A stretch of 64,000 nucleotides of DNA from Thioploca sp. (GTDB taxonomy: Bacteria > Pseudomonadota > Gammaproteobacteria > Beggiatoales > Beggiatoaceae), in the NCBI GenBank assembly GCA_012032555.1, contig JAAUSR010000008.1, positions 47,734-111,733 on the forward strand. The letters are read 5' to 3'. The position numbers and the translations under genes are program-made. This document shows, piece after piece, positions 1-64,000 of this stretch; positions within the stretch are counted from its first letter, which is position 1, and the number at the start of each line of letters is the position of its first letter. The notes under the pieces are model-generated. The model searched no databases, was not told the DNA's origin, and was given only the letters and a program-made list of their open reading frames with translations.

Positions 1-256
1 CAAAGCGTGGTGTTAATGGTTCCAGAAAGGGTATTAATTGAGCATAATTTGCCGCAATAAGAATGAATCCCTTTCGCCAAGAACGTCGCTTAAGTGCTAA
101 GAGACGGTTTACTGCCTGCTGATTCCAGGGATCACACCCTAAGCCGTAAACCGCTTCGGTCGGATAAGCGATAATTCCACCATCAGTTAGATGACGGCGT
201 GCTTGTTGAAGGTGCCAATTATTCAATTGGGGTTCTGGGTTCGATTTTGCTAACAC
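1..256 (-). CDS. tsaC: Threonylcarbamoyl-AMP synthase TsaC/YrdC family (partial, runs off window start)
   Basis: Reverse strand reads from a [77 protein letters not shown]; the [13 protein letters not shown] motif is typical. Lies next to topA. Confidence 0.88.
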
Positions 257-262
257 TTTAGC

Positions 263-2584
263 TTAATTCTCAGAATAACCTATTTCTTCTACCATCACTG
301 GTTCAGCATAATTACAATCTTTCTGTGGACAGACTTTTTCAGTTCCGCGTCGCTTAGTCGTTTTTAGCATTAAAATAGGCCAATGACATTGAGGACAACT
401 TTCGGCAACCGGTTCATTAGGAATGGCATATTTACAATGAGGATAACCAGAACAGGAGTAGAAGAAAGTACCATACCGTGATTTTTTCTTAACTAAGGTC
501 CCTTGATGACAAGCTGGGCAAGTTATACCGCTATCGACGGGTTTTTCTAACGATTCAGTAAATTTACAGTGAGGATAATTGCTACAACCAATAAATTTAC
601 TATAACGTCCTTGTTTAATATGTAATTCTGAACCACAGGTAGGACAAGAGCGTCCCTCTACCTTTTCAGTGGTAGTAGGAGGAGAAGCCGTTGTTTCTGG
701 ATTTTCACCTTCTAAATTACGGGTATAATCACATTTAGGGTAAGCGGAGCAACCAATAAAACGTCCGCGTTTACCTAAGCGAATTGTTAACAAACTCTGA
801 CATTGAGGACAAGTTTCAGTTAAGATTTCTTGCGTAACATCTTTGCGTTGCACCGTTTGAGCTTTTTCGTCAACGAGTTGCTTGAATTTAGACCAAAACC
901 TTTCCATCAAAGGAACCCACTGTTGCTCACCACGCGAGACACCATCTAACTCATCTTCCAATCGAGCTGTAAAATCATAATCAACGTATTGGTTAAAATG
1001 TTCGGTTAAAAATTTGTTAACAATACGCCCAATATCGGTAGCGATAAACCGCTTCTTTTCCAATTTAACATATTCACGTTGTTGCAAAGTGGAAATAATC
1101 GTGGCATAGGTAGATGGGCGTCCAATACCATATTCTTCTAAGCTTTTGACCAAACTGGCTTCAGAAAACCGAGGGGGTGGTTCAGTAAAGTGTTGACCTG
1201 CCTTGATTTCTTTCAGTTTTACGGGTTCACCAACTCGGAGTGGTGGTAACATTTTTTCATCTTCTTCCCCGGTTTTTTGATCATCAACGCCTTCTTGATA
1301 AACCACCATAAAGCCGGGATTAACTACTGTTGAACCAGTGGCACGGAATTGATGGTTTTCACCGCAATTGAAATCAACCGCTACGGTATCAAGAATGGCA
1401 TCAATCATTTGACAAGCAATCGTTCGTTGCCAAATGAGGGTATACAATCTGAGTTGATCGCGCGTCAAATAAGCACCTAATTCGTCAGGATGACGTTTTG
1501 CTGCAGTTGGTCGAATAGCCTCATGGGCTTCTTGAGCGTTTTTAGCTTTGGTTTTATATTGGCGTGGTTGCTTAGGAATATTTTCTTGACCGTAACGTTC
1601 TGCAATCATCCCCCGAATTTCTGCTAAAGCTTCCTGAGCTAAATTAACTGAATCGGTGCGCATGTAAGTAATTAAGCCGACTGCACCTTGACCAATATCA
1701 ATACCTTCATACAGTTGTTGCGCAATTTGCATCGTTTGTTTGGTTGTAAAACCTAATTTGCGAGCGGCTTCTTGTTGTAATGTCGAAGTCGTAAAGGGAG
1801 CAGAGGGTTGGCGTTTTCTTTGTTTTTTATCAACTTTAGCAACAAGTAATTCTCCATGAGCCAATTGAATTAAAGTATTTTTAATCTCAGTTGCTTGTTC
1901 TAAGTGATTAATACTAAATTGGGTTAGTTTTTTACCTTCCCAGACCGTTAATTTAGCAGTAAACCGTTGTGATTTTTGTTGACAATCAGCAATAATAGTC
2001 CAGTATTCTTGCGGTTGAAATTTTTCAATGGCTTCTTCCCGTTCAACAATCAAACGCAAGGCCGGACTTTGCACCCGTCCAGCAGATAAACCCCGGCGAA
2101 TCTTTTTCCATAACAGTGGTGATAAATTAAATCCAACTAAATAGTCCAATGCTCGGCGAGCTTGTTGGGCGTTAACCAATTCCATTGACAAATCACGCGG
2201 ATGTGCTACGGCTTCCTGAATAGCGGTTGGGGTGATTTCATGAAACACAATGCGATGAACGGGTTTATTATGCAACATTTGCTTATCTTTAAGAATTTCA
2301 TATAAATGCCAAGAAATCGCTTCACCTTCTCTATCCGGGTCAGTAGCTAAATATAAGGCATCAGCTTGCTGCATAGCTTTACTAATCGCATCAACATGCT
2401 TAACATTTCTTTCAATTAATTGATAATTCATAGCAAAATCATGTTCAGGATCAACGGCGCCTTCTTTAGGAAGTAGATCACGTACATGACCAAAAGAAGC
2501 CAATACCTCAAAATCTTTACCTAGGTATTTTTTGAGTGTTTTGGCTTTAGCAGGCGATTCAACAATAACTAAATTTTTATTCAC
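263..2584 (-). CDS. topA: DNA topoisomerase I
   Basis: ORF 773 aa; N-terminal MNKNLVIVESPAKAKTLKKYLG Toprim start, YMRTDS active-site motif, C-terminal tetra-Cys zinc ribbons. Confidence 0.97.
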   Translation of the reverse strand: MNKNLVIVESPAKAKTLKKYLGKDFEVLASFGHVRDLLPKEGAVDPEHDFAMNYQLIERNVKHVDAISKAMQQADALYLATDPDREGEAISWHLYEILKDKQMLHNKPVHRIVFHEITPTAIQEAVAHPRDLSMELVNAQQARRALDYLVGFNLSPLLWKKIRRGLSAGRVQSPALRLIVEREEAIEKFQPQEYWTIIADCQQKSQRFTAKLTVWEGKKLTQFSINHLEQATEIKNTLIQLAHGELLVAKVDKKQRKRQPSAPFTTSTLQQEAARKLGFTTKQTMQIAQQLYEGIDIGQGAVGLITYMRTDSVNLAQEALAEIRGMIAERYGQENIPKQPRQYKTKAKNAQEAHEAIRPTAAKRHPDELGAYLTRDQLRLYTLIWQRTIACQMIDAILDTVAVDFNCGENHQFRATGSTVVNPGFMVVYQEGVDDQKTGEEDEKMLPPLRVGEPVKLKEIKAGQHFTEPPPRFSEASLVKSLEEYGIGRPSTYATIISTLQQREYVKLEKKRFIATDIGRIVNKFLTEHFNQYVDYDFTARLEDELDGVSRGEQQWVPLMERFWSKFKQLVDEKAQTVQRKDVTQEILTETCPQCQSLLTIRLGKRGRFIGCSAYPKCDYTRNLEGENPETTASPPTTTEKVEGRSCPTCGSELHIKQGRYSKFIGCSNYPHCKFTESLEKPVDSGITCPACHQGTLVKKKSRYGTFFYSCSGYPHCKYAIPNEPVAESCPQCHWPILMLKTTKRRGTEKVCPQKDCNYAEPVMVEEIGYSEN

Positions 2585-2658
2585 AGTAACTAACTTAATG
2601 AAATACTAGTACTTTATGTATAAAGTAACTTAATTTTAATGTAATCGATGAGTTGATA

Positions 2659-3138
2659 TTAATGTAATTGTCGGTCGGGTTCTTCGTAAACTAAATCTTC
2701 TACCCAAGTAAAAGTCGTTTCATAACCCGGCTGATTAAATAACACCATTAAAATAACCCATTTGAGTTGTGGTAACCCAAAATCATCATCGGTTTCTAAT
2801 GCCATCGCCCGATCGATGATGAGTTCTCGACTAGTCGCATTGAGAATTTCGATAGATTCCAAGAACTGTAAAAATCCACGGCATTCTAAGTCAAGCTTTT
2901 CACATTCTTGTGGCAAATAAACTCGCGTGGAGTTCATGGCTTGACTGTGGGAACAAATCATGTCGGGTTGTTCCGCTAAGCCTTCTAGCCAAGTAAAAGC
3001 TTTGCTCACTTCAGTACTGGGAAAGCCGGCGTTAACGAGTTGCAATTGCAAAAACTCTTGGTCATCTACTAAGGGTATCTCTTCATCCATATAATTTTCA
3101 AAGAGATATATCAAAATATCCAAAACATTTTCTTTCAC
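2659..3138 (-). CDS. smg: Smg/DUF494 family protein
   Basis: MKENVLDILIYLFENYMD start and position between dprA and topA. Confidence 0.9.
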   Translation of the reverse strand: MKENVLDILIYLFENYMDEEIPLVDDQEFLQLQLVNAGFPSTEVSKAFTWLEGLAEQPDMICSHSQAMNSTRVYLPQECEKLDLECRGFLQFLESIEILNATSRELIIDRAMALETDDDFGLPQLKWVILMVLFNQPGYETTFTWVEDLVYEEPDRQLH

Positions 3139-3149
3139 TCATTATCTCC

Positions 3150-4343
3150 TCAGCCAAGTCGTGTATAAAGACCACCAGCTTGTGTGGTTACCAAGCCGCG
3201 TAATTCAAGCATTAACAGCATGGACGAAATCGCTTCTGGCGTCAATCCACTTACCTCAACCAAATTATCAATCGAAGTTGGACCGGCGGTTAAGTGATTC
3301 AATAAACAAACATAATCTGCTTCCAAATCATTTTGTACCACTAAATTGGTTGGGTTAGTTTTATCTAGCCGAGTCGTTGAGGTTGATCGGCTCAATTGCT
3401 TAATAGCCACTGGTTTAGGGGTTGAAATAGACCTATCGATCTCGGTTTGGATAGGTGTAGGGACATAAATTTTCAATTCTTCTAAAATATCGATTACCGT
3501 TTCTACCAATTTGGCACAACCTTCTTTGATTAATTGATGACAACCTTTTACCAAGGGATTATGAATCGATCCCGGAATCGCAAATACCTCTCGATTTTGC
3601 TCAACAGCATGTCGTGCGGCGTAAAGTGCCCCACTATTTTCCGGGGCTTCTATCACCAGTGTTCCTAAACTTAAGCCACTCACAATCCGACTCCGACGTG
3701 GAAAATGGCCCTTTCTTACTGAGGTACCCGGAAAAAATTCGGAAACTAATGCCCCACTAGCCGCAATTCTATGAGCGAGATCGCGATGTTGTGCCGGATA
3801 AACACGATCGAGCCCCGTTCCGGCTACCGCAATAGTCTTACCATTACCGGCTAAAGCACCACAATGACTAGCCGCATCAATTCCTAATGCCATGCCACTT
3901 GTAATAGTAAATCCTTGTAAAGATAAATACTCGGCAAATTCTCGTGCATTCTTCTCTCCCTCCCGGCTGGGATGACGTGTGCCCACTATGGCTAATTGTT
4001 TACTAGATAATAGCGTATAATCTCCATGAATAAATAATAACGGGGGAGGATCACTAATTTGTTGTAAATAATGTGGGTAATCCGGATGATGTAATGTCAG
4101 TAAATAGTTTCCCGCTTGAGCTAACCATTGCATATCTTGGTCAACAGCCTGCCAGTCAGGGTTTTGCAGGTAATGAATTAAATCCGCTTTTAACCCTAAT
4201 TTTTGCCATTCGGCTCGTCCGGCTTCCAAGAGTGCACGTGGATTACCAAAATAATTCAGGAAGCGGAGAAAATGGACTGGTCCAATCCCCGGGGCGTGTG
4301 CTAAAGCTAACCAATATTCTTCTTCCTGAGTTCTTAAGTTCAA
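3150..4343 (-). CDS. dprA: DNA-processing protein DprA/Smf
   Basis: LAIVGTRHPSREGEKNAREFAEYLSLQGFTITSGMALGIDAASHCGAL Rossmann-like DprA core. Confidence 0.95.
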   Translation of the reverse strand: MNLRTQEEEYWLALAHAPGIGPVHFLRFLNYFGNPRALLEAGRAEWQKLGLKADLIHYLQNPDWQAVDQDMQWLAQAGNYLLTLHHPDYPHYLQQISDPPPLLFIHGDYTLLSSKQLAIVGTRHPSREGEKNAREFAEYLSLQGFTITSGMALGIDAASHCGALAGNGKTIAVAGTGLDRVYPAQHRDLAHRIAASGALVSEFFPGTSVRKGHFPRRSRIVSGLSLGTLVIEAPENSGALYAARHAVEQNREVFAIPGSIHNPLVKGCHQLIKEGCAKLVETVIDILEELKIYVPTPIQTEIDRSISTPKPVAIKQLSRSTSTTRLDKTNPTNLVVQNDLEADYVCLLNHLTAGPTSIDNLVEVSGLTPEAISSMLLMLELRGLVTTQAGGLYTRLG

Positions 4344-5221
4344 GGGATAGTCACTTCATCAAATAAGCTAATGGGTAAAGAAGAAGTCATCACTAATGCG
4401 TAACTAACCGTGTCAAAGACACGAAATACTAACAGACTACCAATTTTTTGCTGAGGTAAAGTGACATTGTCTTCATAATCTTCTTGACGAGTAATTGTTA
4501 TTTTCGGACCACTTTTAATCACCGCTAAGAGATGACCTCTTTCAATGCTATCATTGAATCCTTTATTAATAACAACAACTTGGTATTTACCGATAAGTGA
4601 AGTGCCATCAGTAACCGCAATAATATAAGCATCTGTCAACTGTTGAGGCGAATGCGGATGAAAATCTTCTACAAAACCACGTTCTTGTAAGGGCAGTAAT
4701 AAATCGCCTTTTCGGATTTCCTGGCGTGCTGAAGTAATCATCAAGGTAGCGGGATCACCTTGATTTTTAAGGGTTGCTTCTCCTAAATAAACTGCCGCTT
4801 GTGCCAAAATTTCTTCAGTTTTGTCTGTTTGCGGACCATGATAAATTTGTCCTGGACGTACAATGATATAAGGGTTACCAATCGGATCTTGATTATCCAG
4901 ACCACTCACATAAATTTGGTCACCAACGGTTGAAAGTAAAGACCCATCTGAATTTTCAATGATATAACCACTATTATTAATCTCATCCGTTGTTAATAAC
5001 TGCGGATGAGTCAAAAAGTGTTGAATGGTTTCTATGGGAATAGTCGGAACACGCTTTTCCCTTCCCAAGCTGCGTAATTGTGGTGATAATTTCACTGTGC
5101 GCCGATTATCTTGAACCGGGGATTCCGGGTCGGGTTTCTCTTCATCTGCCTGAGCAAAAACGAGATTCTGAAACAGGCAAAAATATATCAACTCGACCAA
5201 TAATAGAAATATTCTTTTCAT
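4340..5221 (-). CDS. LysM peptidoglycan-binding domain-type protein upstream of dprA
   Basis: Signal peptide (MKRIFLLLVELIYFCLFQNLVFA), ATGA overlap with dprA; matches the conserved lysM-dprA-smg-topA order. Confidence 0.75.
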   Translation of the reverse strand: MKRIFLLLVELIYFCLFQNLVFAQADEEKPDPESPVQDNRRTVKLSPQLRSLGREKRVPTIPIETIQHFLTHPQLLTTDEINNSGYIIENSDGSLLSTVGDQIYVSGLDNQDPIGNPYIIVRPGQIYHGPQTDKTEEILAQAAVYLGEATLKNQGDPATLMITSARQEIRKGDLLLPLQERGFVEDFHPHSPQQLTDAYIIAVTDGTSLIGKYQVVVINKGFNDSIERGHLLAVIKSGPKITITRQEDYEDNVTLPQQKIGSLLVFRVFDTVSYALVMTSSLPISLFDEVTIP

Positions 5222-5380
5222 GGTGATGGAAGGTTACTGGTTAAAAATTAAAGATTTTTAATAAAATATTTTAACTTCTATGCCGTTAAATTTTTTAATA
5301 ATGCAACTCAATAATTATAATTAATTGAATTGGAAAGTCGACTGACTAGAATCATTATCACGGGAACGCTTTCTAAATAA

Positions 5381-6643
5381 TTATATTCTAGATTGTTTGC
5401 GAAGTTTTTCAAAAGACTTAATCATACTCACCCGCATTCGCTCGAAGGCTTGAGCAAGTTGCCCAATTTCACCTTTATCATTGATCTCCACTCGATTTTC
5501 GATCAATTCACCTTTACTAATAGCTTCCGCAATACGGGTTAACTGTTCAATGGGACGAGTAATTTTAGTGCTCAAAATAATAGCAAACAAAATAGCTATA
5601 ACTATAGCAATGGTCAAAATAATGTTAAATGCCAAGTGAAATTTAGCCATTCCTTTAAAAATTTCATGAGTATCATGTAATATTAATAATGTCCATTGTT
5701 GTGAAGATCCAGGTACAATAATTCGCTGGTAAGAAAGTGCTATGGTACTGGTACTTAGGGTACCGCTTCGATGAAATATTTGTGGAGCAATTTGTGGATA
5801 ATCTTTTTCAAAAGTAACCCCCGTTCTTAAGTCGTTAGGACCACCCCAACCCTTTTTAGGATTCGGATGATGAAGAAAAAAACCTTCTTGATCAATTAGA
5901 AAAGCATCCCCTAATGCTTGCAGAAACTGATTGGCATCGACATTAACCATAACAACACCAGCTCGTTGATTATTAGGATAATAAACATTAACGGCATAAC
6001 GAATCACCGGGTTATAAGGAATTTCTATTTGCCCTTGTTTGCGATTGAGATCCAATTTAGAAACAAAAATTTGTTTACTCGATAAACGCATGGCTTCTTT
6101 GAAATCATCTTGATCAGCGTTATTTTGTAATAAATCTTTTTCGATGATCCAACTTTTGAATTGATCAGCATCCACTCGCGCTATTTCCTGGCCAATTTCA
6201 TCTAGATAACGGACTTGGTAATAAATTCGACGATAACGAGAAAAGGCTAGAAATTCTTGTTCCAATGCTTTTTGTTTTTGTTCTAAAATGTTATGCACCG
6301 CTTGTACAGTAGCTTCTACGGAATTTGCTGGTATGGATTCGGAACGAGAATCTGACATCAGAACCATATGCAAATTTAAATATTCTCGCAGCGGTGCTGA
6401 TTGGCTTAAGAATAATAAATCTCCTTTAACTATCGATAAAAATGACCGAATTATATTCTCTAGTATTTTAACTTGTTCGGTTTGTTTAGCTAAAGTTTGA
6501 GTTTGCAAAGTTTGGCTAGCAACTTGTATCGCATAGATACCAATAATTAAGGTTGGAATTAACGTCATAATAATAAAAGCGATACTTAATTTAATCCTTA
6601 ACCGATGGTAAATTTTCATGTCAAATCGCCTTTTCAATATCAA
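5381..6643 (-). CDS. Membrane sensor with extracellular Cache-like domain and HAMP, no output domain
   Basis: Two TM segments flank an extracellular region; C-terminal ITRPIEQLTRIAEAISKGEL...EIGQLAQAFERMRVSM is HAMP-like; stop follows about 15 aa later. Confidence 0.75.
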   Translation of the reverse strand: MILKRRFDMKIYHRLRIKLSIAFIIMTLIPTLIIGIYAIQVASQTLQTQTLAKQTEQVKILENIIRSFLSIVKGDLLFLSQSAPLREYLNLHMVLMSDSRSESIPANSVEATVQAVHNILEQKQKALEQEFLAFSRYRRIYYQVRYLDEIGQEIARVDADQFKSWIIEKDLLQNNADQDDFKEAMRLSSKQIFVSKLDLNRKQGQIEIPYNPVIRYAVNVYYPNNQRAGVVMVNVDANQFLQALGDAFLIDQEGFFLHHPNPKKGWGGPNDLRTGVTFEKDYPQIAPQIFHRSGTLSTSTIALSYQRIIVPGSSQQWTLLILHDTHEIFKGMAKFHLAFNIILTIAIVIAILFAIILSTKITRPIEQLTRIAEAISKGELIENRVEINDKGEIGQLAQAFERMRVSMIKSFEKLRKQSRI

Positions 6644-6912
6644 TAAAATTGTCCATGTTATTACCTATTCAGAGAAAAGTACTTCTATTCGTTAACGATT
6701 TTTGATTCATCTCATTTTGGTAATTATTTTAAGGTAGGTAGCAACAGAAGCACCGGTTGTTTTACTATTTATCTGGTTACTTTAACTCATGATTGAATCA
6801 TAACAGATACCTCTGCTTACCACCTATCAATTTTGAAATAGGAGCCGCCATCATCCTGTTGAGCTAAGAAAGTAGGTTGAACATTACTCTGCATATTCGA
6901 CCAACATTATTG

Positions 6913-9123
6913 CTAAGTTGTTAATTTTCTATAAATATCTGCTATTTTTAAAGGTAATTGCTGTACTTTATCCATCACAATATAATTTACTGTGCCATAC
7001 AGGCGGGGTAAGTAAATTCTTGCTTCGGTATCAATGGTGATACAAAATGGGTGAATCCTCTCACGTTTGGCTTCAAGCAAAGCTTGGCGGGTATCTTCTA
7101 TGCCATAAGTCCCACGGTAATTATCACCTTCATCATCGGGTTTACCATCGGATAGCGTGATGAGGAGTTTAATTTTGGCCTCGATTGGCTTAAATAACTG
7201 GGTAAGATGGCGGATCGTGACACCCATACGGGTATATTGTTGTGGTGCAATGCCGCTAATCCGTTGACGTACTATCGTATTGTAAGCTTCATTAAACCGT
7301 TTGATTGGGTAAATTTCACAATGCTGGCGCGTTTTGCCAGAAAAGCCGTAAATTGCATAACGATCACCCAGGGTTTCTAGCACTTCACACAATAAAATGA
7401 GACTTTCACGTTCAGCTTGGTTAATCCAACCTTTAGTTGAGCCACTCATGTCAACCATAAACATTACTGCAACATCGCGGGTTATTCGCTGCAATTGAGT
7501 GAAAATTTGTTCATCCATTTCTAAGCCAGCACGAGTATCTGCATAAGCAGTTATAAGCGCATCTAAATCAATATCTTCACCAGAAGGCTGTTTTTTAAGA
7601 AGTTTGTCTCCTCCACGTAACATAGCAAAAATACGGCGTAAGGATTTCAGTAAACCACGATAACGTTGAAGCGTAGCCGTGACAAATTCCTCTGCTTGAA
7701 GTGGTACTTCAACTTCTCGTAACACACACCAATGGTTATAATATTTTTGTCGCTGGTAATCCCATTCCGGATAAATAAAAGTTTTTTCGGTAGTATTTAT
7801 CTGATTTTCGGGGAAATAAGCATTGATTGGGTTAGTTCCGATTGCTTCACTGGTTTCGTTACCCGGTATGAGTAAGTAATCTTCAGGAATTTCGCCATGA
7901 TCTTGAATAATTGAGGAAACAACTTGTTTTAGTTCTAAGGTAATTCGTTGTTCATCCAGGGTAAAATGATTAATAGATTGAGCAGTAGCGGCAGATTGGG
8001 TTATCGCTGAAAAAAGGAGTAAATTGGTGGCTGGTTCTTTCGATAGCGAGTGATTAGCAGCAGTTGTTGTTGGCCATGAATTAGATATTTTCTCCCGATG
8101 GTCTGGTGTTGAATCTAAGGTTGGTTGAGAAATTAAGTCTGTTAGTGAATCTGAAGGTTGATTCAATTGAGTTAAAGCATTTTGCAAAGCTTGCTTATCT
8201 CGTGCTCGTCGTGATGCAAGGGTTGGCTCAGTGGATTCTGGTAGCAATATACCTTGATAACAAACCGGTGCTGGAACTGATCTAGGATAAACGATGGTTA
8301 ATAATTGATAACTATCTTCCACAGACGCTGTTGGCTGAGCCAGTTGTTGAGCAATTTCTTCCCAACCGAAAGGAATACGCTGTTCACCAAATAAGGTTAG
8401 TAAATGTTGCATATCCCGATAACAACCGGGTAATTCTCTGGCAATACAAGCATCTAGGCGCAGCCGTTCTAAGGTATGAAATAAGCGAAGCGCTTTATCA
8501 CGATGATTAAATTGAGCGGTAATAGTTGATAAGCGGCGTCGCCAAGTCCCAAACCCAGTTTGGGCCCACAAATGTACGAGCATAGCTTTATATAAGAAAA
8601 AATTATGGTGGCGTTCGACAAAACGATCTAGTGCCAATGGGAGAAATAAAGTTTCAGTATCCGTATAAGTAATTTCACTACCGGCTAATTTTAAGGGTCG
8701 ACCGGCTAAACCAATCACGAATTTCTCGAGTATTCCCTGAATTTCAGCTAAAGGTAAACGGCGTTGTCGGCGTTGATAAGTTTGAGCATAAGTGGCTACC
8801 GCCTGTAAATGAGCAAGAGCCGATGTGAGATCTTGATGTTCATAAATTTCTAACGCTTCTGCTACCCACTCCTCTAAAATATTAATTTCGAGTAAAGCTA
8901 AAGCTTGGGGGGCATATTGAACGAATTGATAAGCAACTTCACTGTTATCACGCACAAGAATTTTAAGCCAAGCTAAAACCCAGTCTTGTTGTTGACGACT
9001 ACAACGTGCTAAAGCCTGTGCTGGTGTAACCAAGGTCCGAGGAGTAGATAAAACTAACCCAAGGAAATCGTTAAAAATCTCTTGTAGTTGTTCGGCTGTG
9101 AAAGAATAATATTTACCATGCAT
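6913..9123 (-). CDS. VWA-domain protein of NorD/CbbO type
   Basis: C-terminal VWA with MIDAS DMSGSTKG and LITLSDGKPDDEGDNYRGTYGIEDTRQALLEAKRERIHPFCITID, typical of NorD/CbbO. Confidence 0.85.
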   Translation of the reverse strand: MHGKYYSFTAEQLQEIFNDFLGLVLSTPRTLVTPAQALARCSRQQQDWVLAWLKILVRDNSEVAYQFVQYAPQALALLEINILEEWVAEALEIYEHQDLTSALAHLQAVATYAQTYQRRQRRLPLAEIQGILEKFVIGLAGRPLKLAGSEITYTDTETLFLPLALDRFVERHHNFFLYKAMLVHLWAQTGFGTWRRRLSTITAQFNHRDKALRLFHTLERLRLDACIARELPGCYRDMQHLLTLFGEQRIPFGWEEIAQQLAQPTASVEDSYQLLTIVYPRSVPAPVCYQGILLPESTEPTLASRRARDKQALQNALTQLNQPSDSLTDLISQPTLDSTPDHREKISNSWPTTTAANHSLSKEPATNLLLFSAITQSAATAQSINHFTLDEQRITLELKQVVSSIIQDHGEIPEDYLLIPGNETSEAIGTNPINAYFPENQINTTEKTFIYPEWDYQRQKYYNHWCVLREVEVPLQAEEFVTATLQRYRGLLKSLRRIFAMLRGGDKLLKKQPSGEDIDLDALITAYADTRAGLEMDEQIFTQLQRITRDVAVMFMVDMSGSTKGWINQAERESLILLCEVLETLGDRYAIYGFSGKTRQHCEIYPIKRFNEAYNTIVRQRISGIAPQQYTRMGVTIRHLTQLFKPIEAKIKLLITLSDGKPDDEGDNYRGTYGIEDTRQALLEAKRERIHPFCITIDTEARIYLPRLYGTVNYIVMDKVQQLPLKIADIYRKLTT

Positions 9124-9331
9124 AGGTTTAGTTATCAGTTATCAGTTGTTATAGTGATTTATACTCAACTAGTTAGGAAATTACTCATTTTTAACTTATT
9201 TTACCTCTAATTTTAAGTTAAATAGGAGTTAGATTATTGAATATTAATAACTGATAACTGACCTTGTAGAAAGTTATAATTGGTACCATACTCACTAATA
9301 GGGTTTATTAAATAAATTTAAGGGGGCGCTC

Positions 9332-9706
9332 ATGAGCACTTCTAGACTACAAGATGTACCCCGGATGAAATGGGGGGATTCAACAATTTCAGCACAGCGT
9401 TATAATCGCGTTCGACTGGGATTGCTGCGCTTTAAAAACCCCATGCGAATTGATACCGGATTGCGTGATATTGATATCATCTTAGAAGATAAGGTATGGT
9501 ATTGTGTTGATCGAAGTATGCACGATTTACCTATTTGTGCTTGGGATGGCTTCAAGCCAAGGCAAACTTTACATGAGCCAATCTCGTGTCGGTTAAGTTT
9601 TTACCATGCCCATGCTGATAAAATATTGGAAAAAGTATTAACCGCCGTTGATCACTATTTAGAAGAACAACTCGCTAAAATACGTCGTCCGCTTATAGCA
9701 AAATAA
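9332..9706 (+). CDS. Conserved hypothetical protein
   Basis: 124-aa ORF with a purine-rich region (taagggggcgctc) ahead of ATG; between the norD-like gene and ftsB. Confidence 0.6.
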   Translation: MSTSRLQDVPRMKWGDSTISAQRYNRVRLGLLRFKNPMRIDTGLRDIDIILEDKVWYCVDRSMHDLPICAWDGFKPRQTLHEPISCRLSFYHAHADKILEKVLTAVDHYLEEQLAKIRRPLIAK

Positions 9707-9787
9707 TTATATAATAACTAACCGTGAAAATTGGGTTAAATCAGCATGAAATATTAACACTTTGGGTAGCGGTTAAGGAGATTTCTA

Positions 9788-10063
9788 ATGCTAAAAATCG
9801 GATTAGCAGTGAGTTTGTTGACGATGACTATTTATTTACAATATCAATTTTGGTTTGGTGAAGGTGGTTATCAAGAATACCAAACTTTACAACAAGCCAT
9901 TAAGCAACAACAACAAGAAAATACCCTGCTAGAAACCAGCAATCAAGCATTGGCAGCGGAAGTAGTGGATCTAAAACAGAACTTAGCCGCAGTTGAAGAA
10001 CAAGCACGGACAAAACTCGGTATGATTAAACGCGATGAGGTTTTTTATCAAATTGTCGAATAA
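9788..10063 (+). CDS. ftsB: Cell division protein FtsB
   Basis: Short TM plus coiled-coil protein, ...EEQARTKLGMIKRDEVFYQIVE, directly upstream of ispD. Confidence 0.92.
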   Translation: MLKIGLAVSLLTMTIYLQYQFWFGEGGYQEYQTLQQAIKQQQQENTLLETSNQALAAEVVDLKQNLAAVEEQARTKLGMIKRDEVFYQIVE

Positions 10064-10796
10064 TATCCCTCATTATTGGGCAATTGTCCCAGCAGCCGGT
10101 CAGGGTTCACGGATGGGTAATACCCGACCAAAGCAATACTTGCCTTTACACGGTAAGCCTATTTTGCAACATACGTTGGAACGACTGAATTTAACGCGTA
10201 TTAAAAGAATTGTAGTCTGTATTGCTGAAAATGATTCTTACTGGAAAACCTTGACTTTACCTGAAACGATCCTATCCGTTACCGGGGGTGTGGAACGTTG
10301 TCATTCGGTCCTAAATGGATTAAAAGCTTTACAACAACAAGCTCAACCACACGATTGGGTGTTAGTCCATGATGCAGCAAGACCTTGTGTGCGTCCCGCT
10401 GATATTGATAAATTAATGACCCAACTGGCAAATCATCCGGTGGGTGGACTCTTGGCTATACCCGTGCGTGATACCATGAAACGAGTCTCAGTGTTACCAC
10501 CCAATCCGTTGCCAAACCCTTGTTGGGAAGAACGGGGAGTCGAAGTGGTCGAAACCGTTAGCCGCGAAAATTTATGGCATGCGCTGACACCACAAATGTT
10601 TCGTTTAGAAGCCTTGACTCTCGCTTTACAAAACGTATTAAATCAGCAGGAAACCGTAACAGATGAAGCGCAAGCCATGGAAAAATTAGGATATCGTCCC
10701 ATGTTAGTTGAAGGACATGCGGATAATATTAAAGTAACGCTTCCTCATGATTTAAATTTGGCAGAGTTATATCTACAACAACAAGAATTTTCTTAA
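10035..10796 (+). CDS. ispD: 2-C-methyl-D-erythritol 4-phosphate cytidylyltransferase
   Basis: WAIVPAAGQGSRMGNTRPKQYLPLHGKPILQHTLE; VHDAARPCV; VTDEAQAME. Confidence 0.95.
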   Translation: MRFFIKLSNNIPHYWAIVPAAGQGSRMGNTRPKQYLPLHGKPILQHTLERLNLTRIKRIVVCIAENDSYWKTLTLPETILSVTGGVERCHSVLNGLKALQQQAQPHDWVLVHDAARPCVRPADIDKLMTQLANHPVGGLLAIPVRDTMKRVSVLPPNPLPNPCWEERGVEVVETVSRENLWHALTPQMFRLEALTLALQNVLNQQETVTDEAQAMEKLGYRPMLVEGHADNIKVTLPHDLNLAELYLQQQEFS

Positions 10797-10807
10797 TTTT
10801 TGCATTT

Positions 10808-11290
10808 ATGCAAGTTAAAACGGGCTTAGGACAAGATAGTCACCGGTTTGATTTTGAAAATAACCATAAGCCACTTATTTTAGGTGGGGTTTTATTTGAA
10901 GGCGAACCGCCTTTACAAGGGAATAGTGACGCAGATGTCGTTTTACATGCTTTGTGTAATGCCATTGCGGGGGTTACCGGCGTTAATATTCTTGGTACCA
11001 TTAGCGATAATTTATGCTTACAACAAGGTGTTACCGACAGCAGGGTTTATGTGCAAACAGCACTTCACCATTTACAAGCGTGGCGTATTTGCCATGTTTC
11101 CTGCAGTATTGAAGGTAAGAGACCGAAAATAACGCCTAAAATTCCAGCGATGAAACACAGTTTAGCGCAATTATTGGGATTAGCCGTCGAAGATATTGGC
11201 ATCACGGCTACCAGTGGTGAAGGTTTAACCGCATTTGGACGAGGCGAAGGTATACAAGTTCTTTGCATGGTTACGGCGATAAATCATTAA
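10808..11290 (+). CDS. ispF: 2-C-methyl-D-erythritol 2,4-cyclodiphosphate synthase (divergent type)
   Basis: GLGQDSHRF (metal-binding D and H), NSDADVVLHALCNAI, C-terminal ITATSGEGLTAFGRGEGIQ; follows ispD. Confidence 0.9.
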   Translation: MQVKTGLGQDSHRFDFENNHKPLILGGVLFEGEPPLQGNSDADVVLHALCNAIAGVTGVNILGTISDNLCLQQGVTDSRVYVQTALHHLQAWRICHVSCSIEGKRPKITPKIPAMKHSLAQLLGLAVEDIGITATSGEGLTAFGRGEGIQVLCMVTAINH

Positions 11291-11305
11291 GTAGGAGAAT
11301 AATCC

Positions 11306-12519
11306 ATGGAGAAAATACATCCCAATGCCCTAGCAAGCATTGAATTTCAGTTAAATTGGCAAAGTCAAGTCGCTTCCCACGTCGATTGCTATTTTGCGCC
11401 TAAAGTCAATTTTTGGCTTGATTTCATGCCGGTTACTGTCCAAAAAGCCCTGATGGATAAAAGCAGTGGTGATACGGTTACGGTATCGCTCCATCACGAC
11501 AATATCATTCCCGTTTATACTCAGCAAAATATTTTTACCATATCGAATCAACAGTTTAATTATAATTTATTACGTGGACGACGAGTTGAACCTCGAGTAG
11601 GACGGTTTTATCCCCATAAGTTTTTGCACAACGTATCGGGTGCAGTAAAAGCAAAAATGACCGCACTGCGCTGTATTGGATTGGCAGAACACGCGTTAAC
11701 AATTGATTTTAATCACCCTTAGCGCAACGTAAATTAAGCCTTAGTGCTAAAATCGATAAGGTCCAAGCCGGACAACATGATGAACGTGGAGGGCGATGTA
11801 ACGAATGGGCAGAAATCATCACCAGTGAGGGTGTTGGTTTTCAAACGCGTTATCAAGATATCCCCACTGACTTTTTTGCAGATGATCCGTTTGGTCGGTT
11901 AGATTGGAGCGATGATACTGAATTTTATCGTCAGCCACGTCTCGTTAATCATATTGATTCACAAGCAATTGAAATCATAACTCATTTTTATAATCGATTT
12001 CTTCAGCCCGGGATGGATATATTAGATTTAATGAGTAGTTGGAAATCACATTTGCCAGTGAATATCAAATTCAATCAGCTGGTCGGATTGGGAATTAATT
12101 CAACAGAATTAGCGGGTAATCCGCAATTGACTCATCATTTTGTTTATGATCTCAATAAAAATCCTCACCTTCCCTTTGATAATGAACAATTTGATGTGGT
12201 GGTGTGTACTGTTTCAGTTGAATATCTTATCCATCCGTTTGCGGTATTTGAAGAAGTCGCTCGAGTTTTAAAGCCCGATGGCTATTTTATCGTCACCTTT
12301 TCTAATCGCTGGTTTCCACCGAAAGTCATTCAGATTTGGACTGATATTCACGAATTTGAACGCATGGGACTGGTCCTTGAATATTTTATCCAATCGGGTC
12401 GATATCAACACTTGGGAACTTATTCTGTGCGTAATTATCCTCGACCGGCTGATGATAAATATAGCCATGAAACTTCACAATCCGATCCCGTATTTGCGGT
12501 TTATGGACAAAAGGCTTAA
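11306..12519 (+). pseudogene. FKBP/SlyD-like domain fused to SAM-dependent methyltransferase, split by a -1 indel near 11716-11718
   Basis: ORF 11306-11722 ends ...LTIDFNHP*; frame 1 continues without a stop from about 11717 as P-LAQRKLSLSAKIDKVQAGQHDERGGRCNEW...QPGMDILDLMSSW... into ORF 12013-12519. One extra C in CCC restores DFNHPLAQRKL. Confidence 0.85.
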
Positions 12520-12531
12520 TTGAGAAAATAT

Positions 12532-13224
12532 ATGCTCGCTTTCATCTTAGATTCCCATAATTTTCCTTTTACCATCGCTTTACTAACCATGGTAGGAATT
12601 GCCTTATTAGAAGGAATTACCACGCTGTTGGGATTTGGTCTGTCTAGCATGCTGGGATATTTCTTGCCAGACCTCGATGCTCAACCGGGTTTGGATGTGG
12701 ATCATCCTGATGTTGATACTCCCCATGCTGGTACTTCCCTAGGACACCTGCTGGGTTGGATCAATGTCGGTCGGGTACCTTTGATGGTGTTACTCATCAT
12801 TTTTCTAACTATTTTTGCGCTGCTCGGTTATACTCTACAAGCTATTTTTTTAATTATAGTTGGTCATATGTTGCCAGGGTTACTAGCGGCATTAGTTAGT
12901 TTATTTTTATCATTACCCTGGGTTCGTTTTTTGGGAAGATTCTTAGGTAAACTGATGCCCAATGATGAAACTGAAGCCATTTCCGAAGAAACGTTTGTTG
13001 GTCGGGTTGCCACAATTACCTTAGGGACTGCCACTAAAGGACGACCGGCACGAGCAAAATTTCAAGACAATTATGGAACCACTCATTTAGTAATGGTGGA
13101 ACCAGAAAGTATAGCGGAAATATTTAACCAAGGTGATCAAGTCATTTTGCTTGAGCGGTTAGGCGGGAAATTTCTAGCCGTACATAATACTAATCCATTG
13201 TTAAAAAAAATTATTGAGGAGTAA
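12532..13224 (+). CDS. YqiJ/NfeD-like OB-fold membrane protein
   Basis: Multi-TM N-terminus, C-terminal OB-like domain (FVGRVATITLGTATKGRPARAKFQDNYGTTHLVMVEPE), 4 bp from the flotillin gene. Likely ATG at 12532 rather than TTG at 12520. Confidence 0.85.
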   Translation: MLAFILDSHNFPFTIALLTMVGIALLEGITTLLGFGLSSMLGYFLPDLDAQPGLDVDHPDVDTPHAGTSLGHLLGWINVGRVPLMVLLIIFLTIFALLGYTLQAIFLIIVGHMLPGLLAALVSLFLSLPWVRFLGRFLGKLMPNDETEAISEETFVGRVATITLGTATKGRPARAKFQDNYGTTHLVMVEPESIAEIFNQGDQVILLERLGGKFLAVHNTNPLLKKIIEE

Positions 13225-13227
13225 ATT

Positions 13228-14967
13228 ATGGAAGACTTATTGATTATTCCAGTTATTCTAGTTATCGCACTGATCGCTATTGGACTTATCTTTGCCAAGC
13301 TATATCAACGTTCGACCAAAGAAGTTTCCTTTGTTCGCACCGGTTTGGGTGGACAAAAAGTTATTATGAATGGCGGTGCTCTCGTGCTACCTATCGTCCA
13401 CGACACCATACCGGTCAACATGAATACCGTGTGCTTACGAGTAGAACGTGCTAAAGAGCAAGCACTTATCACCCGAGATCGGATGCGAGTTGATGTCACC
13501 GCTGAATTTTATATCCGGGTTTCTCCTAATGAAGAAGCCATTGCGACGGCAGCCCAAACCCTGGGGCATCGCACTATGCACACGGATAGAATTTTAGAAT
13601 TGATTGAAGGCAAATTTGTCGATGCGTTGCGCGCCGTCGCTGCTAAAATGGCGATGGAAGAATTGCATGAACAACGGGTTAATTTTGTTCAAGAAGTTCA
13701 AGTTGGCGTGTCTGAAGATTTACAACAAAATGGGTTAGAACTAGAAACCGTTTCTTTGACCGCCTTAGATCAAACTGATATTGAATACTTTAATCCTCAA
13801 AATGCTTTTGATGCTGAAGGGTTAACTAAATTGACCGAATCCATTGTAGTCCGCAAAAAACGACGTAATGACATTGAACAGGATACCCAAGTCGCTATTC
13901 AGACTAAGAATTTAGAAGCTGAGCGTAAAAAACTAGAATTAAGCCGCGATACCGAATATGCTAAACTCGGGCAACAACGGGAAGTAGAAAGCTATCGTGC
14001 TGGGCAATCTGCCGAAATTGCCAAACAACAAGCTGAGCAAGAACGGGCTGCTCAAGAAGCGAAAATTGTTGCACAACGACAAGTAGAACAAGCTGAGATT
14101 CAAAAACGACAAGCGATTGAAGAAAGAGAAATTGCGCAACGAAAGGCGGTGGAATCAGCCGAAATTGAACGCAAACAAGCTATTGAACTCGCCGAGCAAG
14201 AACGGGCTATTGCGATTGCTAACAAATCCAAAGAAGAATCTGAAGCCAAAGCAGCAGCTGATATTGCCCGTGCTGAAGCAGCTAAAGCTGAAGAATCGGT
14301 CATTACCGCACGGCAAGTGGCTCAAGCAGATCGGCAAAAACAAATTGAACTAATTGAAGCTCATAAAAAAGCGGAACGTGACGCCATTGGAATCACGATT
14401 GCGGCAACCACTGAAAAGCAAGCCGCCCAGGATCACGCTGAAGCCAAACGCTTACAAGCCACCGGTGAAGCAGAATCCCGTAAAATTACTGCTCAAGCTG
14501 AAGCCGAAGCGATTAAAATCCGTGCAGAAGCGGATGAACAACGTTATCTAGTAGATGCCGAAGGTAAACGTCAACTCAATGAATCCGCTAATATTCTTTC
14601 TGCCGCACAAATTGAAATGCAAATTAAACTGAAAACCATTGAGCAATTACCGGCTATTATTGCCCAAACAGTTAAACCCATGGAACGAATTGAAGGCATT
14701 AAAATTTATCAAATAGAAGGACTAGCAGGAGGACATCATGCTAACAGCAGTGAAACCGGTACCCCTAATTTAGCTGAACAAGTCACTAATGCTGCATTAC
14801 GTTATCGCTTACAAACACCGTTATTGGACGGTTTATTAAGGGAATTAGGCTTTGATCTTGAACAAGGTATCAATGGCATGAGTGCTAATATTGCCCCAAA
14901 AATAGACCAACCAGCGGCTACGCTCAATCAAGTAGATAATGCTGCTGTTACGAAAGAAATGTCATGA
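13228..14967 (+). CDS. Flotillin family protein (YqiK-like)
   Basis: N-terminal TM, SPFH domain (FVRTGLGGQKVIMNGGALVLPIVHDTIPVNMNT), long EA/Q-rich coiled coil. Confidence 0.93.
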   Translation: MEDLLIIPVILVIALIAIGLIFAKLYQRSTKEVSFVRTGLGGQKVIMNGGALVLPIVHDTIPVNMNTVCLRVERAKEQALITRDRMRVDVTAEFYIRVSPNEEAIATAAQTLGHRTMHTDRILELIEGKFVDALRAVAAKMAMEELHEQRVNFVQEVQVGVSEDLQQNGLELETVSLTALDQTDIEYFNPQNAFDAEGLTKLTESIVVRKKRRNDIEQDTQVAIQTKNLEAERKKLELSRDTEYAKLGQQREVESYRAGQSAEIAKQQAEQERAAQEAKIVAQRQVEQAEIQKRQAIEEREIAQRKAVESAEIERKQAIELAEQERAIAIANKSKEESEAKAAADIARAEAAKAEESVITARQVAQADRQKQIELIEAHKKAERDAIGITIAATTEKQAAQDHAEAKRLQATGEAESRKITAQAEAEAIKIRAEADEQRYLVDAEGKRQLNESANILSAAQIEMQIKLKTIEQLPAIIAQTVKPMERIEGIKIYQIEGLAGGHHANSSETGTPNLAEQVTNAALRYRLQTPLLDGLLRELGFDLEQGINGMSANIAPKIDQPAATLNQVDNAAVTKEMS

Positions 14968-15005
14968 AGTAACTGATGTTAAGGTTAAGTCAGGTTGTGT
15001 GAACG

Positions 15006-15324
15006 ATGAAACAAGCGATTTGGATTACCTATGATTTAGGTATTAAAGGAGATTATGAGGAACTGTACTCTTGGCTAGCTGATCATGAGGCTAAAGAGTG
15101 TGGTGATAACGTTGCCTTCCTTAAATAGGATATCCAAGACAACCTCGTTGAACAATTGAAACCGGATTTATCAGCGCATGTTAACTTATCGAAACCGGAT
15201 TGTATCTACCTTATTTGGAAAGAAAATGATAAATTGAAAGGCCACTATTTATTGGGTAGAAGAAATAGCAGCACCCTGGACTGGATACGGTTCTCAAATT
15301 GCTGAAATAGATGAAGAGGGCTAG
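15006..15324 (+). pseudogene. Degraded small hypothetical gene (in-frame TAG plus frameshift)
   Basis: ATG 15006: MKQAIWITYDLGIKGDYEELYSWLADHEAKECGDNVAFLK*DIQDNLVEQLKPDLSAHVNLSKPDCIYLIWKENDKLKG, then frame change to ATIYWVEEIAAPWTGYGSQIAEIDEEG*. Confidence 0.7.
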
Positions 15325-15361
15325 ATCATAGAAACATAATAAATTTAATAGCGCTAAATCC

Positions 15362-15418
15362 GTCGTGATTTTTCTAAAAAACCTGACCGGTTTTTAAAAC
15401 GAGTCAGGTTTATACTAC
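15362..15418. repeat. Dispersed hairpin element, copy 1 (inverted relative to the copy at 46763-46819)
   Basis: gtcgtgatttttctaaaaaACCTGACcggtttttaaaacgaGTCAGGTttatactac; the reverse complement closely matches 46763-46819. Confidence 0.8.
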
Positions 15419-15483
15419 TTTTTAATTAAAATCACTTAAATTCTACCCAAGCATCATCTGCCAAGTTCTTAAGTTTTTCCTGA

Positions 15484-16611
<1,128 letters not shown>

Positions 16612-17231
16612 AACTCAAAAAATAATGTAGTAAATAAGTATCTTGTCAATTAGGAGAACCCTTTGATTGATTATAAAAAACACATTTCTTTTCTTTAGAA
16701 CTGAATAAATACTCAGATAAACATTGCATTCGTCGCTTGAAAATAACCTTATTTTACTATTGCCAATAATATCTAATCTATCAGCTTACTATCGACTAAA
16801 ATTTGTTTTACTTTTGTTCTAAGTTCATTGGCAATCTTTTTACCACGGTCATTCCAACCTTGCTACCTATCCATTTTGAAAATTGATCGGACACACAGCG
16901 AAGTCTAACCAACTTTCTACTAATAACTATTAAGGCTAACCAACATTCTACTACTTAATTTAATGAAAACTCGCTTAAATAATATTAAGTGCAATTATAA
17001 TTGATTATAAATCCTAATCTAAATAGTTTGGAATATTCCTAATAGTGCTGTTCACTTTAGATATAATAATTTTTATAATTTATTGCCTAACTTAACAGCA
17101 GTGTGTGGGAATTTGGGAATGCATACCGTGAGCTTTAGTGTCATACTTTCTCCTGCAACTCAATAAAGGAGAACGCTGGAGCATAAAAACCAGAAAATGC
17201 TCTTTTACACATAAAACGTAGGAAAAGCATA

Positions 17232-19691
17232 ATGAATCAAACAATGACTCGTAATCCCAACCTCGATTTATCATACACGACAAATGAAGCTTGGTACCAA
17301 AACTTAAAAGGTGGTCAGGTTGATGCTCGTCTCAAAGGAGCACGTTCTAATTGGTGGTGGACTGGAAAACCACCCGTATTTGGTCAGTGTCCAGGTGTAC
17401 AAGTCAATGGCATTATTTCTTCTTTGCCACTAATTGATTTAAGTCAATGCACGAGATCGGATGTACTTGATTATTTTGATAACACTTGGACGCTTACCGA
17501 GGTATTATTTTCAGCCTTACAAGGTGAAGAGGCGTTCTACCGACCACCGTATCATCAACTTCGCCACCCGCTTATTTTTTATTATGGCCACACGGCAGTA
17601 GTGTACATTAACAAATTACGAGTTGCCGGCATTCTAAATGCTCCAATTAATGAGTACTTTGAACAAGTTTTTGAAACCGGGGTTGATGAGATGTCATGGG
17701 ATGATATGTCTAAAAACACGATGACGTGGCCTACTTTCAAGGAAGTTCATGATTATCGCCAGACCGTTTATAACACCGTTAAGCAAATTATTGAAACACT
17801 CTCAGTATTTAAAACCCCAAACTTGCCCATTACCCCAACCAGCCCAGCTTGGGCAATATTTATGGGTTTCGAGCATGAACGTATTCACCTGGAAACCTCT
17901 TCTGTGCTATTCAGAGAACTACCAGTGCAACTGCTGCGTCGTCCCGAACAATGGCCACTGTACCACCCCACGGCTAATAAACCCAGCACCCACCTGCCAC
18001 AACGCGGAACCGATTATCCAGACAACCTCATGGTAGCAGTGCCAGCCGGCGATTTGACCTTAGGTAAACCATCAAACTGGCCGTCTTACGGCTGGGATAA
18101 TGAGTATGGGGAACGAACTTTGCGGGTGTACCCATTTCGTGCTAGCCGCTATTTGGTGAGCAATGGTGAGTTTTATGAATTTGTGAAAGCTGATGGTTAT
18201 CGTGAGCAGCGTTATTGGAGCGAAGCGGGGTGGCAGTGGCGTAAATTTAGGAATGTCAAATGGCCCACCTTTTGGGTATCCCATGGTCCGGCCGGTCTTC
18301 AACAATACCAATTGCGTACTTGCTTTGAAATTATTGATATGCCTTGGTCATGGCCGGTAGAAGTCAATTACCACGAAGCGAAGGCCTATTGTGCATGGCG
18401 TACCGAGCAAGAGGGGTGCGAAACACCCTACCGAGTTCTAACTGAAGCCGAACATAACCGAATCCGAGATAAATCCTGCTTTGATGAAGCAGCGGGAATA
18501 GCGCGGGATGCGGTAATGACCACCAGTGGTCACAATATGGCTACTACTAAGGGTATGAATCTTAATTTAGCTTATGGGGCGCAAACTCCAGTGAACGCAC
18601 TACCACCTACGTCAGCCGGTTTTCATGATGTTTTTGGCAACGTGTGGCAGTGGTGTGAAGACAATTTTAACCCACTCAATAATTTCCGCGTGCATTATCT
18701 ATACGATGACTTTAGCACCCCTTGTTTTGACGGCAAACATAATATGATCATGGGTGGTTCTTTTATCAGCACCGGTGATGAAGCGAGTATCTGGGCACGT
18801 TTTCACTTTCGACCCCACTTTTTTCAACATGCCGGGTTTCGTCTCGTTAGTTCTGATGATGTTGATTCTACTGGTGATACGGTGAAATTAAGTATACCAG
18901 CGACCACCAGCAATGTGTATGAAACCCAACAAATGCTCAATGATTACCTGTTGCTTCACTACGGTACTGCTAAGGATGTTATGCCCTATTCTTTTGGCCC
19001 CCGAGACGCGACTGACTTTCCGAGTCGTTGTGCCAAAGTGGTGGTTGAATCAGCTACCCAGTTGGGCATTCCAACCCGGCGGGCGATTGATGTCGGTTGT
19101 GCCGTCGGGGGAACGGTTTTTGAGTTAGCGCGAACTTTTGAAGAAGTGGTTGGGGTTGACTTAAGTGAATCTTTCATTAATGCCGCTAAGACACTCAAGC
19201 GTGATGGTCAGTTAGCCTATTTTCGTAAAGATGAAGGCCTGTTAGGCCAACACCTGATAGCGACTATCGATGCCACCATTGATCGCAATCGTACCACCTT
19301 TCACCAAGCAGATGCTGGTGCGTTGCCGGTAGAATTAGTTGGCTTTGATGCCGTACTGCTAGCAAACTTATTAGATCGGCTGCCCAGTCCCAAGGCCTGT
19401 CTGGCACTAATGGGAGGTTATCTTGGACTAGTACGACCGGGCGGCATGTTGGTGGTGATGTCACCCTATACTTGGTTGGAACAATTCACACCGATTGATG
19501 CGTGGCTGGGTGGCTATGAGCGAGATGGTACTCCAGTTTCTTCCCGAGAAGGGCTTCATGCTGCCCTTGATGAAGCGTTTAAACTGGTAAGTGAACAAGA
19601 TATGCCCTTACTTATCCGTGAACATGCCCGTAAATATCAATATATTGTCACTCATGTCAGTGTATGGAGACGCCGGGAAACATCAGAATGA
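17232..19691 (+). CDS. ovoA: 5-histidylcysteine sulfoxide synthase / methyltransferase (ovothiol biosynthesis, OvoA)
   Basis: N-terminal DinB-like iron site including HERIHLE (HX3HXE), FGE-sulfatase-like central domain (GNVWQWCEDNF...GGSFISTGDEASIWARFHFRPHFFQHAGFRLV), C-terminal methyltransferase (AIDVGCAVGGTVFELA). Confidence 0.95.
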   Translation: MNQTMTRNPNLDLSYTTNEAWYQNLKGGQVDARLKGARSNWWWTGKPPVFGQCPGVQVNGIISSLPLIDLSQCTRSDVLDYFDNTWTLTEVLFSALQGEEAFYRPPYHQLRHPLIFYYGHTAVVYINKLRVAGILNAPINEYFEQVFETGVDEMSWDDMSKNTMTWPTFKEVHDYRQTVYNTVKQIIETLSVFKTPNLPITPTSPAWAIFMGFEHERIHLETSSVLFRELPVQLLRRPEQWPLYHPTANKPSTHLPQRGTDYPDNLMVAVPAGDLTLGKPSNWPSYGWDNEYGERTLRVYPFRASRYLVSNGEFYEFVKADGYREQRYWSEAGWQWRKFRNVKWPTFWVSHGPAGLQQYQLRTCFEIIDMPWSWPVEVNYHEAKAYCAWRTEQEGCETPYRVLTEAEHNRIRDKSCFDEAAGIARDAVMTTSGHNMATTKGMNLNLAYGAQTPVNALPPTSAGFHDVFGNVWQWCEDNFNPLNNFRVHYLYDDFSTPCFDGKHNMIMGGSFISTGDEASIWARFHFRPHFFQHAGFRLVSSDDVDSTGDTVKLSIPATTSNVYETQQMLNDYLLLHYGTAKDVMPYSFGPRDATDFPSRCAKVVVESATQLGIPTRRAIDVGCAVGGTVFELARTFEEVVGVDLSESFINAAKTLKRDGQLAYFRKDEGLLGQHLIATIDATIDRNRTTFHQADAGALPVELVGFDAVLLANLLDRLPSPKACLALMGGYLGLVRPGGMLVVMSPYTWLEQFTPIDAWLGGYERDGTPVSSREGLHAALDEAFKLVSEQDMPLLIREHARKYQYIVTHVSVWRRRETSE

Positions 19692-19899
19692 GTCAGAATG
19701 GGGACTATTTCTTGTCCCACTAAAAATTTAATCGAATAGTAAATTATTACTCACTATTCGGTTAATAATCAACTTAAAAATTTAATTTTAATTTAACTTT
19801 TTCAGCATTGCCTCTCCGTCGCAAGTTGAAAGTCTCGAACCGATAGCGAATTTTTTCCACTCCGGTTCAATATTTTTTGTTCAAGGAATAACATAAGCA

Positions 19900-20663
19900 A
19901 TGCCACAACAGCAAGTCACAGATTCGCACTATGCAACGATTGCCAATCATTATAACCATGCTTTTTTTCATGGTGATTCTATCCATTATCAAAAATGGAT
20001 GTTAAAGAAAGTCTTGCATCATTTACAGTTAACTCCTTCAGATCAAGTTGTCGATCTCGGATGTGGTACTGGAACATTTACCAGTGCACTTTATGATGAG
20101 GCTAATTTAAATCAAGACATTCTGGGTGTTGATTCCAGTCCTGCTATGTTGAAACCAGCTAACACTCTAAAGGGGGTAATGACGCATTGCGCTGACGCAG
20201 TTTCGTTCGCTCAATTGAATGAGTACCAATATGATAAGGTTTTGATGATGGGGGTAATACATCATATAGAACCTGATAATTTGCCAACTTTGTACAGTGG
20301 TCTCTATCGACAGTTACGTAAAGGAGGTAAACTGCTCACTGTGACTAGGCCCGCTGTTGTTCACTATCCTTTTTTCAAGCTGCTTTAGATATCTGGCCTC
20401 AATCTCAATTAGATTCAACAATCTATGTTAAATTGCAACAAAATGCTGGTTTTAGGGTGAACCGTCAAACTTATGATTATCTCGTAACCATTTCCAAACA
20501 AGATTGGTTTGAAATGATTAAAAACCGTTTTTGGTCAATATTTTCTCATTTTAATGATGAGGAATTACAAGCGGGTTTAATGATATTAGAAAGAGAATAC
20601 GTACATGTGGATATTTTGCAGTTTGTAGATACTTTAGTTTTCCTTGAAGCTTTGCGGATTTAA
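19900..20663 (+). pseudogene. Class I SAM-dependent methyltransferase, split by a -1 indel in T6 at 20370-20375
   Basis: DQVVDLGCGTGTFTSALYDEANLNQDILGVDSS; adding one T gives ...VHYPFFQAALDIWPQSQLDSTIYVKLQQNAGFRVNRQTYDYL..., continuous with ORF 20433-20663. Confidence 0.85.
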
Positions 20664-21128
20664 TCGGCAATTCTAATTTGATGTATAACGCTTTATACAC
20701 CTGACATGCACTGCCACCAACCTAAGGATTCCCCACTTATTCAAACAAAGGTATCGATACTCATTAGGAAAAAAAATTTACCGGCCCGAGACAACGGACT
20801 ACAAGAAAGATACAGGGGTACCTCATTTGGAAATCCTGAACCAAAGAATCAACGACTTAGAACTGAAAAATTCAGAATTAGTTATGGTAAGTTATTGATT
20901 CATAGTGGTGCTAATTCTAAATGAGGTGATCCTGTTCTCATCATGACTCTTGCTTGCGTAAGTCCTATGATTATGAGAAACTAAGATAGTTATTTTACTG
21001 GTTATCGCTTAATTCATTAAGAAGAACTCGGAAAAGTTCCCTTTATTCAATTCACATTCTACTTCTACTCCGACTGTCAAGGCGTAATTTCTAACTAATA
21101 TTGCAAATTAATATATGGCCAATATATT

Positions 21129-22925
21129 ATGATAATTAATAGCTTATTTAGAAAATTATTCTGTTTAGTAATGAGTTTTTTAGCGTTATCTTATTTATTA
21201 ATAGTAACCACAAAAACTTATGCTGCGCGCGCCGATAAATTAACCGAACAGTTAGGTAAACCTATTTGTGTTATTCAAGCAGACAATACGGTTATCTGTT
21301 GGGGCAGACACGGGAATGATTCGGCTATACCTCCACCTGGTATTTTTCTGCAAATTAGTCTTGGTGGCGAACACACTTGTGGTATCCGTGCTGATAAAAC
21401 GGTTACCTGTTGGGGCTTAAACGATGAGGGTCAGGCGACACCACCAATGGGTACCTTTTTGCAGGTCGAGGCCGGTAATTGGCATACTTGTGGAATTAAA
21501 ACGGATAACACGGTGACTTGTTGGGGTAGCAACAATCCTTATTGGGCTAAAGAAGATCCCTATTTAAATCAATGGAAAGACGTCAAAACCTTAGGTCAAG
21601 CAGAACTGCCTCAGGGTACCTTTCTACAAATCAGTGCCGGTGGTCGGCATACCTGTGGACTTCGTACTGATCACACGGTAGCTTGTTGGGGTAGTCACCT
21701 TTCTGATCCGATAATATTAGCAGGTGTATTGGGAAATAGTCAGTCCACACCACCCAGCGGCGAATTTTCTCAAATTACGGCTGGTTTCGAGCATAGCTGT
21801 GGAATTCGACCGGATCAGTCGATGGAATGTTGGGGTGGTTTCGCTCAGTTAAAATCTCCAGAAAAGACCTCCTATCTCCAGATAAATGAAATGGGATATA
21901 GTAACTGTGGTATTAAAACTGACCACACCGCAATTTGTTTTGGTAATCAAGATCTATCCGGTAGCGAATCACTTAGAATCCCAAATAGTACCTGCAATTG
22001 CGGATATATTAATTCCAGTGGAAAACAAGAGATTAACCGTTGTGCCTGTACTACCGCTTCAAACTACACGTTTTCCAAACTCCTACCTCGTAGTGGTTCT
22101 GCTTGTGGAATTAGAAGTGATAATACTATCGTCTGTTGGGGATATGCTGATAGAGGTCAAACTTTTCCACCAGCAGGATTAATTACTAAATCCACTGATA
22201 AATCAACTTGTCTCGTTTATGGTGTTCATAACGATAAAGACCAAACCCAATTGTTTATCGTTAATGTTAATGCTGGTCCTATCGAGGTCTATCCACGCAG
22301 CAACTTAGATAAAAATTACCACCTTGAAGCTTTAGATATTGCCCCAGCAAGCAACCGAATTTACGCTGCCTCAGCAGAAGGGAATCTTTACGAAGTACGT
22401 AATGGTGCTCAAACTCTATTTGATATTGGAACCAGCGGTTTTGAAAATATTAAAGCATTGGCTTTTCACCCAGACGGTAATCTGTGGGGATGGGCGCAAG
22501 ACGTGGGATTATTTCGAATAGTGCTAAATAAACAAGGTGAACTCGATTTACCGGGCGCAGTCATTATTCCCGATGATAAGGAAATCAAGATTGAAGATCT
22601 CACTTGGAATACCACCGGTAACTTACTCTATGGGATAGAGAATCTTGAACAAAGAAATAAACTCTGGGTTTATAACCAAGATAACCATGAAGTCAGTTGG
22701 GTATGTGAGGAATTGATGGATTCTTTAAAAGATGCAGTAAGTGCCTTAGAAATGATATCGAATGATACTTTAATCTTTACCTTTGAAAAGAATGAAAAAT
22801 TAGCTTTTAGGATAATCGATTTACCAACTTGTCAGATAACAACAGAGGGGGAAATTAACACCCCTTATTATCAAGTTAAAGGAATTGCTTGGCCTGATTG
22901 TTCTTATCCTGATGTGGTTGAATAA
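21129..22925 (+). CDS. Secreted RCC1-like repeat protein
   Basis: Signal peptide, then repeats of the type HTCGIRADKTVTCWGLNDEGQATPPMGTFLQVEAGNW. Confidence 0.88.
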   Translation: MIINSLFRKLFCLVMSFLALSYLLIVTTKTYAARADKLTEQLGKPICVIQADNTVICWGRHGNDSAIPPPGIFLQISLGGEHTCGIRADKTVTCWGLNDEGQATPPMGTFLQVEAGNWHTCGIKTDNTVTCWGSNNPYWAKEDPYLNQWKDVKTLGQAELPQGTFLQISAGGRHTCGLRTDHTVACWGSHLSDPIILAGVLGNSQSTPPSGEFSQITAGFEHSCGIRPDQSMECWGGFAQLKSPEKTSYLQINEMGYSNCGIKTDHTAICFGNQDLSGSESLRIPNSTCNCGYINSSGKQEINRCACTTASNYTFSKLLPRSGSACGIRSDNTIVCWGYADRGQTFPPAGLITKSTDKSTCLVYGVHNDKDQTQLFIVNVNAGPIEVYPRSNLDKNYHLEALDIAPASNRIYAASAEGNLYEVRNGAQTLFDIGTSGFENIKALAFHPDGNLWGWAQDVGLFRIVLNKQGELDLPGAVIIPDDKEIKIEDLTWNTTGNLLYGIENLEQRNKLWVYNQDNHEVSWVCEELMDSLKDAVSALEMISNDTLIFTFEKNEKLAFRIIDLPTCQITTEGEINTPYYQVKGIAWPDCSYPDVVE

Positions 22926-22966
22926 AATATTGATTGAGTCGTAACTCAACAGTTAAGGAATAAAAA

Positions 22967-23911
22967 TTGATGAATAACTCTATAGTACTACTTGGGCAAC
23001 TTCTACTGATATTTAATAGTTTAATCGGATTTTATGAAGTAGCTGTAGCCGCAGTTTTAGATGTAGGTGCTGGTATTACTTGTGGAATTCAAGTTGATGA
23101 TACTATTGCGTGTGGAGGATGGGCGTATTCAAAAAAACCGGCCAGTGATTTAAGGCAACTCGCGGATATTCAAGGGGATACCTTTTCTCAAATTAGTGTA
23201 GGCTATGGAGGAGGTTGTGGAATCCGTAGTAATGACAACACCTTGGGGTGTTTTCTGGGGTCTCAATATGGTATGAATAAAGTTCCAAACGGTACCTTCT
23301 CTCAAGTGAGTGTTGGTACATTTCACGCCTGTGGAGTTCATACAGATGGTAGCATAGTATGCTGGGGAGGTAAAACTGATACGATTGATTATGGTCAAAC
23401 TCAGGCACCCACCGGTACTTTTTCTCAAGTTAGCGTTGGTCGGTGGCATAGCTGTGCTCTTAAAACCGATCAGACAGTAGAATGCTGGGGTAATAATCGA
23501 TATGGTCAAACCCAACCCCCCCAGGATACTTTTTCTCAAATCAGTGCAGCCAAGATAGGTTGGCATACTTGTGGTATTAAAACGGATGAGCAAACAGTGG
23601 TTTGTTGGGGATTAAATGATCATGGTCAAACAACTCCCCCTAAAGATCGCTTTGCTCAAATCAGTGCGGGTAAATGGTATACCTGTGGAATTCGAGCTGA
23701 TGATCAAACCATTGCTTGCTGGGGTAGTAATATGGATGGTCAAGCCGATCCCCCGAGTGGTCGTTTTTCTTATGTCAGTGCTGGCATGTACCATACTTGC
23801 GCAATCCAATTCGATGACAACGCTCCAATCTGCTGGGGTTACGATATTTGGGGTGGTGTTAACAATATCTCCAGAGATTCTTTGCCTTTAAAAGTCATCA
23901 GTAGGGATTAG
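22967..23911 (+). CDS. Secreted RCC1-like repeat protein (paralogue of the preceding gene)
   Basis: Repeats such as HSCALKTDQTVECWGNNRYGQTQPPQDTFSQISAAKIGWHTCGIKTDEQTVVCWGLNDHGQTTPP. Confidence 0.88.
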   Translation: MMNNSIVLLGQLLLIFNSLIGFYEVAVAAVLDVGAGITCGIQVDDTIACGGWAYSKKPASDLRQLADIQGDTFSQISVGYGGGCGIRSNDNTLGCFLGSQYGMNKVPNGTFSQVSVGTFHACGVHTDGSIVCWGGKTDTIDYGQTQAPTGTFSQVSVGRWHSCALKTDQTVECWGNNRYGQTQPPQDTFSQISAAKIGWHTCGIKTDEQTVVCWGLNDHGQTTPPKDRFAQISAGKWYTCGIRADDQTIACWGSNMDGQADPPSGRFSYVSAGMYHTCAIQFDDNAPICWGYDIWGGVNNISRDSLPLKVISRD

Positions 23912-24149
23912 GATTGGTTTAGAACAGTTGGATTATACGTTTTGCTATCTATCCATTTCAAATGTAGGTCGGACACGCGGAGTATTGATAAGGATTATAC
24001 TATTAACAACACTAGCGAAGAAACCGCCGAACACCTTAAGCCGGTTTGGCGGGATAGGAGGATAGCCGGAGTGACCCGGCTTCCAACTCAATCGTTTACT
24101 TTTCTAAATCACAATCAGGATTAAAATCAACCACAGATTCGGGAATGAT

Positions 24150-25994
24150 TTAATCCAGGAAACTACGTAATTGTTCTGAGCGACTAGGATGACGTAATTT
24201 ACGAAGCGCCTTTGCCTCAATTTGACGAATACGTTCCCGGGTAACGTCAAATTGTTTCCCAACTTCCTCTAAAGTATGATCCGTGTTCATATCAATACCA
24301 AAACGCATGCGTAATACTTTTGCTTCCCGCGGGGTTAATCCATGTAACATTTCTTGGGTGGCTCGCCGCAAACCTTCAAAAGTGGCTGAGTCAATGGGTG
24401 CTTGAATACTAGTATCTTCAATAAAATCACCTAAATGAGAATCTTCATCATCGCCAATAGGCGTTTCCATCGAAATCGGTTCTTTAGCAATTTTCAATAC
24501 TTTGCGAACTTTATCTTCTGGCATATCCATTCGTTCTGCCAATTCTTCTGGGGTTGCTTCCCGACCTTTTTCCTGCAAAATTTGCCGTGAAACTCGATTG
24601 AGTTTATTAATAGTTTCAATCATATGAACCGGAATTCGAATGGTGCGAGCTTGGTCAGCAATAGAACGGGTAATTGCTTGGCGAATCCACCAAGTAGCAT
24701 AAGTAGAAAACTTATAACCCCGTCGATATTCAAATTTGTCAACCGCTTTCATTAAACCGATATTGCCTTCTTGAATTAAATCTAAAAATTGCAAACCACG
24801 ATTAGTATATTTTTTCGCAATAGAAATGACTAACCGGAGATTCGCTTCAATCATCTCTTTCTTAGCACGTCGTGCCTTCGCTTCACCAATCGACATGCGG
24901 CGATTAATATCTTTAATCTCAACGAGATTTAAGCGACATTGTTTTTCGAGAGAAATCAATTTTTGTTGAGCACCTTCGAGTTCTTTTTGATATTGTTGTA
25001 GGCTCGCCAGGTAAGGTTTAGTAGCGTTTAATAGCGAAGGTAACCACTGCGGATCAGTCAGTTGGTTTTTAAAGGACGACAGAAATTCTTTTTTATTCAT
25101 GCCCACTTTAAGGATACACGTATCTCGAATAAAATTTTCCTGTTCCCGAATAAAAGCCACTGTTTGGCGCAATCTTGCGGTTAATTCTTCAATCACTCGC
25201 GGAACTAACTTAAATTGTAGAAAACAATCGGCTACCTCTTTGCGTAACTGAATATACGCTTCTGCTTGTGATCCCTGGGTTACTTCTACTTGTAACATCC
25301 GTTGGTATAACCCACGTAGTCGAGCAAAGCGAGTACGCGCTTCCTCTATATCAAGCAAAATTTCTTCCCCCAGGATAGAGACATCATCATCATCATCATC
25401 ATCCGTAGCGGCTTCAACTTCTATCTCAAATTCGGGTGGTATTTTAGTTTCATCGATTTCAATTTCAGGTACTTCTTCTGGACTGGTATCCATAAATCCA
25501 GTTAAGATATCAGATAACTTGATTTCATCAGCCTCAACCTGATCATAATAGCTCAAGAATTCTGCAATGATATCAGGATGGGTTGCTAACGCTGACAAGG
25601 CTTGATTTAAACCTTCTTCAATGCGTTTGGCAATTTTAATCTCACCTTCACGGGTTAATAAATCTACTGTGCCCATTTCACGCATATACATTCGTACCGG
25701 GTCAGTAGTACGCCCAAATTCACTATCGACATTGGCTAAAGCCGCCGCTGCTTCCTCAGCCGCTTCTTCATCAGCGACTGGCGCATCTGAAATTAGCAAG
25801 GAATCGGTATCCGGAGCAAATTCATGTACCGTAATACCCATATCATTAATCATATTAATGATACTTTCAATTTGTTCCGGTTCAACAATATCATCCGGTA
25901 AATGATCATTGACTTCATGATAAGTCAAATAACCTTGTTCTTTGCCTTTGGCAATCAGTAGTTTGAGTTGAGATTTCTGTTGTTCGTGATTCAT
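24150..25994 (-). CDS. rpoD: RNA polymerase sigma factor RpoD (sigma-70); likely start 25994 rather than ORF start 26111
   Basis: [33 protein letters not shown] region 1.1; [31 protein letters not shown]-terminal region 4. Confidence 0.97.
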
Positions 25995-26253
25995 ATGTAC
26001 CTGTACTATGGGTTGTTCAACGACAGCCAACGACTCTCCCACCGAATATGGTTGGTAAGCTTTGGAAAACCAATTGAACGTCAAGATGACAGTCTTAGCC
26101 AGCAACTTCACCCATTATCAGCTCTCTGTCTTTGACTAATTAAAAGATACACCTTGTTAAGTTATAGCAAAAAAGCAATTTATTATTGCAGTGACCTTTT
26201 CATTAATAATCCTCTTTAATAATGTTTCTTGGAATTAAATCAATCTCTAAAAA

Positions 26254-27993
26254 TTAATAGCCGTGCTCCTTTTTTTCATCTGTTTGGGTTTCGTTTTTGG
26301 TTGGAAACACAATTTGTTTATTGTATTCTTCATTTAAACGCTTAATGATATCCTTAAATTCTTCATCCATATCTATCATATGTAGATGGTTAGTGAATAG
26401 CGATCCTTGTGAAACTAATCCTAATTGATTGATAATATTTTTATATTCAGTCGCATGTTGATCTACTTCATAACTTATTGTCCCTAGTGTTTTTATTTTA
26501 GGATTTAATTTTATTAATTCAATTAACTGTAAGAATAATTTTATGTGTTCATCGGGTAAACCCAATAATTTTTCGTTAGGGTATGTGACATATTGTGATA
26601 AAGTGGGGTTGTGTAATAAATAAATAATAGCTTGATCGACTAGTGAATATTCTCTCAGGGTTTTATTCGGTATGGATGAGTTTATTGGCTGAGGTTCAAT
26701 TAAGTCATTTAAATCATTGGTTAAGCGGGTTTCGTCAATTTGAGTCAGCTTACTGAGTTCTTTTATCATCAATAGTTGATAATAACTGCCCGTTGGTAAT
26801 TGTTTTAACAAAGGCTTAGCTAGTTTTGCTAAGCGTGCTTTCCCATCAAGATGACTCATATCAACTTGCTGCTGGAGCGTGTCAAATAAAAAATTTGAAA
26901 ATGGTAAGGTTTTCTCTACACAGTCATTCCATTTGGAGATCCCTTCTTGACGTAATAAACTATCGGGGTCATGTCCTGGCGGTAAAAAAATAAAACCGAC
27001 CTGTTGCCCCTCTTGTAAGAAAGGGAGTACTCTTTCTAAAGTACGCCAAGCCGCTTTTTGTCCAGCGAGATCACCATCAAAGCAAAATCGAATTTCCGGC
27101 ACCGTTCGGAATAAGCGGGTTAGATGTTCATGAGTAACGGCTGTCCCTAAAGTAGCAACCACATTTTTAATGCCATACTGTGCTAGGGTAACAACATCTA
27201 AATAGCCTTCTACCACGACGAGATGCTGTAATGGTCGATTTTGACGTGCCCAATACCAACCATATAATTCCCCCCCTTTTTGAAATAAGCGAGTTTCAGG
27301 AGAGTTAAGATATTTGGGTTCTTTAGAATTGTCTTGGAGTAGCCGCCCACCAAAAGCAATAACCCGTCCTCGTCCATCCACAATAGGGAACATAATGCGA
27401 TTACGGAATAGATCATAATAATCCCCTTTAGCGTTTTTTTTTATTAATCCCATTTCTAACAAACGCGTTTTAGCTTCTAAAGTGCTCCCACAAGTGGTTA
27501 AAATATTATTCCAACCGGTTGGCGCATAACCTAACCCAAAATCACGGGCGATTTCGCCAGTCAGTCCCCGTTTTTTTAGATAAGTAATAGCTATTGGAGA
27601 TTGACGCAATTGTTGCTGATAATACTTAGCAACTTGCGTCAACAGATCATATAAGCTGGTTGGTAAAGTGATAGAAACCGATGCATTACCTTGTTCATAC
27701 TGTACTTCCATGCCCACTTGGGAAGCTAATTCATGAACCGCTTCGACAAACTCAAAATGAGCGTAGTTCATTAAAAAGTTGATAGCATTCCCTTGAGCAC
27801 CGCAACCGAAACAGTAGTAAAATTGTTTCTCCGGATTCACCGTGAAAGAAGGCGTTTTTTCATGATGAAATGGACAAGTAGCAATATAATTCTGACCCGT
27901 TTTGCGTAACGAAAAATAACTATCAATTAAATCAACCAGATCAACTCTATTGATCAACTCATGAATGAAACTGCGCGAGATGTGACCACCCAT
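26254..27993 (-). CDS. dnaG: DNA primase
   Basis: CPFHHEKTPSFTVNPEKQFYYCFGCGAQGNAINFLM zinc domain; VVEGYLDVVTLAQYGIKNVVATLGTA Toprim. Confidence 0.97.
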   Translation of the reverse strand: MGGHISRSFIHELINRVDLVDLIDSYFSLRKTGQNYIATCPFHHEKTPSFTVNPEKQFYYCFGCGAQGNAINFLMNYAHFEFVEAVHELASQVGMEVQYEQGNASVSITLPTSLYDLLTQVAKYYQQQLRQSPIAITYLKKRGLTGEIARDFGLGYAPTGWNNILTTCGSTLEAKTRLLEMGLIKKNAKGDYYDLFRNRIMFPIVDGRGRVIAFGGRLLQDNSKEPKYLNSPETRLFQKGGELYGWYWARQNRPLQHLVVVEGYLDVVTLAQYGIKNVVATLGTAVTHEHLTRLFRTVPEIRFCFDGDLAGQKAAWRTLERVLPFLQEGQQVGFIFLPPGHDPDSLLRQEGISKWNDCVEKTLPFSNFLFDTLQQQVDMSHLDGKARLAKLAKPLLKQLPTGSYYQLLMIKELSKLTQIDETRLTNDLNDLIEPQPINSSIPNKTLREYSLVDQAIIYLLHNPTLSQYVTYPNEKLLGLPDEHIKLFLQLIELIKLNPKIKTLGTISYEVDQHATEYKNIINQLGLVSQGSLFTNHLHMIDMDEEFKDIIKRLNEEYNKQIVFPTKNETQTDEKKEHGY

Positions 27994-28026
27994 CTTCCTT
28001 CAGTTATCAGTTATCAGTGTAATTTG

Positions 28027-28482
28027 TTACTGATTTAAGCGTTGTTTGATTTGGTCGCTAAGCTGCTTCATATCAGCACGACCTTGTACTTGAGCTTTAA
28101 GGATACCCATCACTTTGCCTAAATCCTTGACAGTAGTTGCGCCGGTTGCTTGAATCGCATGGGTTATTAAATTAGCTAATTCCGTTTCAGTCAGTGGCTG
28201 AGGTAAATAAGTTTTAATGACTTGGATTTCAAAAGCTTCCTGATCGACTAGATCTTGCCGCCCGGCTTTCTCATATTGTTCAATGGAATCACGTCGTTGC
28301 TTGAGCATTTTGTCTAGCACGACGATAACTTGTGTGTCATCTAAACTAATTCGTTCATCAACTTCCCGTTGTTTAATCGCAGCTTGAATAAGCCGTATCA
28401 CACCTAAGCGTTGCTTCTCTTTAGCACGCATGGCTACTTTCATGTCTTCGGTAATTTTTTCTTTAATAGAAAATTCAGCCAT
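28027..28482 (-). CDS. GatB/YqeY domain-containing protein
   Basis: IKEKITEDMKVAMRAKEKQRLGVIRLIQAAIKQREVDER; between rpsU and dnaG. Confidence 0.93.
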   Translation of the reverse strand: MAEFSIKEKITEDMKVAMRAKEKQRLGVIRLIQAAIKQREVDERISLDDTQVIVVLDKMLKQRRDSIEQYEKAGRQDLVDQEAFEIQVIKTYLPQPLTETELANLITHAIQATGATTVKDLGKVMGILKAQVQGRADMKQLSDQIKQRLNQ

Positions 28483-28550
28483 AGTGATTTGTTATACCTG
28501 ATGTATCCACCCGTAAAGACGGGTGATAGCCAAACTGAAAAATCGCCTCG

Positions 28551-28802
28551 TTAATAATGACGTTCACGACGTAAAGTTTCACGACTTACTTTTTTTAAAT
28601 GTCGCTTAACAGCCGCTGCCGCTTTACGTTTACGAACGGTGGTTGGTTTTTCATAGAACTCACGACGATGAACTTCTGCTAAAATACCCGCTTTTTCACA
28701 AGCACGTTTAAACCGTCGAATCGCAACTTCAAAAGGTTCGTTCTCTTTGACACGAATATTAGGCATTGAAAGATTAACCTCCTTAAAGGATTTCTTTGAC
28801 AA
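28551..28802 (-). CDS. rpsU: 30S ribosomal protein S21 (likely ATG about 28766)
   Basis: [59 protein letters not shown]. Confidence 0.97.
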
Positions 28803-29319
28803 GGATTGATAAGGTTGTCATCATAGTTGGATAATATTAAATTCAAACTGTCAACACAATTTTTGCACTATTAACAAGTCATTTTCTTGATAACGGGTTA
28901 AGTCGTATTCACTGGGTGAACGTTCATTTCACCCCTGTTACTTTCAAACTGTAAACGTTCCATTATAGTTTCAAATAAACTAAAACGCAAAATATTTACT
29001 TTGAGAAGGGTGTGAATCAAAGTGAGTTTTAAGTTAAACTAGAAATTAGAGAAGCATTCCAGCAAGGGAGAACCCAAATGAATTCATTGCTCAAACCCGA
29101 TCAAAAGCGGTTAGAAAGCTTAAATCGCCATCCTCACTGGAAAGAACTACTCAACAACCGGTTATCTCTTGTGGAAAATTGAGAAAGTGATTTGGAGAAA
29201 GCTGAGACAGCAAGTCTAGATATTCCCTGTCCAATTAGCATCACACTTGTTCAGAAAAACCAAATAATGAGATGAATTTGACCACTAAACCAACATTAGA
29301 CATCAGGTTCGCTATATAA

Positions 29320-29772
29320 CTAAAATCCCGCTTTAGCATACCATCGCTTAGCTTCTTCGGGATCTTTTTCGACACCTTGTCCTTGTTCATATAAATTCCC
29401 TAACGCGGCTTGTGCACCCGCTAAACCTTGTTCTGCAGCTAAACGAAACCAGTAAGCGGCTTGGGTGTCATTTTGCTCGACACATTCGCCTTCAAGGTAC
29501 ATAAAACCCAGTCCATGTTGAGCTAAATCGAAACCTTGTTCAGCCGCTGCTTGCATCCAATGGACAGCTTCTTGCTGATTGACGACTTGTCCTAAGCCAT
29601 TTTGGGCCATAATCGCTAAGCGATATTGTGCTTGAGGATGACCCGCTTGAGCTAAGGGAGAGAGCAGTTGATAAGCTCGTACAAATTGTTTAGTTTCAAA
29701 AGCGGCTATCCCACTTTGTAAGGCCATCACCTCTTCTGCTAACAAATTTTCATTTGCTGTTTTTTCTACCAT
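29320..29772 (-). CDS. Sel1-repeat protein
   Basis: GHPQAQYRLAIMAQNGLGQVVNQQEAVHWMQAAAEQGFDLAQHGLGFMYLEG repeats. Confidence 0.9.
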   Translation of the reverse strand: MVEKTANENLLAEEVMALQSGIAAFETKQFVRAYQLLSPLAQAGHPQAQYRLAIMAQNGLGQVVNQQEAVHWMQAAAEQGFDLAQHGLGFMYLEGECVEQNDTQAAYWFRLAAEQGLAGAQAALGNLYEQGQGVEKDPEEAKRWYAKAGF

Positions 29773-29834
29773 TTTTTTCTCCGCTGCGGATAATCGATAG
29801 TGGGTTTCATTGCGCTCTACCCACCCTACATTAT

Positions 29835-31112
<1,278 letters not shown>

Positions 31113-31427
31113 TTAGCTATTATCGTTGTTGTCATTAACTTGAGCAGACCAATGAACGAGATGTCCTGGTTCAATTAAGGTCTGTAATTGTGGTAAAATA
31201 TGATCAATTTTGGTAGGCGTGTCAAAAAATTCAATGACAACCGGCAGGTCAAAAGACAAATCGACTAAATGGGCGCTATGAATTTTACCAGACTTGCCAA
31301 AGCCACTAATCCCTCTCAACACGGTCACGCCACGAACTTGACTGTCATCATGTAAGTATTTCAATAATCTATCTAATTTTTTTTCGGATTCGGTCAGATA
31401 AATTCGGACCATGGTAATGGGTTTCAT
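31113..31427 (-). CDS. DUF190 family protein (likely start 31427, ATGA overlap with crcB)
   Basis: MVRIYLTESEKKLDRLLKYLHDDSQVRGVTVLRGISGFGKSGKIHSAHLVDLSFDLPVVIEFFD; adjacent to crcB. Confidence 0.88.
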   Translation of the reverse strand: MKPITMVRIYLTESEKKLDRLLKYLHDDSQVRGVTVLRGISGFGKSGKIHSAHLVDLSFDLPVVIEFFDTPTKIDHILPQLQTLIEPGHLVHWSAQVNDNNDNS

Positions 31428-31801
31428 AATTGTCTTGCTAAAGATAGACCTAACCAGGTAGCTAACAAACACAAACTAAAATTAAAAAAAATATTCAGTA
31501 ATGCTTTAGTGGATTCACCTTGATTTAATAAATTCAATGTTTCTAATGAAAAAGTCGAGAAAGTGGTAAAGGCACCTAACAAACCGGTCAGTAAAGCAGC
31601 GCGCCACTCTACACTGACAAAACGTTCTAACATCACTACCGATAAAAACCCCATCGCTAAACAGCCTAATATATTGACAATTAAGGTACCATAAGGAAAC
31701 TTCGTGTTTAATAACGTATGTACCCAATTAGATAACCAAAAACGTAGCACTGCACCTACTGCTCCTCCTGCTGCAATCGCTACTAAACGAAACATGACCA
31801 T
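31424..31801 (-). CDS. crcB: Fluoride channel CrcB/Fluc
   Basis: GGAVGAVLRFWLSNWV...FPYGTLIVNILGCLAMGFL...LLTGLLGAFTTFSTFSLE. Confidence 0.95.
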   Translation of the reverse strand: MVMFRLVAIAAGGAVGAVLRFWLSNWVHTLLNTKFPYGTLIVNILGCLAMGFLSVVMLERFVSVEWRAALLTGLLGAFTTFSTFSLETLNLLNQGESTKALLNIFFNFSLCLLATWLGLSLARQL

Positions 31802-31820
31802 TCTCTCAATAGATTATTCA

Positions 31821-32431
31821 TTAATTTAATTTTTTAATTATCCCATTAATTCTCAAAATATCTCGTAATTGTTGATGTTGTTGTCTAACCTTTTCTTGCT
31901 CGCTTTGAGGTGGGAGCCGTACTGCATACCAACCATTGTTACTTTGGATAATATGTGCTTCAGTAGCAATATGATTATCTTTGATTTTTGCACTAAATTC
32001 TGCGCCAGTGCTTCTTCCCTAAAACTCGCTGCCTGTACATACCATTTACCTTCGCCGCTGTTAGCAGTATAGATTTCTGCTGATTCTGCTGAGGTAGTGG
32101 CCTGATAAACTTCCTTTTGCATCGGATTACCTTTTAGATCCAAGAAAACAAATTTTGATGGCAATGGATAGTTTATTTGAGGTGAGGCTATCGAGCTATC
32201 AGTGGCTGCTAAAGTTTGGGTTTTATTTAACCCATTGGCGCTACTAAGAATTTCTGCAGTTAAAGGTGCACCAATCTCAAACCGCCCTTCAGGAACGTAG
32301 GAAAAGCCGAGTACTAATTTTAATAGGCTATAAATGAGTAACATTAATAAAAATAGTACTATTCCCCCTACAATACGTTGTTTGGGGTCGTAGTGTTCAG
32401 TAATGGGTCGACGAACGTTGCGTGGTGGCAT
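31821..32431 (-). pseudogene. SPOR-domain membrane protein, frame broken by a -1 indel at 31985-31989
   Basis: Adding one A to A5 (reverse strand) gives GKWYVQAASFREEALAQNLVQKIKDNHIATEAHIIQSNNGWYAVRLPPQSEQEKVRQQHQQLRDILRINGIIKKLN*, a SPOR domain. Confidence 0.82.
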
Positions 32432-32598
32432 AATAAAATACTACAACATTTTATCTTTAGATTTAGCTTAGCCTTTATTAATCAATCTGCTTTGATTTAT
32501 TTAACTTGACTTGGCACCAATATGAATGGTATTTCTTATTTAGAGTTTAGTATAACACTTTTACCTTGAATAAATAGGACAGCAAGCTAACTAGCTCA

Positions 32599-33693
32599 TT
32601 ACCGAATCGTTGTACTATTATTGATTTGTAGTTGTCGAGAAAAAGTTTCTGCTATAGTGGTACCTAAACGTTCAGCGAAGCGATCTAAATAATTGGGTTT
32701 CTGCGTAAAATCTTTGATCTTTTCTGCTTTGATAATCTCCCGGGCGACGTAACCAGCACTACCTAAAGCGTCTATCAAACCCAATTTTACCGCTTGTTCA
32801 CCAGTCCAGACCAAACCAGAAAATAATTTGTCTTCATCCGCTCCCTTTAGACGTTCTCCACGTCCAGTTTTAACGGCATTAATAAATTGAGTATGAATAT
32901 CATTCAACAAATTTTTAATGTGATCAATATCTTCCGGTTTCATTGGCGAAAAAGGATCTAAAAATCCTTTATGTTCTCCGGCGGTCAGGAGACGGCGTTC
33001 TATTCCTAATTTATCCATTGCTTGTACAAACCCAAAACCATTCATTAATACGCCAATAGAACCCACTACACTCGCTTTATCGGCATAAATTTTGTCTGCA
33101 GCGGCGGCGATATAATAGCCACCAGAAGCACAAATATCCGTTATAACCGCATAGATTGGAATAGTCGGATATTGTTTACGTAAGCGGTTGATTTCATCAT
33201 TAATATAACCTGCTTGCACCGGACTACCACCGGGACTATTAATTCGCAGGATAATACCCGCTGTAGTTTTATCTTCAAAGGCTTTTTTTAAACCCGAGAC
33301 AATTTTATCAGCACTGGCTTCAGTATCCGTTGCAATGACGCCATCTATTTCTATTAGGGCAGTGTGTTTACCCGTGCTGGTGAGTTCATTATCTACGGCG
33401 ACTAAATTATTCCACTCTGGTTGATAAACCGTGAAATAGATGAGAAATAAGTAAATAAAAAATAAAAATATGAAGAAAATACGCCAACGTCGGTGGCGGC
33501 GTTGTTCATTCAGTGTGGCGAAAGCCAGACGATTTAAAATGTCACGTTCCCAATTATCCTCTTTATGCGCATTGGATGTTATCGTCACCATTTCTGACTG
33601 TTCCTCATGGGAAGGTCCGGCTTGATTTTCTATTACTGACATAAAGTTATTTATCCTGTTAGGTGATGTATCAAATTTTATATTAAAAATCAA
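32599..33693 (-). CDS. sppA: Signal peptide peptidase SppA-type S49 protease
   Basis: RINSPGGSPVQAGYINDEI; TDICASGGYYIAAAADKIYADKASVVGSIGV catalytic Ser and Lys regions. Confidence 0.93.
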   Translation of the reverse strand: MIFNIKFDTSPNRINNFMSVIENQAGPSHEEQSEMVTITSNAHKEDNWERDILNRLAFATLNEQRRHRRWRIFFIFLFFIYLFLIYFTVYQPEWNNLVAVDNELTSTGKHTALIEIDGVIATDTEASADKIVSGLKKAFEDKTTAGIILRINSPGGSPVQAGYINDEINRLRKQYPTIPIYAVITDICASGGYYIAAAADKIYADKASVVGSIGVLMNGFGFVQAMDKLGIERRLLTAGEHKGFLDPFSPMKPEDIDHIKNLLNDIHTQFINAVKTGRGERLKGADEDKLFSGLVWTGEQAVKLGLIDALGSAGYVAREIIKAEKIKDFTQKPNYLDRFAERLGTTIAETFSRQLQINNSTTIR

Positions 33694-33796
33694 TTGATTA
33701 CTAATTAATGCGTGGCTTGGAAGAACTAAAGTAACCTATTGAAATATAATAATTGTATACCAATTTAACTCGATAAGTAGCCTCAGGGTTACTTTT

Positions 33797-34447
33797 TTAA
33801 ATGGGTAGCCAATCCAATAATTCTGGTAGCGTATCTAAACAAATTAAAGGCTGAAAAGTCAATAAGTGTGCTTTATCATGGACACCATAACTCACAGCAA
33901 CAGCCCCAGCTTTCGCATTATTAGCCATTTGTAAATCATATTCAGTATCACCTATCATTAACGTAGCAGTGGATAACACTTTTAATTCTGACATAATCTC
34001 TTGTAGCATTTGTGGATGTGGTTTTGAATGAGTTTCTTCGGCACAACGAGAACAATGAAATAGGTTGCCCAAACCAGAATCCGTCAAAGCGAGATTAAGC
34101 CCGGCTCGACTCTTGCCTGTAGCAACAGCGAGTTTATAGCCAGCAGCATGCAAAGTTTGTAAAGTTTCCGCTACCCCCGGAAATAAAGGCGTTGGTAAAT
34201 CTAAATTCATAAAGTGCGAACGGTAACATTGTGCAATTTGTTGACGTAATAAGGCAGCGGTTTGAGGAAATAAAGTAGCAATAGCGATATCCAAACCTAA
34301 ACCAATAATGTAACGAATTTGTGTTGGGGTACGTGGTTCTAAGCCTAATTGAGCAATGGTTGCTTGAAAACTTGCCACGATACGCGCTTGTGAATCCATT
34401 AACGTGCCATCCCAATCAAAGACGAGTAAACTAAACTGTTTTGGCAT
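33797..34447 (-). CDS. HAD-family hydrolase (phosphoglycolate phosphatase-like)
   Basis: LLVFDWDGTLMDSQARIVASF; KLAVATGKSRAGL; MIGDTEYDLQMANNAKAGAVAVSYG. Confidence 0.92.
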   Translation of the reverse strand: MPKQFSLLVFDWDGTLMDSQARIVASFQATIAQLGLEPRTPTQIRYIIGLGLDIAIATLFPQTAALLRQQIAQCYRSHFMNLDLPTPLFPGVAETLQTLHAAGYKLAVATGKSRAGLNLALTDSGLGNLFHCSRCAEETHSKPHPQMLQEIMSELKVLSTATLMIGDTEYDLQMANNAKAGAVAVSYGVHDKAHLLTFQPLICLDTLPELLDWLPI

Positions 34448-35399
34448 GAACGGTATCCAAATGGTGTAAAACTTGTTTTAAGCGCGAAGGTAAGGGTGCT
34501 ACTACGGCTAAATGAAAATTGAGTTCTGGTAAAGTTAAACTCAGTTTTTCGGCATGTAAAAATAAACGATTCAGTTTAAGTTGCCGCAGTTGCTGGTTAA
34601 AGGTATCATCACCATACTTACTATCACCGGCAATGGGATGCCCAACATGAGCAGTATGAACTCGAATTTGATGGGTACGTCCGGTCAATGGTCTGATTCG
34701 TAAGAGTGTCGTGGTAGTCAGGTGGCGTTCAATCTGAAATTGGCTGATAGAAGCTTTACCACTGACTTGTACTCTTACAATTCGTTCACCGGAACACAGG
34801 ATATTTTTACGCAATGGCAATTCTACTTGAGTCAGATTAGGGTTCCAATGACCTTGTACTAAGGCTAGATACTGTTTATCAATGGTACCATTGCGGAGTA
34901 AGTCATGTAATCGTCTTAACATACTGGGCTTTTTAGCAATCATAAGGCAACCAGAGGTATCACGATCTAAACGGTGGACTAATTCTAAATAAGGTAACTG
35001 GGGGTATAAAGCACGTAATGCTTCAATAACTCCAGCATGAATACCACTACCACCGTGTACCGCCATACCAGCCGGTTTATCAATAACAATTAGGCGGTTA
35101 TCTTCATACAAAATAGTTGGTACTAATTGCTGTTGTTGAGTCACAGCAGGTGGTTTGGTCGAGGTCGGTTGAAAGTGAAGTGGCGGTAAACGAATAACAT
35201 CGCCGCTTTGTAAACGGTAAGTTGGTTTTATGCGACTTTTATTCACACGCACTTCACCGGTACGTAAAATCCGATAAAGATGAGTTTTAGGTACGCCTTT
35301 TAGGTGAGTGTGTAAAAAATTATCAATCCGTTGCCCAGCTTGTTCGCTTGTAATTTGCAGGTAAGCAACTGTGTTCGGTTTTAAAATAGATGATTCCAT
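34431..35399 (-). CDS. rluC: 23S rRNA pseudouridine synthase RluC
   Basis: S4-type N-terminus; VHRLDRDTSGCLMIAKKPSMLRRLHDLLRNGTIDKQYLALVQGHW; upstream of the divergent rne. Confidence 0.93.
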   Translation of the reverse strand: MESSILKPNTVAYLQITSEQAGQRIDNFLHTHLKGVPKTHLYRILRTGEVRVNKSRIKPTYRLQSGDVIRLPPLHFQPTSTKPPAVTQQQQLVPTILYEDNRLIVIDKPAGMAVHGGSGIHAGVIEALRALYPQLPYLELVHRLDRDTSGCLMIAKKPSMLRRLHDLLRNGTIDKQYLALVQGHWNPNLTQVELPLRKNILCSGERIVRVQVSGKASISQFQIERHLTTTTLLRIRPLTGRTHQIRVHTAHVGHPIAGDSKYGDDTFNQQLRQLKLNRLFLHAEKLSLTLPELNFHLAVVAPLPSRLKQVLHHLDTVHAKTV

Positions 35400-36090
35400 A
35401 ATTAAAATTATAACAGTTTGATACCCCTATCTAACACTGTTATAGTTGTGGTGGTATAACTTTTAATATATTGGGGTGATTAAACATGCATTAATAAATG
35501 CTTATTGAGCGATGACGTGTTATCAACCCCTAATGAAATGGATGTCTTTTGTGCAGGTACAAAGGTTATTGTGTAAGTTATTGAACTTAAATTGGTAAAA
35601 CCAAAAAAATGCTGTTTAGGATGAAGAGGTCTAATAACAACTGACTCAATAACCACAAAATTATATCACACCAGGACAATCCATTAATTTGTAATCAATA
35701 CAGTATTTGAATGATCGGCTCAGCGTGTTTGTTGGGAGGAACTTGGCTCTATCTTGAGTAACTATTAGATAGAAAGTGTTAGAGCGAATTACCTAAAGGT
35801 ATTCTAAATGATTGGTAACCGGATTCAACTTAAAAACGGACCTAACCCAGTAAGAGAAGTCCCCTACACCAGTCAGTTGACTAACACCAGTTGGTGTGTA
35901 AGATGCGGCACCCGCCTTAGAACCACTCATCATCTTAGATACCGCTACCGTGTCTCAGAAGGTAATAGCGCGTTCCTGGCGTTAGCAACTGTTAACAAGC
36001 TAGAAAGTAAAGAATAAAGAATACTATTTCTGACTTTGAACGCTGAACTCCTACGTTGAGTGCTTTGATTCAAAAATAAGGATTAACAAT

Positions 36091-38166
36091 ATGAAGAGAA
36101 TACTTATTAACGCCACCCAACCAGAAGAATTAAGGGTGGCTATGGTTGATGGCCAGAAATTACATAATTTCGATATTGAAACCATTGGACGCAGACAAAC
36201 TAAATCGAATATTTACAAAGGTAAAATTACTCGCTTAGAACCGAGTTTAGAAGCCGCTTTTGTTGATTTTGGTGCGGATCGGCATGGTTTCTTACCACTG
36301 AAGGATATTACTCGGAGTTATTTTCAGCCTCAGTTACTTGATAAACTAGAAAACCCTGAAGCAGTCACAGCCGAAACCGAAATATTTAGTCGTACCAGTA
36401 TTAAAGATGTTTTGAAAGAAGGACAAGAGATCATTATCCAAATCGATAAAGAAGAACGGGGTAACAAAGGTGCTGCCTTAACAACTTTTATTAGTTTAGC
36501 TGGACGTTATTTAGTTCTGATGCCTAATAATCCGAGAGCCGGTGGGGTATCACGTCGCATTGAGGGAGAAGAGCGGAGTGAAGCGCGAGAAGCATTAAGC
36601 ACTTTAGAAATACCGCCAAACATGGGCTTGATACTCCGTACTGCCGGTGTGAGTAAAACTGCGGAGGAATTACAATGGGATTTGGAATATCTTCTGCAAC
36701 TATGGCAAGCAATAGAATCTTCTGCTCAACAACAACCGGCTCCTTTTTTAGTTTATCAGGAAAGTAATATTATTATTCGCGCTATTCGAGATTATTTGCG
36801 GGAAGATATTAGTGAAATTTTGGTTGATAACCAAGAGATTTACCAAGAAGCCTATGAATTCATGCAACGGGTCATGCCGCAACATCTCAGTAAAGTAAAA
36901 TTATATCAGGATAAGGTACCACTGTTTACTCGCTACCAAATTGAAAGCCAAATCGAATCGGCTTTTCAACGTGAAGTTAAATTACCTTCGGGTGGTGCTA
37001 TTGTCCTCGATCATACTGAAGCACTCTTGTCCATTGATATTAACTCCGCGCGCGCCACCAAGGGTGGTGATATAGAAGAAACCGCTCTCCAAACTAACCT
37101 GGAAGCAGTAGAAGAAATTGCTCGGCAACTTCGCCTCCGTGACTCTGGCGGACTAGTTGTTATTGATTTTATTGATATGCTGAGTCACAAACATCAACGC
37201 GAAGTTGAAAGCCGCATGAAAGAAGCACTGAGAATAGATAGAGCGCGAGTCCAAGTTGGACGTATTTCGCGCTTTGGGTTGTTAGAAATGTCGCGGCAAC
37301 GACTAAGACCCTCTCTCGGTGAATCCAGTCATACGGTTTGTCCACGTTGTAATGGGCAAGGTACTATTCGGGCAGTGGAATCTTTATCGCTTTCTATCTT
37401 ACGATTATTGGAAGAAGAAGCCATGAAAGAAAAAACCGTTAAAATCATTGCTCAAGTCCCGGTGGTTGTTGCTACTTATTTACTCAATGACAAGCGGTAC
37501 ACCGTACGCGAAATCGAAAAACGCCAAAAAATCAGTATTATAATTGTTCCAGATCCCCATATGGAAACACCACGCTATGAAGTACAACGGGTGCGACAGG
37601 ATGATAAAAACGAATTCATCAACAACAAACCCAGTTATGATTTAATTATGCCACCGCCTGAACCAGTGCTTGATCACTATAAGACACCGACTCAACCAGA
37701 AATTCATGAAGAAGCTGCCGTAAAAGGGGTAGTTTATACTACTCCACCGAAGCCTCGTTTTAACTCAGCTGGGCAACAAATTAGTCTGATAAGACGTTTT
37801 TGGAATCGATTATTTCGGAAAAATCGAGAAGAGGAAACCCCGATTGCCGCTACGATAACATCCAAACAATCTCACTTTGAGAAATCGCCTACTAATCGAT
37901 CTTTTAGACGTTTTCGCCATGCGCCTAGAACACGTAATCAATCACCAGCAGTTGAGTCAAGTCATAATTCAACTGAAGCCGAAATAATCAAAAAAGCAGA
38001 TAATGGTCGAAATCCGACTTATGTGCGTCGTGGTCGTCGGCGTAAACGCCCAGAAATGACAAACCTAGAGACTGCTGCAGTCGCTAAGATCGTTGAGGTT
38101 ACTAGCCGAGATAGCAATGAGTCAGTTGAATTAAAAAACAATCATCTCAAGGAAGAAATTCATTAA
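36091..38166 (+). CDS. rne: Ribonuclease E
   Basis: [58 protein letters not shown] Zn-link; basic C-terminal tail. Confidence 0.96.
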
Positions 38167-38242
38167 TTTTTCATTCGGTCTAAATGCGAAAGCTTATTTA
38201 ATAACATATTAATTATTAAATACAAATACTAATTATTGTAGC

Positions 38243-38272
38243 GGGTGGGCAACGGGATGTTTTTGCCCACCC
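38243..38272. repeat. Palindrome GGGTGGGCAA-N10-TTGCCCACCC downstream of rne (same motif family as 62540-62560)
   Basis: Perfect 10-bp inverted arms read directly. Confidence 0.75.
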
Positions 38273-38544
38273 AATTGGATTAAGGTATTTCAGTTGGTTT
38301 GTTTATAAGCTAAGGGGTGTCATCAATTAAGGCCTAGCTATGGAAATGGGTTAGATAAACCTCAACCATTTCAAATCATTACAACACACCACTCTAAATG
38401 AGTCATTTAGGTTAAATGAATCATCCGACTTATCTTTTAATCAGTTTAATCTTGTTCTTCATCCCCAAAATGAGTTAATTTGGGATTATTCTTAATTTTG
38501 CTTTCTTGTGTAAATTTTAACAATAACATGAAGGAGTCCATGAC

Positions 38545-40482
38545 ATGTCAGAGGTCAAAGTCTATGATGTTTTAGCTGATGCTGCTGCACAAGCACACAT
38601 TAATGACAAACAATATCAAGCCATGTATGCTCATTCTATCTCCGATCCCGACGATTTTTGGGCACAACAAGCCAGAAATTTTATCACTTGGTTTCAAGAG
38701 TGGGATAAAGTCCAAGATGGAGATTATTACACTGGTAAAATTCGCTGGTTTGAAGGTGCTAAACTGAATATCTCGTACAATTGTTTAGATCGTCATCTGG
38801 CTTCAAGAGGCGATCAGGTTGCCATCATTTGGGAAGGTGATGATCCCCATGTCGATAAAAAAATCACTTATCGACAATTACATGAACAAGTCTGTCGCCT
38901 CGCTAATGTACTCAAAGGGCGTGGGGTCAATAAAGGTGATCGGGTTTGCATCTATTTGCCCATGATTCCAGAAGCAGCAGTAGCTATGTTAGCTTGTGCT
39001 CGGATTGGTGCGGTTCATTCGGTGGTATTTGGTGGATTTTCTCCGGAATCTTTGAAAGACCGCATCTTAGATTCCGGCTGTGAAGTAGTGATTACCGCTA
39101 ATGAAGGGTTACGGGGGGGGCGTTCAGTTCCGCTTAAAGCCAATGTAGATAAGGCATTAACGAGCTGTCCTAGCGTACACACCGTGATTGTCGTTAAACA
39201 TACTCCATCTCAACCTATATGGCAACCCGGTAAAGATATCTGGTACCACGAGGAAGTGGCTAAAGTAGTGGCCGATTGTCCGGCTGAGGAAATGGATGCG
39301 GAAGATCCCTTGTTTATTCTCTACACTTCTGGTTCTACCGGTAAACCCAAAGGCGTTTTACATACAAGTGGTGGTTATATTCTTTATACCGCGATGACGC
39401 ATAAGTACATTTTTGATTATCATGATGGTGATATCTATTGGTGTACTGCCGATGTTGGTTGGGTTACTGGGCATTCTTATATTGTTTATGGTCCCCTTGC
39501 CAATGGTGCTATCACTTTGATGTTTGAAGGCGTACCGACTTATCCCGATGCGAGTCGATTTTGGCAAGTCGTAGATAAACACCAAGTTAATATTTTTTAT
39601 ACCGCACCCACAGCAATTCGGGCATTGATGGGTAAAGGTAATACTTTCGTTAAGCAGACGAGTCGAAACAGTTTACGCATTCTCGGTAGTGTGGGAGAAC
39701 CCATTAACCCAGAAGCTTGGGAATGGTATTATCATGTCGTTGGCGAGGGACGGTGTCCGGTCGTTGATACATGGTGGCAAACCGAAACCGGTGGCATCTT
39801 GATTACTCCCTTACCTGGCGTTACCCCACTTAAACCGGGTTCCGCTACGCGTCCATTTTTTGGCATCGTACCGGCAATTGTCAACAATGAGGGCGATGTT
39901 CTCGACGGTGAAGCCGAAGGTAATTTAGTGATTACCCGTTCCTGGCCTTCTCAAATGCGGACTGTTTTTGGTGATCATCAACGTTTTATCGATACTTATT
40001 TAAAAACTTATCCGGGAAATTACTTTACTGGTGATGGTGCTCGTCGCGATAAGGATGGTTATTACTGGATTACCGGCCGAGTTGACGATGTGCTCAATGT
40101 TTCTGGACACCGGTTAGGAACCGCTGAGGTAGAAAGTGCTTTAGTCTTACATGAAAAAGTCGCCGAAGCAGCGGTAGTCGGTTATCCACATGACATTAAG
40201 GGGCAAGGCATTTACGCTTATGTTACGCTCATGGCCGATGTTCAACCGAGTGAAGAATTACGGAAAGAATTAATTAATTTAGTCCGTGCTGAAATTGGTG
40301 CCATCGCCACTCCTGATATTATTCAATGGGCACCGGGATTACCTAAAACGCGGTCTGGTAAAATTATGCGGCGAATTTTACGTAAAATTGCCGCTAATGA
40401 AATTAGTAATTTAGGTGATACCTCAACGTTAGCTGATCCGGGTGTTGTTAATAACTTGATTGAAAAGCGTTCCAATAAATAG
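38545..40482 (+). CDS. acs: Acetyl-CoA synthetase
   Basis: [66 protein letters not shown]. Confidence 0.97.
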
Positions 40483-40667
40483 CGGACTGTTGATTAACTT
40501 TAATTGGTGCTATTGCTAATAAATTGTTTAACTTAAGGAGTTGTGCTCGGTGTTATTGAAAATTTAACGCTGTTTTCATCTCCATCACACTAATTGGGAT
40601 CTAAAAACTGGAACTGGAGGTAGTGACGTTGGATATTCGATGGATAATGATAGACTAACTGATAATT

Positions 40668-40821
40668 CACTGCCATTAAGTTAAGCATGGTTCTCCCCCT
40701 CCTTACCAAGGAGGGGCCGGGGGGTGGTAGTTAACATTTTGAATAAAAGAAACTTTCTAAACCACCCCCGTCCCCTCCTTACCAAGGAGGGGAGAAAGAA
40801 ATGCTTAACTTGATGGCAGTG
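40668..40821. mobile_element. MITE-like long palindromic element, copy 1, flanked by AACTGATAAT direct repeats
   Basis: CACTGCCATTAAGTTAAGCA...TGCTTAACTTGATGGCAGTG terminal inverted repeats; inner arms CCTCCTTACCAAGGAGGGG; AACTGATAAT at 40657-40666 and 40822-40831. Confidence 0.8.
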
Positions 40822-40912
40822 AACTGATAATCAGAATAGCATTGTTAATTTCTCAGCAAGTGATTGGCGTTAGGAAAAAATTTACCGGCCCGAGACAACA
40901 AAGAGAGAGATA

Positions 40913-41125
40913 TCAACTAGTAAAAGCACACGTTTTAGTGAGACTGAGTGGACGGCAACTGAAGAGAAGTCGTCCGCTAACTCCTTCGGTTTTATTTGGA
41001 GGACCAACTAGAGCACCAACACTGGGATGACGGTGCTGATCAGGAACGCTATAGGTAATAGCCGTAGCATTTTGTGTTACCACAACGAGGACAAACCACC
41101 ATAGCCATAAAAAATGGTGCTGCAT
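40913..41125 (-). pseudogene. Truncated N-terminus of an exported trypsin-like serine protease
   Basis: MQHHFLWLWWFVLVVVTQNATAITYSVPDQHRHPSVGALVGPPNKTEGVSGRLLFSC...: signal peptide and RHPSVGALV/FSC pattern typical before the catalytic His; the rest is missing. Confidence 0.45.
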
Positions 41126-41156
41126 ATAACTCTCCGTATAATATACGTTACTAAAA

Positions 41157-42239
41157 ATGCCTATCCTCGAACTCAAACCCACTCACAAAATAATTAAAGA
41201 CTACTACCAAGAAATCAACCAGCTACCTTTGACTTCGCAATCGTTTAGTAAAGCCGAGTTTATTAAGCAGCATCAATTGGATAAGTTTTATACCGTCTTA
41301 GAACATGCCGCTGCAACGATTGACGATTATGGCGATAAGCAGACCTTTTTAAATACCGTGTATGAGCGGTTCTTTCAAGGCTTTGCGGTCAAAATCGCTG
41401 ATACACATGGCATCGTTTACACACCGCAGCCGCTGGTGGAATTTATGGTCAAATCGGTCGAGGAAATTTTACAGCGGGAATTTGGAAAATCGTTGGCGAG
41501 TGAGGAGGTGCATATTATTGATCCGTTTGTGGGCACTGGAAATTTTATTGTCAGGATTTTGCGGGAGATTCGTCAGTTAGATGTCACGCAATTGAAGAAT
41601 AAGTATCAGCAAGAGTTGCATTGTAATGAAGTGATGTTATTGCCCTATTACATTGCCTGTATGAATATCGAACATGCCTTTTATGAATTGACCGGAGAAT
41701 ATCAGCCGATTGAAGGCATTTGTTTAGTCGATACCTTTGAATTGATTGAGGATAGGCAGATGGAGATGTTTGTGCTAGAGAACACACAAAGGGTGCAGCA
41801 GCAAAAGGAAGCACCGATCTTTGTGATTATCGGGAATCCGCCGTATAACGTGGGGCAGCAGAATGAAAATGATAATAATAAGAATCGGAAGTATCCGAAG
41901 TTAGATCAGATGGTTTCTGAAACTTATGCTGCAAATTCTAAAGCGACCAATAAAAATGCGTTGTCGGATGTGTATGTGAAAGCGTTTAAGTGGGCGACGT
42001 GGCGATTAGAAAGAAGGAATGAAGGGATTATTGCATTTGTCAGTAATAACAGTTTTTTGGAGAATATTGCGTTTGACGGAATGCGCAGTTATTTAGAAAA
42101 GGAATTTTCAAAAATTTACGTTTTGGATTTAGGGGGTAATGTGAGAAAAAATCCTAAGTTATCGGGGACCACTCATAATGTCTTTGGCATTCAAGTAGGT
42201 GTGAGTATTACGATGTTAGTTAAGAAGGCAAAATCATGA
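41157..42239 (+). pseudogene. Type ISP-like restriction-modification enzyme, methyltransferase part (truncated, apparent internal deletion)
   Basis: MPILELKPTHKIIKDYYQEI N-terminus, then DKQTFLNTVYERFFQGFAVKIADTHGIVYTPQPLVEFMVKS, DPFVGTGNFIVRILREI, IIGNPPYNVGQQNENDNNKNRKYP (NPPY MTase motif), LSGTTHNVFGIQVGVSI. Confidence 0.8.
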
Positions 42240-42313
42240 GTATTGAACAGATTATTTTACAAAAATTGCATGAATTACCTTTCAATAAAAAATATAAATA
42301 ATCAAAAGTTACT

Positions 42314-42754
42314 ATGAAAATCTATTTTGATACCTGTAGTTTACAACGCCCATTAGATGATAAAAGTCAACTTCGTATTGCTCTCGAAGCAGAAGCCATT
42401 TTGGGTTTAATAACTTTGGTTGAAATGGAAACCTTGGAATTGATTTCTTCAGAAACCTTACTATTTGAAGTCCAAAAAACGCCCAATATTCATAGAAAAC
42501 ATTATATTTTGAGCGTGTTAAATAAAGGACGGACTTTTATTGTGTTAAATGATGACATCAAAAAACGAGCTCGTACCCTAAATCAAATCGGCATTAAATC
42601 AGTGGATGCTTTGCATTTAGCTTGTGCTGAAGCCGCCAAGGCCGATTATTTTTGTACTTGCGACGATACCTTGTTGAAAAAAGCCCAAGCATTAACCGAT
42701 AATCAAATCAGAGCGGTTTCACCACTAGAATTAATTGAGGCCATTGAGATATGA
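42314..42754 (+). CDS. PIN-domain protein (putative toxin)
   Basis: MKIYFDTCSLQRPLDDKSQLRIALEAEAI; SVDALHLACAEAAKADYFCTCDDTLLKKA. Confidence 0.85.
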   Translation: MKIYFDTCSLQRPLDDKSQLRIALEAEAILGLITLVEMETLELISSETLLFEVQKTPNIHRKHYILSVLNKGRTFIVLNDDIKKRARTLNQIGIKSVDALHLACAEAAKADYFCTCDDTLLKKAQALTDNQIRAVSPLELIEAIEI

Positions 42755-42999
42755 AGATCCAAACCAAATCTTTAAATGACATTAACCAGGAAGCCATAAC
42801 CTTCTTATGTCAACAAATGGGGTTAGTCAACACCGTACGTTTCATTAATCAGTTTACCACGGGCTATGGTAATTATACCGAAGAGCGAGAACAGTTGTTT
42901 GCCAAACTAACTTTAGATGAAGTCGTGTTAGAGATAGAAGAAATGAGAAATCAAGGTATTTTTACCGCTATGAGAAAATCGCACACCGTAGCCGAGTAG
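42751..42999 (+). CDS. Small protein downstream of and overlapping the PIN gene (putative antitoxin partner)
   Basis: ATGA overlap with the PIN ORF; 82 aa, acidic, MKIQTKSLNDINQEAITFLCQQMGLVNTVRFINQFTTGYGNYTEERE. Confidence 0.65.
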   Translation: MKIQTKSLNDINQEAITFLCQQMGLVNTVRFINQFTTGYGNYTEEREQLFAKLTLDEVVLEIEEMRNQGIFTAMRKSHTVAE

Positions 43000-43025
43000 G
43001 GTGTGGCTTGCTAGCCCGTAGGTTT

Positions 43026-43159
43026 ACTGCCATTAAGTTAAGCTCTTGACTTCCCCCTTTGGAAAAGGGGGAGAGAGGGGGATTTCTTGGAAAGTCAACC
43101 GCTTCAAATCCCCCCTAGCCCCCTTTGAAAAAGGGGGGAATCCTTAACTTAATAGCAGT
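43026..43159. mobile_element. MITE-like palindromic element, copy 2
   Basis: ACTGCCATTAAGTTAAGC...CCTTAACTTAATAGCAGT ends; inner CCCCCTTTGGAAAAGGGGG and CCCCCTTTGAAAAAGGGGGG hairpins. Confidence 0.75.
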
Positions 43160-43816
43160 GACACACCGCCAAGAAAACCTCACGAACTGGGCACTCAAAC
43201 ATTTCCAACGTCACTACCAAGACGACACGATTACTAAATGGGCGATTTTCTACTACATTTATGGACTTCTCCACCATTCCCATTATCGCGAGAAATACGC
43301 CGCTAACCTCAAGCGAGAACTGCCCAGAATTCCTTTGGCTCCTGATTTTTGGGCTTTCTCCAAAGCCGGCGAACGGCTGGCTGAACTTCATATTCACTAT
43401 GAACAACAGTCTGAATATCCGCTTAAGAAAGTATTCAAGTCTGATACACGCCCGTCTTATCGCGTTGACAAGCTGCGTTTGACCAAAGAAAAAGACGCAA
43501 TTATCTATAATGAGACGCTCACCTTAACAGGCATTCCTCCAGAAACCTTTTTTCAATATCGCTTAGGAACCGCTCGGCACTAGAGTGGGTGATAGACCAG
43601 TACCAAGTGAAAATTGATGGACATAGCGGCTCTCGCGATAAACTCGAAAAACTTAACGATTATCAATATAAAACCACCAAAGGAAGCGGTATCCTCAACG
43701 ACCCGAATCGCTTAGATGATGAACAATACCTTTTGCGCTTGATTGGGCAGGTGATTACTGTGAGTTTAGAGACGGTAAGGATTGTAGAGGAGTTATCGGA
43801 ATTGATTCGGTGTTAG
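43160..43816 (+). pseudogene. C-terminal fragment of the type ISP-like R-M enzyme, with a -1 indel at about 43568
   Basis: RQENLTNWALKHFQRHYQDDTITKWAIFYYIYGLLHHSHYREKYAANLKRELPRIPLAPDFWAF...; adding one A at ggAAcc gives YRLGNRSALEWVIDQYQVKID, continuous with ORF 43589-43816. Confidence 0.82.
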
Positions 43817-43845
43817 TGTTATTTTTTTGAGTAAAGGAGGTAAAG

Positions 43846-44115
43846 ATGCAAGTCAGTGTTGAGATAGATAAGGAATTGCTTGAACAGGCCATGTTACTCA
43901 GTCAAGCACAAAATGTTAGTGAACTTTTGCAGCAAGCTTTACAGACATTAGTTCATACTAGTTCTAAATCTACAGAAATATCTGCGCGGCAAGCTCTATT
44001 AGCAGAAATGTTGGCTATTGCAGAGCGGTGCGCGGCGTTACCCGATATCGATACTCGCCCAGAATCGGAAATTTTAGGATATAACGCACAGGGATTATTG
44101 ACCCATGGTGATTGA
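43846..44115 (+). CDS. VapB-type antitoxin
   Basis: MQVSVEIDKELLEQAMLLSQAQNVSELLQQAL...ESEILGYNAQGL; overlaps the VapC-like ORF. Confidence 0.75.
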   Translation: MQVSVEIDKELLEQAMLLSQAQNVSELLQQALQTLVHTSSKSTEISARQALLAEMLAIAERCAALPDIDTRPESEILGYNAQGLLTHGD

Positions 44116-44326
44116 TACCTCCGTTTTGATTGCCATCTTCTTAAAAGAACCCGAAGCACTTCACTTGATGCAGGCGATTGTTGACAGTGAAAAACGGATC
44201 ATGAGTGCTTTCTCGCTTTTAGAAACCAGCCTGGTGATTTTGGCCCGTAAGGGAGAATTAGGTTTGGCGGAACTCAACAAATTGTTGAAACTGATTAAGG
44301 TTGAAGTCATCTTTATTGCGATTTAA
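44105..44326 (+). pseudogene. Truncated VapC-like PIN toxin (73 aa)
   Basis: MVIDTSVLIAIFLKEPEALHLMQAIVDSEKRIMSAFSLLETSLVILARKGELG; stops before the C-terminal acidic residues; remnant LGFNYAKLLE* readable just downstream. Confidence 0.75.
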
Positions 44327-44449
44327 AACCCTTAAGTTGAGAACGGCTAAGAGCTTGGCTTCAACTATGCAAAATTGCTAGAATGAAATCTTTCACACCT
44401 AACCCCAATTTAGAATCTTACTTCTGTTCATCATTTAAGACGAGATCTC

Positions 44450-45814
44450 ATGAAACTCGCTATTATTATCCTCGCCGCTGGGCTAGGTAAACGGATGCAT
44501 TCAGACCTCCCCAAAGTCTTACATCGCCTAGCTAATAAGCCACTAATTCACCACGTGGTTGATACTGCATTAGCACTTCAGCCAGAAAGTATTCATATTG
44601 TTTATGGTCATGGTGGTCAACAAGTGCTTCAAGCTCTCGCACAGGTTCCCATCATTGGGGTAGAGCAAACTCAACAACTGGGTACGGGACATGCCGTGGC
44701 TCAAGCTATGCCACACATTACTGATGATGCGATGGTGTTAATTTTGTGTGGCGATGTCCCGCTCACTCGTCTGAATACCTTGCAAAAGCTTTGTGCTCAA
44801 ATAACTAATTCTCACAGTCTGGGCATTCTCACCGTCAAGTTAGAACAACCACAAGGCTACGGTCGAATAGTCAGAAATAGTCAAGGACAAGTCACACAAA
44901 TTGTCGAAGAAAAAGAAGCGGATGATACCATTAAGCAAATTAAGGAAGTCAATGCCGGTATTCTTATCGCGCCGGCGACCTATTTACGTCGTTGGTTAAC
45001 GATGCTCAATAATAATAACGCACAAGGCGAATATTATTTGACTGATATCGTTGCCTTAGCTGTGCAGGAAAATTTGACGATTCATACCACTTGCTCAACG
45101 GATATCTATGAAGTCATGGGTGTCAATGATCGTCTACAATTAGCCACCTTAGAACGTTATTATCAACAACAACAAGCTACTCAATTAATGCAAGCTGGGG
45201 TAACGCTAATTGATCCAACTCGGCTAGATATACGAGGTACAGTCCAAGCCGGACGTGATGTGACAATTGATGTCAACGTTATTTTAGCCGGTGAAATTAA
45301 GCTAGGAAATCGAGTCAAGATTGGTCCCCATACAGTTATTCGGAACGCCCAAATTGCCGATGAGGTTGAAATTCTCTCTCATTGTGTGATTGAAGATGTC
45401 ATCATTGGTCCCGGTTGTCGAATTGGGCCGTTTGCACGCTTACGTCCGGAAACGGTATTAGCCGAACAAGTCCACATTGGTAACTTCGTTGAAATTAAAA
45501 AATCCACCGTGGCTCACCACAGTAAGATTAGTCACCTAAGTTATATCGGTGACAGTGAAGTGGGTAGCGAAGTCAATATTGGTGCGGGAACCATCACTTG
45601 TAATTACGATGGTGCTAATAAATATAAAACGATTATCGGTGATCGTGCTTTCATTGGCTCTGATACGCAACTCGTTGCACCTGTCACCGTCGGTGCTGAT
45701 GCGACGATTGGTGCTGGTTCTACCATTACTAGAAATACACCACCGGAGAGATTAACTTTAAGCCGTAGCCCACAACAAACCATTACGGGTTGGCAACGTC
45801 CACGGAAGAAATAA
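44450..45814 (+). CDS. glmU: Bifunctional UDP-N-acetylglucosamine pyrophosphorylase / glucosamine-1-phosphate N-acetyltransferase
   Basis: IILAAGLGKRMHSDLPKVLHRLANKPLIHHV; left-handed beta-helix hexapeptides; NIGAGTITCNYDGANKYKT. Confidence 0.97.
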   Translation: MKLAIIILAAGLGKRMHSDLPKVLHRLANKPLIHHVVDTALALQPESIHIVYGHGGQQVLQALAQVPIIGVEQTQQLGTGHAVAQAMPHITDDAMVLILCGDVPLTRLNTLQKLCAQITNSHSLGILTVKLEQPQGYGRIVRNSQGQVTQIVEEKEADDTIKQIKEVNAGILIAPATYLRRWLTMLNNNNAQGEYYLTDIVALAVQENLTIHTTCSTDIYEVMGVNDRLQLATLERYYQQQQATQLMQAGVTLIDPTRLDIRGTVQAGRDVTIDVNVILAGEIKLGNRVKIGPHTVIRNAQIADEVEILSHCVIEDVIIGPGCRIGPFARLRPETVLAEQVHIGNFVEIKKSTVAHHSKISHLSYIGDSEVGSEVNIGAGTITCNYDGANKYKTIIGDRAFIGSDTQLVAPVTVGADATIGAGSTITRNTPPERLTLSRSPQQTITGWQRPRKK

Positions 45815-45891
45815 CTTGTCCTATCAATCGGTGATTTCGGTAACGCGGTTCTTAGAAAATAAATGAATGATGGCAATCCAACAGTCAAATA

Positions 45892-46023
45892 CCCGTCAAA
45901 AGAAAGAAAAAACAAGAATTGACTGCAGCGGATAAAAAATATAATCGACAATTGGCTTCTCTTCGTTATCCAATTGAGCAGGTTAATCGACGTTGTAAGA
46001 TTTTTCGAGTTGGAATGCCGTGG
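45892..46023 (+). pseudogene. IS5-like transposase C-terminal remnant
   Basis: Frame reads RKKKQELTAADKKYNRQLASLRYPIEQVNRRCKIFRV, matching the C-terminal region of IS5-type DDE transposases; no start or upstream catalytic part. Confidence 0.6.
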
Positions 46024-46155
46024 TGGCAGCTTTTTTAGGTTAATGGCACAAGTTGAACACGCATGGGGCGTTAATCCCCATCCGATTTTGAGTCGGCGCC
46101 GTTATGATGGCTTTGGTATCTTTCCAGCGGTGGCTATTAAAATAACCCATCGTTA

Positions 46156-46731
46156 CTATGGATCAAAGGTAATTTTTTCATAGACTTCCACCAGGAGTAA
46201 TTGGCAAGCGAGTATGTCCAAATGGATCACGCCTTCGGTTCCTTTGGCTTCATTGAGTAGCCAACTATCTTTGTCGTAGCGTTGATAATGTTCAATATGG
46301 ATTTCGTCTTGAGCGACCAACAAATAATCGTTCAGTGAATCCAAACTGCGGTAATGTTCAAACTTCTTGCCTCGATCATAACTCTCTGTGGATTCTGATA
46401 GAACTTCAATGAGTACGGCTGGGTTAAGCAGCGTATCCTTATGCTGGTCATCAAATTGCGGTGAACCACAAACAACCGCGAGATCCGGGTAAGTATACAA
46501 ACCGGTCGCGCTGACTTTAACTCGCATATCGTTGGCATAAATTTCACAGGGTCGTTGACGCAATTGGTTGTAAAGCAAAGTTGCGATACTAATAACAATT
46601 AGGTTATGCGCCCGGCTCGCCCCGGTCATGGCGAAAATTTCACCTTGATAGTATTCGTGCTTGGTTGGCGCTTGGCGTTCAAATTGTAGATAATCGGCTA
46701 GCGTTAGGTCAGTTTTGGGTTGCACCGTCAT
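46156..46731 (-). CDS. Uma2/DUF820 family putative endonuclease
   Basis: LTLADYLQFERQAPTKHEYYQGEIFAMTGASRAHNLIVISIATLL...YTYPDLAVVCG...PAVLIEVLSESTESYDRGKKFEHYRSLDSLNDYLLV. Confidence 0.92.
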   Translation of the reverse strand: MTVQPKTDLTLADYLQFERQAPTKHEYYQGEIFAMTGASRAHNLIVISIATLLYNQLRQRPCEIYANDMRVKVSATGLYTYPDLAVVCGSPQFDDQHKDTLLNPAVLIEVLSESTESYDRGKKFEHYRSLDSLNDYLLVAQDEIHIEHYQRYDKDSWLLNEAKGTEGVIHLDILACQLLLVEVYEKITFDP

Positions 46732-46762
46732 GAGTACGTCGTTCCTGTTAGAATTTTTTCCG

Positions 46763-46819
46763 GTAGTATAAACCTGACCGATTTCAAAAACCGGTCAGTT
46801 TTTTTGGAAAAATCACTAC
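46763..46819. repeat. Dispersed hairpin element, copy 2, 52 bp past the CSLREA gene stop
   Basis: gtagtataaACCTGACcgatttcaaaaaccgGTCAGtttttttggaaaaatcactac; see 15362-15418. Confidence 0.8.
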
Positions 46820-46870
46820 TTTTTTAGCACTACCCGTCTTTAGGCTTGCGTATGTGCAACATACCGTTTG

Positions 46871-48706
46871 CTAACGGGTTAGCCATTGTTCTCCGGTCCA
46901 TTCATTCCTCCCCGGTCGAGGGGTGATATAAATCTGACCAGAGGGAATTTCTTGGATTCCATAACACCCGTTGAGATTCACTGCAACAGCGGCGTGATAA
47001 ACTTCCCCTTGAATTTCACTGCCTTTAGCCGGAATTGGTTTGGAAATAACGAGTTGTGGATTGGTAACCGCTTCACAAGTTCCAGCTACCACCGGTTCTG
47101 CTTGCCAAATATAGAATCCTTGAGTTCCGTATTCTGCTAGCGTTTCCCATCTAATCGCATCGGACTCGATAGTGAAAGATCCCAAGGTGGCTAAAGCGGG
47201 TTTCTGATATTCATAAGCGCCAATATCACAATGATTGCCGGCTGAACTTCCAAAGCGAGCCACACCACGTTGATCCAGACCATTTACAGGTTCAGCCGCA
47301 CAAATCGTATCATCACCAACATCAATAGCGGGACTGCCTCGCAGTAAAGCGTGAGTGAAAGTTGGACCGCCGTTATTGGCTAATGGCCCTAATTTGGGAT
47401 CGCCGGAGAAGGTGGGGTTACAACTGCCGTCGCCGATGAAGTTGTTGAGGTTGGTGTCAATAGTGCCCCAATCATCACAATCTCCATTGGTGTTGTTGGC
47501 GATGAGGGTGTTTTGAAGGTTTAAAATGCCTCTATTAAGAATACCACCACCCTCATCCTGTACAGATACGTTTTCTGATATAGTACTATTGGTAAGAGTT
47601 AAAGTGCCACCATCGTTATAGATCCCACCGCTCCTAGGCTCATCTGAGTTATCTTCGACTACATTTCTTGACACGGTACTATTGATAAGAGTTAAAGTGC
47701 CACCATTGTTATAGATCCCACCACTCCCAGGATTGTAGTTACTTTTGACTATATTCTCTGATACGGTACTATTGATAATAGTCAAAGTACCTCCATCATT
47801 GTTAATACCACCAGCAGGATCACCAGCGGAATTTTCTGACACAGTACTATCAGTAATGGTTAAAGTACCATCATTTATAATACCACCACCATTGTTCTTC
47901 ACAGTACTATTGGTTAAAATTAAAGTACTACCATAAATGTTTTCAATACCAGTACCCTTATTTTTTAATATTTTACTATTGGTTATAGTTACAGTACCAT
48001 GAAGATTACCGATGCCACGATCATCGTTTTCTGATACGGTACTACCGTTAACCGTTAAAGTTCCCTCATTATAGATGCTAAATTGTTCATTTCCTACCAC
48101 CATAATGCGGATGATATCACTATTGTTTCCTAATATTACCTTATTTAAGGCCAAAATATCCCCGTTATCAATGTCAATAGTACACTCATAATAACCCTCA
48201 TAAGTTTGTGACACCTGACTATTAGTAAGAGTTAAAGTACCAAGATTATGGATACCACCAGCAATTCCATTTTCATAACAATATGAGATGGCCTTTCCTT
48301 CAATAATCTTAACCCCATTAATTTTAACCGTTGCACCAGAGTCAATGTAGAAAACGTTAGTCTGAAAGTTGCCACTCAAAGTCAACTTCTCCGCCCCTGG
48401 CCCTTTCAAAATCAAATTGCTCGTAATCTTCAACTGAGCAGATAACGTGATAGTCCCATTTAATCCCACTAAATCAATCACATCATCACCACTGCCCGCC
48501 AAACAATCACCTACCCCAGCCGTATCTTGATTAGCATTGTCCAACGCTTCTCGTAAAGTACACTGACCGTCGGCTAGTGTTGTATCCTCTAAACTGTTGA
48601 CGATTATAGTCGCAGCGAATAACGATTGACCTAAACCACTAAACATCAGTAACCCCGTGGCTAAATAGTGGTCTCTTAACCAGCGGGGAAGTTGGGTTAG
48701 ATTCAT
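46871..48706 (-). CDS. CSLREA-domain, right-handed parallel beta-helix secreted protein
   Basis: NSLEDTTLADGQCTLREALDNANQDT; repeats GGIYNDGGTLTLTNSTISENV; HCDIGAYEYQ. Confidence 0.9.
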   Translation of the reverse strand: MNLTQLPRWLRDHYLATGLLMFSGLGQSLFAATIIVNSLEDTTLADGQCTLREALDNANQDTAGVGDCLAGSGDDVIDLVGLNGTITLSAQLKITSNLILKGPGAEKLTLSGNFQTNVFYIDSGATVKINGVKIIEGKAISYCYENGIAGGIHNLGTLTLTNSQVSQTYEGYYECTIDIDNGDILALNKVILGNNSDIIRIMVVGNEQFSIYNEGTLTVNGSTVSENDDRGIGNLHGTVTITNSKILKNKGTGIENIYGSTLILTNSTVKNNGGGIINDGTLTITDSTVSENSAGDPAGGINNDGGTLTIINSTVSENIVKSNYNPGSGGIYNNGGTLTLINSTVSRNVVEDNSDEPRSGGIYNDGGTLTLTNSTISENVSVQDEGGGILNRGILNLQNTLIANNTNGDCDDWGTIDTNLNNFIGDGSCNPTFSGDPKLGPLANNGGPTFTHALLRGSPAIDVGDDTICAAEPVNGLDQRGVARFGSSAGNHCDIGAYEYQKPALATLGSFTIESDAIRWETLAEYGTQGFYIWQAEPVVAGTCEAVTNPQLVISKPIPAKGSEIQGEVYHAAVAVNLNGCYGIQEIPSGQIYITPRPGRNEWTGEQWLTR

Positions 48707-48732
48707 AGTTTGAAACTCTCCTTTTTAGATTC

Positions 48733-48795
48733 GTAGGGTAGAACGAAGTGACAACCACTGTTATGGCGGGTTTCGCTGCGCTCTACCCACCCTAC
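48733..48795. repeat. Imperfect palindrome GTAGGGT..TACCCACCCTAC (shares TGGGTTTCx..TGCGCTCTACCCACCCTAC with 29796-29832)
   Basis: Inverted arms GTAGGGTAGAACGAAGTGA / TCGCTGCGCTCTACCCACCCTAC read directly. Confidence 0.6.
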
Positions 48796-48946
48796 TTTAA
48801 TAATTGCAGAACAAAATTAAGCCGGAGTATTGTGGCATACAATCAATTTTTTGTCTTTTACGCAAGTGTCCAATTAACGTAATAATTTGATAAATAACAT
48901 TTTTCCATTTAATTTAATTATTAATGATGTGGTTTATTGCGGCGGA

Positions 48947-49052
48947 ATTTGACGATGGTGTCAAATTGGACTATTTAAGAGGTAAAAAAATTTGACAAAA
49001 GTGTCAAATTGGACAAAGTTTATGCCAACTCATTTGACAGATCTGTCCAATA
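48947..49052. promoter_or_regulatory. Candidate operator array: three TTTGAC-N5/6-TGTC(A/C)AA(A)T sites
   Basis: AATTTGACGATGGTGTCAAATTGGAC (48947-48972), AATTTGACAAAAGTGTCAAATTGGAC (48990-49015), ATTTGACAGATCTGTCCAAT (49033-49052); starts about 42-43 bp apart. Confidence 0.6.
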
Positions 49053-49163
49053 GCAAATTGAGTGTGGGAATTAATTTGTGATGAAATTTTTTTATTTATA
49101 GATAAATAAATGTTATAATTAATTAGTATAAAGTTCAGTTTCGCTCTTCTCACCCTACAAGAT

Positions 49164-49292
49164 TACTGCTTTACTCCCCCTCCTTACTAAGGAGGGGGTC
49201 GGGGGGTGGTTAAGAAAATCAAGGCTATTTCACACCCCAACCCTCCTTAATTAAGGAGGGGAGAACAAAATGCTTAACTTAAAGGTAGAAAT
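49164..49292. mobile_element. MITE-like palindromic element, degenerate copy 3
   Basis: ACTGCTTTACTCCCCCTCCTTACTAAGGAGGGGGTCGGGGGGTGGTTA...CACCCCAACCCTCCTTAATTAAGGAGGGGAGAACAAAATGCTTAACTTAAAGGTAG; matches copy 1 at 40668. Confidence 0.7.
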
Positions 49293-49438
49293 TTTCCCTT
49301 TGGCGGTATTTATTTTGCTAAGGGGTAAGCTATTCTGACATCCGACTTCATCCCTAGTTAAGGGGGTGAATTAAACAGCGATTTGGAATTCGATGAAGTC
49401 TCGATCTAACCGCCTAATTTAATCCCCATTTAACCCCA

Positions 49439-49978
49439 TTGAAGGTAGGAATGTCATCACAAATCATGTTTTATTTGAAAGGTTTGACTATGAAAAATTC
49501 TTTTTATTTTGATTCACCTTCAACGACCAAAAGAAGGAATAGTACTCGGATAATATTTTTGCTGGTTTTATTATTAATATTAATCAGTTATATTGCAATT
49601 CCCCAAGTGATTAATTCGGCTCCAATAGCGGCTGTTGAAAATTCAACTACACAAGTGGTTAAAGTCATTCCATTACCGGATTTGAATAAAATAAAAATGG
49701 CCCAACAGCAAGTTGAATCCGAGCAGGAAGTAGCCCATTTATTACACCAACAACATCTGGATCCTTTGGCGAAGTATATTGAAATTAATCGTCTCAATGA
49801 AGCCAAAACTCCCTATGTTGAACAAGTTAAAATGGAATTGGCGCAAAGATGTAGCCAAGTTGAAAACCACTATCAATCGATGAAAACAGACCGGGTTACC
49901 TTAAAAAATTTGAAACAAGGGTATGGATATGCTTGCCCAGTGGTGGTTGAGCGGTTAACAAAAACCTTAACTAAATAA
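49439..49978 (+). CDS. Hypothetical single-TM protein (start may be 49490)
   Basis: ORF with one hydrophobic segment (IIFLLVLLLILISYIAIPQVI) near the N-terminus. Confidence 0.5.
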   Translation: MKVGMSSQIMFYLKGLTMKNSFYFDSPSTTKRRNSTRIIFLLVLLLILISYIAIPQVINSAPIAAVENSTTQVVKVIPLPDLNKIKMAQQQVESEQEVAHLLHQQHLDPLAKYIEINRLNEAKTPYVEQVKMELAQRCSQVENHYQSMKTDRVTLKNLKQGYGYACPVVVERLTKTLTK

Positions 49979-50052
49979 TTTTAGTTAGGTAACCTGGCGT
50001 GTCGGCAACCCTTTGCCGACCGACATTCTTTTTTGTACACGGATAAAGCGAT

Positions 50053-51972
50053 TTAGTGAGTAGGTAAATAAGTTTGTAAGTCATCAGGTGCATTGGGTAA
50101 TCCACCTCGACCAGTTAAGATAAAACGACTCCATTGAGTAGTGGATCGATTGGCACATTGTTGTTTTATTAAATTACTGGCATCAAGAAATTCGATGGGT
50201 AAAGTACTGGGATCAACGCTATAAATATTATCAATTTTGACATCACCATCTAATCCGGTTTCCGATGAAGCTGTTATGGAACTCCTAATCAATTTCATAG
50301 GAGTAGCGGCAATAATCAACACCAGTCCACCATCTCCAGCGCTAGCATTGGCTATGATTTTGCTGTCCTGCAAGCGAAATAAAGCGGGACTCCCAATGGC
50401 CAAATTTCCCCCCTTGCCTTGACCGGCGCTGACTGTTGCACTGATTTGGCCATGATTCACCTCAACACGGTTATGCGCACCGATAACGATATTACCTCCT
50501 TTTGCTCTATCCGCTGCGGTAGAAATACGACCTTGGTCTATTGCTAAGATATTGGTATTAATATAAATGTTACCGGCGTTGCCGATTCCTTTACTATCCG
50601 CTGAAATAAAAGCATCATCACAGATACGTAGGGTATCACCCATTTGCAGATAAATACTACCGCCTTGTCCACGACCGGAAGTGCTGTTGTCCACTTTACT
50701 ATTAACACCGCTCAAATTGAATTCTTTAGCACTAATAGCAATACGACCGGCGTTACCGGCTTGATCTTGATCGCCCTCTGAACTGGCTTGAATAGCCGCA
50801 GAAAAATCCGTGGTACTGGTTAGAGAAATATTATCACTCGCTTCAATAGTAATATTGCCTCCCCGCCCAGGACCAAAAGTAGTCGTGCTGATAGAACTAT
50901 TTTCCAAATCTAAATCCTGCACTTTCAAGGTAACATCACCGGCATTACCGGACTGTGGTTTAGTTCCCAATGAACTAGTAACAATGGTACTATCTCCAGA
51001 TAGTGTCGCTTTACCGTCAACTTCAATAGCAATTTGACCACCTTGTCCCGGACCGAACACGCGACTATCAATACTAGAACGATTGTTCAGATGCAATTCA
51101 TTCGCTTTAATAGCGATGATGCCCCCGTTTTGGTCTGCTTCTGTATTAGCAATAATGGCACTATTATCGATTTCAAATTGACCACCACGAATGTAAATAT
51201 CACCAGCACCTTGTTTACCGACATCAATAGCCGCATCGTTGGCCAAAGTAATTTTACCCAGTTGCTCTTGAGTATTGACGACTAAGTCATGCGGGGTGGT
51301 GGTTATCTGATTACCCGAATTAACAGCGGCTAAATTAATACGCCCAGAAATTGCCCGTAAGTGACCGCCATCAATATTAATATTACCGCCCAATAATGAT
51401 AAACTTTTGCCCATACGCGTTACTAATTCACTCCCCTTAATTTCGATTGAACTCGGTATGGGATCTAAAAAACCAAAGGCGGAAGGTGGAGCACTGACTA
51501 AAAGACTCTGTGCTAATTGGCGAGTTTCAAGGGTACCAGTTTGACCTAAATATAGTTGAGTCGCGGTACTAATATGTAAAGCGCCCGGCAAATCCAATTG
51601 AGTGTGCGGTCCAAAAATAAAACCATCTGGGTTAATGAGATATAAATCTGCTTGCGGAATATCAGCCACGATTTTGCCATCAATAATAGAACGTTCGCCG
51701 CCGGTAATTCGACCAATAATATTTTCAACAGAGGGTGGTCCAGAAAAAGTAGCTATTTCTTCTTTATTTAAATTAAAGAATTTAAAACTGTGAAACAAAT
51801 TACCCCCTTGTTGTTGTCCCAAGTCGGCGGTAATATCAAAACGGGGTCCAGGTAATGTTCTTGCTGGACCTAAAGTGCCATCAAATACAACTTCAGCTAA
51901 CAATGAAGCGGTGTTTAACAGCAGTAATCCTAAGCTTATTCCCCAAGCTAGCCAATGAATGCGATTTCGCAT
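50053..51972 (-). CDS. Two-partner-secretion TpsA-like filamentous hemagglutinin N-terminal domain protein
   Basis: VVFDGTLGPARTLPGPRFDITADLGQQQGGNLFHSFKFFNLNKEEIATFSGPPSVENIIGRITGGERSIIDGKI...ADLYLINPDGFIFGPHTQLDLPGALHISTA; beta-helix repeats. Confidence 0.9.
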   Translation of the reverse strand: MRNRIHWLAWGISLGLLLLNTASLLAEVVFDGTLGPARTLPGPRFDITADLGQQQGGNLFHSFKFFNLNKEEIATFSGPPSVENIIGRITGGERSIIDGKIVADIPQADLYLINPDGFIFGPHTQLDLPGALHISTATQLYLGQTGTLETRQLAQSLLVSAPPSAFGFLDPIPSSIEIKGSELVTRMGKSLSLLGGNINIDGGHLRAISGRINLAAVNSGNQITTTPHDLVVNTQEQLGKITLANDAAIDVGKQGAGDIYIRGGQFEIDNSAIIANTEADQNGGIIAIKANELHLNNRSSIDSRVFGPGQGGQIAIEVDGKATLSGDSTIVTSSLGTKPQSGNAGDVTLKVQDLDLENSSISTTTFGPGRGGNITIEASDNISLTSTTDFSAAIQASSEGDQDQAGNAGRIAISAKEFNLSGVNSKVDNSTSGRGQGGSIYLQMGDTLRICDDAFISADSKGIGNAGNIYINTNILAIDQGRISTAADRAKGGNIVIGAHNRVEVNHGQISATVSAGQGKGGNLAIGSPALFRLQDSKIIANASAGDGGLVLIIAATPMKLIRSSITASSETGLDGDVKIDNIYSVDPSTLPIEFLDASNLIKQQCANRSTTQWSRFILTGRGGLPNAPDDLQTYLPTH

Positions 51973-52061
51973 GATAAATTAGAAAGGTATTAAAGATAAA
52001 GTTGAATTGATTTCATTTCATAACAAACCTATAACCCATTATCCTAAAAATAAGTTACTCA

Positions 52062-54556
52062 TCATTGCCAATGACCGATTAACAAAAAAGGTGCCCATAA
52101 AGCCGGGTGTTGATAACGACTGTCCTGCAATAAAAATTGTTGTGCCAGTTGTAAAGACCTGGCTTTAGATTGTTTTTGTTGATGTAATTGGCGATAAAAT
52201 TCCCTAATCAAAATCGCCGTCGCTTTATCATCAATGAGCCACAAAGTGGCCAAAGCACTTCTAGCGCCGGCTTTAAGGGCAATACCAGCTAATCCTAATG
52301 CCGCTTGTTCATCCCCAACCGCTGTTTGACAAGCACTTAAGGTTAATAATTCTACTGATTGATTGCGACGTTCGTGAAGTTGAATAAACTGTTTTAATTG
52401 ATTAATGGTTAGTTTCCCATCATAAGTCAGTAAAAAAGTTTTTTGCGGATCGCTATCGAATTGACCATGAGAAGCGATATGTAGAATAGAATACGGCGTA
52501 TTTTTTAAGGCTTTGCAAAATTGTCTACTGTAAATTCTTGATCCAGAAGCAAGGAAGCGTCTTCTTGATATAATTGTTGAATATCACGGGTTTCTGCAAT
52601 GACATTCGCTAATGCCGGATAATCTTGTACACTTTGCGATAATCCACTAATGAGAATTTTCGCCGCCGCTGGGGAATTAGAATCGGGTGCCGCTAAAGTG
52701 AGACTCGGAAGAGTCGCTATGGCATATTGAGTAATCAAAAATTCTTGACCATCATGCAAAGCGGCCAACGGAATCGTGCGCAATACCCCATCTGGGACGA
52801 TAATCAAAGTCGTTATTTGGTGAGTAGTTAACGTCGGTGTTAATGGTGCTATCAACCAACGGTATAAACGTTGGGCATACGGTAAAAAAGCCATCGTCTC
52901 CTGAGTTTCTAATTCAAACCGAAATTCATTGATTTCATCTTTTAAAATGGTCGCGGGAATAGGTATACTGACTCGTTGAATTAAACCCTTGCCTAAACTT
53001 AATAACCACTCAGTCCGATCGGCAAATAAAATGGGATAAAGTAAAGCCGTGTGCGCCGGTTGGAATTTTAAAATTGGTTGTTTATAATTATTCTGTGTGA
53101 CACATTCATCACGAAAGTAATCTTGTAATTCAAAGGTTTTCATCAACTCTATCGTGTCAAGCACTTGCTTAAACCCAGGTTGAGGGTCGTTCGCTTGCTC
53201 AGCACGCTGCAACAGTAAATCAGCGAGTTCTAAATAAATGGGACCTAAACGTTCTCGAAAAGGTTGTGAGGTTTTACGGTAACCAATAGCTAATTCCTGG
53301 CGAACCGGTTGTAAACTATTAACAGCCTGTTGGTAAGCTTGAATGGCTTCTTCGAGTTGTTGCTGCTGTTTAAATAATCGTCCTAATTGCCACTGCCAAC
53401 GATAAAGAATTTCTGAACCTTGTTCGGCTTGACTGAAGAAAGAATTTTTATCTTGTTTAGCATAGAAAATGGCTTGGCGAGTTAAACGTAAAGCTTCTGC
53501 ATCGTGTTGTTCTATTTCATTTAAATGTCCTAGATAACCGTAAGCATAAGAAATAAGACGTGAATGTGCCAGTTGTTTGGCAATCTTTAGCCCAGCGGTT
53601 AAAGTATGATATGCTATTTCTTGTAAATCAGCTCGATTTTGAAGAGCCGTTGCCGGGAGTAACTTTAAAAAGCGATCACTTAATTGGCTATGGACCTGTT
53701 CAGCCCAAGCACCAATACTAATCAAACTAAAAGCTTTGTCGTAATTATCCGCAACCGGTTCTAGTTGTTGTTGAGCTAACTGTAAACTGGTTACCGCTTG
53801 ATTCCATCGCGCTAATTTTAAATAAGCATAGGTTTTATTAGTGAGTATACGAGTAGCTAACAACCAGTCGCCAGCTTGTTTAGCTAAGTGGATACCTTGC
53901 TCATAAACAGCGAGTGCTTTAGCATAATAAGCTTCTGCTGCCAACACATTTCCTTCTTGATTCAAGAGGATAGCTTGTATTAACTGCGGTGTTTGAGAAG
54001 ATAAGAGCGATTTGCCTTGATTAAGATATTGACGTGCGGCCTTATCTTGACGTTGAGCGAGTGATATATCGCTTAAGCTGATAAACAATTTCACCCCTAT
54101 CTCAGCCAGTTCCTCTTTCATAGTGGTAGCGGTTGAGGTATCATTTTGAGCTGTTAGAAAAAGCGACTTAGCTTGTAAAAGGGTATCCAATGCGGATGGA
54201 GATAACCCTAATGCTTGATAAGCATTGCCAATTTGGATCCAAAGATTAATTTGTTGGGAAGGGTTCAAATTATCAGTCGTTAATAGCGATTGCCAATGGC
54301 GGATAGCTTGTTCAAATTGTCCCCGTTGTGAAGGAATCGTTCCCGGTTCCAACGCGGGATTTGCCAGTACAGATAAAACGAATAAACCATTGAAACCCAG
54401 TATCATTCCAACTTGATATGGCTTAAACATGAAAGCAAACCATTGAGATAATAAGTAAATCATTAATAATACGGCCAGGATTATCATGTTGTTTAGCAAT
54501 CCTATGGTTTTCAAGCGAAAGTATGACACGATACCAAAAAAAAGATTATAATTCAT
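52062..54556 (-). pseudogene. Exported TPR-CHAT domain protein, split by a -1 indel at 52512-52514
   Basis: ORF 52505-54556 carries TPRs and the start of CHAT; adding one A gives DNFAKALKNTPYSILHIASHGQFDSDPQKTFLLTYDGKLTINQLKQFIQLHERRNQSVELLTLSACQTAVGDEQAALGLAGIALKAGARSALATLWLIDDKAT..., continuous with ORF 52062-52253. Confidence 0.88.
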
Positions 54557-54623
54557 TTGAACTAAAATCAGTTAAATTTCCTAACTGGCCATAAATTGGC
54601 ATAAATTATTACGAGCGAATTAT

Positions 54624-55571
54624 TTGCAAATCTTCATGAAGCGACTGGGTATTTTCTTAATGGGACCAACCGCAGCTGGCAAAACTGACCTAGCGATTAC
54701 GCTCGTGAAACAGTTGCCGTGTGATATTATTAGCGTTGATTCGGCGATGATTTACCGAGAGATGAATATTGGCACCGCTAAGCCCAGTGCGGAAGTTCTT
54801 GCTCAAGCACCACATCGTCTAATTGATATCCGCGATCCGCTGGAATCTTATTCAGTCGCGCAATTTTGCCAAGAAGCATTGGCTGAAATTCAAGCGATTC
54901 AGTCGGTGGGTCGAATTCCCTTATTAGTGGGTGGCAGCATGCTCTATTTTCATAGTCTACAACAAGGGCTATCTCCGTTGCCACCAGCTGATTTGCCAGT
55001 ACGGCAGCATCTGCAACGGGAAGCTGAAGAGTTGGGGTGGCCGGCTTTACATCAACGTCTGGTTCGGATTGATCCCCTGGCAGCACAACGGATTCATCCC
55101 AATGATTCTCAACGGATTCAACGGGCACTTGAGGTTTACGAAGTATCGGGCTATACCATGACTACATGGTATGCTCAAGCCGTCACTCAACCGCAGTTAC
55201 AACCCCTGTTGAAATTAGTGCTTTGTCCAGAGCAACGTTCCGTTTTACATGCTAAAATAGCACAACGGTTTAATATGATGTTGGCTCAAGGTTTAATTGC
55301 CGAGGTAGATAATTTATTTCATCGTGGTGATCTAACAGCGGATTTACCCGCTATGCGTTGTGTGGGTTATCGACAAGTTTGGCGTTATTTGATGGGTCAG
55401 ATCGATTATACCAACTTGGTAGAAGCAGCGATTAGCGCCACGCGTCAAATGGCCAAGCGGCAACTGACTTGGTTACGTACTCAAGCGGATGCGATTTGGT
55501 TTGATAGTCAACAATCACAAGTGAGCAAAAATATCTTGAATCAGATAGAAAAAAACGTTACTTTTTCCTAA
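54624..55571 (+). CDS. miaA: tRNA dimethylallyltransferase
   Basis: GIFLMGPTAAGKTDLAITLVKQLPCDIISVDSAMIYREMNIGTAKPSAEV. Confidence 0.96.
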   Translation: MQIFMKRLGIFLMGPTAAGKTDLAITLVKQLPCDIISVDSAMIYREMNIGTAKPSAEVLAQAPHRLIDIRDPLESYSVAQFCQEALAEIQAIQSVGRIPLLVGGSMLYFHSLQQGLSPLPPADLPVRQHLQREAEELGWPALHQRLVRIDPLAAQRIHPNDSQRIQRALEVYEVSGYTMTTWYAQAVTQPQLQPLLKLVLCPEQRSVLHAKIAQRFNMMLAQGLIAEVDNLFHRGDLTADLPAMRCVGYRQVWRYLMGQIDYTNLVEAAISATRQMAKRQLTWLRTQADAIWFDSQQSQVSKNILNQIEKNVTFS

Positions 55572-55685
55572 ACCGGTTAAAACAGCTACTTATTTAAGTG
55601 TACAATAAAACTGGGATAAATTAATGGGCATCAAGCAAAATTATGCGAGGGAAGTCGTTTCAATGATAATAATATGGAGAATATT

Positions 55686-55964
55686 ATGAGTAAAGGGCAA
55701 TCACTACAAGACCCTTTTTTAAATGCATTACGTAAAGAACGGGTACAAGTTTCTATTTATTTAGTCAATGGCATTAAGCTACAAGGTTATGTAGATTCAT
55801 TTGACCAATTTGTCGTGTTACTTAAAAACTCAGTGAGTCAAATGGTATATAAACATGCTATTTCGACTATCGTACCCGCACGAAATGTCAAGATTAGCCA
55901 TGAGGAAGAAGGCGGCACGCCGGCTGAAGAAGAAGTGTCACCACCGCCACCAACTCCTGAATGA
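55686..55964 (+). CDS. hfq: RNA chaperone Hfq
   Basis: [66 protein letters not shown]. Confidence 0.98.
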
Positions 55965-56048
55965 CGACGTGTTAGGAAATGTCACTTCATCAAACTTGAG
56001 GAGGAGGAAATTACTTGCTCTGGTGAAATTAACTAAGAGGTAATAAGT

Positions 56049-57356
56049 ATGTTTGAGCGACCTCGCCAAGGTGAAAAGGCTATCTTAGTACATATGAATA
56101 TGATAGGGATGTTTGAACCAGCAACGCTATCTGAATTTGAAGAGTTAGCCAGTGCGGCCGGGGTGATAACTGTCGGACAAATCACTGGAACACGTCAAAG
56201 TCCAGATCCCAGTTATTTTGTCGGTAAAGGTAAATTACAAGAAATAATAGCATTTGTTCAAGCACAACCAGTTGAAGTGGTGTTATTTAATCATACCTTA
56301 ACCCCAACACAAGAACGTAATCTGGAACAGAGCCTCGGTTGTCGGGTGGTGGATCGCACGGGTGTTATCTTAGATATCTTTGCCCAGCGAGCTCGCTCTT
56401 TTGAAGGTAAATTACAAGTTGAGTTAGCCCAACTCAACTATTTATCTACTCGTTTAGTACGGGGTTGGACTCACTTGGAACGACAACGAGGGGGTATTGG
56501 TTTGCGCGGTCCAGGTGAAACCCAATTAGAAACCGACCGTCGTTTAATTGCGGAACGGATTAAAGCCATTAATAAACGCTTAGAGAAAGTTACCCAACAA
56601 CGAAAATTGGGCAGAAAAGCTAGACAACGGGCACAACTGCCAGTGGTTGCTTTAGTGGGTTATACTAATGCAGGTAAATCGACTTTGTTTAATTGTCTAA
56701 CCACGGCCAAAACTTATGTTGCTGATCAGTTATTTGCAACCTTGGATGCGACCTTACGTCGGGTTCAGTTGCCCAATAAAATAGGCGTGATTTTGGCGGA
56801 TACAGTTGGTTTTATTCAACAATTACCTCATGATCTGATTGCCGCATTTCGAGCCACTTTAGAAGAGACCCGCCAAGCGAGTTTATTGCTGCATGTCGTT
56901 GATGCGAGTGATACTGACCGACAATGGCGCATAGAGCAAGTCAACCAAGTCCTGGCAGATATTGATGCGGCTGAAATACCGCAACTGATTATTTATAATA
57001 AAATTGATAAATTACCCCATTGTTTACCACATGATGAAAGTGGTAACAACGCCACTCAAGTAAGTAAAATCTGGTTGTCAGCCAGCCAAGGCAGTGGAAT
57101 TAATTTGTTACAGACGGCATTAGCCAAATACTTTGATAAGGAAATGGTACATCACTGGGTAAAGGTGCCGGTACAAGCCGGTGAACTACGATCACGTTTA
57201 TTTACTTTAGGAATAGTATTGCAAGAACAATATACTGATAATGGTGATAGTCTACTAGAAATACAAATGTCAGCAGTCTATTTTAACCAATTAATTAAAG
57301 CTGAACCGACCTTGCAACTTATTCAACCGCTTGCTAGTCTTTATCAAACTTCATAA
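56049..57356 (+). CDS. hflX: GTPase HflX
   Basis: RGGIGLRGPGETQLETDRRLI; VALVGYTNAGKSTLFNCLT; DTVGFIQQLPHDLIAAFRATLEE. Confidence 0.97.
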   Translation: MFERPRQGEKAILVHMNMIGMFEPATLSEFEELASAAGVITVGQITGTRQSPDPSYFVGKGKLQEIIAFVQAQPVEVVLFNHTLTPTQERNLEQSLGCRVVDRTGVILDIFAQRARSFEGKLQVELAQLNYLSTRLVRGWTHLERQRGGIGLRGPGETQLETDRRLIAERIKAINKRLEKVTQQRKLGRKARQRAQLPVVALVGYTNAGKSTLFNCLTTAKTYVADQLFATLDATLRRVQLPNKIGVILADTVGFIQQLPHDLIAAFRATLEETRQASLLLHVVDASDTDRQWRIEQVNQVLADIDAAEIPQLIIYNKIDKLPHCLPHDESGNNATQVSKIWLSASQGSGINLLQTALAKYFDKEMVHHWVKVPVQAGELRSRLFTLGIVLQEQYTDNGDSLLEIQMSAVYFNQLIKAEPTLQLIQPLASLYQTS

Positions 57357-57495
57357 AATCCACAGTGGGAAAACCTAAACTCACCGGCTTTGATGAATTA
57401 ACTATGAGAAATCAAAGGTGATTTTCCTAAATGAGAGAAATACTTACTGTCACATTATTAGCTACATTAATATGAGCAAGCTTTAAGGAGTATAC

Positions 57496-58650
57496 ATGGC
57501 CTGGAATGAACCGGGTGGTAATGGGAGCAAAGATCCTTGGGGCCACCGTAAAAACGAACAAGGTCCCCCAGATTTAGATGAAGTGATTAAAAAAATGCGC
57601 GATAAATTCGGTGGCTGGTTTGGAGGCAAGCCCAATAAACCAACTGGCGGTGGCGGCGGGAATTTTAGTGGCTTAGCTATCACTACGGTCCTGGTGGTGT
57701 TATTCCCCCTCTGGCTGTTATTTGGCTTTTACATTGTACAACCCGCTGAGCGGGGAGTGGTTACTCGGTTTGGTCGTTATCAACAAACTACTGACCAAGG
57801 GTTACATTGGCATTTACCTTATCCAATTGAAAATGTTCAAAAAATTGACGTTCAGCAAGTCCGTGCGGTCAATCATAAAGCGTTGATGCTCACTGAAGAT
57901 GAAAATATCGTGGAAATTGAACTAGTGGTCCAATACCGTGTGGGAGAAAATAAAGAGGATGCTAAGGATTATCTCTTCAATGTGTTGGAACCAGATAATA
58001 CTTTACATCAAGCGACTGAAAGTGCTTTACGGGAAATTGTGGGGTCAAGTAATATGGATGCCGTATTAACTAATGAACGCGATCGCGTTGCCGCTGACGC
58101 TAAAAAATTAATTCAAACGATTGTAGATCATTACCAAACGGGTTTAAAAGTTATCAGTGTCAATATGCAAAATGCTCAACCACCGGAAGCAGTTCAATCT
58201 GCATTTGCCGATGTGATTAAAGCCCGTGAGGATGAAGAAAGAAGTAAAAATAAAGCTCAAGCCTATAAAAACGGCGTCGTTGAACAAGCGGGTGGTACTG
58301 CTGGTAAACTCATTGAGGAAGCTAAAGCTTATAAATCAATGGTCGTTGCCCATGCTCAAGGTGAAACTCAACGCTTTGCTAAAATTTTAACTGAATATGA
58401 AAAAGCGCCAATGATTACACGACAACGTTTATATTTAGAAGCGATGGAATCCGTGTTAAATAATACCAGTAAAATTCTCGTTGATGTCCCCGGAAATAAT
58501 CTTATGGTATTACCATTGGATAAGATCTTTACTTCCTCCCAGTTGACTGAAGCTGCAAAACTAACACCGACTTCACCCTCAACGATGAACCGGTCTTCTC
58601 AATCAGAAGATAATAAAAAGAATGATCCCCGTAGTAGAGGAGATCGCTAA
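57496..58650 (+). CDS. hflK: FtsH protease modulator HflK
   Basis: Gly-rich N-terminus, SPFH domain, order hflX-hflK-hflC. Confidence 0.97.
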   Translation: MAWNEPGGNGSKDPWGHRKNEQGPPDLDEVIKKMRDKFGGWFGGKPNKPTGGGGGNFSGLAITTVLVVLFPLWLLFGFYIVQPAERGVVTRFGRYQQTTDQGLHWHLPYPIENVQKIDVQQVRAVNHKALMLTEDENIVEIELVVQYRVGENKEDAKDYLFNVLEPDNTLHQATESALREIVGSSNMDAVLTNERDRVAADAKKLIQTIVDHYQTGLKVISVNMQNAQPPEAVQSAFADVIKAREDEERSKNKAQAYKNGVVEQAGGTAGKLIEEAKAYKSMVVAHAQGETQRFAKILTEYEKAPMITRQRLYLEAMESVLNNTSKILVDVPGNNLMVLPLDKIFTSSQLTEAAKLTPTSPSTMNRSSQSEDNKKNDPRSRGDR

Positions 58651-59633
58651 TGATGTCAAAGCCAACTACACTCGGATTAATGGTGATAGTGCTCACGGTT
58701 GGATTAATGGCAGCCTTTATTGTCAAAGAAACCGAATTACCGCTGATATTGCGTTTAGGAAAAATCATTAGCCCCCAAATCATTGGTGTTGATGAATTAA
58801 GCCCAGGGCTACATTTCAAATGGCCCGTTTTTGACAAGGTGGTTAAATTTGATAAACGTATTCACAATTTGGATGTCCCATCAGAACATTTCTTAACCAT
58901 TGAAAAGAAAAACCTCATTGTAGATTCTTTCATCAAATGGCGAATTGTGGATGTCATTGGCTATTTTAAAACCATGGGTGATAATCCTGAGCGTGCTGAA
59001 CAACGTGCTAAACAACGCTTGGGAGAGGTTATTGCGGATGGATTACGTAATGAATTTGGTAAACGTACTATTAATGATGTCGTTTCTGGGGAGCGTTCCG
59101 AAATTATGGATCGGGTCACGACAATTGTTTCCGAACGTGCTAAAGAATTTGGAATGAAAATTATTGACGTCCGTATCAAACGGATCGAACTGCCTAAAGA
59201 AGTCAGTAGCTCAGTTTATCGACGAATGGAAGCAGAACGTGAACAATATGCCAAGCAATTACGTTCGCAAGGCGAAGCGGAGGCTGTTCGTATTCAAGCG
59301 AATGCTGACCGTGAAAGCATCGAAATTATTGCTAAAGCTGAACGTGACGCTCAGAAAATCCGAGGTGAAGGTGATGCGACCGCCGCTGAAATTTATGCCC
59401 AAGCCTTCAACCAAAATCAGGAATTTTATACCTTATATCGTAGTCTTAATGCTTACAAAACGATCTTTAACAATAAAAATGATATCTTACTGATTCAGCC
59501 ACATTCTGATTTCTTTAATTATTTTAATAATATGGGAAGTGTCACTTCTTCCTTAACGACGGAATCGGCTGCTAAAACAGCCACGAGTCACCCGATTATT
59601 TTGCCTTCACCACCAACTGAGACTGATAAATAA
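58650..59633 (+). CDS. hflC: FtsH protease modulator HflC
   Basis: AFIVKETELPLILRLGKI...KWPVFDKVVKFDKRIHNLDVPSEHFLTIEKKNLIVDSFIKWRI. Confidence 0.96.
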   Translation: MMSKPTTLGLMVIVLTVGLMAAFIVKETELPLILRLGKIISPQIIGVDELSPGLHFKWPVFDKVVKFDKRIHNLDVPSEHFLTIEKKNLIVDSFIKWRIVDVIGYFKTMGDNPERAEQRAKQRLGEVIADGLRNEFGKRTINDVVSGERSEIMDRVTTIVSERAKEFGMKIIDVRIKRIELPKEVSSSVYRRMEAEREQYAKQLRSQGEAEAVRIQANADRESIEIIAKAERDAQKIRGEGDATAAEIYAQAFNQNQEFYTLYRSLNAYKTIFNNKNDILLIQPHSDFFNYFNNMGSVTSSLTTESAAKTATSHPIILPSPPTETDK

Positions 59634-59694
59634 GTCATTCATCACGAATAAATGCGATTAACTGTCAGTTAGTTTGAATTCTCAAAGGAACATT

Positions 59695-59880
59695 ATGTGG
59701 GAACAATTTGGGATCGCTATCGCTTTATTGTTGGTGATTGAAGGTATAATTCCTTTCCTCAGTCCAACTGGATGGCGTAAAACCCTACAAGTTATTAGCG
59801 AAATGCCCGATGAGAAAGTCCGTTTAATCGGTCTGGTGAGTATGATATCTGGTGTAATACTTTTATATCTCATCCATTAA
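59695..59880 (+). CDS. DUF2065 family small membrane protein
   Basis: MWEQFGIAIALLLVIEGIIPFLSPTGWRKTLQVISEMPDEKVRLIGLVSMISGVILLYLIH; between hflC and hisZ. Confidence 0.9.
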   Translation: MWEQFGIAIALLLVIEGIIPFLSPTGWRKTLQVISEMPDEKVRLIGLVSMISGVILLYLIH

Positions 59881-59918
59881 ACTGCCCCCATGACAGCCAT
59901 TAATTATTGATAACAAAC

Positions 59919-61175
59919 ATGAGCTATCAAGATCGTTGGTTATTACCGGCTGGCATTATCGACAGCTTACCAGAAGAATCGGCTCACTTAGAAAAATTAC
60001 GTCGCCGATTGCTCGATGTTTATGCCACTTGGGGGTATGAACTCGTTATCCCACCACTGATGGAATACTTAGAATCTCTCTTAGTGGGTACCGGGCAAAT
60101 ACTCGATTTGCAAACCTTTAAATTAACTGATCAGTTTACCGGTCGGTTGATGGGAATTCGTGCTGATATGACACCACAAATAGCACGTATCGATGCCCAC
60201 CGTCTGCGGCGAGAAGTACCCACTCGATTATGTTATTTAGGAACCGTATTACACACTCGTCCCAATTCATTTTCTGGTTCACGTTCTCCCTTGCAAGTTG
60301 GTGTAGAACTATTTGGTTATCAAGGGGTTGATAGTGATATTGAAATTCTCTCTTTAATGCTGGAAACGCTAGAAATAACCGGCATTACTGATTTCCATAT
60401 CGATATAGGACATGTTGAAATTTATCGTCGTTTAATAGCACAAGCTAAACGCGAAATTAAACAAACACAACAACCTATCCCAACAACTATTCAAACAGAC
60501 CGTGAAGAGGAAAACGAAGAACCGCTATTTGAATTTGAAGAACCATTGTTCGATGCGATTAAACGTAAAGCTAACACTGAGATAAAAACGTTATTATCTC
60601 AATGGAATATTTCCCAGCCGTTACGCCAAATGTTAAGTGAATTACCACAACTTCATGGTGATGCGCAAGTTTTGCAAGCTGCCCGTCGAATATTTAATCG
60701 GGCTCCACATGGTGTCCATACCGCTTTGGATGAATTAGAGCAACTACAAGCACAATGGCATGGAATACCGCTGCATTTCGATTTAGCTGAATTACGTGGT
60801 TATAGTTATCATATGGGCGTCATTTTCGCCGCTTATGTTTCCCAACATGGGCGAGCTATCGCTAAAGGTGGGCGTTACGATATTGGCAAATCTTTTGGCT
60901 GTTCTCGACCCGCTACCGGTTTCAGTACCAACTTAAGAACCATAGTGTCTCTTCAACCGGAGATACTTTCCACGAAACCGGCTGCCATTTTTGCGCCACC
61001 AACGCCGACTGATGCGCTTTTAGCGACGACCTTAGCCACAACTATTCGACAACTGCGCGAACAAGGAGAAGTGGTTATTAGTCGATTACCTCATCAAATT
61101 GGTGATGCCCAAGCGATGGGATGTGACCGTGAATTACGTTTAACTGCAACCGGGTGGCAAGTTACCCCATTATAA
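59919..61175 (+). CDS. hisZ: ATP phosphoribosyltransferase regulatory subunit
   Basis: MSYQDRWLLPAGIIDSLPEESAHLEKLRRRLLDVYATWGYELVIPPLMEYLESLL; class II aaRS-like fold; upstream of purA. Confidence 0.94.
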   Translation: MSYQDRWLLPAGIIDSLPEESAHLEKLRRRLLDVYATWGYELVIPPLMEYLESLLVGTGQILDLQTFKLTDQFTGRLMGIRADMTPQIARIDAHRLRREVPTRLCYLGTVLHTRPNSFSGSRSPLQVGVELFGYQGVDSDIEILSLMLETLEITGITDFHIDIGHVEIYRRLIAQAKREIKQTQQPIPTTIQTDREEENEEPLFEFEEPLFDAIKRKANTEIKTLLSQWNISQPLRQMLSELPQLHGDAQVLQAARRIFNRAPHGVHTALDELEQLQAQWHGIPLHFDLAELRGYSYHMGVIFAAYVSQHGRAIAKGGRYDIGKSFGCSRPATGFSTNLRTIVSLQPEILSTKPAAIFAPPTPTDALLATTLATTIRQLREQGEVVISRLPHQIGDAQAMGCDRELRLTATGWQVTPL

Positions 61176-61203
61176 AAAAATCCTGATAATTGATAACTGA
61201 TAA

Positions 61204-62517
<1,314 letters not shown>

Positions 62518-62539
62518 CCATCACAAACGAAAATTAGGT

Positions 62540-62560
62540 AGGGTGGGCATTGCCCACCCT
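62540..62560. repeat. Palindrome AGGGTGGGCATTGCCCACCCT downstream of purA
   Basis: Near-perfect palindrome read directly; same core as 38243-38272. Confidence 0.75.
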
Positions 62561-62658
62561 GATGGGTGATGGGTGTGCGGTGCACACGGGTTGTTGTTCC
62601 TAAATAATGCACCTTACTAGTTGAATAAGAAAAAATGTAGCCTTTCTTATTGTTACCA

Positions 62659-63780
62659 TCAACGACGGATTACTCTATTTTGGTACTCATAAGCACCAAT
62701 ATCACAATGACTGCCAGTTAAACGATCAGAAACACGAGGAATACCACGTTGGTCCCGATTATTAACTGGTTTAGCTATACAAATCGCATCATCACCGTTA
62801 TCAATAGCAATACTACCAGAAAGTAAAGCATGAGTTAGTGTGGGGCCACCATTATTAGCTAGGAGGCTAAGTTGGGGATCACCGCTCCAGGTGGGATTAC
62901 AGCTACCGTCTTCAATTAAGGTGCTCCTAATGGTAAATTTATTACTGCTATTATAACAATCACCACCCTCGCTATTAGCAATAATACTGTTGGCAATTTG
63001 ACTATTGCCCTCATTAAAAATACCACCGATAGTAGTAGCTTGATTGTTAGATAAAGTACTATTAATGACAGTTAAGTTATCTAGGTTATAAATACCGCCA
63101 CCCCAAGAGGCACTATTACCTGATAGAGTCGAGTTAACAGTAATAACATCGCCGCCCGCATTATAAATGCCACCACCGTTGGAAGCCAAATTCGATGATA
63201 ATTCGCTTTGATCAATGGTTATGGTACCTCCAGCCATATTAAGAATACCGCCACCATCATCTGTATTTTGAGCAATATTATTTAATAATCTACTTTTGGT
63301 GAGTGTTACATTGGCACCAAAGGGACCTAAATTGAAGATACCAGCACCGCCATTGTTAGCGTGGGTAACGTAAGCGCATTCAGTAGTGTTTCCCTGTAAG
63401 GTACTATTGGTAATATTTAAAGTACCCGCATTGAAAATGCCACCGCCACCACAGGGATGAAAACCATTATTATCTTCAGCAATATTGCTCAATAATTTGC
63501 TATTAGTGATAGTTAATTCGCCTTCGTTATCAATTCCACCACCAAGGTTAGCTGTATTACCAAATAAGATGCTATCGGTAATGCTTAAAATGCCATAATT
63601 TTCTATACCACCACCACCCATAGTCCAATAGTAATTAGCAAAACCATTAGCAATGGTCATTTTATTAATGCTAACAATCGCATTACTATTGATAACAAAC
63701 ACACGATTAATTCCTTCTCCGCTGATAGTTAACTTATCTGCACCGGGACCTTGAAAATCGATATTACTAGAGTTGTATCA
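62659..63780 (-). pseudogene. CSLREA-type parallel beta-helix protein, 5' part removed by an IS insertion at about 63780
   Basis: Frame extends past the ORF Met to 63780: YNSSNIDFQGPGADKLTISGEGINRVFVINSNAIVSINKMTIANG, aligning with NLILKGPGAEKLTLSGNFQTNVFYIDSGATVKINGVKIIEG of 46871-48706; C-terminus GSHCDIGAYEYQ. Confidence 0.82.
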
Positions 63781-64000
63781 CGTTAAAAACCAATCAATTA
63801 GCTAAGTAAAAATTCCATAGTCCAGCACAGACACCAATTATTTCATCATATAAATCAATTGTATGAAATCTAATTTATTGACAAGTGTTCTGTAGCGTTT
63901 CATGCCAGAAATGCTATTTTCTACAAAAATTCGTTCTTTAGCTACCTTCTTGTTGCCATTTTTTTGATTTTTAGTTAATTTGCCATTTTTTTTACGTTTT
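63781..64000 (-). mobile_element. IS (IS5-like) transposase C-terminus, frame broken, running off window
   Basis: Reverse strand: KRKKNGKLTKNQKNGNKKVAKERIFVENSISGMKRYRTLVNKL, then after a one-base shift RFHTIDLYDEIIGVCAGLWNFYLAN*. Confidence 0.75.

Follow-up and report, generated by a model that had tools for sequence, protein, structure and literature searches.

At class II promoters, activators are centred at −41.5 (CRP/FNR) or −42.5 (LuxR), and members of the FixJ-type family can act at about −42. The Thioploca locus described here resembles such promoters in its predicted layout: a degenerate palindrome abuts a weak −35 at a predicted position of about −42, with a sigma-70-type −10 at 17 bp. 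As at class II promoters with extra sites, further upstream sites lie in helical register. It differs from them in the upstream sites of the arrays, which number up to four and follow one another at a fixed 42–44 bp step. Among regulators of the CRP/FNR family, HcpR has the consensus ATTTGACC-N2-GGTCAAAT (PMC545781). It shares the half-site core TTTGAC/GTCAAA with the array, but its gap between half-sites is two bases shorter (TTGA-N8-TCAA in the array, N6 in FNR/HcpR-type sites), and its targets, hcp and frdX, differ from those of the array (PMC545781). The TAACTGA intergenic repeats of marine Beggiatoaceae are short direct heptamers at translation starts (PMC4679880). They too are intergenic and lie beside genes in a possibly related lineage, but are unrelated to the arrays in sequence and position (PMC4679880).

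Similar palindromes occur in two other settings. Upstream of crfA in Caulobacter, as in the array, two TTTGAC-N6-GTC(A/C)AA sites, including the GTCCAA variant, usually lie 43 bp apart (40–41 bp in some). This pair (L120:1999–2059 and other loci) is conserved across Caulobacter a short way upstream of CrfA, a carbon-starvation sRNA (RF01527), for which it is a candidate operator pair. Unlike the arrays, it is found at a single locus; its sites precede the Rfam-matched start of the RNA by approximately 100 and 145 bp. Lactococcus nasutitermitis (L114–L191) carries many, mostly intergenic TTTGAC-N6-GTCAAA palindromes, often paired at a variable 30–60 bp, which resemble a separate regulon or an intergenic repeat spread across that genome; such pairs are also present in L. 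hircilactis. The Caulobacter and Lactococcus look-alikes, being single-locus or variably spaced, were excluded from the evidence. No description of the motif or its regulon turned up in the literature searched, including by motif strings. The arrays apparently mark an undescribed set of co-regulated genes, controlled by a kind of system already known.

Results and Discussion

The window is the whole 64,000-nt stretch of DNA that was analysed. A preliminary description had reported a phased array of 26-bp sites in it, and the sequence and coordinates of this array were found to be correct on re-reading. The near-identical sites are real, but the core operator is a 22-bp palindrome, AATTTGACA-N4-TGTCAAATT; the 26-bp unit comprises this core plus a GGAC half-site that is present at some loci only. 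Three distal sites are found in the window:

48946..48967, unstranded: distal operator site 1, AATTTGACGATGGTGTCAAATT; the congener has the same sequence (L070:8668)
48989..49010, unstranded: distal operator site 2, AATTTGACAAAAGTGTCAAATT, the exact palindromic consensus
49031..49052, unstranded: distal operator site 3, CATTTGACAGATCTGTCCAATA; the congener has the same sequence (L070:8754)

Their starts are separated by steps of 43 and 42 bp, as first reported. An Rfam scan of the window gave no match.

The genome containing the window (G000, 5.55 Mb in 198 contigs) was compared with that of the sole sampled congener (G001, one 4.81-Mb contig); coverage of G000 was by pattern matching and by retrieval of selected stretches. 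A scan of the window alone, allowing three mismatches, was only weakly enriched (48 matches against 36 ± 7 in shuffles). Near-exact matches to TTTGACANNNNTGTCAAATT (≤1 mismatch) numbered 33 (16 + 17) in the whole window genome and 35 in the congener, with none in the reversed control (0 + 0) or the congener control. The signal thus lies in near-exact, clustered sites, and the genome-wide enrichment proposed as a check by the preliminary description favours function. Nine clusters are present in G000, on contigs C11 (the window), C42 (two), C94, C104, C107, C133, C174 and C186, and seven in G001, scattered round the chromosome. The sites were gathered by consensus, which inflates information content at the half-sites and leaves the low-information flanks and centre unaffected.

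Spacing was assessed in 43 family genomes using a relaxed two-site pattern, TTTGAN8TCAAA-N12..42-TTTGAN8TCAAA, which permits 30–60 bp from start to start. All ten pairs in G000 and eleven in G001 fell at 42–44 bp, with none in the control. This fits the earlier suggestion of a regulator bound on one DNA face: all 21 two-site matches have the same narrow spacing. The 41 other family genomes gave one match (G061), an unrelated tandem repeat, and the motif itself occurs in other family members as scattered single matches only. Among 44 clustered sites, 24/29 successive intervals were 42–44 bp, the others being 91, 110 or 133 bp. Steps of approximately four helical turns would place bound dimers on nearly the same face of the DNA, where they could assist recruitment or cooperate. 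An orphan partial copy of the LRR-gene array lacking the promoter element was also seen (L017:8559–8671, at G000:C42:21560); the unrelated sequence that follows it may be an inserted element.

A conserved promoter element, AATTGGACA-N3-(TAG)TAAAAGACAAA, accompanies the arrays. Searching with AATTGGACA-N3-TAGTAAANGACAAA (≤3 mismatches) returned seven matches in G000 (control 1) and five in G001 (control 0), all beside arrays, and no match in 11 other family genomes searched. A hexamer 15 nt downstream of the element matches TATAAT at ≥4/6 positions in 13/13 promoters, compared with ≤5/13 at other offsets, so that the −10 stands at a fixed distance from the putative activator site, as expected of an activator-dependent sigma-70 promoter. 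The resulting layout is AAGACA-17 bp-NANAAT. At the window locus the predicted promoter and its target are as follows:

48854..48875, minus strand: degenerate operator nearest the promoter, AATTGGACACTTGCGTAAAAGA, with its centre predicted at about −42.5; same element at other array loci
48852..48857, minus strand: predicted −35, AAGACA, which shares bases with the proximal operator
48829..48834, minus strand: predicted −10, CACAAT, 17 bp from the −35; same offset in 13/13 promoters
46871..48706, minus strand: target gene for a 611-aa exported beta-helix protein with a CSLREA motif, predicted 5′ leader of about 116 nt
49114..49119, plus strand: possible divergent −10 in the context TGTTATAAT, facing the 49439–49978 plus-strand ORF; conserved between the two species, putative role

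The minus strand from 48875 to 48850 reads AATTGGACACTTGCGTAAAAGACAAA and includes the fourth half-site (48865–48877) that had been set aside as out of phase. This is instead the promoter-proximal site on the minus strand, part of a promoter element directed toward the CSLREA gene. Assuming a start 7 nt past the −10, the centre of the degenerate site is predicted at about −42.5. Class II promoters of FixJ/LuxR/NarL regulators would have a palindrome centred near −42, to which this predicted value may correspond. The LRR, ASH, L072 and L024 promoters have 43–44 bp between the proximal site and the next one upstream; this distance is 76 bp in the LamG group, and at the CSLREA locus it is 92 bp.

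We consider it probable (roughly 0.78), from sequence comparison, that a sigma-70-type promoter dependent on an activator drives the CSLREA gene and has the array as its upstream control region, the cassette being shared across the genus. A dimeric DNA-binding activator would recognise AATTTGACA-N4-TGTCAAATT. The degenerate site AATTGGACA-N4-AGTAAAA, abutting the weak −35 AAGACA at about −42.5, would occupy the class II activation position, and two to four more sites would follow upstream, mostly in 42–44 bp steps of about four turns. One such cassette may control a set of secreted and surface-protein genes in the genus. The sites, their spacing, the promoter geometry, the conservation and the target set are observed in the sequences; from them we infer activation over repression, cooperativity, the transcription start and a single regulator. 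The preliminary statement that no feature type explains the array was too strong, since an activator-dependent promoter with upstream operators would do so. Points against this model are the 76- and 92-bp first gaps from the proximal site, loss of the element at L068, the homology of several loci and the lack of an array-linked regulator gene.

Palindromic operators are common for repressors, and the predicted −35 lies partly within the proximal site. A repressor might therefore bind the same operators, helped by looping or oligomerisation through the upstream sites, and shut off the surface-protein genes. We regard this as unlikely: in the proximal site it is always the half nearer the promoter that is degenerate, the site keeps a fixed predicted position of about −42.5 beside a poor −35 (AAGACA), as expected of class II promoters, and no operator lies between the −10 and the start in the promoters compared.

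Divergence between the two species was measured over five orthologous promoter pairs. Differences were found at 3/252 half-site positions (1.2%), 122/1056 spacer positions (11.6%) and 13/56 positions in site centres (23%); the comparison of half-sites with spacers gave Fisher p = 7e-9. Half-sites are thus kept far better than spacers or centres, and the conservation upstream of orthologues, whose absence the preliminary description had named as a refutation, was found and favours function. In the L021/L068 pair the centres of all three sites have changed together and the proximal element has been lost in L068. The central bases (L021:754–862 versus L068:7757–7866) went from the CTTT/GTTT type to CCTG between species; the joint change suggests gene conversion or shared selection.

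Several promoters are copies of one another. Full-length alignments are obtained among the LamG, small-protein and L071 promoter regions, and between the promoter regions of the orthologues L023/L069. Inspection by eye shows the L020 and L022 promoters to be recognisably related to L023/L069; an internal stretch of about 110 bp is duplicated. In the L022 promoter, the beginning of an L072-like gene, encoding its signal peptide, precedes a different gene. The sequence flanking the CSLREA array upstream is similar to the corresponding flank in the LamG group. These homologous copies (LamG/small-protein/L071 and the ASH group) mean that the loci are not fully independent and that the fixed spacing is partly inherited. 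Promoter segments duplicated onto unrelated exported genes would account for partial spread of the cassette, and the regulon most likely grew in part by promoter duplication. Homologous segments at several loci, the fragment-like L017 copy and the IS genes adjoining the L068 array would also be compatible with the ends or remnants of mobile elements (transposase-binding repeats or a MITE) that have no regulatory role. This is highly improbable: the arrays are one-sided and, with few exceptions, lead into the same promoter element, set at a constant distance from the −10, they hold orthologous positions in two species, and selection is concentrated in the half-sites.

Taking both species together, the promoters face about a dozen predicted secreted or surface-protein genes bearing signal peptides (called by eye), whose products have adhesion or Ig-like domains. 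Besides the CSLREA beta-helix protein, these include an LRR plus ASH/Ig protein of 1,960 aa, a LamG protein, and proteins of 1,300–1,800 aa with HYDIN/ASH Ig-like domains, InlB-type repeats, and G8 or F5/8 domains. Small secreted proteins are also among the targets, with an M6 peptidase carrying RTX repeats downstream. The large targets share a C-terminal region that occurs approximately 50 times per genome. In 20 paralogous regions outside the set, no upstream site (≤3 mismatches) or promoter match (≤6) was detected, although some true starts may fall outside the fetched stretch; the arrays thus mark a subset of the protein family. The preliminary description had overlooked that the fourth half-site belongs to a promoter directed toward the CSLREA gene, that the array has many counterparts and that secreted or surface proteins make up the target set.

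Two further reading frames are of note. The plus-strand ORF at 49439–49978 in the window encodes 179 aa with no Pfam match, and a close paralogue (L019:12594–13082) lies about 3 kb past the array-controlled LamG gene. At L024:7489–8300 the array-controlled signal-peptide frame stops after about 36 codons and a 178-aa ORF continues in another frame, making a frameshift in this gene possible.

The search for the regulator covered the CRP/FNR, GerE, TetR, HTH_8 and XRE families and found no regulator gene linked to the arrays. A CRP/FNR regulon was rejected on spacing, with TTGA-N8-TCAA in the arrays against the required TTGA-N6-TCAA or TGTGA-N6-TCACA. A genus-specific CRP/FNR binder was likewise discounted: the sole HTH_Crp_2 protein in G000 is DNR/FNR-like, with its own perfect TTGATTTGAATCAA box upstream. 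That box is also present in G001, which has one further HTH_Crp_2 protein with no counterpart found in G000. Full-length GerE proteins number two per genome, one GacA/NarL-like and one FixJ-like response regulator. They carry REC domains, with no autoinducer-domain receptor among them, excluding a LuxR quorum receptor; G000 also has a short partial GerE match (L111). The single TetR protein common to both genomes lies beside efflux genes and was dismissed. A sigma-54 enhancer was rejected, as no −24/−12 element (TGGCnC-N5-TTGC, ≤2 mismatches) occurs in 14 promoters and the HTH_8 survey returned mainly NtrC-sized proteins. One NtrC-type regulator gene (G001:C1:3724718) lies about 6 kb from the L072 array; similar proteins are found family-wide, and it is probably unrelated. 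XRE proteins were too many to separate (27 matches in G000). LysR was set aside by reasoning only, its T-N11-A being unfit for an even palindrome.

An orphan FixJ-type response regulator (L100/L101) would be compatible with the activator model as the protein acting on AATTTGACANNNNTGTCAAATT DNA, but is a doubtful candidate. Each genome yielded only two full-length GerE-domain proteins, of which this is one; it shows ≤48% identity to any family relative and has a recognition helix of KTVDNHK rather than KTVExHR. Against it, no array lies near its gene, and many other DNA-binding proteins are present, the XRE matches among them.

Conclusions

Beyond the activator-dependent promoter itself, we suggest only tentatively that a genus-specific regulator assembles on sigma-70-type promoters as dimers in phase, at three to five sites mostly 42–44 bp apart, that promoter capture, with entire cassettes copied onto further exported-protein genes, has enlarged a surface-protein regulon and that site centres drift together within an array.

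In this environmental lineage, sequence alone defines a regulon that is apparently undescribed. The array would mark which members of a very large secreted/surface family (about 50 one-module matches per genome) switch on together, and its sequence could serve as DNA bait to capture the regulator. With its fixed four-turn spacing and duplicated promoter cassettes, the regulon may further provide a testable case of how such systems expand.
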